From Desulfosporosinus sp. Sb-LF (GTDB taxonomy: Bacteria > Bacillota > Desulfitobacteriia > Desulfitobacteriales > Desulfitobacteriaceae): a stretch of DNA of 36,351 nucleotides. Location: NCBI RefSeq assembly GCF_004766055.1, contig NZ_SPQR01000021.1:1-36351 (forward strand). The letters run 5' to 3'. The position numbers were made by a program, and so were the translations under genes. Shown one piece after another: positions 1-36,351 of this stretch; position 1 is the first letter of the stretch; every line of letters begins with the position of its first letter. The notes beneath the pieces were generated by a model that saw nothing but the letters and a program-made list of their open reading frames with translations, was not told the DNA's origin and ran no database searches.

Positions 1-26
1 TATGCAGTACGTAAAGGCCGCATAAA

Positions 27-61
27 GAATTGCTACCCGCTTTTTAGACGGGTAGCAATTC
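27..61. terminator. Strong hairpin, probable bidirectional terminator
   Basis: A perfect 13-bp inverted repeat (GAATTGCTACCCG, 27-39, and its complement 49-61) encloses a 9-base loop. A T-rich stretch follows on the + strand (CTATTTTTT near 74-82). It probably ends a gene lying before the window; on the other strand it sits downstream of the DUF169 remnant. Confidence 0.65.
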
Positions 62-223
62 GGCAAACTTCGTTCTATTTTTTCATTGTCCTATTGACGG
101 GGTGCACACCATATTGCCTCTGCCAACGCATCATCACTTACTACCATAAACGGTGTGTTCCACTCAACCTTTATATCTAACCCCTCACCCTTTCGTTCGT
201 TTACCATAATTTTGTGGCGATAG

Positions 224-481
224 CTAGAACCCTTGGTACATAAAGGCTCTGGCTGTTTTCGGGGGTGTCTCCACTCTTCGAAAACCTCCAGGAAAAGTAC
301 TTGTTTCCGCACTAACATTAAATGTGACCCCCTTTCTGGCAGCCTGGTAGAAAGCGGAGCAAGCCATAACTTTACTTCCTTTACCATTGCTTGCGGAAGA
401 ATCACTAAAGGCTACACCAACCGGAGTACCATCTAAGGCTAGTACCTCTTTTAGCTGTTTAGCGTACTCTTGCAAAATCAT
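224..481 (-). pseudogene. DUF169-family protein, N-terminal remnant
   Basis: The reading frame begins MILQEYAKQLKEVLALDG, followed by a P-V-G-V-A-F-S strand and a K-V-M-A-C-S-A-F segment ending in F-P-G-G. This resembles the N-terminal part of DUF169 proteins, which usually exceed 200 residues. Here the frame ends at TAG about 86 residues in, so most of the domain is lost. The start at 481 is preferred over the ORF start at 529 because a GGGGGA ribosome site lies 9 bases before it. Another minus-strand frame stays open from 224 down to 91 (ending EAIWCAPRQ), but I do not recognise it and cannot say whether it is the frameshifted continuation. DUF169 function is unknown; the family often occurs in anaerobes. 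Confidence 0.5.
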
Positions 482-552
482 AATAAGCATTCCCCCTGTT
501 ATGAGTTTTCTGGATGAGTTAAGAAGCAAAACTGGGCATTAATCTCGGGTGC

Positions 553-1269
553 TCACATTGTCAAGACGGCTCTGAAGCGAACTTTGGCGTTCATCATCTT
601 TTCATAGGCTTCTGCTACTTGTTCGAGTGGGAATGTTTCAATCATTGGATGGACCTCAGTAAGTAAGCTGAAATTGATGGTATCTTTCCTAGCATCTGGG
701 CCGCTAGCTACCCAGCCTTGGACGCTGCGTCTTCCATTCAGCAATTGTCCCCCAAAAACTTGAATAGGTCCTTCCACGCCCGCTACAATAACTAATTTGC
801 CATCAAACCCTAGCCCATTGATCAGCTGAGAAATGGCTTTATTGTCAGGGGCCGTCGCGAGAATAACACGTGCACCACCAAGTTTTTGGAGTTCTTGAGC
901 CACATCTGTACTCTGTGTATCAATAAACACCTGCGCCCCTAACTTCAAAGCTAATTCCTTTTTGTCCGTTCCACGCGAAAGAGCAATCGTTTTATAACCC
1001 ATCCTTTTGGCATACTGAATCGCTAGATGTCCTAGACCTCCAACCCCTTGAATAGCTACCACATCTCCAGGACGGGCACCTGAATTGCGTAGTGCATCAA
1101 AGGTTGTCACCCCTGCGCACAGCAATGGGGCTCCTTCTAAGTCGTTTAGTTCATCTGGTATAAGAACTAGCTCTTCAGCTTCGGTGACCATGTAATCAGC
1201 AAAACCACCATCATAGGTTATCCCTGCTGGCCAGCGCATCACTGTTCGTGATGTTGTGGAGTTAGTCAA
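553..1269 (-). pseudogene. Zinc-type alcohol dehydrogenase lacking its N-terminal catalytic domain
   Basis: From about residue 14 the protein matches the C-terminal part of AdhP-like medium-chain dehydrogenases: GITYDGGFADYMV, then E-G-A-P-L-L-C-A-G-V-T-T, then the Rossmann motif GVGGLGHLAIQYAKRMG (G-x-G-x-x-G) that binds NAD(P). Family members are about 340 residues and carry zinc ligands (Cys/His/Glu and four structural Cys) in the first 120 residues. That half is absent here; the sequence upstream is unrelated. The nominal start is TTG with no convincing ribosome site, so this is a truncation, not a short gene. It would lack the catalytic zinc site. The 3' end looks intact. The breakpoint lies near 1250-1270, where it meets the small ORF at 1262-1468. 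Confidence 0.8.
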
Positions 1270-1468
1270 AGTTCATCGTGTTAGCGTTCACCGATTTATT
1301 CAGCGCTTTCTGAGCTGCGTTTTGGGCATTTGCCGCTGAGGTCGCGCTATCCAGCGAATCACCATAGTCTTTGGCGGCTTGGCCGCTGTTAAAGATTGAT
1401 GCATAGTTATTGGCCCAATCCGCATTAATCACGCCAAAATCTAGGCTCATTACATTAAAGAGCATCAA
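1262..1468 (-). CDS. Small hypothetical ORF abutting the dehydrogenase remnant
   Basis: A 68-residue frame rich in Ala, Asn, Ser and Asp with no cysteine, containing GQAAKDYGDSLDSATSAANA and ending NANTMNFD. No signal peptide or membrane segment is visible and I do not recognise a family. ATG codons at 1468, 1465 and 1450 are possible starts; no good ribosome site stands before any of them. The composition (helical, Ala-rich) looks like real protein, but it may be the C-terminal piece of a larger gene joined to the dehydrogenase remnant by a deletion. Function unknown. Confidence 0.3.
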   Translation of the reverse strand: MMLFNVMSLDFGVINADWANNYASIFNSGQAAKDYGDSLDSATSAANAQNAAQKALNKSVNANTMNFD

Positions 1469-1549
1469 TAATGCTCTAGCTTTCGAGAATATTTTGCAAC
1501 GTATATGTGCATTCTAAGAGCAGATTACAATTAGGAGGAATAATACAAG

Positions 1550-1963
1550 ATGAGTCTACGGAAATCTATAACTGTTATTACTTTTCTAAGTCTTTTGCTC
1601 TTAATAGGGTGTAGTAAGAATCAACCTGCTCCATCACCCCCTCAGACTCCTCAAGTGACTACGCAAACGGCACCTACTACAAATCCACCAGCAGCCACTA
1701 CACCTACTACAAACCCGCCAGTTACTACAACCCAGGTAAGCGACGCAGCTTTATATACAACAAATTGTGCAGGATGTCACGGCGTTACCGGAGCTGGAGG
1801 GAGTGCTGGACCTGCTATAAATACTGATGAGTGGAAGAATAACTCTTCAAAGGTTCAAGCTATCATCCTTAAGGGACAAGGTAAAATGCCTGCTTTTGCT
1901 GGCAAACTCACTGACACCCAGATAAAAGCAATTGGAGATTTTGTCGCGTCCCTAAAAAAATAA
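1550..1963 (+). CDS. Lipoprotein c-type cytochrome (class I, mono-haem)
   Basis: The 137-residue protein starts with a lipoprotein signal peptide: positive n-region (RK at 4-5), hydrophobic core, and lipobox L-L-I-G-C with the acylated Cys at 21. A flexible Pro/Thr/Gln linker (about 26-62, with two near-identical T-T-N-P-P units) tethers the haem domain outside the membrane. The domain carries the single haem-binding motif CAGCH (73-77) and a likely distal ligand Met113 in GQGKMPAFAG. It is about 75 residues long, as in small cytochromes c-550/c-551 of Firmicutes. It should carry electrons at the outer membrane face; its redox partner is not encoded nearby. The ribosome site TTAGGAGGAA sits about 8 bases before the ATG, and a terminator follows directly, so the gene is probably monocistronic. 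Confidence 0.9.
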   Translation: MSLRKSITVITFLSLLLLIGCSKNQPAPSPPQTPQVTTQTAPTTNPPAATTPTTNPPVTTTQVSDAALYTTNCAGCHGVTGAGGSAGPAINTDEWKNNSSKVQAIILKGQGKMPAFAGKLTDTQIKAIGDFVASLKK

Positions 1964-1974
1964 TGTGTCTTCAG

Positions 1975-2018
1975 AAGACCCTCTATGATAGATACTGATC
2001 TAACATAGGGGGTCTTTT
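1975..2018 (+). terminator. Rho-independent terminator after the cytochrome gene
   Basis: AAGACCCTCTATG (1975-1987) pairs with CATAGGGGGTCTT (2004-2016) with one bulge, and the stem runs into TTTT. It begins 12 bases after the cytochrome stop codon. Confidence 0.8.
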
Positions 2019-2062
2019 AGTCCCCGTCTTTCTCATTAATTTTATCAATATCACCTTCCCTA

Positions 2063-2296
2063 TTATCCGGTGGTTATTACTGTTTTTAGCCCTAGATAAT
2101 CATTTTTGATTGTAACGTCCACGAAATTTAAACTTTCAACGCTGCGCTCGCCTCCATCAATCGCCCCTAACCCAGAGAGCTCACGCATTTCGTTGATCGT
2201 CAATGATCCAGTCGGGGCTAAGTATTGCACTATGGCGACCTTGGTCTTATCTGAGGTGTACTGTAGTTTACTGGAAACAAAGACCAGAGGATACAC
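2063..2296 (-). pseudogene. Phage portal protein (HK97-like), C-terminal remnant
   Basis: The central part reads SLTINEMRELSGLGAIDGGE followed by S-L-N-F-V. This is the typical near-C-terminal signature of HK97-type portal proteins: a short helix with N-E-x-R-E-L, then G-L-x-x-I-x-G-G-D/E, then a strand with L-N-F/Y-V. Portal proteins are about 400 residues; only about 77 remain. The first 20 residues do not look like portal protein, and no ribosome site precedes them. No other phage structural genes are visible, so a prophage once here has been almost wholly deleted. Confidence 0.6.
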
Positions 2297-2421
2297 CTTT
2301 AGTAAGGACTATCAATGAAGTAATACCAAGAAGTGTACCATTCTTTCAGTTTTACAAACACTCACAATTTCATGAACATATATTATTGCTAGCCAAATAA
2401 CACGTGCTTAAGCTTCACCCA

Positions 2422-3624
2422 TTACGCTGCTGTTTCCTCCACTACTTTTTTCTTTTGTGAAGCTTTTCCCCCATGTAACAAATGATATAAAAAGGCACAT
2501 GCAACCGTTACAATCGCCATACCCATATATACACCCCTGTAACCAGTAAAAGGGATAAATAATCCTAATACAAATGGTCCAACTCCAACCCCTACGTCAA
2601 CAAATATAAAAAAAGTAGAATTTGATAGTCCCAATCGGTGCTGTGGAGTCACTTTAACGGCAATTGCTTGGCCACAAGATTGTACAACTCCTAAGCCAAA
2701 ACCAAGAAAAGCTCCAGCAGCTAGTAAGGTAATCCCCTGACGGGCTTGACTAAGGAATATCATTCCGATCATGAAGATAATAAAGGCTGGATACATGATT
2801 ATATTTTCACCTTTGGAATCAAATAATCGACCAGTAACCGGTCTTGTAATTAAGATGACAACAGCGTATACGATGAAAAAGAAACTGGCTGCGTCCATCA
2901 AATGAATTTCTTTGGCATATGGTGTGAGGAAAGAGATGAGACTTGAATAGCAAAAGTAAATAATTGCACAAACGATAGAAATTGGAATGGCCTTTGATTC
3001 AAAGAAATTACTCCATTTGAATCCTTTCATCTCCTCTAATTGCTCATTCGTCAATTTAATTTCAGGAACAGATAAAAAGAAGGCGTTCACAAGAGTTAAT
3101 ACCGCAGAAATTGTGCAAGCCACAAAAATCAACCTGAAGCTCCCATATTGGATAATAAACATTCCAAGGAAGGGACCGATAGCCGTTGCAAGCGTAATGC
3201 TCAGCATGTAATAGCCAATACCTTCTCCTCTTCTGCTCTTAGGAATAATATTCGTCACAATTGTCCCTATTGCGGTAGCGGCAATACCATATGCAACGCC
3301 ATGAAGAAAGCGAATAATAAACAGGAGGCAAATATTATTTAAACCGAAATAGAATAACGTCATAACCAAACTTAAAATTGTTCCCGAAATGAGCATCCTT
3401 TTTCTGCCCACTCGTTCAATCCATCTCCCGCAAAACAAACGTGCAACAAGCGCCCCAATTACAAAAATGCTGGCTGCAAGACCCGCTTCACTGGGTGAGG
3501 AATCGAAAGTATCCATCGCATATGCGGTCATAATTACAATTAATAAATAGTAGTTCATCATAAGAAAAAAGTTCGTGAAAGTACCTATTAAGAAATCTTT
3601 CGTCCATAATTGGATTTTATTCAT
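2422..3624 (-). CDS. Major facilitator superfamily transporter
   Basis: A 400-residue protein with about 12 hydrophobic segments, the normal MFS size. The loop between TM2 and TM3 carries motif A as G-R-W-I-E-R-V-G-R-K-R (about 66-76), and G-P-F-L-G appears in TM5. A longer, more hydrophilic central loop (about 193-210) separates the two six-helix halves. The protein is most like drug/H+ antiporter-type exporters of Firmicutes, but the substrate cannot be read from the sequence. The C-terminus is short and Lys-rich. The ATG at 3624 is chosen because it gives a complete TM1; the ribosome site there is weak (AAGGCGGTCGGATAG). It stands alone: a portal remnant lies downstream and a recombinase remnant upstream on the opposite strand. 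Confidence 0.85.
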   Translation of the reverse strand: MNKIQLWTKDFLIGTFTNFFLMMNYYLLIVIMTAYAMDTFDSSPSEAGLAASIFVIGALVARLFCGRWIERVGRKRMLISGTILSLVMTLFYFGLNNICLLFIIRFLHGVAYGIAATAIGTIVTNIIPKSRRGEGIGYYMLSITLATAIGPFLGMFIIQYGSFRLIFVACTISAVLTLVNAFFLSVPEIKLTNEQLEEMKGFKWSNFFESKAIPISIVCAIIYFCYSSLISFLTPYAKEIHLMDAASFFFIVYAVVILITRPVTGRLFDSKGENIIMYPAFIIFMIGMIFLSQARQGITLLAAGAFLGFGLGVVQSCGQAIAVKVTPQHRLGLSNSTFFIFVDVGVGVGPFVLGLFIPFTGYRGVYMGMAIVTVACAFLYHLLHGGKASQKKKVVEETAA

Positions 3625-3708
3625 CTATCCGACCGCCTTTTAATATTCGTATAGTTACAAATACAATCATACATTTGAGCGGAATTTCCAAAGCGCGGGA
3701 TAAGCCTA

Positions 3709-4047
3709 CTGACAACCCACGCACTGCAGAACAACATCGCCACCGTTTTAAGCAGGGAAAACGATAAGGTCCTCACCGACATTGACAACCGGTTGGAGAA
3801 ACTGCAAACGGAGCTTTTGAAGCTGGCCAGCTCCAAGGCCGACTACGAAGATGTCGCCGATGAGATTTACCGCCTGCGCGAACATCCCACCGCCATTACC
3901 GAATACGACGAGCATCTGGTCCGGCGGCTGATTGAAAAGGTCACTGTCTACAAGAGTAAATTCGCTGTGGAATTTAAGTCCGGTGTGACGGTGAATGTGA
4001 AGGATGACGATAAAACGAGCAAGGCACTTTACGAGTTTGAAACGTAG
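3709..4047 (+). pseudogene. Large serine recombinase, C-terminal remnant
   Basis: The frame is open from 3679, and from about 3709 it reads like the C-terminal part of clostridial large serine recombinases (SpoIVCA/TndX type): N-N-I-A-T-V-L, a coiled coil RLEKLQTELLKLASSKADY, then V-A-D-E-I-Y-R-L-R, and the characteristic end EYDEHLVRRLIEKVTVYKSK plus V-E-F-K-S-G-V-T-V. The catalytic N-terminal domain and zinc ribbon are missing. About 25 residues normally found between Y-R-L-R and T-E-Y-D also seem deleted. The natural C-terminus is intact. It cannot be active. It points toward the ABC cassette that starts 220 bp downstream. Confidence 0.75.
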
Positions 4048-4266
4048 GGTGCCTTGTTTGTTTTTTCGGGTTTTATCTAATGAGAACCGACACTTAGTAT
4101 TCATTACTATGGGGCCTCCCCAAGCGACAGGTTCACCCTGTCACCCCAATAGAGCTACATTTCCATATAGTCATATTACGCACATGACACATCGCGCAGG
4201 AGTTCCTTCAAAGAGAGAATCCCCTCTCTTCATCTGCAACTTGGACGCCAAACAATTTATTGCAGA

Positions 4267-5796
4267 CTACTCCGAGATAATATCTCTGCGTGAAAAGAAG
4301 ACCAGGCCCAAACCTACCAACACAGCAGCCATCAGCAGCATCGTAAAAATGGAGGGAAAGGATACTGCGAGACCGGGGTAAACCCACGAAAACGGCGAGA
4401 GAGCGAAAACATTGTTGCCAATCACCTTAATCTCCCATAAAAACTCCATCAATATCAACGCGCCGAACACTCCCCAACTGACCGGCGCAGCGGCACGGGG
4501 CGCAAAGCCGTATAGAAACGCCGTGACCGAAGCAATTAGCCATACCACCGGCAGCCGTGCGATGCAGGAAGCAAAATCTCCGATGCAAAAGCCAAACAGT
4601 GCGATAGCCGCCGCACTGCCGATAAAGGCGATCAATAGATGACCTGCTGCATACCGTACGCGTGAAGCCGCACTGGATAATACCAATTCAGTGCGGGTCA
4701 TTGATTCTTCTTCCCGGATGCGCAAAATGGCCATGATCGCGTAGGCGGTCAAAACCTGCGTCAAGATATAGGCCAGTATCGCGAGGAATGCGCGTCCAGG
4801 TCCGCCTAAAATAGCTGATAATCCAGGTAAGAAGGCCGTGCCTTCAAGCATTGTGTTGATCTTGGGCACGAGCGAAGCGATAATCAAGCCCATCACAACG
4901 TATGCCGCCACCCAAACGAAAAGCATATCCCTTTGCTGTCGCCAAGCGAGTGCTAAAGGGCTTTTGAAGCTTTTGCGCGCATAAACTCTGCCGCCACGTT
5001 CCCTGAGATAACTTCCGCCCATATCTCGACGGTCGTCTAGACGATAGGCGATGGCCGTCAGCAGGGCGATGGCCGGTATTGCAAACGCGAATAACCAGAA
5101 ATTCTCTCCTGCGAAGGGGCGCGCGTATGCGCACCAGCCGAACGGCGTCCACAGCATCAAACTCATGTTTCCAGCAACATTGGCGAGGATCTGACACACA
5201 AAGAAAAAAGTAAGCGCTCCAAACGAAAGCCCACGAGCCAAGCGCGCATTCGGCGCAACCTGTGCCGCAATTGCTGCCATTGCAGCAAAGCTGCAGCTAC
5301 AAAGCGCCGATGCTAGCCCTGCCACCCATGAACCCACTGCCGGAAAACCAGCCGCTATAAATCCCAGGCCCATCGCCAAACCGCCCAGCGAATTCGCGCA
5401 AAATACTTTTATCAATACGGCCGTCAGCGATGCTTTTGGTCCCACAGCGCCAGCGCGAAGAAGCTCTAGCCTACCTTGATCTTCGTCCTTGCGCGTGTTA
5501 TTGATGATGAGTACGATGCTGAGGATCGACGTAATGATTACGGTAGAAAGCCGTATGCGCCAAATTGTTGCGCCCGCAATTGAGCTTGCGACAATGGAAC
5601 CCAGCAGCAAGTTTCCTTGATTTTCCCTGATGTAGGTGCTTAACTGATCCGGCGTTTGTAAGATTGCCATATTGGATGCCGCCGCAGCATAGGCAAACAG
5701 AAACGGCAGCAAGATGAGTAAGGATGTCATCACCTTGTTATTCCGAAGGTAGATTTTTAGCAAGTTTCCGGTCGCTGTGTAGTCGTTTTGTTTCAT
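4267..5796 (-). CDS. ABC-2-type exporter permease
   Basis: A 509-residue polytopic protein with about 12 hydrophobic segments, arranged as two halves separated by a basic cytoplasmic stretch (about 250-275, R-G-G-R-V-Y-A-R-K). It resembles the TnrB3/tetronasin-resistance-type permeases that work with a DrrA-like ATPase to export antibiotics or lipids. The motif R-K-D-E-D-Q-G-R-L-E-L-L in the first half and E-E-E-S-M-T-R-T-E-L-V-L in the second are the paired cytoplasmic loops typical of this family and probably contact the ATPase. Its ATG overlaps the ATPase stop (ATGA, 5793-5796), so the two are translationally coupled. Base composition is richer in G+C than the flanks, suggesting transfer. 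The natural substrate is unknown. Confidence 0.85.
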   Translation of the reverse strand: MKQNDYTATGNLLKIYLRNNKVMTSLLILLPFLFAYAAAASNMAILQTPDQLSTYIRENQGNLLLGSIVASSIAGATIWRIRLSTVIITSILSIVLIINNTRKDEDQGRLELLRAGAVGPKASLTAVLIKVFCANSLGGLAMGLGFIAAGFPAVGSWVAGLASALCSCSFAAMAAIAAQVAPNARLARGLSFGALTFFFVCQILANVAGNMSLMLWTPFGWCAYARPFAGENFWLFAFAIPAIALLTAIAYRLDDRRDMGGSYLRERGGRVYARKSFKSPLALAWRQQRDMLFVWVAAYVVMGLIIASLVPKINTMLEGTAFLPGLSAILGGPGRAFLAILAYILTQVLTAYAIMAILRIREEESMTRTELVLSSAASRVRYAAGHLLIAFIGSAAAIALFGFCIGDFASCIARLPVVWLIASVTAFLYGFAPRAAAPVSWGVFGALILMEFLWEIKVIGNNVFALSPFSWVYPGLAVSFPSIFTMLLMAAVLVGLGLVFFSRRDIISE

Positions 5797-6683
5797 TGCA
5801 CTTCACCCCCCTTGGCATAATAGTGCAAAAAGAGATCCTCCAACTCAGGCGGGGCGCAATGCAATGAAACAATTTTATATTCTGTCAACTTCTTTAACGA
5901 CGCATTGAGGGCTGCGGAATTGACGCTAAAGCTCGCCATATTTCCTTCGCAACGAAGGCCGTATACGCCTGGAAGCTGTATCCCTGTGACAGGCCGCGTA
6001 CATTCCACATGTACGACCAGTCGTGAAAACTGCTGCAATTCGAGCAGACTGCCTGATTCCACAATCCGCCCCTCTTTGATAATGGTTACGCGGTCACAGA
6101 GTTTTTCAACCTCAGTCAAAATATGGCTGGATAAGAACACTGTTTTCCCCCGCGTCGCCATTTCCCGCACATAATCCTGAAACACCGATTCCATCAGTGG
6201 GTCAAGACCGGATGTCGGTTCGTCGAAAATATACAGCTCAACATCCGACACAAGCGCCGCAATTAACGCAACTTTTTGCCGATTGCCTTTGGAATAAGTG
6301 CGGCATTTTTTACTCGGATCAAACTGGAAACGCTCGATCAGTTCCGCGCGCCGTTTGGAATCCGGCTTACCGCGCATACGAGAAAGCAGATCGATAACCT
6401 CGCCGCCACTTAGATCGGGCCACGGATTGATTTCACTTGGTATATAAGCTAGTCGTTTATGCAGCTCCACACAGTCCTTGAAAGGATCGCCATCCAACAG
6501 TTTTACCTCACCGCCGTCCTTTTTCAGCATACCGAGCAGAATGCGGATTGTCGTGGATTTTCCCGCGCCGTTCATGCCGATGAATCCGTGGACTTCGCCT
6601 TGCTTCACGGATAGATCGATACCACAAAGCGCCTGTGTTTTTCCGTAGGATTTGGTCAGACCGATTATTTCGATGACTGCCAT
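5793..6683 (-). CDS. ABC transporter ATP-binding protein (DrrA-like)
   Basis: A 296-residue nucleotide-binding subunit. Walker A is GMNGAGKST (36-44). The signature is degenerate, Y-S-K-G-N-R-Q-K, as is common in the DrrA/CcmA group. Walker B is LYIFDEPTSGLDP and the switch His lies in F-L-S-S-H. The roughly 80-residue C-terminal extension ending in E-D-L-F-L-H-Y-Y is typical of this group. It should power export by the permease encoded directly downstream. A ribosome site AGGAGG lies just before the ATG, and the TetR-like remnant ends 11 bp upstream, so the three genes form one minus-strand unit in the order regulator, ATPase, permease. Confidence 0.92.
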   Translation of the reverse strand: MAVIEIIGLTKSYGKTQALCGIDLSVKQGEVHGFIGMNGAGKSTTIRILLGMLKKDGGEVKLLDGDPFKDCVELHKRLAYIPSEINPWPDLSGGEVIDLLSRMRGKPDSKRRAELIERFQFDPSKKCRTYSKGNRQKVALIAALVSDVELYIFDEPTSGLDPLMESVFQDYVREMATRGKTVFLSSHILTEVEKLCDRVTIIKEGRIVESGSLLELQQFSRLVVHVECTRPVTGIQLPGVYGLRCEGNMASFSVNSAALNASLKKLTEYKIVSLHCAPPELEDLFLHYYAKGGEVQ

Positions 6684-6694
6684 TGTAATTCCTC

Positions 6695-7108
6695 CTACCT
6701 ATAAAAGCTCGTTCGAAAAAGTTGGATGTAGCGTTCGAGATCGCTTAAATACCGCTTGTATTCACCGTAGTAATCAGCGGTTGATTTGTCAGGATTCGCT
6801 TCGCCTTGCGCATAGCTTTCTATCGTGCAGAGTATGACGCTGATTGCCGTGTCCACATCGATATCCTCACGGAATAGGGTGCGGTCGATGTCATAGAACA
6901 GTTTAGGATATACGTCATTAGTCTGCTTATCTCGCTGTTCCAGGATGCTGCTTTTGATGTCAGCGCTATCGAGAAATGATACGTGTGCGATAAAATTAAA
7001 AACCATTGGGTGTTTTTGCATTAAGTCCATCTTGAGCAACGTGATTTGTCTCAAGCGTTCCAAAATATCTCTCTCATCCAAGTTGACTAAATCGTAAAAT
7101 TCCGCCAT
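6695..7108 (-). pseudogene. TetR-type regulator without its DNA-binding domain
   Basis: The 137-residue frame (MAEFYDLVNLDERDILERLR onward) is all-helical and looks like the ligand-binding C-terminal part of TetR/AcrR regulators that sit before DrrA-like ABC operons, ending in L-E-R-Y-I-Q-L-F-R-T-S-F. Family members are about 190-200 residues and begin with a 50-residue helix-turn-helix; none is present. An in-frame TAA lies just before the nominal ATG, and the upstream DNA instead encodes the tail of a serine recombinase in another frame. The regulator was therefore cut by a recombination event and should no longer bind DNA, which would leave the ABC pair without this repressor. Confidence 0.65.
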
Positions 7109-7197
7109 AACAACGCATTAAATATTTCTTCATCGAACTCTTCAAGTAGTGAATCCCGGCTGTTTATTATTTCAGAGATTTCGTCAATCCTTCCGCT
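7087..7197 (-). pseudogene. Serine-recombinase-like C-terminal tail
   Basis: A short frame between TGA (7198-7200) and TAG (7087-7089) encodes 36 residues, including INSRDSLLEEFDEEIFNALL. The L-L-E-E-F-D-E-E-I-F-N-A-L string matches the segment just before the final beta-strand of large serine recombinases of the SpoIVCA type. After A-L-L the similarity stops and the sequence becomes TetR-like in a different frame. This marks a recombination joint near 7105. The call rests on a short motif only. Confidence 0.4.
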
Positions 7198-7232
7198 TCA
7201 TATATTGCACCGACTCGCTGTTCTACTGTTCT

Positions 7233-7865
7233 TTACCGAATGAAATTTGTGAATGTAATTTCTTCTCTTTCTGGGAAAGCAATGCCTGCTTTTATTCCAG
7301 CTTCTTTGCATTTTAAGAAGAATGCCATATTTCTGCCTAAGGTACGCATAATCTGAAGCCCTTCTATATCCTTTTTCACATCTTCAGGCGTGGCACCGTG
7401 AACCATATTCCAATATTGCGATGAGATAATAGGCATTTGCGCTATGGTGAAATACTTGTTTAGCTGGTCAAAGGTTGCAGTTGTTCCGGCTCTTCTGGCT
7501 GATACGACAGCAGCTGCTGGTTTCAAATTAAAAGGCTGCTTACTTGAACGTGAACCTGCATAAAATGCACGATCCATAAAAGAAGTTATTGCCCCACTGG
7601 CAGCTGCAAAGTGTACCGGAGAACCAAATATATAGCCATCAAAATTTCCTGCTATTTCAAGAAATTCATTGACTTTGTCATCAAATACACAATGACCTAG
7701 CTGGAAACATCTTTTACAGGCAGTACATCCAGCCAATGGCTTTGTTCCAATTTGAAATATTTCCGTATCTATTCCTTCATGATTTAAAGTTTCTGCCACT
7801 TCGTTTAATGCTGTATAGGTACATCCTTTTTCATGTGGACTTCCATTTACTAATAATACTTTCAT
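7233..7865 (-). CDS. Flavodoxin-like NADPH-dependent FMN reductase
   Basis: A 210-residue flavodoxin-fold protein. It starts M-K-V-L-L-V-N-G-S-P-H, the FMN-phosphate loop, with a second FMN contact at F-G-S-P-V-H-F. A cluster T-A-C-K-R-C-F-Q-L-G-H-C (about 50-61) resembles the CxxC...C region of Fe-S flavoproteins and related reductases. It probably reduces FMN, quinones or other small oxidants with NAD(P)H in the cytoplasm. The start at 7865 is used because AAGGAG stands directly before it; the longer frame would start with a TTG inside that ribosome site. No co-transcribed neighbour is evident. A paralogue lies at 22456. Confidence 0.85.
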   Translation of the reverse strand: MKVLLVNGSPHEKGCTYTALNEVAETLNHEGIDTEIFQIGTKPLAGCTACKRCFQLGHCVFDDKVNEFLEIAGNFDGYIFGSPVHFAAASGAITSFMDRAFYAGSRSSKQPFNLKPAAAVVSARRAGTTATFDQLNKYFTIAQMPIISSQYWNMVHGATPEDVKKDIEGLQIMRTLGRNMAFFLKCKEAGIKAGIAFPEREEITFTNFIR

Positions 7866-8027
7866 AGTTTTCTCCTTCAATCTTAGATTTGAGTATTTTA
7901 TAGCATAACTTGTTCTATATATACCCTATCACTTAGTCATTCCGAGTATACTCCCCTGTTCCATTCTTAAATTGGTTCTACTACAGATAAATGGATGCTG
8001 CTTGGCATGTTTACAATTAGCTATATT

Positions 8028-8218
8028 CTACTTGTAAGATTTTGTATAAATTGCCACGCAGTCCTCAAGGGTCAGCATCACTCTGTTTACCAGAAACTGG
8101 GCACCCATTGTGGCTTTTGCATTTTTATCAACGCAGTAATGAAGTCCATCGGCTCCTTGGCATCCTCCATGCCCATGATCTTTGCCATAATATTATAATC
8201 ATAATCTTGAGAGTTTAC
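8028..8218 (-). pseudogene. Possible iron-containing alcohol dehydrogenase tail, frameshifted
   Basis: Two overlapping minus-strand frames together look like the C-terminal end of a group III (iron) alcohol dehydrogenase. The first (8087-8218) has Y-N-I-M-A-K-I-M-G-M-E-D-A-K, like the helix with I-A-x-x-M-G in that family. The second (8028-8090) reads L-T-L-E-D-C-V-A-I-Y-T-K-S-Y-K then stop, like the usual final helix (E-D-x-x-x-I-Y-x-x-A-Y). A frameshift near 8088 separates them and everything upstream is missing. Similarity is limited to short motifs, so the family call is tentative. Confidence 0.35.
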
Positions 8219-8229
8219 TCTCAGTCAAG
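8206..8229. promoter_or_regulatory. Palindromic operator-like site before the MerR remnant
   Basis: GAGAGT (8209-8214) and ACTCTC (8217-8222) form a perfect repeat with a 2-base centre, extended outward by CTTGA and TCAAG. It lies about 55 bp before the MerR-type start codon, where MerR regulators often bind, but the assignment to that protein is inferred from position only. Confidence 0.35.
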
Positions 8230-8281
8230 TGTTTTTTCTTGATTTGGCTAAAAAATTCTTAGAATATTACTGGAGGACAAG

Positions 8282-8443
8282 ATGTTTTATACCGTAAATG
8301 ATGTTGCTAAACGAACAAAACTTTCAGTTCATACGATCCGTTACTATGCGAAAGAAGGGCTTGTCAATCAAAGATATAAAAGCTTTTTCCGACTTCCCCG
8401 CGGTGGCTACGCTATGGACTCGATGTCCTTTCGTCACATGTAG
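8282..8443 (+). pseudogene. MerR-family regulator, N-terminal DNA-binding fragment
   Basis: The first 28 residues, MFYTVNDVAKRTKLSVHTIR followed by Y-Y-A-K-E-G-L-V, are a textbook MerR winged-helix start: Y-x-V-x-x-V-A, the recognition helix, then R-Y-Y-x-x-x-G-L. A good ribosome site (TGGAGGAC) precedes the ATG. After about residue 34 the MerR pattern is lost and the frame stops at residue 53; normal members are 110-250 residues with a C-terminal effector part. The effector domain and part of the wing are gone, probably by deletion. Confidence 0.75.
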
Positions 8444-8581
8444 AGATACTAGAAACCAAAATATATAAAAACGCACAGGTTAAGCAAGACAGCCACCCCG
8501 GCGGAGTTCGCCCCGATATGTCATCGAGCAGTTTACGGAGGCGAGTTGGTGGGAAGGGGCTTGGGCTACAGCATTTATTGT

Positions 8582-9190
8582 TCACGTCGTTCCATTGTTA
8601 GCATGTACTGTATAATATCTCATTATAGGTTTTGATTTGGACCTTCTTTCTACCTCAACAAAACCAGCCCTTTCAAAAACAGAAGGGATACCCGTCCACT
8701 CAAAGGCATCTGGAACTTGTTCTCCATATGGTACGACTGGATACCCTTCAATTATCTTAACCTTGTTAATCTCGCAGTATTTAATAACCCCTTTTAGAAG
8801 TTCAAAAGATATGCCTTTTCTTCTAAGGGATTTAGCTATAAAAAAACAAGTCACAGACCAAACTTGTTCATTATCAATTCTTTTTAGGACTCGTGAATTT
8901 TCGAGTCTTAAATAATCTTCTCTTGGCGCAACTGCACACCAACCAATGGGTTCGTTATCTTTATATGCTAAAACCCCTGTTTTCATATTCTGTTCAACCA
9001 GTGTTCTCATGGCACTTCTATTTCCCTCCCCCTTTTGACGCTCGAAGTCTAATCTCTTTAAACGCCATGACATGCACCAACACCCACCACATGCTCCTCT
9101 TTCCCCAAATAGATTCTCAAAATCATCCCACCTAGGAAGATCTAATTCGTAAATCTTTAAGTTCAACTCTTTGTTAGCATAGATTTGCAT
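8582..9190 (-). CDS. GNAT-family N-acetyltransferase
   Basis: A 202-residue protein with a GNAT core. The N-terminal region carries C-G-G-C-W-C-M-S-W (about 35-43), seen in a subgroup of GNAT proteins of Firmicutes. A beta-bulge strand follows (V-W-S-V-T-C-F-F-I), then the acetyl-CoA pyrophosphate loop R-R-K-G-I-S (about 123-128), and near the end F-E-R-A-G-F-V-E-V. It should transfer an acetyl group from acetyl-CoA to an amine; the substrate cannot be inferred. The ATG at 9190 follows AGAGGATTATT, a fair ribosome site. It reads alone toward the MerR remnant. Confidence 0.85.
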   Translation of the reverse strand: MQIYANKELNLKIYELDLPRWDDFENLFGERGACGGCWCMSWRLKRLDFERQKGEGNRSAMRTLVEQNMKTGVLAYKDNEPIGWCAVAPREDYLRLENSRVLKRIDNEQVWSVTCFFIAKSLRRKGISFELLKGVIKYCEINKVKIIEGYPVVPYGEQVPDAFEWTGIPSVFERAGFVEVERRSKSKPIMRYYTVHANNGTT

Positions 9191-9247
9191 AATAATCCTC
9201 TTCTCTAGATACGCACCGTTTGGAAGTCAGCAAACACCCTCACTACC

Positions 9248-9901
9248 TTAGTGTGTGTCTATGAATCTTTGTAATTCATCGTGCCAGGCATCAGGCTCAA
9301 ATGTACCTATTCCTGTAGTCTCTCCAAACAAAAGGTCAATGATATAGCGTGGCTTTTTACCGCCGATGAACATTGCCTTTATACAGGAAACACAATAAAC
9401 GACTACATTGTCACAAGGCATTTCGTTCGAGCGTTTTTTCATCTGTTTCTTGACCTGCTCTATAGGCAATACGCCGTAAAAACTATCCCCGCAACAGACC
9501 GCTTTTGTACGAGTATTCTTCGGTTCAGTTATATTAATATTCATCCTCTCAAGGAGTTTTCTAATTGCAGAATGAACCCTTTCCTCGGTACGTGTTGGGC
9601 AGGCATCATGTATGGACATTTCCATACCGTTATAGTCAGGGAACGGAAATGTTTTGCTTTCGGCTAATATTTCCCAGAGTGATACTGTAGATATCCCCTC
9701 ATACAGCTCTCCATAGCGCCTGTCACAGCCTGCGCAGGTATTAATTACTTGCGTGCCTTTTTCGAGGTTAGGCTCATGTCTACAACAAATTAGGTGTTCA
9801 TTAATAACATATAAATCCTCATTTAAAAACTCTAATATTTTTTTGGCAAGCTCACGCTTATAGATCATCAGCGCACAACCTGGCGCATAGACTTGTTTCA
9901 T
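9248..9901 (-). CDS. CCG-domain (Fe-S)-binding protein, HdrB/GlpC-like
   Basis: The 217-residue protein has the pattern of cysteine-rich CCG domains that bind an unusual [4Fe-4S] cluster in heterodisulfide-reductase subunit B and related enzymes. Visible elements are Y-A-P-G-C-A (about 5-10), C-C-R-H-E-P near 39, N-T-C-A-G-C-D-R-R near 56, H-D-A-C-P-T-R, C-C-G-D-S-F-Y-G, and V-Y-C-V-S-C-I-K-A-M. There is no ferredoxin domain or membrane segment, so it probably works as a soluble electron-transfer or disulfide-handling subunit with an unknown partner. The ribosome site TGGAGGAATTATTAA is strong. No redox partner gene is adjacent. Confidence 0.8.
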   Translation of the reverse strand: MKQVYAPGCALMIYKRELAKKILEFLNEDLYVINEHLICCRHEPNLEKGTQVINTCAGCDRRYGELYEGISTVSLWEILAESKTFPFPDYNGMEMSIHDACPTRTEERVHSAIRKLLERMNINITEPKNTRTKAVCCGDSFYGVLPIEQVKKQMKKRSNEMPCDNVVVYCVSCIKAMFIGGKKPRYIIDLLFGETTGIGTFEPDAWHDELQRFIDTH

Positions 9902-10299
9902 TTAATAATTCCTCCAGATTAGTTCTTTCTCAAAGACATTATAAATGAAATGCAACCGAAAATCTTCTGAATTTCAGTACCCCCCAATATCACTTCGCCC
10001 CTGTTTCCTTGATATCACCCCGTCAGCTTCTAGTGAGGGGTGTAAATGTGGGAGGTGAAAGAAATTGAGTTGATACGATATCCTTTAAGACAGTAGAAAT
10101 AATCCACAGTTCGTTTGAAAATATCATTCCTACCCAAATTAAAAAGCACCTGCCTTCAGCAGAAGCCCTTTAGTTCAGAAATAGATATTTCCTAAAAAGG
10201 TACGACCCAAAAAATCGAAGGGATCGTGGAATTCTTAGGCTTTATACTTTTTGCGCAATACGTTGCTGAATATCTAATAAAATATTAATGATCACGAAC
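9902..10299. other. Gene-free spacer
   Basis: I find no coding frame with a start and ribosome site on either strand. A small inverted repeat, CACCCC (10016-10021) with GGGGTG (10037-10042), and a weak GC-rich patch near 10150 are the only structure noted. Promoters for the flanking minus-strand genes are expected near 9905-9960. Confidence 0.4.
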
Positions 10300-10710
10300 T
10301 TACAATTTAATTACTTCTGTTGGAGTCATACCAGCAGAATAATCGTTATAATATACAACTTCAGGAACAAGTCTAAAATAAACAAAAGGCTTCATCATAC
10401 CTTTTTCAACCATTTCCTTGAATTCAGGATGTCTTTCAAAAAGTATTTTATTATATGCTTCAATCTCATCTTCATTCGGAGTAGCAGTCGTTCCGTCAAT
10501 TGTTACAAACTTGGGCATCGCATGAGCAGAAAAACTGATTTTATTATTTGCTTTTAAATTAGCTGCTTTAATCGAATTGCAATCAGTAGCAAATAATACA
10601 TTATCTCCAACGACTGCATATTCCATTGTAGATGCCCTCGGTTTATCATTGCTACAAGTTGCTAAACAACAAACCGAATTTTCTCTTAAAAATTGAAGTA
10701 CCTTTTCCAT
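10300..10710 (-). CDS. Pyridoxamine 5'-phosphate oxidase-like flavin-binding protein
   Basis: A 136-residue split-barrel protein. The N-terminus, M-E-K-V-L-Q-F-L-R-E-N, is followed by the strand C-L-A-T-C-S-N-D-K-P-R-A-S, the usual PPOX start, then V-L-F-A-T-D-C-N-S-I-K-A-A-N-L-K-A-N and I-S-F-S-A. Proteins of this size commonly bind FMN or F420 and reduce small substrates; true pyridoxal-phosphate synthesis is unlikely at this length. The start at 10710 is preferred because GGAGGT stands just before it; the longer frame begins with a TTG inside that site. It is followed by AT-rich DNA and the ABC remnant upstream on the same strand. Confidence 0.85.
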   Translation of the reverse strand: MEKVLQFLRENSVCCLATCSNDKPRASTMEYAVVGDNVLFATDCNSIKAANLKANNKISFSAHAMPKFVTIDGTTATPNEDEIEAYNKILFERHPEFKEMVEKGMMKPFVYFRLVPEVVYYNDYSAGMTPTEVIKL

Positions 10711-10848
10711 ATGTATTACCTCCAATAATATTACTTTAGGAAAAGTATATTATTTTTAATTTGAAGTTGTCAACAAAGTACATCTACAGCAAATACCAAA
10801 GATATTGGCAACATTTACAAATATATAGGGTTAATAAATAGACAAATA

Positions 10849-11306
10849 TTATGAGCAGCTTATTATTAGCTTTCTCTCCCGCTTAAATAATGGCAAACTA
10901 AACATTTCTTTACCTCCGTAATAATGCATAAATAACTCCTCAAGGTTCTGCGGCTTAATATCAAGATTGGTGACTTCATATTTATCTAGAGTATGTATTA
11001 GCGGCATTATATTGTCCTTAACCGACACAGTTACTTTTTTCCCCAGGCTATCTTTTACATCAAAGTCCTCTTTAGCAAAGTTCGCAGCCATTTCTTCTGA
11101 TAAAAAGGTGATAATATAAGCTTTATGTTTTGAATGTGAAAGTGTTTTCATATCCTCAACAGCAACCAAATAGCCATCCTTGATAATAGCTGTGCGGTCA
11201 CAGGTTCGTTCAATCTCGTCAAAAATATGTGATGACATAAAGATTGTTTTACCTTTTTTTTCGATAAAATTAGCTCAAGGAATTTATTTTGCATTAGAGG
11301 CCTTGG
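10849..11306 (-). pseudogene. ABC exporter ATPase C-terminal half fused to permease start
   Basis: From about 11306 the minus strand reads P-L-M-Q-N-K-F-L-E-L-I-L-S-K-K-K. After a frameshift in an A8 run (near 11258) it continues G-K-T-I-F-M-S-S-H-I-F-D-E-I-E, the post-Walker-B helix and switch His of a DrrA-like ATPase. The C-terminal domain follows, with N-L-E-E-L-F-M-H-Y-Y. The frame then runs into MFSLPLFKRERK, the usual first residues of the partner permease, and stops a few codons later. Walker A, the signature and Walker B are gone upstream, and all but about 12 codons of the permease are gone downstream. Confidence 0.75.
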
Positions 11307-11320
11307 CAAAGAATAATATT

Positions 11321-11360
11321 ACGGGTTTCATTTAGAGTTTATGCTCTGAACGGAACCCGT
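11321..11360. terminator. Two-tier hairpin at the left edge of the serine locus
   Basis: ACGGGTT (11321-11327) pairs with AACCCGT (11354-11360), and inside it AGAG (11334-11337) pairs with CTCT (11344-11347); TAGTTTTAT follows. It could end transcription coming from the left or form part of the leader of the permease gene. Confidence 0.4.
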
Positions 11361-11492
11361 TAGTTTTATGGAAATGAGTATATCTTTATTAATTGTGAAT
11401 AACGCGAAGGAAAAGGCGGGAATATATAACATGACAGAACAGGCCATCTTATTCAAAAACGATTTAAAAGCGAACCCGTAAAGCGGTGACTC

Positions 11493-11533
11493 TATCGAGT
11501 AATAGGCAGTCATTGGGAGAGGGGTACTCGATA
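11493..11533 (+). promoter_or_regulatory. Leader hairpin before the amino acid permease
   Basis: TATCGAGTA (11493-11501) and TACTCGATA (11525-11533) form a perfect 9-bp stem around a 23-base loop, 88 bp before the TTG start. The roughly 260-base leader (11361-11620) has no credible gene. I do not recognise a T-box, glycine or lysine riboswitch core in it. It may be an unrecognised attenuator or simply structured DNA. Confidence 0.3.
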
Positions 11534-11620
11534 ATATCAAAGTCAATTGAAAGCTTGCAAACAAAACGTCCCCTTGGCCCTTGGCTCTTGCGGGTACAAA
11601 CAATGAAGGAGGAAATTAAT

Positions 11621-12985
11621 TTGTCAGAACCAGAAAAACTTGAACGAGGACTTGAAGCGAGACATATTGAAATGATTGCGCTCGGGGGCACCATCGGTGT
11701 TGGCTTATTTATGGGGTCAGCGACTTCGATTAAGTGGGCTGGGCCCTCCGTTCTCTTGGCTTACGCCATTGCCGGTACTTTCCTCTTCTTCATCATGCGT
11801 TCAATGGGAGAAATGCTTTATCTCGATCCAACCACCGGTTCTTTTGTTACCTTTGCCCACAAGTATATTAGTCCCTTAGCCGGTTTTATTACTGCCTGGG
11901 GTTACTGGTTTGCATGGGTAACCATTGGTATGGCCGAAGTTACGGCCATCGGGATGTACATGAAATTCTGGTTTCCCGGCCTGCCGCAATGGATTCCAGG
12001 GGTGTTCTTGATTATCATAATTGCAGCGGCCAACTTAGCATCAGTCAGGCTTTACGGTGAGTTTGAATTTTGGTTTTCACTTACTAAAGTCGTGACCATT
12101 GTAGCGATGATCTTCATTGGAGCTGCCCTAATCTTTTTCGGATTGGGCAACAACGGTCAAGCTATTGGCCTTTCAAACCTCTATAGCCATGGTGGATTTT
12201 TCCCTGGCGGTTTAAAAGGATTTCTCTTCGCCATACCACTTGTCGTGGCTGCCTACCAGGGAGTAGAGATGATCGGCATTACGGCAGGTGAAGCAAAAGA
12301 CCCGCAAAAAACCCTAACTAAAGCCATCGGAAATATTATCTATCGTATCTTGATCTTCTACATTGGTGCTATCTTTATCATTGTAACCCTTTTCCCCTGG
12401 GATGAGCTCGGAACTCTAGGCAGTCCGTTTGTTTCAACGTTTGCCAGAATAGGGATCGCTTCTGCTGCAGGAATTATCAATTTCGTTGTCATTACGGCAG
12501 CTATGTCCGGCTGTAACAGCGCAATCTATAGCTCTGGAAGAATGCTATACTCGCTAGCTGTTGATGGACAGGCCCCTAAATCGTTGGCTAAAGTTTCTAA
12601 AAATGGAGTCCCTGCCAACAGTCTCCTAATGACCATTGGAGCTCTAATTATTGGAGTAATCTTAAATTACTTTGCTCCAGAAAAACTCTTCGTTTATATT
12701 TACAGTGCCAGTATTCTTCCTGCTATGATGCCTTGGTTCGTTTTGCTCATTAGTCAGCCCAAATTCAGAAAAGCAAACGCCTCCGCAATGAGTGATCACC
12801 CCTTCAAGATGCCCTTCTCCCCTTATAGCAACTATTTAACGATTGCTTTCTTATTAGCAGTGCTCATCGGCATGTGGATTAACCCGGATACCCGGGTATC
12901 TCTGATCGTTGGTATAGTATTTATTGCTATTGCCATCGCGAGCTACTTTATATTCAAGATTGGAAAGATTCAAGAGAGCAATTAA
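11621..12985 (+). CDS. Amino acid permease (APC superfamily, AAT family)
   Basis: With the start at 11621 the protein is about 454 residues with 12 membrane segments, the usual AAT size. The first cytoplasmic stretch, [24 protein letters not shown], is diagnostic: the G-G-x-I-G-x-G-L-F unwound part of TM1 binds the amino acid backbone. G-E-M (TM2-3 region) and the TM6 segment with Y-Q-G-V-E are also present. A TTG start is chosen because AAGGAGG (11606-11612) stands 8 bases before it; the longer frame begins upstream of that site. sdaAB and sdaAA follow on the same strand, so serine is the likely substrate (inferred from context). It should import the amino acid with protons. Confidence 0.9.
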
Positions 12986-13059
12986 GCGAGTCACTATTAA
13001 CCATCATATATAATGTGGGTAGCCAACTTCGGGGGGATTTACACTAGGAGGGCTGACGT

Positions 13060-13731
13060 TTGGGTAAGAGTACAGTCTTTGATTTAATCGGACCCGTGAT
13101 GGTGGGACCGTCAAGTTCACACACGGCCGGAGCAGTACGTCTTGGCGCTATGGCCTTAAAAATATTAGGAACTGAACCGATTGAGGTAGAGATTACTTTA
13201 CATGGTTCCTTTGCTGAAACAGGAAAAGGGCACGGTACTAATTTCGCCCTAGTTGCTGGACTTCTTGGTATGCGTACAGATGATGAACGAATTCCTCAAG
13301 CAATTCAGCTTGCAGAGGAAAAGGGAATTAATATCTATTTTAAGACTGAGAACTTAGGAGAGGTGCATCCCAACACGGTAAAGTTCCGATTAACCGGACG
13401 GGATGGGAAAGTTGTCGAAGTGATCGGATCATCGATTGGCGGTGGAAGAATTGTGGTGAATCGGATCAATGAATTTCAGGTTGAGGTCATGGGAGATTAT
13501 AATACGTTGGTCATCTTACATCAGGATTTACCTGGAGTTGTGGGCCAAGTCACTTCCCTTTTAGCCACTGCTCAAATTAATATTGCACAAATGCGTGTTT
13601 CACGAGAAAAGAAAGGCTCTCAGGCCTTGACGATTGTCGAGACGGATCAGGCAATTGAACCTGCAGCCTTAGCTTTAATGTTTAAGCTTCCAGCTGTTTA
13701 TCAAGCCATGGCGATTGACCCACTAGGGTAA
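13060..13731 (+). CDS. sdaAB: L-serine dehydratase, iron-sulfur-dependent, beta subunit
   Basis: A 223-residue subunit of the two-chain L-serine ammonia-lyase, which converts serine to pyruvate and ammonia. The N-terminal domain has the signature G-P-V-M-V-G-P-S-S-S-H-T-A-G-A (about 11-25), and G-S-F-A-E-T-G-K-G-H-G-T shortly after. The C-terminal 75 residues (from about V-M-G-D-Y-N-T-L-V-I-L) form an ACT domain with D-L-P-G-V-V-G-Q-V, likely for effector binding. The start is TTG, preceded by AGGAGGGCTGACG. It lies 12 bp before sdaAA and 74 bp after the permease, so the three genes probably form one operon. Confidence 0.95.
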   Translation: MGKSTVFDLIGPVMVGPSSSHTAGAVRLGAMALKILGTEPIEVEITLHGSFAETGKGHGTNFALVAGLLGMRTDDERIPQAIQLAEEKGINIYFKTENLGEVHPNTVKFRLTGRDGKVVEVIGSSIGGGRIVVNRINEFQVEVMGDYNTLVILHQDLPGVVGQVTSLLATAQINIAQMRVSREKKGSQALTIVETDQAIEPAALALMFKLPAVYQAMAIDPLG

Positions 13732-13743
13732 GGAGGAACATTC

Positions 13744-14607
13744 ATGCGTGCTTATCAAGATTATGTTCAGCTTGCAGAAAAAAGAGGATTGAAAATTGGA
13801 GAAATTATTCTGGCCGAGCAAGCAGAAGAGTCTGAGAAACCAGAGGCCGAATTACGGGAACGTATGCGTTTAAACTTGAATGTCATGCGAGAAGCTGTGG
13901 ACTCAGGATTAAGTGGGGAGCGTAAATCGCACTCAGGGCTTATCGGGGGCGATGCAGCTAAGGTTCAGGCCCGTTGGAAGAGTGGAGAGAGCCTTACTGG
14001 AGAACGGATTAGTGGTGCAATTGCCCGGGCCTTGGCTGTTGCTGAAGTCAATGCCACCATGGGGAAAATTGTGGCAGCTCCCACGGCGGGTTCCTGTGGG
14101 GTTTTACCGGCTGTGTTGCTCACGGTGGAGGAGGCTCTGAATTGTTCTGAAGACGATTTGGTGACCGCACTCTTCACTACCGCAGGGATTGGAATGGTTA
14201 TTGCCGATCGGGCTAATGTTTCAGGTGCAGAGGGCGGGTGTCAGGCTGAAATTGGTTCAGCGGCAGGGATGGCAGCGGCTGCAGCGGTTGAGCTTGCCGG
14301 TGGAACACCAGGCCAGACTAGTGATGCAGCCGCGATTGCCCTTAAGTCCTTGTTAGGGTTGGTTTGCGACCCCATTGCGGGGCTGGTAGAAGTTCCATGT
14401 GTGAAGCGCAATGCTACGGCAGCAACGATCGCTCTTGCTGCAGCTGAGATGGCTCTCGCTGGCGTGGAGAGTAAGGTTCCCCTTGACGAAGTGATTGATG
14501 CTATGAATGAAATCGGTAAACAGATGCCTTGTAGCCTACGAGAAACGGCTCAAGGAGGTTTAGCAGTGACGCCAACAGGGCGTAGAATCAAAGCTGATTT
14601 CCTATGA
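13744..14607 (+). CDS. sdaAA: L-serine dehydratase, iron-sulfur-dependent, alpha subunit
   Basis: A 287-residue alpha subunit, full length for the family. Conserved elements are S-G-L-I-G-G-D (about 64-70), A-A-P-T-A-G-S-C-G-V-L-P, G-A-E-G-G-C-Q-A-E-I-G-S-A, C-D-P-I-A-G-L-V-E-V-P-C, and M-P-C-S-L-R-E-T near the end. Several of these cysteines ligate the oxygen-sensitive [4Fe-4S] cluster that binds and dehydrates serine. AAGGAGGA lies 5 bases before the ATG, and the subunit is translated with sdaAB. Together with the upstream permease it would let the cell take up serine and feed it into pyruvate. Confidence 0.96.
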   Translation: MRAYQDYVQLAEKRGLKIGEIILAEQAEESEKPEAELRERMRLNLNVMREAVDSGLSGERKSHSGLIGGDAAKVQARWKSGESLTGERISGAIARALAVAEVNATMGKIVAAPTAGSCGVLPAVLLTVEEALNCSEDDLVTALFTTAGIGMVIADRANVSGAEGGCQAEIGSAAGMAAAAAVELAGGTPGQTSDAAAIALKSLLGLVCDPIAGLVEVPCVKRNATAATIALAAAEMALAGVESKVPLDEVIDAMNEIGKQMPCSLRETAQGGLAVTPTGRRIKADFL

Positions 14608-14755
14608 TATCCAGTCAAGAAAAATTGATTCTTAGAATTATCATCAATTAAGGTCGACTATCTCAATGAGAACAACAAGGAACGTAGGACTCAACTTGCA
14701 CTATATCCCAATTTCAAACGGAGACGTAACTACTTTTACACTATGCTGACTGATA

Positions 14756-15583
14756 TTATTTCATTAAATCCTTCACTTTGACCTCAGGATGATGATATCT
14801 GGTGTAAACAGTTGTCTTTCGTCCATACTGTAAAGCCTCTTTAGGGCACCATTGTATACAAGCCAAACATTGCTCACAGTGATTATGCCATATTAATTTC
14901 TCGTTTTGGATATCAATATTTTGAGCCGGACAAATGTTAACGCAGAGACCGCAGTGATTACAGCGCTCATCTACCCAGAATTTATCATCCATCTTATGAA
15001 CCATCGGGAACGCAAGTTTATATAAACCGGTAAAGACTATTCTTTGCCACAGTGGGCCCTTCTCAACCGGCATTTTAGCCCTTCTACGAATTTTCTCAGC
15101 AATAGTGGATAGCTTTATCTCAGCTTTCTGAAAGCACTTATTCTGTTCATCCAGGGAACCGGGACCTCCCCAGGGGATATAATTAGAAGGCATTACGATA
15201 GACCATCCGCAAGATAATGCAAAGTCCTTAGATTTCATTTCCTTGTTCAACTGTACCAATGTATTAGATACTTGACCAGCATTATTAGCAATGGCAAAGA
15301 CATACTCAGCTGACATTGCTTTAAAATCATCCAAGAATTTTAATACCCGGCAGGGTACGCCCCATATATGTACCGGAAAAATCAAACCTATCACAGGTGA
15401 ATTAATCTTGTGCATCTTAACATTCCAGTCCACAATAGATATGAGTTCAGTATTGCCTAGTTCCCGTGCCAGAACACGGGCGGCCCATAATGAGTTGCCG
15501 GTACCTGTATAGTAGAAAATGGTGGTTTTGGTTGTTTGACTAGTATTTAAATGCAACTCATCCTCATCGTATATAGTCTTCAT
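14756..15583 (-). CDS. EFR1-type flavodoxin-ferredoxin fusion protein
   Basis: A 275-residue protein with two parts. The N-terminal flavodoxin-like half begins after about 20 residues with T-I-F-Y-Y-T-G-T-G-N-S-L-W, the FMN-binding loop of the EFR1 family. The C-terminal half holds two [4Fe-4S] motifs: C-N-H-C-G-L-C-V-N-I-C-P (about 208-219) and C-E-Q-C-L-A-C-I-Q-W-C-P (about 236-247). Such proteins move electrons between ferredoxin-level donors and a flavin; the specific partner is unknown. AAGGAGTATATT precedes the ATG. The N-terminal tail is slightly longer than usual. It is convergent with sdaAA. Confidence 0.9.
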   Translation of the reverse strand: MKTIYDEDELHLNTSQTTKTTIFYYTGTGNSLWAARVLARELGNTELISIVDWNVKMHKINSPVIGLIFPVHIWGVPCRVLKFLDDFKAMSAEYVFAIANNAGQVSNTLVQLNKEMKSKDFALSCGWSIVMPSNYIPWGGPGSLDEQNKCFQKAEIKLSTIAEKIRRRAKMPVEKGPLWQRIVFTGLYKLAFPMVHKMDDKFWVDERCNHCGLCVNICPAQNIDIQNEKLIWHNHCEQCLACIQWCPKEALQYGRKTTVYTRYHHPEVKVKDLMK

Positions 15584-15753
15584 AATATACTCCTTCCAGA
15601 TTGTTTTTTGTTCTAATCTTAATAATAAAACACACTTGTCATTAATAATTAATTTTAATCAAAAATGTGGGTAGGATGATTTAAGCTCATGAAGCAAGTG
15701 GAGGCTGGAGCGAGCACTAACCCAGCGGCATAGGTAAATCAATTCATTAAGAT

Positions 15754-15786
15754 CAGGTCTCGTGAAAATGCGAGACCTGCTATTTT
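15754..15786 (+). terminator. Intrinsic terminator-like hairpin
   Basis: CAGGTCTCG (15754-15762) pairs perfectly with CGAGACCTG (15771-15779), followed by CTATTTTATT. No intact + strand gene lies directly upstream; the stretch from 15645 to here holds only short frames, so it may belong to a lost gene. Confidence 0.55.
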
Positions 15787-15828
15787 ATTGTCAACCTAGT
15801 TGCAAATCCACTTGCGCATACGGGTGCG

Positions 15829-16099
15829 TTAGTTCAACAACACTCTGTAAATAAAAAGACCTTGTTCAAAAGATTTAAGCTCAACATAGAATAATTGCCC
15901 AAAAATTTCTTCTTCATCTTCGTTAATTGAATAACAAGATACTGAATAATACTAAAATTCTTTGCACCAGTATCTCAATTGACTCTCTTGACGCAGTAAA
16001 TTTTAAATGTTTATTTTTCTCCCTACGTCCACCTAGAGTTTCCCATGTACTTCTATACGTATGTCTTACGAATATCCACTTCCCATTAAATCTTGTCAT
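15829..16099 (-). pseudogene. Decayed Nudix hydrolase
   Basis: Three minus-strand frames together restore a Nudix protein. The first, from ATG 16099, reads MTRFNGKWIFVRHTYRSTWE then T-L-G-G-R-R-E-K-N-K-H-L-K-F-T-A-S-R-E-S-I-E. This is the Nudix box G-x5-E-x7-R-E-U-x-E-E-x-G-U with the first Glu changed to Lys and the Leu after R-E changed to Ser. A second frame continues D-T-G-A-K-N-F, and a third gives C-Y-S-I-N-E-D-E-E-E-I-F-G-Q and runs to V-L-L-N at 15829. At least two frameshifts and box mutations mean it is inactive. Relatives hydrolyse nucleoside diphosphate derivatives such as oxidised dNTPs. Upstream of the ATG the frame stays open for only a few codons. Confidence 0.7.
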
Positions 16100-16127
16100 A
16101 ATAACAGTAAATTGAAGTCTACTATTT

Positions 16128-16182
16128 CATTCCAATTATCCTACTTAACTGCTTCAAATCATTATTAAGAATTAGTGGAAGT
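16128..16182 (+). repeat. Dispersed palindromic repeat, short copy
   Basis: Left end CATTCCAATTATCCTAC (16128-16144), right end TTAAGAATTAGTGGAAGT (16165-16182), with about 20 bases between instead of the usual 50. Same family as 16968, 26057, 30653 and 31053. Confidence 0.6.
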
Positions 16183-16366
16183 CTGGTTACAAGCTATAAA
16201 TGGAATTTTGAATGTTTAATTGGGTCTTTAGCGAAGTCAAGTTGCCCAACTTTTGTTCTGGAAAGAAGAAAGTATTTGCACTAGGTCTTGAAATTATATT
16301 ACGTCGTATAAATAAAGTTATTAGTAACACACTATCTACAGAAAAAGGTTAAAAGGTTGTGTTTTT

Positions 16367-16837
16367 ATGCTGTCTACATTATTTTACCCATCGTATATAC
16401 TAATAGCTTTTGTAGTTGTATATCTAACCATCCCCCCAAAAGATTTAAAGAAATATTTTATTTATGGTATGCTTTTGGGAGGAGTTGGTGATGTAGTAGT
16501 AGTTGGTTTATTTCAGAATGTACTACATATTATCTGGTTCAAAAATACTGGCATTTTTAATTTTTTAGGAGAAAATTTACTTTCCCCTCCCAGTTGGATG
16601 TTAACAGTTATGATCTTTCTTCGTTTTTTACCATTACGAAAGTTATTTCAATACGCTTATGTTTTAGGATTTGCGGTTTTCAGTGTTGGATATGGTTATT
16701 TAGTTCATAATGTAGGCTTATTTGATTTTAAGCCCTGGTATTATCCATTCTTTGCTTATCTTACTTTTTTGATCTGGTGGTCAACTATTACTTGGGTATT
16801 CGTTAAAACAAGCTCTCTTATGACAAACCATATTTAA
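16367..16837 (+). CDS. CBO0543-family small membrane protein
   Basis: A 156-residue protein with about five hydrophobic helices and short polar loops. It has the features of the CBO0543 family found in clostridia and bacilli: an early F-x-G-x-G-D motif (here G-G-V-G-D after the second helix), aromatic-rich loops, and P-S-W-M before a central helix. No catalytic motif is visible and the function is unknown. A weak ribosome-like stretch (AAAAGGTTGTG) lies before the ATG. A distant paralogue is encoded at 31365. Both sit among copies of the dispersed repeat, and each is transcribed without an obvious partner. Confidence 0.7.
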   Translation: MLSTLFYPSYILIAFVVVYLTIPPKDLKKYFIYGMLLGGVGDVVVVGLFQNVLHIIWFKNTGIFNFLGENLLSPPSWMLTVMIFLRFLPLRKLFQYAYVLGFAVFSVGYGYLVHNVGLFDFKPWYYPFFAYLTFLIWWSTITWVFVKTSSLMTNHI

Positions 16838-16946
16838 AGTAACAATAAAAAAGACACGATTTCTATAGGTGTAGCTTAATTGGTTCGCTAAACTCCCATT
16901 TAGAGAACCTATGATCTTCTCGCAAATTTACATTATCAATCTATCC

Positions 16947-16971
16947 GTAACAATTGACTTGGAAATTAACT
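16947..16971 (+). repeat. 25-bp direct repeat, left copy
   Basis: GTAACAATTG followed by ACTTGGAAATTAACT matches the sequence at 18827-18851 in 23 of 25 bases and in the same orientation. The two copies bracket the DUF1648/GntR pair, and each runs straight into a copy of the dispersed palindromic repeat. Confidence 0.7.
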
Positions 16972-17066
16972 TCCAGTTATCCTACAACTGCCCTCCCATT
17001 AATATTTCTACAATGAGAGGGCAGCTTTTTTAGCTCGTTAGTAGACTAAATAAGAACAATGTGAAG
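16968..17066 (+). repeat. Dispersed palindromic repeat, full-size copy
   Basis: Left end AACTTCCAGTTATCCTAC (16968-16985), central hairpin CTGCCCTC (16988-16995) with GAGGGCAG (17017-17024) followed by CTTTTTTA, and right end TAAGAACAATGTGAAG (17051-17066). The hairpin plus T-run could also act as a terminator on the + strand. Confidence 0.75.
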
Positions 17067-17076
17067 CTGATAATTA

Positions 17077-17116
17077 GAAGCCCTCGGATATGCGACTGCA
17101 ATCCGAGGAGCTTCTT
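17077..17116 (-). terminator. Terminator of the DUF1648 gene
   Basis: GAAGCCCTCGGAT (17077-17089) pairs with ATCCGAGGAGCTTC (17101-17114) with small bulges. It lies 22 bp beyond the stop codon of the DUF1648/DUF5808 gene, the place expected for its terminator. Confidence 0.6.
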
Positions 17117-17137
17117 TGTATCAGGCTTTTGGATAAT

Positions 17138-18253
17138 CTAATGTAAAATATGCGGCAAAACTAAACTTCCGGCTATCACGATGATTAAAGCAACAATTAT
17201 AATCTTGCCAACTAAACTGCCGAAGTTGACAGTATATCCCATGCCAAATCGCTTTTCTACAAAAATTGATGGGTCGTCTTTATTGTAGTAAATTAAACCG
17301 AGTATCCAATGGTTGTCGTCTTCGGCAACCACTTTCGAATTAATACCTTTACTGCCACCCAACCGGCTTCCGCCTTGCCCAACTTTTACAACAAGATAAG
17401 CAATCGCCGCAAAAATTACAACCAAGAGGACGATCGGGGCTGCAATCGTAACGCTGACACCTACAAGCCCCAACGTAGAAAGCTGGATTATGCTAAAAAG
17501 GATCATAACCGCAAGTCCCATTAAAAAGAGGAACTTACTCATAATTGCTTTAAAGGCACGGTCTTTTTTTAACCCTTCCTCGATGTCTCCCCCACCGCTC
17601 TGGTTTTTTGCTTTCAGAATTGCATAGTAAATTACGAAGAATATAAGCGCCATTAGAACTTGCGTTAAAGGCATCATCAACAGGTTGCTTATTGATTTTG
17701 TAGCGTATCTGTCGACTTGGCCTGCAATATTATAGTGCATTCGAATTTGGGCAGGTAACGACGGATAACGAATGATGCCCACGGAAATCGAACATACAAT
17801 AATGGCGAGATAACTTAAAAACCACAACGGGTTTATAGGCTTCTTCTCATTGATATCGACTGTAAGTGCAGCTGCTACGGTTTGAGTTGTCTCCCAATTG
17901 CTGGTTTGCTTATACTTACCAACTTCGAAGTAACATTTAAGGTATATGCCCGTAGTAATTGCAAGGTAAGCAAATATTAACACTGTCTGGATCCATACGC
18001 TGGTATTTAGACTAAACCAAAACTGGGTTAGCAAACTGCCTACGCCAAGCACAATACCGCAAATAAGCGAAACCATAAAATAACGATGGCGTAGGTTGCT
18101 TAAAAATTGTGTGTGGTATTCACTTTCGGGTATTGATACGCCAAACGCTGTGTTTTTGCGTGAGAAAAATGGTACCAGGCATGATGCAAACACAACCAAA
18201 ATCCAAGTTAATAACATCGTGCCTGAAAACATAAGATTACCGATGCTCATCAT
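17138..18253 (-). CDS. DUF1648/DUF5808 polytopic membrane protein
   Basis: About 371 residues with about nine hydrophobic segments. The middle carries the DUF1648 pattern: a helix followed by R-Y-P-S-L-P-A-Q-I-R-M-H-Y-N-I-A-G-Q-V-D-R-Y-A-T-K-S. Near the C-terminus lies the DUF5808 motif D-D-N-H-W-I-L-G-L-I-Y-Y-N-K-D-D-P-S-I-F-V-E-K-R-F-G, then N-F-G. Such proteins often sit beside YtrA-type GntR regulators, as here, and the pair is thought to respond to cell-envelope stress; direct function is unknown. The start at 18253 follows GGAGGGGACA and overlaps the end of the GntR gene by 17 bases, so the two are co-transcribed and coupled. Confidence 0.8.
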   Translation of the reverse strand: MMSIGNLMFSGTMLLTWILVVFASCLVPFFSRKNTAFGVSIPESEYHTQFLSNLRHRYFMVSLICGIVLGVGSLLTQFWFSLNTSVWIQTVLIFAYLAITTGIYLKCYFEVGKYKQTSNWETTQTVAAALTVDINEKKPINPLWFLSYLAIIVCSISVGIIRYPSLPAQIRMHYNIAGQVDRYATKSISNLLMMPLTQVLMALIFFVIYYAILKAKNQSGGGDIEEGLKKDRAFKAIMSKFLFLMGLAVMILFSIIQLSTLGLVGVSVTIAAPIVLLVVIFAAIAYLVVKVGQGGSRLGGSKGINSKVVAEDDNHWILGLIYYNKDDPSIFVEKRFGMGYTVNFGSLVGKIIIVALIIVIAGSLVLPHILH

Positions 18254-18659
18254 TGTCCCCTCCAATCATATCTTGTTCCCAAATAACATCCATGAGTTCA
18301 TCAAATTGTGTTCTAGTGATATTCCTTGCACGTATTTCGATAACAATTGGCAGAAGAGCATTTGCAAACTCTGTCAAATCCTCTTTGCCCGCCTTGGTTG
18401 GTTTACTAATAATTGCACCTTGATTACGATGAATGATGATATATCCCTCGTCTTTGAGTAGATTATAGGCCTTGTTGACTGTATGCAAATTAATACCTAA
18501 ATCACTCCCAAGCTGCCTCACAGATGGCAAACGGTCACCTTCTTTTAGCTTTCCCGACAAAATGCTGCTTATAATAGCTGTTTTAAGCTGCTTATAAATC
18601 GGTACTGAACTGTGCATATCAATTTGAATAAACAAGTTTTCATCTCCAATCATAAGCAC
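18237..18659 (-). CDS. GntR-family transcriptional regulator, YtrA subfamily
   Basis: A 140-residue regulator with a typical winged helix-turn-helix: S-S-V-P-I-Y-K-Q-L, then G-K-L-K-E-G-D-R-L-P-S-V-R-Q-L, then N-L-H-T-V-N-K-A-Y-N-L-L-K-D-E-G. The C-terminal tail of about 60 residues is short, as in YtrA, and lacks a ligand domain. It probably represses its own operon, which includes the downstream membrane protein. The exact start is uncertain: 18659 uses GTG, while a TTG at 18635 has GGAG 8 bases upstream and gives a start closer to other YtrA proteins. A 6-bp inverted repeat (GTTATA ... TATAAC, near 18685-18703) lies in the promoter region and could be its operator. Confidence 0.85.
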   Translation of the reverse strand: MLMIGDENLFIQIDMHSSVPIYKQLKTAIISSILSGKLKEGDRLPSVRQLGSDLGINLHTVNKAYNLLKDEGYIIIHRNQGAIISKPTKAGKEDLTEFANALLPIVIEIRARNITRTQFDELMDVIWEQDMIGGDNDEHR

Positions 18660-18770
18660 AAGTTTGTGTTTTACGTGTAATATGTGTTATATATAAAGTA
18701 TAACATTATAGGTCCAAAATACAATAGCATTTTTTTTTAGAATGGTTGAATTTTATCCAAAATTAGATTC

Positions 18771-18804
18771 AAAAAACTCAAGCCCAAAAAGAGCTTGAGT
18801 TTTT
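18771..18804. terminator. Bidirectional terminator
   Basis: AAAAACTCAAGC (18772-18783) pairs with GCTTGAGTTTTT (18793-18804) around CCAAAAAGA, giving A- and T-runs on both sides. It separates the GntR promoter region from the repeat and insertion sequence to the right. Confidence 0.8.
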
Positions 18805-18826
18805 CAGTTTCGATATCCATACACCA

Positions 18827-18902
18827 GTAACAATTGGTTTGGAAATTAACTGCCATCCAACACGGAGGGACGGCAGTTACGCTGAAGGGTTTTAGAATTA
18901 TG
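18827..18902 (+). repeat. Direct repeat plus dispersed palindromic repeat, right copy
   Basis: GTAACAATTG then GTTTGGAAATTAACT (18827-18851) matches 16947-16971. It runs into a repeat copy with an imperfect hairpin (AACTGCC with GGCAGTT) and a diverged right end, GGGTTTTAGAATTATGTGCAA. Confidence 0.6.
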
Positions 18903-18996
18903 TGCAACCACATACGTTGATACTTTATCAGTGTCCGAATTAAATACTAAAATCCAAAGCGAATTTAGACCCTTAGCGAGCCCCGGAAACGGTGGT

Positions 18997-20575
18997 TGTC
19001 AAGATAGTTGTCGCATTTGACCAAAATTTCTTGCTCACTGAATGTATTAATCACGACGAATGGAAGGTACCGGACGCTCGGCGCTTGCCAGAAGTAACTT
19101 TTGTGATCTGCGGATCAAAAAGTCCCTTCGGTCCTTCAGCTTCTCCACATGCGTTGTTGTCCCTGTGATCCTCAGCGAGCATATCCTCAGCCTAGCGGCT
19201 TCGGTATCCCTCGTGGGACACGGACAACCAAATCATTACTTCGCTCAAAAGCCTATGACGCAGTTGGTTTAGACTCTTTTTTATCTTCAACCTGAGATTT
19301 CTCAGGATTAAGCCATACTTCATTGATCAAGGACCAGTCCCTTGTTTGACCTGTCCAACGTTCCGGATGACGAGACTTCGCAGCCTCATAGAGCAGGTGT
19401 CGTTTCTTAAGTATTTCTTCACCCTGGCCGCTGTGACGCTGGTGTGGGGTAAGAAATTTGATCCCACTATGGTGATGGTTGTAGTTGTACCAATGGACGA
19501 ATTTTTTGACCCATGTTCTGGCTTCATTAATAGTAGCAAATCCTCCAATTGGGTAGCTTGGACGGTATTTGCAGGTTCGGAAAATGGACTCCGAAAAAGG
19601 ATTGTCATTGCTAACCCTGGGGCGACTCCTTGAAGGCGTAATACCTAATTGATAGAGCGTTTCTAGCATTGCCGAGCCTTTCATAGGGCTTCCATTATCT
19701 GAATGGAGGACTAAAGGACCTTCTTGTCTGGTTATACCCTGAGCCATGACAGCCCGCCGAATGAGTTGACTGGCATGTTCTGCGGACTCTTCGATCCAGA
19801 CTTCCCATCCGACAATGTCTCGGCTAAAGATGTCCAGAATCAGGTATAAATAGAAGTAGAGTCCTCTAGCAAGGCCAGGCAGATATGTAATATCCCACGA
19901 CCATACTCGATTGGGTTCGGTAGCACAATGTGAGGATTTAGGCTTACTGGAGGGCGCCTTGCAACGACCACGATAATTCTGTTCGCCCGCTTCGTGCATG
20001 ACTCGATAGAAGGTTGATTCAGAGGCAATGTAGATTCCTTGATCCGCAAGAATCGGGACAATCTGACTGGGTGGCAAACTTTGAAATTCAGGTTGGTTAA
20101 CTATCTCCAAAATCTCCTTGCATTCTGCATCCGTGAGCTTATTAGCCGGTTCAGGACGCTTAGCCAAGGGTCGCTGATCGGCTTCAGGGGCTCCATCCTT
20201 ACACCAACGTTGCCACGACTTGACCTGCTCAACATACAACCCTTTCTTACGACAGTATTCGGCCAGTTCGATCTCACTGAGAGGGGACGTCTCAACCACA
20301 ATGAGAAACTTGTCGCGTGTGCTCCACTGCTCACTTTGCTGCTCACCAGCAGGTGCAGCAAATCCCTTTCCCCGTATCTCTTTCCGCCACAACTTCAAAG
20401 TCCCCTCTGGGACACCGGTCTCCTGCTGAATTGAACTTAGAGACTGGTTGTTCGGCGGTAACATCTTTGCAATGATAGAACTTTTTAACTCTTTGGGATA
20501 CCTCATGACGTTCTCCCTCCTGTGTTCCTTTTCAAGGATACTGTTCTTTAATCCCTACGACAACTATCGTAACAC
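18997..20575 (-). mobile_element. IS3-type insertion sequence with one long transposase ORF
   Basis: The ends share GATAGTTGTCG in inverted orientation: left 19003-19013 and right as its complement at 20557-20567, with weaker matches outward. This gives an element of about 1.58 kb around the transposase gene at 19253-20506. The 240 bp between the left end and the transposase stop holds no convincing gene. The exact ends and target duplication could not be fixed by eye. Confidence 0.65.
19253..20506 (-). CDS. IS3-family-like DDE transposase
   Basis: A 417-residue transposase in one frame. The N-terminus, M-R-Y-P-K-E-L-K-S-S-I-I-A-K-M-L, is a helix-turn-helix with G-V-P-E-G-T-L-K-L-W. The catalytic rve domain shows the three acidic residues in D-I-T-Y-L-P-G (first D), L-H-S-D-N-G-S-P-M-K (second D) and S-N-D-N-P-F-S-E-S-I-F-R (E). 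H-W-Y-N-Y-N-H-H-H-S-G-I near the end is the usual C-terminal motif. All key residues are present, so it may be active. In most IS3 elements this protein is made by frameshifting between two ORFs; here it is a single uninterrupted frame. Confidence 0.9.
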   Translation of the reverse strand: MRYPKELKSSIIAKMLPPNNQSLSSIQQETGVPEGTLKLWRKEIRGKGFAAPAGEQQSEQWSTRDKFLIVVETSPLSEIELAEYCRKKGLYVEQVKSWQRWCKDGAPEADQRPLAKRPEPANKLTDAECKEILEIVNQPEFQSLPPSQIVPILADQGIYIASESTFYRVMHEAGEQNYRGRCKAPSSKPKSSHCATEPNRVWSWDITYLPGLARGLYFYLYLILDIFSRDIVGWEVWIEESAEHASQLIRRAVMAQGITRQEGPLVLHSDNGSPMKGSAMLETLYQLGITPSRSRPRVSNDNPFSESIFRTCKYRPSYPIGGFATINEARTWVKKFVHWYNYNHHHSGIKFLTPHQRHSGQGEEILKKRHLLYEAAKSRHPERWTGQTRDWSLINEVWLNPEKSQVEDKKESKPTAS

Positions 20576-20675
20576 AGGGGGCCTTCAATTAAGGTTTTCC
20601 ATACTCGTTAAAGAAACGGGCAGTTAGTTGAAAATGGGATTGATTTTTGGGCACCTGTGGCTGGAGGTGAAATTC

Positions 20676-21107
20676 ATGTATGGTATTGGACCGAAGTTTT
20701 GGCTGGAGTTATTCCTCTTGGTAACTATTCTATTATTATTGCTAGTTTCATTTAATGCGGTAATGAGAAAATTACTAAAAGTTGAGAAGAAGAAATTATT
20801 TTCTTATAACCATGTTAATGAGAAACATTCAAAAATTGATTGGACGATTAGGATTACATCAATAGTCCTCCTGCTAATCGGCAATTTTGTTAATAACACT
20901 AGAGACCCTATGGATGATTCGATTTGGTTTTTTGAACCATGGTCAATAATGATGGTATTTATCGTTACGTCTGAAGTGGCTAGAGTTATTATGGAGTGTA
21001 AATATGCAGAAAATCGAAATGCCTACAAATTAACCATCAGTCAATTAGTATTTATTGTTGTTATATTTCTCACATTATATTGGAGTAATTTTTTGGAAAT
21101 GGTATAA
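20676..21107 (+). CDS. DUF4181-like small membrane protein
   Basis: With the start at 20676 the protein is 143 residues with four hydrophobic helices. After the first helix comes R-K-L-L-K-V-E-K-K-K, matching the basic V-E-K-K motif that follows TM1 in DUF4181 proteins of Firmicutes. Function is unknown. The start is set by GGAGGTGA 6 bases upstream; the longer frame would begin at TTG 20628. The stop codon TAA at 21105-21107 lies inside a copy of the dispersed repeat end (TAAGAACAATGTGAAG), so the C-terminus was set or altered by the repeat. It converges with, and overlaps by 33 bases, the EF-Tu-domain-like gene on the opposite strand. Confidence 0.65.
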   Translation: MYGIGPKFWLELFLLVTILLLLLVSFNAVMRKLLKVEKKKLFSYNHVNEKHSKIDWTIRITSIVLLLIGNFVNNTRDPMDDSIWFFEPWSIMMVFIVTSEVARVIMECKYAENRNAYKLTISQLVFIVVIFLTLYWSNFLEMV

Positions 21108-21461
21108 GAACAATGTGAAGTTCCTTGGCTTGGTTACCAAGGGGTAACATTTACTAGAACCAATAACTGTTCCCTTTCCAATAACCCTGGGTCCTTCTAG
21201 TATTTCAAACTCTACACCGTCAATCAACTTGTCATAAGTAACATTAGGATAATAGACTAAGGAAACTGCTATCGGAACCCTTTCGTGAGGATTTATAATT
21301 CTATGAGGTGTATCCAAAAACGGAACTCCGAGATATTCCGTATATCCAATAACTCGAAAATGTGGTCTATATCCTGGATAGTCTGTAAGAAATATCGGAG
21401 TGGTACGGTCGCCTTCTTCTGATGAAAAAAACTCCACTTCCACATACAACTCTGGTTGCAT
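21075..21461 (-). CDS. Stand-alone EF-Tu domain-III-like protein
   Basis: From the start at 21461 the protein reads M-Q-P-E-L-Y-V-E-V-E-F-F-S-S-E-E-G-D-R-T-T-P-I-F. Then come G-Y-R-P-H-F-R-V, P-H-E-R-V-P-I-A-V-S-L-V and G-V-E-F-E-I-L-E-G-P-R-V-I-G-K-G-T-V. These match, in order, the beta-strands of elongation factor Tu domain III (L-x-x-E-E-G-G-R-x-T-P-F, Y-R-P-Q-F-Y-F, x-P-G-D, F-x-I-R-E-G-G-x-x-V-G-x-G-V). There is no GTPase domain. Similar short proteins exist in Firmicutes but their role is unknown. The last 25 or so residues do not fit the domain and are encoded across the repeat end at 21104. GGAGG lies 10 bases before the chosen ATG; an extended start at 21512 is possible. Confidence 0.6.
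   Translation of the reverse strand: MQPELYVEVEFFSSEEGDRTTPIFLTDYPGYRPHFRVIGYTEYLGVPFLDTPHRIINPHERVPIAVSLVYYPNVTYDKLIDGVEFEILEGPRVIGKGTVIGSSKCYPLVTKPRNFTLFLYHFQKITPI
21104..21124 (+). repeat. Dispersed repeat, solo right end
   Basis: ATAAGAACAATGTGAAGTTCC matches the right end of the repeat family (compare 17051-17066). It contains the stop codon of the DUF4181-like gene and lies within the 3' part of the opposite gene. Confidence 0.6.
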
Positions 21462-21569
21462 CTGAGCAGAACCTCCAGTCCATATAACTCCACTATAACT
21501 AATCCAAAGCAATAATAACTTAAAGTTTGAGATTTTTCTAATGCAGATTAGCTAATTTGGTTTTTGTTT

Positions 21570-21989
21570 TTAGTGAAGCAAACTTTTGTTTGCGGGAGAC
21601 CTTGACACCAAATAGGTTTGGCTCTCCTCTTCATAGTCAAATGAAATCTCTTTTAAGTCACCTGAGAAAAAGAAATAAAACATAACCAATAGGTTACTTA
21701 ATATTAAAGAGAAAATAGAATACTTAAATGCACTAAAAAATCTGTTTATGGCTAACCTGAATCCTATATTATTACCTTGTTGGTCAACGACCTTTAAATC
21801 TAAAACCATATCACCAATGGTACGGCTCAAAATAGTATGGAGAATGGGAAAATAAACCAGTGGAATGAAAATAGCAATTATTTTGGTAGGATAAGACACT
21901 GAATTCGCAAGTAGTAATATTATTATAAATATAGTTGTAAAATCAACTACAAGTGACCCAAGTCGGTATACCCTAGACGGTTGTTCCAT
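21570..21989 (-). CDS. RDD-family membrane protein
   Basis: A 139-residue protein with three to four hydrophobic helices. The first helix is preceded by R-L-G-S-L-V-V-D-F, the degenerate R-x-x-x-x-x-x-D pattern of the RDD family. The loop T-I-G-D-M-V-L-D-L-K-V-V-D (about 57-69) followed by N-R-F-F-S-A-F-K is the second hallmark. RDD proteins are small integral membrane proteins, some implicated in ion or compatible-solute exchange, but most are uncharacterised. GAAGGAGACTTTGTT precedes the ATG. The EF-Tu-domain-like gene follows 109 bp downstream on the same strand. Confidence 0.8.
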   Translation of the reverse strand: MEQPSRVYRLGSLVVDFTTIFIIILLLANSVSYPTKIIAIFIPLVYFPILHTILSRTIGDMVLDLKVVDQQGNNIGFRLAINRFFSAFKYSIFSLILSNLLVMFYFFFSGDLKEISFDYEEESQTYLVSRSPANKSLLH

Positions 21990-22125
21990 AACAAAGTCTC
22001 CTTCAATATCAATGCGATAAATCTATTATACATTTTATTATTTCAGATATACCTCATATTATGGGGAAGTTCTACTTTTCAAGGTCCATTCCCATTTCTG
22101 CTAGTTCCTAAATAGTGACCACCTA

Positions 22126-22199
22126 ATTATTTACTAATGCCGTCCAACACTGAGGTGGGGCTGCATCGTTTTATTGAAGGGTTTAAGAATAATTAGCAG
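22126..22199 (+). repeat. Dispersed palindromic repeat, diverged copy
   Basis: Left end AATTATTTACT, hairpin ATGCCGTCCAAC with GTGGGGCTGCAT (imperfect), and right end GGGTTTAAGAATAATTAGCAG. It lies between the RDD gene and the flavodoxin-like gene. Confidence 0.6.
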
Positions 22200-22322
22200 T
22201 TTAAGAACAAATCCGACTGATATGTTAAAGTTGATGAACATACTCAAACAATTGGTTTTTCAAAAAGGATACATGAAGCATTTGTCGTTACATCTTTACT
22301 GTCATAGATTTATTTATTTCAT

Positions 22323-22338
22323 TTTTTACCGGTAAAAA
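22323..22338. promoter_or_regulatory. Perfect 16-bp palindrome upstream of a reductase gene
   Basis: TTTTTACCGGTAAAAA is a perfect palindrome 118 bp before the start at 22456. A TATAAT box (22414-22419) lies between it and the gene, but without a good -35. It may be a regulator site; the regulator is unknown. Confidence 0.35.
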
Positions 22339-22455
22339 TATCAAAGGTCGCGTGGTCCCAAAGATGATCATGCCTAGCCTTTGAATAATATACGGGCCGG
22401 ACTTTTCTTATGATATAATGATCTTTAATATTATTTAAATGGAGTGAATTACAGT

Positions 22456-23004
22456 ATGAAAAAAGTGGTCGCTTTTATGGGAAGTCCAAGAAAAAATGGC
22501 AACACGGCAGCCCTTGTTCAAGAAGTTATTCAGGGTGCACAAGATGCTGGTGCCGAAACAACTATATTTAACCTTTATGATATGAACATCAAACCCTGCC
22601 AAGGCTGCTTAGTTTGTCGTAAGACCGGACACTGCGTCATGCAAGACGATTTTCAGAACATGTTTCAACATATTGTTGATGCCGATGTTGTGGTTTTCGG
22701 CTCGCCCATATATCTTTGGCAGATTACAGCTCAAATGAAACTGTTATGGGATAGACTCTGCGGCTTGTTCGATGAAAACCACAAGCCTAGGTATGCTGCT
22801 AAAAGCCTGATTATGGTATATTCTCAAGGAAATCCAAACACACAGGCTTTTCAGACATCCTTTCAAATCAATGAAGCTATGCTTAAGATGTTTGGCTTAA
22901 ATGTAGTTAATACCATTTTACAAACGGGCGGCAGAGACCCCAACACCGCAGCTAATAATAAAGAACTTTTATTAAAAGCTTATGAAGCAGGAAAAGCAAT
23001 CTAG
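22456..23004 (+). CDS. Flavodoxin-like NADPH-dependent FMN reductase
   Basis: A 182-residue protein with the flavodoxin fold. It begins M-K-K-V-V-A-F-M-G-S-P-R-K-N-G-N-T, the FMN-phosphate loop (G-S-P-R-x-x-G-N-T), and has C-Q-G-C-L-V-C-R-K-T-G-H-C at about 49-61 and V-V-F-G-S-P-I-Y after it. The CxxC-x2-C region is the form seen in iron-sulfur flavoprotein-like reductases of anaerobes. It is likely a cytoplasmic flavin or xenobiotic reductase. GGAG at 22441 supports the start at 22456 rather than the overlapping GTG at 22444. It is a paralogue of the protein at 7233-7865 with moderate identity. A terminator lies about 250 bp downstream. Confidence 0.88.
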   Translation: MKKVVAFMGSPRKNGNTAALVQEVIQGAQDAGAETTIFNLYDMNIKPCQGCLVCRKTGHCVMQDDFQNMFQHIVDADVVVFGSPIYLWQITAQMKLLWDRLCGLFDENHKPRYAAKSLIMVYSQGNPNTQAFQTSFQINEAMLKMFGLNVVNTILQTGGRDPNTAANNKELLLKAYEAGKAI

Positions 23005-23251
23005 CCGACCTGCAATAGTACGCTTCGCGAAGTAACCGGCCGACGGGACTGGGATCAACCCCAAATTTCGGGTCCGTAGGGTTTTCTTAATGGCATCTCT
23101 TGGAACCAAGCAGAGCATTTCCACCAGTGCCCTATCACTGATGTATATGCTCTTTGTGTTGAAACGTGTGTACAAACATGGCTCGATTTCCCTTGTCGCT
23201 TCGAATACCTGGCCAGTAGATGACAACTCGCAAGGCGCATATACGATAAAT
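23005..23251. other. Spacer with unassigned frames
   Basis: Long open frames cross this stretch on the minus strand (for example one containing ALVEMLCLVPRDAIKKTLRT), without a ribosome site or a family I recognise. The higher G+C of 23005-23060 differs from its surroundings, so it may be the tail of a lost gene. I cannot name it. Confidence 0.25.
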
Positions 23252-23278
23252 AAAAGCTCAGGCGTTGCCTGAGCTTTT
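23252..23278. terminator. Bidirectional terminator
   Basis: AAAAGCTCAGGC (23252-23263) and GCCTGAGCTTTT (23267-23278) form a perfect 12-bp stem with a 3-base loop and A/T-runs on both sides. Confidence 0.85.
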
Positions 23279-23370
23279 ATAATGAAAAGATTCCCCAATG
23301 CCCGGAGAGCTCTGTTTACCTCTAGAAAACATATTGTGTAAACAGTTATTTGTAAGGATTTACTTGACAT

Positions 23371-23390
23371 TGTAAGAATAATGGGACGTA
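23371..23390 (+). repeat. Dispersed repeat, solo right end
   Basis: TGTAAGAATAATGGGACGTA resembles the right end of the family (TTTAAGAATAATGGGCAGTT). No left end or hairpin is seen nearby. Confidence 0.4.
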
Positions 23391-23399
23391 GATTGAACG

Positions 23400-23585
23400 C
23401 TATCCAAGAAACATTTCGTCCATTCGTTTACTATCATAATCTAGAATCCATTCATTGAGTTCTTGATACAATGGCATCAATGTATTTTTATCATGAGAGA
23501 CAATATCAAGCCCTCTATCGTCGTACAGGTGAAGCATAACATGGCTTTCAACATCAAATAGATATACGGATGAGACAAATAGCGT
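23400..23585 (-). pseudogene. DUF3885-family protein, C-terminal remnant
   Basis: The minus strand is open for 61 residues and ends with M-L-H-L-Y-D-D-R-G-L-D-I-V, then L-M-P-L-Y-Q-E-L-N-E-W-I-L-D-Y-D-S-K-R-M-D-E-M-F. These two blocks are the C-terminal hallmark of DUF3885 (x-Y-D-D-R-G-x-D ... L-Y-x-x-Y-N-x-W-I-L-D-Y-D-R). Full-length proteins are about 180-200 residues. Here a TGA lies directly upstream in frame and there is no start codon at the right place, so the N-terminal two thirds are lost. Function of the family is unknown. Confidence 0.65.
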
Positions 23586-23781
23586 TCAAACCTCCTAAAT
23601 CTGCTAAATTGGAATATGAGATTCATTCAAACTCCTGCTCCAGTTGGTAGTGCTGTTGATATTGTAAAAAATATTAGCGAGTGTAACAATTTGCATTTAC
23701 ATAAAAGTTAGCTGAATTTTTGTAACAACGTTTCAGTCTGTCCCATATATTAAATATATAAGAATGGAAGGGGGGACTTAA

Positions 23782-24324
23782 ATGTTTGACCTTAAAAAGT
23801 TCTATCCAAATAATATGTTTAGAAATGATCTTCTGTTTGATTACAGTAATTGTGTATGTCAAAAAATAAAAAAGACAGATTTGGGTACTCGAATTAGAAT
23901 TTATTATTTGGGTGGCCAAGTTGATATGATTTATGAAGGTGTTAGCAAAGGTTGTATTGAAGGTATAACGATATTCAATTCACCAATTATTATTGACTGT
24001 AATAAAGTAGTTGGATTCTCTATCCTTCCTCCAGAAACACTAGAATGTGTTGACATTATACTCCAGCCGGGTCAATATATAGATGTTCCTACGACTTCTC
24101 CCACTATTTCTGTCATAAAATTTACTGCAAGAACTTTATATGTTCTTCTGGGATGTAAAATAAGTGCATTTGTTGCAGGGGAAGAATTAGCGAGTGCTTC
24201 TGGGATAACAACGATTGCCAAAGAATACACACTTAATTTGAACGGATCATTTCCATCTTCTGAAGTGACCCTAAAGAATACCAGTAACTGTATCTTGTGT
24301 ATTGCAGATATAGAAGCATCTTAA
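23782..24324 (+). CDS. Hypothetical protein, beta-rich
   Basis: A 180-residue soluble protein that I do not recognise. It has no signal peptide or membrane segment. Cysteines are scattered (C-V-C near 24-26, others later), and strand-like alternations dominate (R-I-R-I-Y-Y-L-G-G-Q-V-D; I-I-L-Q-P-G-Q-Y-I-D-V-P). The C-terminal half reads like a small beta-sandwich, ending V-T-L-K-N-T-S-N-C-I-L-C-I-A-D-I. A strong ribosome site (GGAAGGGGGGACTTAA) precedes the ATG, which supports a real gene. Upstream, CATATATTA near 23744 loosely resembles a sporulation-sigma -10 element, but this is not firm. No neighbour hints at its role. Confidence 0.7.
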   Translation: MFDLKKFYPNNMFRNDLLFDYSNCVCQKIKKTDLGTRIRIYYLGGQVDMIYEGVSKGCIEGITIFNSPIIIDCNKVVGFSILPPETLECVDIILQPGQYIDVPTTSPTISVIKFTARTLYVLLGCKISAFVAGEELASASGITTIAKEYTLNLNGSFPSSEVTLKNTSNCILCIADIEAS

Positions 24325-24415
24325 ATAATTAAAATTTCCCGTATATTCCATTCAACACATGGTTTTGGGTATAAATGGAAGATGATAAAGTCAATTTACC
24401 ATGGGTAATTTGTCT

Positions 24416-24687
24416 TTACTTTTTGCGTTTTTTGCGATTATCAATAGCTATTTTAAGTCTTGTATATGCAACACCAGTGAAATAGCCTATTATCCCCATC
24501 AAAATTACAAATAACCAATATGAAAAATCGAAAATGGGCTTTTCTGTTTCAATTGCTTAAGTCTGGTAGCAATGGATAACCCAACTGCTTTTTCAAGATG
24601 TTTTGATTTCCTGAAAGTAATAACAGAAAACGTAATAAATGTTAAACAAATAATCAAAGGATAAAGAAAGTCCAGTTTATTTATCAT
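24416..24687 (-). pseudogene. Small two-helix membrane protein, frameshifted
   Basis: The first frame starts at ATG 24687 (MINKLDFLYPLIICLTFITF), forms one membrane helix and a basic helix ending L-K-Q-L-K-Q, then runs into an early stop in the wrong frame. One base shift at CAGAAAAGCCC (near 24540) opens K-P-I-F-D-F-S-Y-W-L-F-V-I-L-M-G-I-I-G-Y-F-T-G, a second membrane helix, and a Lys/Arg-rich end (N-R-K-K-R-K-K, stop at 24416). Joined, it would be about 90 residues. An A-run length change of one would repair it, so it may be a recent mutation or a sequencing error. No family recognised. Confidence 0.6.
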
Positions 24688-24796
24688 CCTAGAAAAAATG
24701 TGGCTCTGACACAGCAAGTGGTTGAAAATTTATTATTTTTTAGCAGAACATATAATGCCCTGCTGAGTTGAGTTTTTATCTACTGATTCGTAATTA

Positions 24797-25966
24797 TTAT
24801 TTCTTAATTTGTATCTTAATTTCAGGATAGTCGGAAGATTTCTGTTTAAGCAAATTACTATCTATGTTTTTAAGGTATTTATCAAAAAAAGCAGTAATGT
24901 ATGAGTTTGTAACCTGTAAACCACGCTCTCCGTTAATGGCTCCGAAAACTCCCGTGTATTTCAATATAGGAGAAAAAAAGATAGCATTATCTAAAAAGTT
25001 AAAATGTGATGCTTTTGATACCTCTAATAAGTATCCGTCGTTTTTTAAGCCATTAAAGTCTTCTCGAATTTTATGATATTCCTGTAAATCAATAGTGTTT
25101 TTCTGATGTTCACTCAAGATAAACATGAAAGGTTTTTCAGGAACTTTCTCGACACCGTATAAATAACCATCGATATCAATACCAGCCTTAATACGGTTAT
25201 CAACCAAACACGCATTAGCAGAAGCATCACCACCAAATGAGTGACCAAAAGCACCTAGATGTGCCATATCAATATGCCCTGTCCACATACTCCCTTGCTT
25301 TGCATTAATTTCACCTAATTTATTAAACACAAAACTCATATCTTCAGTCCAAGTCTTAATTAATTTCGCACCAACTTCATTTAATTGCTTATCTGTGGGG
25401 TTACTTTCTGGCATCGACCCTTCTGGTGTCCTGTACGCAACGCTTCCATCAGAAAAAACTACATAACGAGAACTGTACGTTGGATTTATTCCAACTACAG
25501 TATATCCGCGACTTGCAAGATTTTCTAATAACGCTGTATAGTTGAAGACTATATTACCCATTCCAGGCTCAAAAACTATTACAGGGTAATTCGTTTGCTT
25601 GGTGGATAAAGGCATGTCCTGATAAGAATTATTCTTAACTGTTCCAAAGTTCTGCTGTAAATACGACGTTATCCCTGAATCTCTTTCTTGAGCTATTTCC
25701 CACTTATTAGGAAAATAGTCTGCTTTCTTAGCATTTTGATTTAAATCTGTAGGATACCAAATCCATATTGACAATTTTCTTTCGTTTCGAGAACCATCAA
25801 CCCAATCATATCCAATTCTGCCTACTGCAAATGACCCTGTTGGTTTAGGCAATACTACAGTTTTGTTTCTTTCAACTACAAAATATCCTAAAAGTAAACT
25901 TATAAAAATTAGTCCTATTACAATTAGTGATAAGAGGAGTTTTAGTACACTTTTTCTACAAATCAT
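24797..25966 (-). CDS. Platelet-activating-factor acetylhydrolase-like lipase
   Basis: A 389-residue alpha/beta hydrolase. It starts with an uncleaved signal anchor (about 7-30), placing the enzyme outside the membrane. The strand Y-P-V-I-V-F-E-P-G-M-G (about 128-138) gives the oxyanion loop. The nucleophile elbow is G-H-S-F-G-G with the catalytic Ser, the acid is likely in G-I-D-I-D-G-Y-L, and the His is in A-S-H-F-N-F. This arrangement is that of PAF-acetylhydrolase isoform II/lipase family proteins, which cleave short or oxidised acyl chains from lipids or esters. The real substrate is unknown. It appears monocistronic, with the ATG after a weak AAGGAGTTAAAG-type site. Confidence 0.85.
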   Translation of the reverse strand: MICRKSVLKLLLSLIVIGLIFISLLLGYFVVERNKTVVLPKPTGSFAVGRIGYDWVDGSRNERKLSIWIWYPTDLNQNAKKADYFPNKWEIAQERDSGITSYLQQNFGTVKNNSYQDMPLSTKQTNYPVIVFEPGMGNIVFNYTALLENLASRGYTVVGINPTYSSRYVVFSDGSVAYRTPEGSMPESNPTDKQLNEVGAKLIKTWTEDMSFVFNKLGEINAKQGSMWTGHIDMAHLGAFGHSFGGDASANACLVDNRIKAGIDIDGYLYGVEKVPEKPFMFILSEHQKNTIDLQEYHKIREDFNGLKNDGYLLEVSKASHFNFLDNAIFFSPILKYTGVFGAINGERGLQVTNSYITAFFDKYLKNIDSNLLKQKSSDYPEIKIQIKK

Positions 25967-26056
25967 CTTTAACTCCTTAATATGTTAATGCACATTTTCC
26001 TATGAATACGTGACAGTTTAAAGACTCATGAACACATATTTTATTATGATCCATTT

Positions 26057-26106
26057 CTTCCCATTATCCTACTGATGGTCACCAGTATAAGAATGATGTG
26101 TAGTAT
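26057..26106 (+). repeat. Dispersed palindromic repeat, short copy
   Basis: Left end CTTCCCATTATCCTAC (26057-26072), a small imperfect hairpin ACTGATGGTCACCAGT (26070-26085), and right end ATAAGAATGATGTGTAG. The internal part is shortened to about 20 bases. Confidence 0.65.
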
Positions 26107-26120
26107 GCTTTTACTAAAAA

Positions 26121-26478
26121 TTAACCTTTGGTAGGAATCTTAAATATCAATATAATAAGAACAATTATATCAAATATGATTGTCCTACATACTATTTTGT
26201 GGTCTTCTACCTTAACATAAGATAAATAATTTAATATATTTATACAAAGAGATAATGCTATCAAAAATAATTGTACTATAAGCGGGTTAGAAATATGCTG
26301 CATGCTCAAGCTCAACACTATAATCCATACAATATCTAAAATTATTTGCTTGATATCCTCTATCTCCTTTACCAAATATGTATGGGTTATATTTGCCGTT
26401 ATTAAACAACCAAGTTTGCTGAATGATAAAATAAGCACATGCAATAAATATAACTGCGATATAAAAATATTCAGACAT
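26121..26478 (-). pseudogene. Small polytopic membrane protein, frameshifted
   Basis: The first frame begins at ATG 26478 (MSEYFYIAVIFIACAYFIIQ), has one membrane helix, then Q-T-W-L-F-N-N-G-K-Y-N-P-Y-I-F-G-K-G-D-R. A shift near 26360 moves into the frame reading E-D-I-K-Q-I-I-L-D-I-V-W-I-I-V-L-S-L, with three further helices and the end F-K-I-P-T-K-G at 26121. Combined length is about 118 residues with four helices. GAGGGAGATT precedes the ATG. The two frames fit together well, so this was one gene. No family recognised. Confidence 0.6.
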
Positions 26479-26590
26479 AATCTCCCTCACATTTCTTCAT
26501 ATTAAATACAGATACGTTACAACATAAGAAAAATGCGTAGGATTATTTCGACCTTAACCCCTGAACACTATGATAAGAATTGAGTATTAG

Positions 26591-26761
26591 TTATTGATTT
26601 TTATTAGATATATAATTTCTTATTATATTGTAAATAGTGATAAATACCCCAGTAAATATTATAGCTTCTAAAAATGGAATTTCTACAAAAAAATATAAAG
26701 CCAAAGTACATAGAATGATAAATATTACAAATGTAATAAGTTCTCTTTTTAAGAATTGCAT
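26591..26761 (-). CDS. 56-residue two-helix membrane protein
   Basis: A short ORF starting MQFLKRELITFVIFIILCTL and ending N-Y-I-S-N-K-N-Q. Two hydrophobic helices (about 9-25 and 31-46) are separated by a short loop containing Glu and Pro (V-E-I-P-F-L-E). A good ribosome site (GGAAAGGAGTGCTTAT) stands just before the ATG, which makes a real gene likely despite the length. It lies 113 bp upstream of the frameshifted membrane gene on the same strand. Function unknown. Confidence 0.6.
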   Translation of the reverse strand: MQFLKRELITFVIFIILCTLALYFFVEIPFLEAIIFTGVFITIYNIIRNYISNKNQ

Positions 26762-26813
26762 ATAAGCACTCCTTTCCCTAGAGACGTAAACAAATTGATT
26801 GATTGTGACGCTT

Positions 26814-26832
26814 TTTAAGAATAATGTGTAGT
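26814..26832 (+). repeat. Dispersed repeat, solo right end
   Basis: TTTAAGAATAATGTGTAGTT resembles the right end at 30716-30737 and the short copy at 26090-26106. A weaker match (CATAAGAAAAATGCGTAGG) lies near 26523. Confidence 0.45.
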
Positions 26833-26993
26833 TATTACCACCAAGAGCATTTTGTTGACTTGGATTGTGGGTAACAAAGGTTATATTTTAGAGAATAACC
26901 ATTAAATGTAATTCATTAATATTGATGAAAGGGGAATTTATACTTAAAGAGTAGAATTGTGTTTTAGCGATTCAAAATGAAGGAGTAAAATTC

Positions 26994-27920
26994 ATGGATA
27001 GTCAAGCAGTAGAATGTCACGGATTGTCGCGGCTTTTTGGTGCGCGGACGGCGGTTTCAGGGCTTGAATTCAACGTTCCTCGCGGCAGTGTATTCGGATT
27101 TCTTGGACCTAATGGAGCTGGAAAAACCACCACTGTCCGAATGATGGTAGGCATGCTTCGGCCGTCAGCGGGCTCCATTCGGGTACTAGGGCTTGATCCA
27201 ATTTCCCAGGGCGAATTGGTTCGTTCTCGATGTGGAGTTATGTTGGACAATGTAGGCCTTTATGATCGGCTCACTGCTCTTCAAAATCTCAATTTCGCAG
27301 CTCGGATTGCACGTCTTACTGAAGATGAGAAGCGACAGCGAGTCGAGGAAGCGTTTCATCGTGTTGATTTATGGGATCGGCGCAACGATCGTGTTTCAGG
27401 TTTCAGCAAAGGCATGCGCCAAAAGCTGGGTTTGGCGCGGGCGCTTATCGCTGAGCCTGAAATGCTAATCTTGGACGAACCGACGGCGGGACTAGACCCA
27501 GCAAGTATCGTAATGGTGCGAGAATTGCTTGTGACCTTGGCGCAGGAGTCGGGGCATACCATCTTTCTCTGCACACATCTTTTGGCCGAAGCACAACGTA
27601 TTTGCGATAGTGTGGCTATTATTCAAAATGGGCACCTTGTGGCCATAGGGAATCCGAATAAGCTTGGTAATCAAGGAATCCCTAATTTCCGATTAACGTT
27701 ATCAGGGTGTGATCCTGATAAAATCGGAAAATTGGTACTGCCGAGAGACGCCCAGTTAAGCCCACTGGGCGGGAATGAATGGCGGGTGGCTGTTGCAGAC
27801 CCTACAGTCATTGAAACTATTGTTGCAACTTTAGTTGATGCTCATATAGGGGTTAGAGCTGTGATTCCTGAACAAGTTTCGTTAGAAGAAGAATATTTAC
27901 GCTTGGTTGGAGGAGAATGA
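26994..27920 (+). CDS. ABC transporter ATP-binding protein
   Basis: A 308-residue ATPase of the CcmA/DrrA group. Walker A is GPNGAGKTT (38-46), the signature is F-S-K-G-M-R-Q-K-L-G-L-A-R-A-L, Walker B is M-L-I-L-D-E-P-T-A-G-L-D-P, and the switch His is in F-L-C-T-H. A C-terminal extension of about 85 residues ends S-L-E-E-E-Y-L-R-L-V-G-G-E. It should energise the membrane protein whose start lies 2 bases after this stop. The ribosome site is AAGGAGTAAAATTC. Base composition is richer in G+C than the AT-rich surroundings, suggesting that the pair arrived by transfer. Confidence 0.92.
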   Translation: MDSQAVECHGLSRLFGARTAVSGLEFNVPRGSVFGFLGPNGAGKTTTVRMMVGMLRPSAGSIRVLGLDPISQGELVRSRCGVMLDNVGLYDRLTALQNLNFAARIARLTEDEKRQRVEEAFHRVDLWDRRNDRVSGFSKGMRQKLGLARALIAEPEMLILDEPTAGLDPASIVMVRELLVTLAQESGHTIFLCTHLLAEAQRICDSVAIIQNGHLVAIGNPNKLGNQGIPNFRLTLSGCDPDKIGKLVLPRDAQLSPLGGNEWRVAVADPTVIETIVATLVDAHIGVRAVIPEQVSLEEEYLRLVGGE

Positions 27921-27921
27921 A

Positions 27922-28625
27922 ATGAATGATCTGATCACTGTAATATGGAAAGAGATCGCCGAGTTGTACGGTAGTATACGTACTTTGCGGATTTTTGCAA
28001 TATCAATTTTAGCCACAAGTATTCTACCTGCACTTTCGTTTGCTCATAAAAGTAGTTCACCTGAGGTCGCGAATTTACGGGTAGTTTACGCTATATTCGC
28101 AGGTGTAATAGTGGTTGCCCAAACAGCACCTGATCTGGTTTTACACGAACGTATCGGACATACATTGGATTATCTTTTGACTACTCGACTTTCGGACCGT
28201 GCAATTTTTGGTGCCAAGGTACTCGTCGCATTTGCAGTTGGTTACTTTGCCGCTTTGTTAGCACTTGTCATACAGCTAGTCGCCGCAGCCTTTCTTGGCG
28301 GAACGGGTGGCAATGGTTATTCCTAGCTTCCCCTGTAGGTCGAGTTGTGGCATTTGGCATTACTGCTGAACTCCTTCTGTACGTAGCAGTGATTGGTACA
28401 TATGTGGCTCTGCGGATTGGTGAGCAGCGGGCAGCGTACATGGCTACTATATTTGCGGTGATACTATTAACGGTGCCCTTTCTAGCTGGCTGGCTTCCTT
28501 TTTCGTTTACGATGCAGTGGGTGACTCGAACTGCTATCATATTTGGTGTCTTTGTCATCGTGTTAGGTTTTCTTGGTTTGAGATTGTTCCGTCGCGATAT
28601 GCTGGTCCTATATCTACAGGAATAG
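27922..28625 (+). pseudogene. ABC-2-type permease, frameshifted
   Basis: The first frame starts MNDLITVIWKEIAELYGSIR, with a cytoplasmic start and two to three helices, including the loop D-L-V-L-H-E-R-I-G-H-T-L-D-Y-L-L-T-T-R-L-S-D. This E-R-x-x-G-T/H-L-x-x-L-L-x-T-P/R-L pattern is typical of ABC-2 permeases. The frame stops at 28326. A one-base shift near 28305-28315 opens W-Q-W-L-F-L-A-S-P-V-G-R-V-V-A-F-G-I and three more helices to 28625. Together the two give about 234 residues and six helices, a normal size. A single indel therefore breaks an otherwise complete gene. The partner ATPase upstream is intact. Confidence 0.8.
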
Positions 28626-28725
28626 ATAATGCAAATCTGAGTATCAGGATCAGGATTTACCCGTTACGGTTTATACTGTTGCAGAAACGACACGCATTAC
28701 AGCCGACTACATTCGGGGTACATAA

Positions 28726-28926
28726 AGGGAAGGGGTAAAATACGGCCACATCCCCAAACTTGGGAAGGGATTGGTATTCATAGCAAAGTTAACTGGACCA
28801 CTACCCTTAATCATAAATGATTCCACTACAGAAGTTTTCATTGACTCGGAACTAAATATAACAGGAACCATAGCTAATCTTGGTGCTCGGTTCATGAGAA
28901 CTAAAGTAGAATGTGTAAAAGTGTAA
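28726..28926 (+). pseudogene. Possible CoxG/SRPBCC-like C-terminal fragment
   Basis: A frame open between TAA (28723-28725) and TAA (28924-28926) reads, in part, S-T-T-E-V-F-I-D-S-E-L-N-I-T-G-T-I-A-N-L-G-A-R-F-M. This resembles the end of SRPBCC-fold CoxG proteins (a strand, then a helix with G-x-x-A-x-L-G-x-R). There is no start codon with a ribosome site. The similarity is short and the call is weak. The + frame downstream (28911-29096) looks like chance. Confidence 0.3.
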
Positions 28927-29149
28927 AGTCTCTACTAATTAAAAATAACTTTCAACAATTAGAAATAGAAAGTGTACCCTTAATAGGAAAAGGGCACAGG
29001 AATATTGTGCCTCAAGCATATATAGTCTCTATATTTACTTGGTATTTCCGCAAAACAAGTCCCTCTTCTTATGATCCCGAAATTACAAACGTGTAATGTA
29101 ATCTATCTTTCGTACCGTTAAATTCATTGAAATAATGGTAATTCTTACT

Positions 29150-29229
29150 TTCTACGAATGCCGCCCAAACCGCTTTTCAAAGGTGGGGTGGCATTTTATA
29201 CTGATGAGTTTAAGAACAATGGGCAACTC
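29150..29229 (+). repeat. Dispersed palindromic repeat, full-size copy
   Basis: Left end TTTCTAC, hairpin AATGCCGCCCAAACC (29158-29172) with GGTGGGGTGGCATT (imperfect), and right end GAGTTTAAGAACAATGGGCAACT. The hairpin matches those at 30673 and 31072 in position and sequence (x-TGCCGtCCA). Confidence 0.7.
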
Positions 29230-29339
29230 ACATATCCGGATATATCAAGCACTTAATCTTCTATTTTTGTGTTAAATGATTACTTTGACGTATAGACTCG
29301 AATCTTCATTGCGCGGTCGTAAGCCTCATTGCTCCGCGA

Positions 29340-29663
29340 CTACAAGCTGGAGGTCCAGAGGGCATGGCAACCTCGTGTCCGCACCAGCGAACATTTCCAA
29401 GCAGCAACTAGAATAGGTTGAGTACCAACGACAGTACTAAGGTCCATTGATGCGCCTGTACGTTCGTAAATATACTCAAGGGCGTCATTCACCTTAAGAG
29501 TTGTGCAATTATTAGCTTGCACAAACTTAAGAAGGCCGTTATATATACATCGACGTGGGTTGATGTATGACATAGGAATTCCTGCTAGACATAGCCAGCC
29601 TTCTTTTGTTGGTAAAATCCATGGTGCCATGCACGGCACATAAGAACATATTGTTATTATCAC
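29340..29663 (-). other. Unassigned open frame
   Basis: A 107-residue minus-strand frame containing T-K-E-G-W-L-C-L-A-G-I-P-M-S-Y-I-N-P-R-R and N-D-A-L-E-Y-I-Y-E-R-T-G. Parts look protein-like, but the ATG lies inside the long inverted repeat at 29636-29680, there is no ribosome site, and the same frame continues beyond the stop (S-R-S-N-E-A-Y-D-R-A-M-K). It may be the middle of a decayed gene. I do not recognise a family. Confidence 0.2.
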
Positions 29664-29680
29664 AATATGTTCTTATGTGC
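29636..29680. repeat. Perfect 19-bp inverted repeat
   Basis: GCACATAAGAACATATTGT (29636-29654) and its exact complement (29662-29680) flank a 7-base centre. It could form a cruciform or strong RNA hairpin, bind a dimeric regulator, or be an insertion scar. It lies 46 bp before the XRE promoter region. Confidence 0.8.
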
Positions 29681-29714
29681 TGTACCTAGCTCCATATATT
29701 TTTTTCGCAAAAAC

Positions 29715-29776
29715 GGAAAGTATGCTTTACATTTGTGCTACCAGGAGGTATGCTGTTTATGGAAAGTGCACTTTCC
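29715..29776 (+). promoter_or_regulatory. Promoter with two matching operators for the XRE gene
   Basis: TTTACA (29726-29731) and TATGCT (29749-29754), spaced by 17 bases, form a good vegetative promoter. A perfect 16-bp palindrome, GGAAAGTGCACTTTCC (29761-29776), lies at or just after the expected start of transcription. A second site, GGAAAGTATGCTTTAC (29715-29730), matches it in 12 of 16 bases and overlaps the -35. This layout suits autorepression by the XRE protein encoded 23 bp downstream (inferred). Confidence 0.65.
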
Positions 29777-29798
29777 GTAAATGAAAGGAAGTGATGCC

Positions 29799-30002
29799 AT
29801 GAAGAACCGGCTGGAAGAAATCCGTAAACAGCGTGGAATACGGCAAGAAGAACTTGCCGCTGCTTTAGAGGTTTCTCGGCAAACAATAGGCTCTTTAGAA
29901 AATGGACGATATAATCCGTCAATCCAATTGGCCTTTAAGATTGCCAGACACTTTGGTATGAGCATTGAAGAAATCTTTCTTTACGAGGAGGAACAAAATT
30001 GA
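29799..30002 (+). CDS. XRE-family transcriptional regulator (Cro-like)
   Basis: A 67-residue protein that is essentially one helix-turn-helix: M-K-N-R-L-E-E-I-R-K-Q-R-G-I-R-Q-E-E-L-A, then V-S-R-Q-T-I-G-S-L-E-N-G-R-Y-N-P-S, then A-F-K-I-A-R-H-F-G-M-S-I-E-E-I-F. This is the common small XRE type (YozG-like) that pairs with a membrane protein. The start at 29799 is preferred to 29781 because AAAGGAAG lies before it. The last codons overlap the start of the membrane-protein gene (TTGA, 29999-30002), so both are translated together. It probably represses its own promoter through the two palindromic sites just upstream. Confidence 0.9.
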   Translation: MKNRLEEIRKQRGIRQEELAAALEVSRQTIGSLENGRYNPSIQLAFKIARHFGMSIEEIFLYEEEQN

Positions 30003-30436
30003 AACAGTATAAGGTTGATCGATATTTTTTTTTATCTGTGGTCGGGTTTGCTATTTTTGCTGCGGGATTGGTAATGATAAAGTTATTGCATGAGGTAGAT
30101 GGTATACTTAGAACGCTTCCGTACCTATGCGTAGGTGTAGGTCTGAGTATTTTCAGCGGTAATTTTGGCACAGTGATAAATAACATAATAATGATGAAAA
30201 ATCCACAAGCTGCAAAGCAAATGGAAATCCAGCAGAAAGATGAACGCAACCAGTCTATCAGTAATAAGGCAAAGGCGCGAGCTTATGATTTGATGATAAT
30301 TGTGTATTTCGCTATATTACTTGCCTTTTCACTAATGCATGTCGATATGTATGTGCTCCTTACGCTTGCGGCGGCATATTTATTTTCCCTCATTACCAAT
30401 TCTTATTATCGCGTCAAGTACCATAAGAAAATGTAA
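29999..30436 (+). CDS. Four-helix membrane protein (DUF2178-like), XRE partner
   Basis: A 145-residue protein with four hydrophobic helices in two pairs. Between them lies a polar, charged loop containing Q-Q-K-D-E-R-N-Q-S-I-S-N-K-A-K-A-R-A-Y-D. The D-E-R-N-x-x-I-x-N-K-A-x-A-x-A-Y-D pattern is typical of DUF2178 and similar partners of small XRE regulators. It starts with TTG inside the XRE stop region, after GAGGAGGAAC, so it is translationally coupled. The function is unknown; the pairing suggests a membrane component whose level is set by the XRE protein. Confidence 0.75.
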   Translation: MKQYKVDRYFFLSVVGFAIFAAGLVMIKLLHEVDGILRTLPYLCVGVGLSIFSGNFGTVINNIIMMKNPQAAKQMEIQQKDERNQSISNKAKARAYDLMIIVYFAILLAFSLMHVDMYVLLTLAAAYLFSLITNSYYRVKYHKKM

Positions 30437-30652
30437 AACTGAATTATACCACCCAAGCCGCTGCTCTTTTTCGGCGGCGATGTCCTCTCCGAAACAATAC
30501 CTTTTCTCTTAAACTCGTGATGTTGTCTTCGATAGCTTTGGGACGAGGGTACCGTGCTTCGTTCTCGACCAACTACTGAATCATCGACTATAAAAACATG
30601 GACTCGATGTGCGGAGTTTCGTTTTTATTCATACGCCAACCGCATTGTGATC

Positions 30653-30737
30653 AACTTCCGCTAATCCTACGAATGCCGTCCACCTACATAGAGGTTGGAC
30701 GGCATACTAATACTGGGTTTAAGAATAATGGGCAGTT
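30653..30737 (+). repeat. Dispersed palindromic repeat, best full copy
   Basis: Left end AACTTCCGCTAATCCTAC (30653-30670), central hairpin ATGCCGTCCACCT with AGGTTGGACGGCAT (30673-30704), and right end GGTTTAAGAATAATGGGCAGTT (30716-30737). The two ends are imperfect inverted repeats of each other. The hairpin core is the same as in the copy at 31053. Confidence 0.85.
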
Positions 30738-30816
30738 GTTCTATGTGGTATAATTTTCGAAGTGGCGCATTCGTAGGATATTGTGCAACTATGCCTAAAA
30801 AGGGGGCAACATTGAT

Positions 30817-30954
30817 ATGAATTACATTTTAAATATCATAATCGCTTTTGTAATAATTACAATGATTATAAAGATTCTTATGAATGTAATAAATCATTTT
30901 GGCATAGATTTCGTTGGATTCATTGAAGATATATGGAAGAAATTCCGAAAATAG
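30817..30954 (+). CDS. 45-residue membrane peptide
   Basis: MNYILNIIIAFVIITMIIKI forms one membrane helix, followed by a short amphipathic tail, D-F-V-G-F-I-E-D-I-W-K-K-F-R-K. A ribosome site (AAAAGGGGGCAAC) lies about 8 bases before the ATG. The small size and lack of a family make this tentative, but the site and the amphipathic, positively charged C-terminus favour a real small gene. It sits between two near-identical copies of the dispersed repeat. Confidence 0.5.
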   Translation: MNYILNIIIAFVIITMIIKILMNVINHFGIDFVGFIEDIWKKFRK

Positions 30955-31052
30955 ATTTTTATTTTGATTACCTTCGTTATGTGTTAACACGTTGTTGATT
31001 AGATGAGTATGTAGCATCATTCGTATTATGCTTTGTATAGCCTGCAATGCCA

Positions 31053-31137
31053 TCCTCCGATTATCCTACGGATACCGTCCACCTACATAGAGGTTGGACG
31101 GTATTTCTACTACAGGGAATAAGAATAATGGGAGTTT
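31053..31137 (+). repeat. Dispersed palindromic repeat, full copy
   Basis: Left end CCTCCGATTATCCTAC, hairpin ATACCGTCCACCTA with GGTTGGACGGTAT (31072-31104), and right end AATAAGAATAATGGGAGTTT. The bases from ACCGTCCACC through GGTTGGACGG are identical to the copy at 30653. The G-to-A change at the left of the hairpin is compensated by C-to-T at the right, so base pairing is preserved. Confidence 0.85.
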
Positions 31138-31364
31138 AATGAAACAGGCGCGAATGTCTATTATGAGACGTTGGTAAACGCAGTTACACCTTATCACTTT
31201 AAATTCCGCGTCTAAGAAATAGAAACGCAGCTTTGGGGAATAATATATTAAATATGTTAAGGGGGCTTTACTTTGCACCACATCAAGAACATACTAAATA
31301 TTTCTTTTTATGGTAGTGAATTTATATTATAGGTGCATGGATGAAATACATTGAGGTGAAGTAA

Positions 31365-31901
31365 TTGATTAATATGTTAATACGAATTGTATCCGTTTCT
31401 ATGTTTTTAGTAAGTGCATATAAATGGGGAGACAGGAAGAATTGGAAAAAATACTATCCCACTATGTGTTTTTTTGGTATGGCGGATTTAATTTATGTTA
31501 CTGTTTTTAATGATAAGCCTTTGTGGGATTTTCCAACTAATTTTTTAGCAAACTCTCTTGATGAACTGCTATTAATATTTGGTTGTTTCTTTCCCACCAC
31601 ATTAGTATTCTTATCCCATTATCCTAAAAAACTATTTAGTCAAATTGCTTACAATAGTATGTGGATAGGAATTTATATATCTTTAGAACTTGTTAACTTA
31701 ATGTTAGGGACAGTAAAGTATTACAATGGGTGGAATATTTGGTGGTCACTTTTACATAATACTATCCAATTCCCATTAATTGCTCTGCATCATAGGAATC
31801 CTATACTTGCATGGACTATAGCACTTATTTATCTTGTGGTTACAATGAAAATATTAAATGTTCCTTTTATTGTAAGTCAATGTATAGTGGCTCGGATGTA
31901 A
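31365..31901 (+). CDS. CBO0543-family membrane protein
   Basis: A 178-residue protein with about five hydrophobic helices. After the first helix it reads R-K-N-W-K-K-Y-Y-P-T-M-C-F-F-G-M-A-D-L-I-Y, which matches the CBO0543 pattern (W-x-x-Y-x-P-T-x-x-F). P-L-W-D-F and the E-L-L-L-I-F-G-C-F-F-P-T-T helix follow, and H-R-N-P-I-L-A-W-T near the C-terminus. The start is probably TTG at 31365, 7 bases after GAGGTG; ATG 31374 is an alternative. It is a distant paralogue of the protein at 16367. Function unknown. The gene is followed within 80 bp by an insertion sequence. Confidence 0.75.
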   Translation: MINMLIRIVSVSMFLVSAYKWGDRKNWKKYYPTMCFFGMADLIYVTVFNDKPLWDFPTNFLANSLDELLLIFGCFFPTTLVFLSHYPKKLFSQIAYNSMWIGIYISLELVNLMLGTVKYYNGWNIWWSLLHNTIQFPLIALHHRNPILAWTIALIYLVVTMKILNVPFIVSQCIVARM

Positions 31902-32018
31902 AGACAAAAGAAATCAAAAAGACAATGTACCAGATATTGCCTATCGGTAATGTTCCTTTTGCTAGAGCAAAATATTGAACCATGTGCTAAATATTACCTA
32001 CCGCCTAATGATGTAGTC

Positions 32019-32906
32019 CTACGCACTCATTTGTAGTAAAGCGGGGTAATACATATGTGCTGGAGTTTCGTAATTCAAAGCTGAGTGCAATTTCACAAAG
32101 TTGTATTTGTGGATAAACTCGGCAATTTGTTTCCTTGCATCCTTGATATGTTCATAATCCTTAAGGTAGACTTCATCATATTTGAGTGTCCTAAACCAGC
32201 GTTCTATGGGAATGTTGTCAGCCCATCTGCCTTTACCGTCCATGCTAATTTTACTCTTGTTATTGATGACAAAATCAATATATTCATGGCTTGTAAATTG
32301 GCTGCCCTGATCGGAATTTAATATCTCTGGTGTGGCAACAGCATAGGCCATCTTTAAGGCCCGGATAACCATTCGTGTTGATAGCGTGTCATCCAGCTCC
32401 CAGCCAACGATGCACTTGCTATGCCAATCAATGATAGCGGTTAAGTAAATGAATCCACGTCTTAGCTTGATGTAGGTAACATCGATCGACCAGGCCTGAT
32501 TTGCTCGGCTGATGACAGCGTTACGTAGCAGATAAGGGTAGATTCTATGCCCCTTTGCGGGCTTGGATAGGTTTGGTCTCGGATAAATTGCCTCAATGCC
32601 CATCTCTTGCATATACTTCCTTGTTTTGAGCCTACCAGTCTTAATGCCTTGTTTTTGCAATGTCTTGGATAGTTGCCTTGAGCCCCAAGATGGGCTTTCG
32701 GTGTGGATTGCATCAATTTTATGCTTGACCATTATTTCAAAGTCAGAAGGCTCTTTTGGCGCGTAATACACGCTTGTCCGGTTGACGTCTAAAAACCCTG
32801 CAATGGTGGACAAGGGTAGCGGTTTCTCGTTATTTTCAATGTTCTTATGATCCTTGATTTCAGCCTTTTGGGCGTGGAGTAAACCGACTCTTCCAGTCAG
32901 GTCCAA
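32019..32906 (-). CDS. IS3-family transposase OrfB (catalytic part)
   Basis: A 295-residue frame with the rve/DDE core: S-I-D-V-T-Y-I-K-L (first D), L-N-S-D-Q-G-S-Q-F-T-S (second D) and W-A-D-N-I-P-I-E-R-W-F-R (E). H-K-Y-N-F-V-K-L-H-S-A-L follows. The preceding HTH_21-like region has S-W-G-S-R-Q-L-S-K-T-L. All catalytic residues are present. It overlaps orfA by 47 bases and lies in the +1 (equivalently -2) frame relative to it, not the -1 frame usual in IS3. A run of nine A (32920-32928 as T on the + strand) lies inside the shared open region and could allow slippage. The annotated start is TTG without a strong ribosome site. Confidence 0.88.
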   Translation of the reverse strand: MDLTGRVGLLHAQKAEIKDHKNIENNEKPLPLSTIAGFLDVNRTSVYYAPKEPSDFEIMVKHKIDAIHTESPSWGSRQLSKTLQKQGIKTGRLKTRKYMQEMGIEAIYPRPNLSKPAKGHRIYPYLLRNAVISRANQAWSIDVTYIKLRRGFIYLTAIIDWHSKCIVGWELDDTLSTRMVIRALKMAYAVATPEILNSDQGSQFTSHEYIDFVINNKSKISMDGKGRWADNIPIERWFRTLKYDEVYLKDYEHIKDARKQIAEFIHKYNFVKLHSALNYETPAHMYYPALLQMSA

Positions 32907-33201
32907 GAATTTCTTCAGATTTTTTTTTGAGCCAATCGACTTGCGTAGTCAATTGACCAACTTTTTTATATAAGCTATCGTTTTCCCGCTCCTGATCCTT
33001 AACTTTTTCCTGCAACACCTTGTCTTTTTTGTTATCAAATACATTGGCTGCATTAGCCAAAAATTCATTTTTCCAGTTCCGCAGCTGGTTAGGCGCTATT
33101 TCATGGGCACTGGCGATTTGGTTTAGTTCCTTTTCGCCTCGCAATACCTCTAAAACTATCTCCGCCTTAAATTCTGCGCTAAATACTCTTTTCTTCATCA
33201 A
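32860..33201 (-). CDS. IS3-family OrfA (DNA-binding part)
   Basis: A 113-residue protein. The N-terminus, M-K-K-R-V-F-S-A-E-F-K-A-E-I-V-L-E, and I-A-P-N-Q-L-R-N-W-K-N-E-F form the HTH_Tnp_1 domain that recognises IS ends. A leucine-zipper-like coiled coil follows (about 63-95, ending V-D-W-L-K-K-K). The C-terminal tail, G-P-D-W-K-S-R-F-T-P-R-P-K-G, is typical of the family. Either fusion to OrfB by slippage at the A9 run or independent translation would give the active set. Confidence 0.88.
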   Translation of the reverse strand: MMKKRVFSAEFKAEIVLEVLRGEKELNQIASAHEIAPNQLRNWKNEFLANAANVFDNKKDKVLQEKVKDQERENDSLYKKVGQLTTQVDWLKKKSEEILGPDWKSRFTPRPKG

Positions 33202-33244
33202 TAATAAACCTGCTTTCTTTAGTGGTTTTATTATATCAGGTTCA

Positions 33245-33922
33245 TTATCTTTTCAAGAAATCTTGTCGAGTTTTCCTAGGCCATTATAATGATTATTAAA
33301 TAGCAAAAGAGATAGTTTGTAAAGGATTACACATCTTTTATTATGTATCGAAGGATAATGACCTGTCCCTTATTTTTAAATATTATGCAGTATTGCGGAA
33401 TGCACCAAAAAAGAATTGCAGAATACAGTCGAATGGCCAAGTGAGAGTCATTCTTCTTATTAGGCGCAGTATATCCTGAATATGAATAACTTCCCATTAT
33501 CCTACAAATTGGAACTTATTGTATGCATATTCCGACTTCTAATTTAGACATCCGTCAGATAAAAGTAAAAATTAATCCCCACAGATGAGTTTCCTGTGGG
33601 GATCAGTCATTAAAATATGTATTTTAGGGAAGCATAAATTTTCCAAATGGAAAATTTATAGGTATTGCCACACAATTGTATCAATTATTGAGTGTATGTA
33701 TGGTGGAGGCGAACCGTTCACTTTTGAAACCACAATCAGTAGGGAACAACTTAGGGCCTTATTCCAAGTCCATTCTCAATTTCTTCTGCCCCAAACCATT
33801 GTTGGTCATTTGGATGAACCCTGATCGTTTTCGGCGTTCTTAACCATTTTCCCTTTCTGGCAGATTACTTTATGCTAAGCGAAACTGAGTAGATTAGTTT
33901 TAATATTGCATTTAGGAAATCC
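33245..33922. other. Gene-poor spacer with a repeat end and a short frame
   Basis: No complete gene is visible. A left end of the dispersed repeat (AACTTCCCATTATCCTAC) lies at 33488-33505. A 37-residue minus-strand frame (33751-33864) contains R-V-H-P-N-D-Q-Q-W-F-G-A-E-E-I-E-N-G-L-G and may be the tail of a lost gene, unrecognised. The + strand 79-residue frame at 33585 lacks a ribosome site and looks like chance. Confidence 0.3.
33488..33505 (+). repeat. Dispersed repeat, solo left end
   Basis: AACTTCCCATTATCCTAC is the closest match to the family's left-end consensus, without a hairpin or right end nearby. Confidence 0.6.
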
Positions 33923-34210
33923 TCAGTGCAGGCCCCTTAACTCTATATCTTCGATAACCTTAAATCGAAGAAAAAACATCTCCTGAATATACTCGTCAAT
34001 GTCATCTTCAGTTGTTACTGATGAAATATGTTTCCTAGTCTTTTTTTGACCGAGAAGGGCTCTTCTAAAGCCGGATTCTCCTTTACCATTCAAATGAGCG
34101 TCATATACTCTATCCCTTAAATCTCCTGTTTTACCAACATAAACACACTCATCATCTTGGTTGGTAAACAGATATACTCCACCCTTCTTCGGGAAATCAA
34201 ATCTGAAGAA
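33923..34210 (-). pseudogene. GIY-YIG nuclease domain, 5'-truncated
   Basis: The minus-strand frame reads G-G-V-Y-L-F-T, then C-V-Y-V-G-K-T-G-D-L-R-D-R-V, the GIY-YIG motif in the form G-V-Y ... Y-V-G with the catalytic Arg following. Downstream lie G-F-R-R-A-L-L-G-Q-K-K-T-R and Y-I-Q-E-M-F-F-L-R-F-K-V-I-E, ending at TGA 33923. It holds about 95 residues, close to one whole domain. There is no start codon: an in-frame TAG lies 5 residues before R-F-D-F-P-K-K, and repeat-family ends lie directly beyond. The 5' part, including start and promoter, seems replaced by the repeat. It could have been a stand-alone nuclease or the end of a larger protein. Confidence 0.75.
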
Positions 34211-34229
34211 CTAAGATGTAGCTAATGCC

Positions 34230-34304
34230 CATAACTGGAAGTTCCAACAAATCTAGGTTAAAGTATAAAAGTAGGATAATTGGAAGTTCACTTAATGGGA
34301 GTTT
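34230..34304 (-). repeat. Cluster of three repeat-family ends
   Basis: CATAACTGGAAGTTCC (34230-34245), GTAGGATAATTGGAAGTTC (34271-34289, the complement of the left end) and CTTAATGGGAGTTT (34291-34304) lie in tandem, 40-45 bp and then directly adjacent. They abut the truncated 5' end of the GIY-YIG gene. Confidence 0.5.
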
Positions 34305-34368
34305 AGCGAACGTAGAAAAACTCCGGATGAACATCCTGTTATTTGAGGCATGGATTATAATGTTCTGT

Positions 34369-34420
34369 GAATTCCCGACGCGTCCGAACCGCTTGCATCA
34401 TCCTCTAGTGTCGGGAATTC
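34369..34420. repeat. 11-bp inverted repeat
   Basis: GAATTCCCGAC (34369-34379) and GTCGGGAATTC (34410-34420) are exact complements with 30 bases between. The stretch is richer in G+C than its surroundings. Its role is unknown. Confidence 0.55.
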
Positions 34421-34518
34421 GCCGTTATGAGAAGTGGTCAGCTCCTTGAGCGACGACGTGAATATGATAAATTTTCAGAGATTAGACAATAGCCATTTAT
34501 CTTCTTAATATTTATAAT

Positions 34519-34854
34519 TTATTCTATATCAATGTTCTTTTTACTTAACCTGCTGAGTAACTCTTTAACTAAAAATATTAGCGGCACGACTGTTCCAATT
34601 ATCATCTGAGGTAATATAAACCAATAAAACGGCATTGACCAATCATTATGAAAATATAGTTTCCATTTTGCTTGGAAAGTTATTTCAGATGTTATTTTCA
34701 TTACTTGAGATACTAGAAGTGAAAACCAAATTAATGAATTAACAAATGGCATAATAAACTTAAACACCTTACCCACTAATTCGCTATTATAGAAAAAAAT
34801 CCAAACCCCTATGCTTAATCCGTAAGATAATAGTATCCCTACAAGTAAAAACAT
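34519..34854 (-). CDS. Hypothetical membrane protein
   Basis: A 111-residue protein with three to four hydrophobic helices: about 2-22, 30-52 and 75-98. A conserved-looking polar stretch, K-L-Y-F-H-N-D-W-S-M-P, lies between. The C-terminus is Lys/Ser-rich and ends N-I-D-I-E. AAGGAGTGGGG precedes the ATG at a usable distance, so the gene is probably real. I do not recognise a family, and there is no partner gene within 300 bp. Confidence 0.65.
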   Translation of the reverse strand: MFLLVGILLSYGLSIGVWIFFYNSELVGKVFKFIMPFVNSLIWFSLLVSQVMKITSEITFQAKWKLYFHNDWSMPFYWFILPQMIIGTVVPLIFLVKELLSRLSKKNIDIE

Positions 34855-35115
34855 TCTTTCAACCCCACTCCTTATTTAGTAAGTCCCCCTAAACACTCCG
34901 TAAGGGTTAGCTCTACACATAGTTTGCAATATTAATCTGCAGTTAGACAATGTATAATAATTACTCGCTTACTTCGATTACATTTTTGAGTTTGTAAAAG
35001 ATTTAAATCCAAATTGTAAAAAAGATAGTTAAAACAATAAATAGAAATGAGTTCAGTTACTCTTAACAAGATTTCAACAACTCTCTTGAAATACCTGCCA
35101 TAAATACCAAAAAAG

Positions 35116-35163
35116 TATGTCCTTCTTTCGAGAGCATTCTTTATGTTCTGAAAGAAGGACATA
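35116..35163 (-). terminator. Strong hairpin, terminator-like on the minus strand
   Basis: TATGTCCTTCTTTC (35116-35129) and GAAAGAAGGACATA (35150-35163) pair perfectly over 14 bp. On the minus strand the stem is followed by CTTTTTT. The small frame at 35197-35364 lies upstream on that strand, so this may be its terminator. Confidence 0.65.
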
Positions 35164-35180
35164 TTTGAAGTGCTTCATTT

Positions 35181-35203
35181 GAACTTCCAGTTATTCTTAT
35201 TTT
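35181..35203 (-). repeat. Dispersed repeat, right end in reverse orientation
   Basis: On the minus strand this reads TAAGAATAACTGGAAGTTC, the right-end sequence. Its TAA is the stop codon of the frame at 35197-35364. Confidence 0.55.
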
Positions 35204-35364
35204 CGTACAGCGGCTTCTTGCAAAATGAACTTCACAAAATCCACATTTTGTATATGGTTACCATCGCAGCGAGCATAAATCGAAAATTGCCCCTTTGGTG
35301 GTATCCTCTTAAGTGAGCGTTGGGTGCCATTTTGGTACCCTATGAAGTAAGCGAATCCACACAT
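35197..35364 (-). CDS. Small hypothetical protein or C-terminal remnant
   Basis: A 55-residue frame beginning M-C-G-F-A-Y-F-I-G-Y-Q-N-G-T, then L-K-R-I-P-P-K-G-Q-F-S-I-Y-A-R-C-D-G-N-H-I-Q-N-V, and ending E-A-A-V-R-K. The sequence looks like genuine folded protein, but there is no ribosome site and an in-frame TAA lies 3 codons upstream, so it is probably the end of a longer gene. The stop codon is supplied by a repeat end. Family not recognised. Confidence 0.4.
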   Translation of the reverse strand: MCGFAYFIGYQNGTQRSLKRIPPKGQFSIYARCDGNHIQNVDFVKFILQEAAVRK

Positions 35365-35406
35365 TTTGCCAAGTTAATTCAAAATCACTTCAATTTTCAT
35401 AAAAAT

Positions 35407-35438
35407 TCACAGTAAATACAATTTTATATTCACTGTGA
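35407..35438. promoter_or_regulatory. Inverted repeat, operator-like
   Basis: TCACAGTAAATA (35407-35418) and TATTCACTGTGA (35427-35438) are complementary in 11 of 12 positions with 8 bases between. It could be a dimer-binding site or a weak hairpin; no gene start is close. Confidence 0.4.
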
Positions 35439-35513
35439 TAACCCTCGCGATTATTAGTGTGATTTGTGAGGAAATTGGTGGTGGGTTGGGCCCCGAAACC
35501 CTTGAAAACATCG

Positions 35514-35557
35514 AATCAAGGGCTAATGTGATTTTCACAAAATTAGCCCTTGATTTT
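35514..35557 (+). terminator. Intrinsic terminator
   Basis: AATCAAGGGCTAAT (35514-35527) pairs exactly with ATTAGCCCTTGATT (35542-35555), followed by TT. No recognisable + strand gene precedes it. Confidence 0.7.
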
Positions 35558-35911
35558 ATAGTTATTTATAGTGCAGTTATTAACTTTGCACCTCATAATG
35601 GAACCCGTTATAAAGAAAGATAAGGGGTTCAGTTTTGGAGTGGAAAATTCATTTTAGCACCCATTTCAGCAGGAAATTAGCATAAAAATATCATGAATTA
35701 AACCACTGGAGACCTTGCAAATAGCGTTCTACAAAACATTCTTCATTGCTTATATTCACCCTCTCCATTACCGTTGAATATTTAATGCTTTGAACAATTT
35801 GATGTCGTTACGATTAGTCTTATCGTTCCCAGTAAGCTTGTGCCGGTTATTATTCAGGTTAGATGAAAGTGTCGGAGTTAATCCAAAAGTTATCAGAGGT
35901 ATGAGGATCAA
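35558..35911. other. Gene-free spacer
   Basis: I see no gene with a start and ribosome site. A short minus-strand frame ending near 35693 reads M-E-R-V-N-I-S-N-E-E-C-F-V-E-R-Y-L-Q-G-L-Q-W-F-N-S; it is too short to assign. Confidence 0.3.
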
Positions 35912-35989
35912 ATGGTTCAGATTCAAGAACCAATAACTCCCAAACAAATCACCTTAGACACAAAAATAGCACTACCTCGAAAGGAGTAG
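35912..35989 (+). CDS. Very short ORF running into a terminator
   Basis: ATG 35912 (after TGAGGATCAA) opens 25 codons: MVQIQEPITPKQITLDTKIA, then L-P-R-K-E and stop. The end lies inside the hairpin at 35960-36001. It may be the beginning of a gene truncated by the terminator segment, or a leader peptide. No family recognised. Confidence 0.25.
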   Translation: MVQIQEPITPKQITLDTKIALPRKE

Positions 35990-36001
35990 TGCTATTTTTG
36001 T
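35960..36001. terminator. Bidirectional terminator
   Basis: ACAAAAATAGCACTAC (35960-35975) and GTAGTGCTATTTTTGT (35986-36001) form a perfect 16-bp stem around a 10-base loop. Confidence 0.85.
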
Positions 36002-36094
36002 ACAACGAATAAGTTTAAGGTCATAACGAAATTCCTCTGGTAGATAATGGCTACATTTAATTTACCAAGAACAACTGTAATCATCAAAGAATAT

Positions 36095-36155
36095 TAGCAA
36101 ATTTCTAGCAACATTTTAGCAGATTTTTAGCATAGTAAATCGCATATTATTAGCA
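36095..36155 (+). repeat. Phased TAGCA repeats
   Basis: TAGCA occurs at 36095, 36106, 36117, 36128 and 36151, that is at steps of 11, 11, 11 and 23 bases, each followed or preceded by A/T tracts. One more lies at 35676. The spacing is about one helical turn. Confidence 0.6.
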
Positions 36156-36175
36156 AATTTTTTTCGTATAAATAA

Positions 36176-36349
36176 TTACGATGCGACTTTTTCCTTCAGA
36201 CAAAGCTTTTTATACACTTTAAAATACACCCATATTGCATTTATTAATAACAAGGCGCTGGTAATAAAGTAATTGTCAAAACCTATGCACTTGAGTAAAG
36301 AAAAAGCCCAACCCAAAGGTTGGACATGAATTCCTATTTTTTAGTTTTG
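36176..36349 (-). pseudogene. Possible membrane-protein tail
   Basis: A minus-strand frame reads G-W-A-F-S-L-L-K-C-I-G-F-D-N-Y-F-I-T-S-A-L-L-L-I-N-A-I-W-V-Y-F-K-V-Y-K-K and ends K-E-K-V-A-S at 36176. It holds one or two hydrophobic helices and a basic end. A stop lies close upstream and no good start is seen, so it is either a fragment or uses a start I cannot fix. A small hairpin (CCAACC/GGTTGG) lies near 36310. Confidence 0.3.
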
Positions 36350-36351
36350 TA

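Follow-up and report, generated by a model that had tools for sequence, protein, structure and literature searches.

Why does the TetR gene of a DrrA-like ABC export operon in Desulfosporosinus sp. Sb-LF break off against the tail of a serine recombinase gene, and what are the recombinase tails that stand on both sides of this operon? The initial annotation of the window (the whole stretch of 36,351 nucleotides analysed here) had suggested that the cassette was captured or trimmed by recombination between integrative elements. Our analysis leads to another explanation, which we regard as the best for the whole of the evidence and as probably correct: a deletion at a dispersed hairpin repeat cut the operon, and the repeat itself descends from the 3' end of a recombinase gene. 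The features concerned are listed in Table 1.

Table 1. Features around the truncated export operon, in window coordinates
Feature	Position	Strand	Basis
MFS transporter, on the far side of the plus-strand recombinase fragment	2422..3624	-	PF07690
Decayed large serine recombinase C-terminal fragment, L122 type	3709..4047	+	tblastn, translation; plasmid/phage relatives
Strong stem-loop at the fragment's end, T-rich runs on both sides	4012..4064		RNA fold of the + strand, z -8.4
Leader motif of repeat subtype C	4136..4179	-	two matches in own contig C14; shared with L032
ABC permease, 509 aa	4267..5796	-	85-89% identical homologues
ABC ATPase, 296 aa, DrrA-like	5793..6683	-	PF00005; TIGR01188 below cut-off
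TetR remnant, 137 codons, without 73 N-terminal residues including the HTH	6695..7108	-	comparison with L031-L033
Joint: recombinase GCGTTG against TetR TTATGG	7111..7113		sequence comparison
Recombinase 3' tail, gene nt 1494-1575	7111..7192	-	DNA match; covariance model only 22.6 bits
NADPH-dependent FMN reductase	7233..7880	-	PF03358

An export operon without its regulatory start

Three other Desulfosporosinus loci (L031, L032 and L033) hold the same operon with TetR intact, in frames of 213, 210 and 243 aa respectively, the last of which uses an upstream TTG start. Their gene order TetR, ATPase, permease is that of TetR-controlled DrrA-like ABC export operons, whereas the window copy stands without the promoter, the probable operator and the TetR HTH. 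In fact, the TetR_N domain spans residues 20-63 of the L032 protein and the window remnant begins at its residue 74; TetR_N is present in L032, while neither it nor any other Pfam family is matched in the remnant. For the permease, no convincing Pfam domain was found. The homology of the window to the three intact loci ends at 7111-7113 in 3/3 cases, so that TetR has indeed lost its DNA-binding half exactly where the second tail begins, as first annotated, and at this joint lies a TTG which is common to the TetR genes of L031 and L033 and absent from L032.

Moreover, a promoter-like site upstream of TetR in L032 (TTGACT-17-TAAAAT, positions 4401-4429) and a palindrome-like stretch before the gene (TTGACCGATTAAGTCAA), which is the probable operator, are both gone from the window. 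The earlier description of an exporter without its repressor is thus incomplete. Since the deletion would have taken promoter and probable operator as well, simple derepression of the exporter is rejected. The FMN-reductase gene, which has the same direction, now immediately precedes the remnant operon, and the exporter genes may be transcribed from it by read-through. Relaxed selection on the remnant operon is not seen in pairwise dN/dS, with values for ATPase, permease and TetR remnant of 0.10-0.16 in the window comparisons versus 0.04-0.17 between the relatives, all being pairwise and not branch-specific.

Two tails from different recombinases

Both tails face inward as annotated, the first on the plus strand (3709-4044) and the second on the minus strand (7111-7192). 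The reported recombinase C-terminus on the plus strand is confirmed by its match to a 530-aa recombinase frame in L122, with 52% identity over the aligned part (tblastn, E 4e-32), recognisable similarity from about 3724 onward and, by eye, about 28 codons deleted in frame. It also matches L124, L123 and a place in the own genome (C14:54583), as well as large serine recombinases of plasmids and phages. Pfam gave sub-threshold matches only (the best to DUF4368, E 0.009), and PHROGs assigned the fragment to an integrase family (E 2.6e-5). Hairpins comparable to the one at its end lie 3' of the gene in L122, L123 and L005, and, as far as the sequence tells, the window stem-loop could be the minus-strand terminator of the exporter operon.

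The minus-strand tail, first drawn at 7087-7197, does match a serine recombinase at the DNA level, though about 24 nt of that stretch are TetR and the recombinase part is confined to 7111-7192, where 88% of the nucleotides are identical to an intact recombinase gene (nt 1494-1575) at another place in the genome. In a whole-genome search it reached E 7.9e-22 at the tail of this gene and E 1.5e-24 at C14:58839, and its amino-acid identity to most other copies is 67-91%. Its homology is read from the DNA match, because the 36-aa translation has no Pfam family and a single PHROGs match (E 0.4).

The gene behind this tail is a single long ORF (L198:3-1613) with Resolvase, Recombinase and Zn-ribbon domains and is 44% identical, over 93-94%, to the recombinases of Streptococcus phage phi-SsuFJNP3_rum and of Enterococcus plasmids. 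It differs from such phage and plasmid recombinases in that a stem-loop (z -6.5, and -4.8 in a longer stretch), which is found loose throughout the genus, falls on the 3' end of its coding sequence. The plus-strand fragment is only 22% identical to this gene and 22-29% to its relatives; on these identities the two tails come from different recombinases.

A hairpin repeat dispersed through the genus

The loose stem-loop, which has a stem of 17 pairs, is a dispersed repeat, and the minus-strand tail in the window ends with the first 9 nt of its 17-nt 5' arm. This broken copy is weakly found by the covariance model R1 (E 0.011) and folds into no comparable stem over 7111-7192. Searched against its own genome, the recombinase gene gave 29 matches besides itself (among the best 40 of 46 candidates), 27 of which lie in gene nt 1250-1665, with 25 of these 27 beginning at nt 1481 or later. 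At E <= 0.01, R1 has matches in all 29 genomes of the genus, 1-23 in each (among the best 125 candidates at most per genome) and at least 247 together, of which at least 23 are in the own genome besides the broken window copy; these counts include copies inside recombinase genes, and the model was built from copies in the same genomes. Outside the genus, at E <= 0.001 and with stricter filters, 6 of 44 genomes of the order have a match among those listed. Rfam at the gathering score finds nothing in the window or in 12 hairpin loci, and the repeat is described in no title or abstract opening among the papers listed by searches on Desulfosporosinus/Desulfitobacterium repeats, serine recombinases, MITEs and palindromic terminators.

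For the alignment of orphan copies, 72 of 94 hairpin references were used; the 22 omitted by eye are recombinase genes, copies with recombinase-like sequence upstream, the truncated locus L102 and opposite-strand duplicates of palindromic matches. In this alignment 95.1% of the stem cells are paired. The covariation is weak, with the relatedness of the copies uncontrolled: the score is 0.129 versus 0.021-0.057 in slid versions and was equalled by 1 of 500 shuffles, while the nine double-change cells lie within the slid controls (3-11) and the double-change pairs were equalled by 17 of 500. Most of the 72 selected orphans are non-coding, intergenic and on the strand of their neighbours. Read in the recombinase frame, 42 of them meet a stop within 24 codons (as do 4 of the 22 omitted copies), 24 have a hairpin length that is out of frame, 17 are stop-free, in frame and still have the HF motif, and 66 lie outside ORFs of 80 aa. 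By crude ORF calls, and with many flanks of only 500 bp, the upstream ORF is on the same strand for 35 of the 44 orphans with one in reach (p 1e-4); the bias is towards both neighbours and not only to a position after a gene, since the downstream ORFs are likewise mostly on the same strand (33 versus 14, p 0.008). As in intrinsic (Rho-independent) terminators, the stem-loop is followed by a T-rich run (TTTTGTTTTT) and is mostly co-directional with the gene upstream of it, whereas its 17-pair stem is conserved in sequence and dispersed, the terminator role being putative.

How did these copies arise? Judged by the sequence match, the source of the repeat is probably the 3' coding end of a large serine recombinase, and two readings, each of which we consider possible, if not the likelier outcome, differ on what followed. 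The tails could be what many past integrations left behind, namely recombinase genes, once full-length, that have since decayed, with no small repeat having moved and the hairpin persisting as a useful terminator. This agrees with the strand bias, with a graded series of 5'-truncated copies (from gene nt 1250, 1335, 1481, 1493 and 1510 onward) and with the flank-sharing locus pairs L145/L186 and L141/L150, where the left part differs and the hairpin is kept; however, the sequence ahead of many copies is no fading recombinase but one of three further leader repeats (subtypes B, C and D), about 200-400 bp long when the tail is counted. Alternatively, the repeat might belong among small non-autonomous mobile elements of the MITE or REP kind that are mobilised in trans, perhaps by the recombinase itself, a reading that draws on the discrete composite subtypes with one common 3' end, on the copy number and on the near-restriction to the genus. 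Against it, the subtype consensuses and three locus pairs compared, which offered no clean empty site, defined no target-site duplication or terminal inverted repeat, inspection by eye showed no common target, and large serine recombinases normally require specific attachment sites. No mobilising enzyme was identified for the repeat, and no tRNA target was found in the window.

In its form the repeat is REP-like, in that REP/BIME elements are also short, dispersed and mostly extragenic stem-loops. Its copies differ in extending into the 3' end of a recombinase gene and in their low number per genome, REP copies usually exceeding 100 per genome (PMC2817692). Moreover, the GT(A/G)G head that precedes the REP palindrome (PMC2817692) is absent, by eye, from the hairpin consensus of the 72-copy alignment (AAATATTTAATGCGTTGG). 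A RAYT origin is rejected for the own genome, in which the Y1 transposase family PF01797 has no match, the control search being positive in 5 of 14; this absence also speaks against a mobile element.

Insertion sequences at the hairpins

REPs are targets of IS3-family and other insertion sequences (PMC1525189). For the loose hairpins we propose a similar role, as places where an IS3-like insertion sequence lands. In the own genome, all five places of its end 1 abut hairpin copies (5/5, with the query's own copy included), and the junctions fall at gene nt 1582-1592, where the hairpin loop occupies 1584-1591. A hairpin junction had supplied the query, the assembly may lack IS copies that were collapsed, and the genome-wide search covered end 1 only. 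Among 13 IS junctions in the fetched loci, a set biased to hairpin loci, three lie outside any hairpin copy (L008, one side of L027, and L107/window).

How the operon was probably cut

With regard to the exporter, the events would have been as follows. A TetR-ABC exporter operon lay beside members of the dispersed repeat, one copy being upstream of TetR in the same orientation, as in L033, where a same-strand hairpin lies some 450 bp ahead of the TetR ATG, another one follows the permease and a second was seen there by eye. A deletion then would have fused the 5' arm of this hairpin to TetR codon 74, probably at the shared TTG. Promoter, probable operator and HTH would have gone with the remainder of the hairpin, leaving the intact ABC genes downstream of the TetR remnant and of the co-directional FMN-reductase gene. 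We infer the deletion and its direction, since the arrangement before it (FMN reductase, hairpin, TetR) was found in no relative. On the 3' side of the permease, the corresponding repeat would have lost its hairpin and now abuts the different recombinase tail with its own terminator-like stem-loop: in L032, which has one hairpin after the permease, the subtype C leader is followed by the hairpin, and in the window, by eye, this part is missing. Because the 82 nt of the minus-strand tail hold sequence upstream of the hairpin, the tail may have been left by a longer recombinase gene and not by a loose repeat. The stem-loop at the recombinase gene's 3' end is probably the transcription terminator of that gene, and its loose copies would have spread, or been retained, after other genes, where they would offer landing sites to the insertion sequence.

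The capture first proposed, with two integrative elements flanking the cassette and trimming it by site-specific or homologous recombination, is now very unlikely, for although both tails are C-termini of large serine recombinases and the break lies at one of them, the tails come from different recombinases, hairpin tails occur genus-wide, and they do not mark capture since the L032 and L033 operons with intact TetR also adjoin them. An assembly chimera at repeated sequence, suggested by the repetitive tail and by several contig ends at hairpin/IS copies (C3, C4, C10 and C14), is likewise very unlikely, because the longest exact match to other own-genome loci is 33 nt for 7050-7250 (39 loci, some overlapping) and 17 nt for 3690-4140, so that a chimeric join would need short k-mers. 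Among the matches listed from the 28 other genomes of the genus (the best 10 candidates at most in each), none spans either joint.

Implications

The story of a captured cassette is thereby replaced by a common feature of Desulfosporosinus, namely intergenic hairpins derived from a recombinase, which are landing places for insertion sequences and at which at least one truncation, that of the exporter operon, ends. For annotators, this is a warning that such tails are not each an integrative element. As a tentative reading, for which we would claim less than an even chance, a portable transcription terminator arose out of a serine recombinase gene's 3' end, giving RAYT-free hairpins after genes across the genus, either alone or as the common 3' end of several composite repeats of 200-400 bp, which would form a preferred IS3-like target and a recurrent breakpoint of operon-rewiring deletions. 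It would be a natural case where the 3' end of a coding sequence may double as a dispersed regulatory hairpin.

The truncated TetR gene of the exporter operon

The features named in the initial annotation are present in the sequence of the window, which is the entire contig C21 (36,351 bp) of an assembly of 30 contigs totalling 4.27 Mb, and the TetR remnant, the ATPase and the permease form a minus-strand operon. When this operon is compared with its counterparts in three other Desulfosporosinus loci (L031, L032 and L033; 87-90% DNA identity), where the TetR frames have 213, 210 and 243 aa respectively (in L033 the start is an upstream TTG), the similarity stops at 7111-7113 in all three, at residue 74 of the L032 TetR, whose TetR_N spans residues 20-63. 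At the joint, GCGTTG closes the recombinase tail and TTATGG is the TetR continuation; the TTG is common to L031 (CTTGTTATGG) and L033 (CTTGTAATGG) and absent from L032 (CTGGTTATGG). Exact matches between the joint region and the other copies examined in the same genome reach 33 nt at most. Judged by eye, TetR is preceded in all three relatives by TTGACT with TAAAAT or TAAAGT at promoter distance, followed by a palindrome-like TTGACC...GTCAA stretch, and both elements are gone from the window; a promoter scan, run for L032 only, gave a match at 4401-4429.

Features of the exporter region (window positions) and subtypes of the composite repeat
Feature	Position or loci	Strand	Remark
Permease	4267-5796	-	
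ATPase	5793-6683	-	PF00005
TetR remnant	6695-7108	-	
Subtype B	L083, L141, L142, L178, L183, L145		own leader, recombinase-tail hairpin as 3' end
Subtype C	L055, L101, L067, L061		own leader, recombinase-tail hairpin as 3' end
Subtype D	L143, L169, L174, L181		own leader, recombinase-tail hairpin as 3' end

Other possibly truncated frames occur in the window. By eye, a frame at 8282-8570 resembles a MerR N-terminus (MFYTVNDVAKRTKLSVHTIRYYAKEGL...) and runs out near 8390, where another genus-repeated stretch starts (8389-8569, with matches in genomes G019, G021, G024 and G028); it may be a second case of a regulator truncated at a repeat. Also by eye, the apparently truncated frame at 10849-11238 looks like an ABC ATPase reduced to its C-terminal half (MSSHIFDEIERTCDRTAIIKDGYL...).

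The minus tail as a dispersed hairpin

The two recombinase tails taken to bracket the cassette both exist, but they are different things and match different recombinases. The plus fragment resembles the 530-aa recombinase frame of locus L122 with about 28 codons missing in frame, and ends in a strong stem-loop (4012-4064, fold z -8.4) with similar hairpins at the corresponding place in L122, L123 and L005. The minus tail matches nt 1494-1575 of another recombinase gene (L010/L198), whose product has Resolvase, Recombinase and Zn-ribbon domains and is about 44% identical to recombinases of phages and plasmids.

By its matches, the minus tail is assigned to a dispersed repeat. Used as query, this gene gave 30 matches in its own genome. 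One is the gene itself, 27 are pieces from nt 1250-1665, of which 25 begin at nt 1481 or later, and 2 are other pieces; some of the 27 pair up as the halves of a single interrupted copy. The core is AATGCGTTGGTTGAGAA-GATAGAAA-TTCTCACGCCAACGCATT (gene nt 1567-1609), then TTTTGTTTTT. Among 94 hairpin copies collected, 72 orphans were aligned; the 17-pair stem is retained in 95.1% of cells and the loop length varies from 1 to 21. The covariation score is higher than in the slid versions and in 499 of 500 shuffles, and covariation is nevertheless weak because the double-change count does no better than the slid versions. Most orphans do not code, since 42/72 run into an in-frame stop within 24 codons and just 17/72 retain frame and motif with no stop. 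A covariance model found 1-23 matches in each of the 29 genus genomes (247 in total) and 1-2 in each of 6 out of 44 genomes of the order outside the genus; in one such match examined (L204), the hairpin lies at the end of a recombinase frame that is open for at least 537 codons, an arrangement consistent with a gene origin of the repeat. An Rfam search returned no match for the window or for 12 hairpin loci.

With ORFs counted from 80 aa upwards, most orphans (66/72) fall outside them. The upstream ORF in reach is on the hairpin's strand in 35/44 cases (p 1e-4; 31/38 and 25/31 at limits of 100 and 120 aa), and the downstream ORF in 33/47 (p 0.008; 25/37 and 19/29), a bias which, along with the T-run, fits a terminator between co-directional genes, though not specifically. 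At least three distinct repeated leaders (B, C and D) occur on orphans, making composite repeats of about 200-400 bp that share their 3' end; in locus pairs with shared flanks, the left part varies and the hairpin is retained. No clean empty site was found in the loci compared, and a search of the organism's own genome for a Y1 transposase gave no match. Within this genome, copies are concentrated in few regions (C4:1-24000, C14 and C25), and several contig ends lie at hairpin or IS copies. At C4:4200-4618 (L071/L073), a short piece from the start of the recombinase gene (query nt 1-49) is followed some 330 bp later by a tail piece (nt 1576-1617), an arrangement resembling an internally deleted derivative.

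Insertion sequences also meet these hairpins. One end of an IS, judged IS3-like by eye from an OrfA-like frame and the ends of the element, occurs at five genomic sites, including the query's own copy, and all five abut hairpin copies around the loop; for two end types, 10 of 13 junctions listed in the fetched loci, a set biased to hairpin loci, fall inside the hairpin or a close variant. REPs are already known as sites of IS insertion (PMC1525189). The contig itself opens with an IS end (1-106, TGGTGTGCACCCCGTCAA, minus strand) inserted within an open frame after ATGCGTTGGCAGAGGCAATA, which resembles the hairpin arm favoured by the IS; two rve-type transposase genes lie elsewhere in the window (19253-20506 and 32019-33201).

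Loss of the TetR start and its possible consequence

Hairpins accompany the operon in relatives with intact TetR: L032 has a subtype-C leader and hairpin just downstream of the permease, and L033 has hairpins on both sides, some 450 bp upstream of the TetR ATG and downstream of the permease, while the stretch of L031 examined has none. In the window, the L032 leader follows the permease (4136-4179) without its hairpin, and the upstream hairpin is reduced to 9 nt of its 5' arm. Upstream, the simplest event would be a single deletion running from the arm of the hairpin into TetR. Pairwise dN/dS is 0.10-0.16 for window comparisons and 0.04-0.17 among relatives, with the TetR remnant likewise similar, and this resemblance suggests a recent loss. 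Promoter-like sites in 6500-8300 are no commoner than in shuffles. Because the hairpin is broken (fold z +1.4) and no terminator-like site is listed on the minus strand of the same interval, FMN-reductase transcripts could run into the ABC genes.
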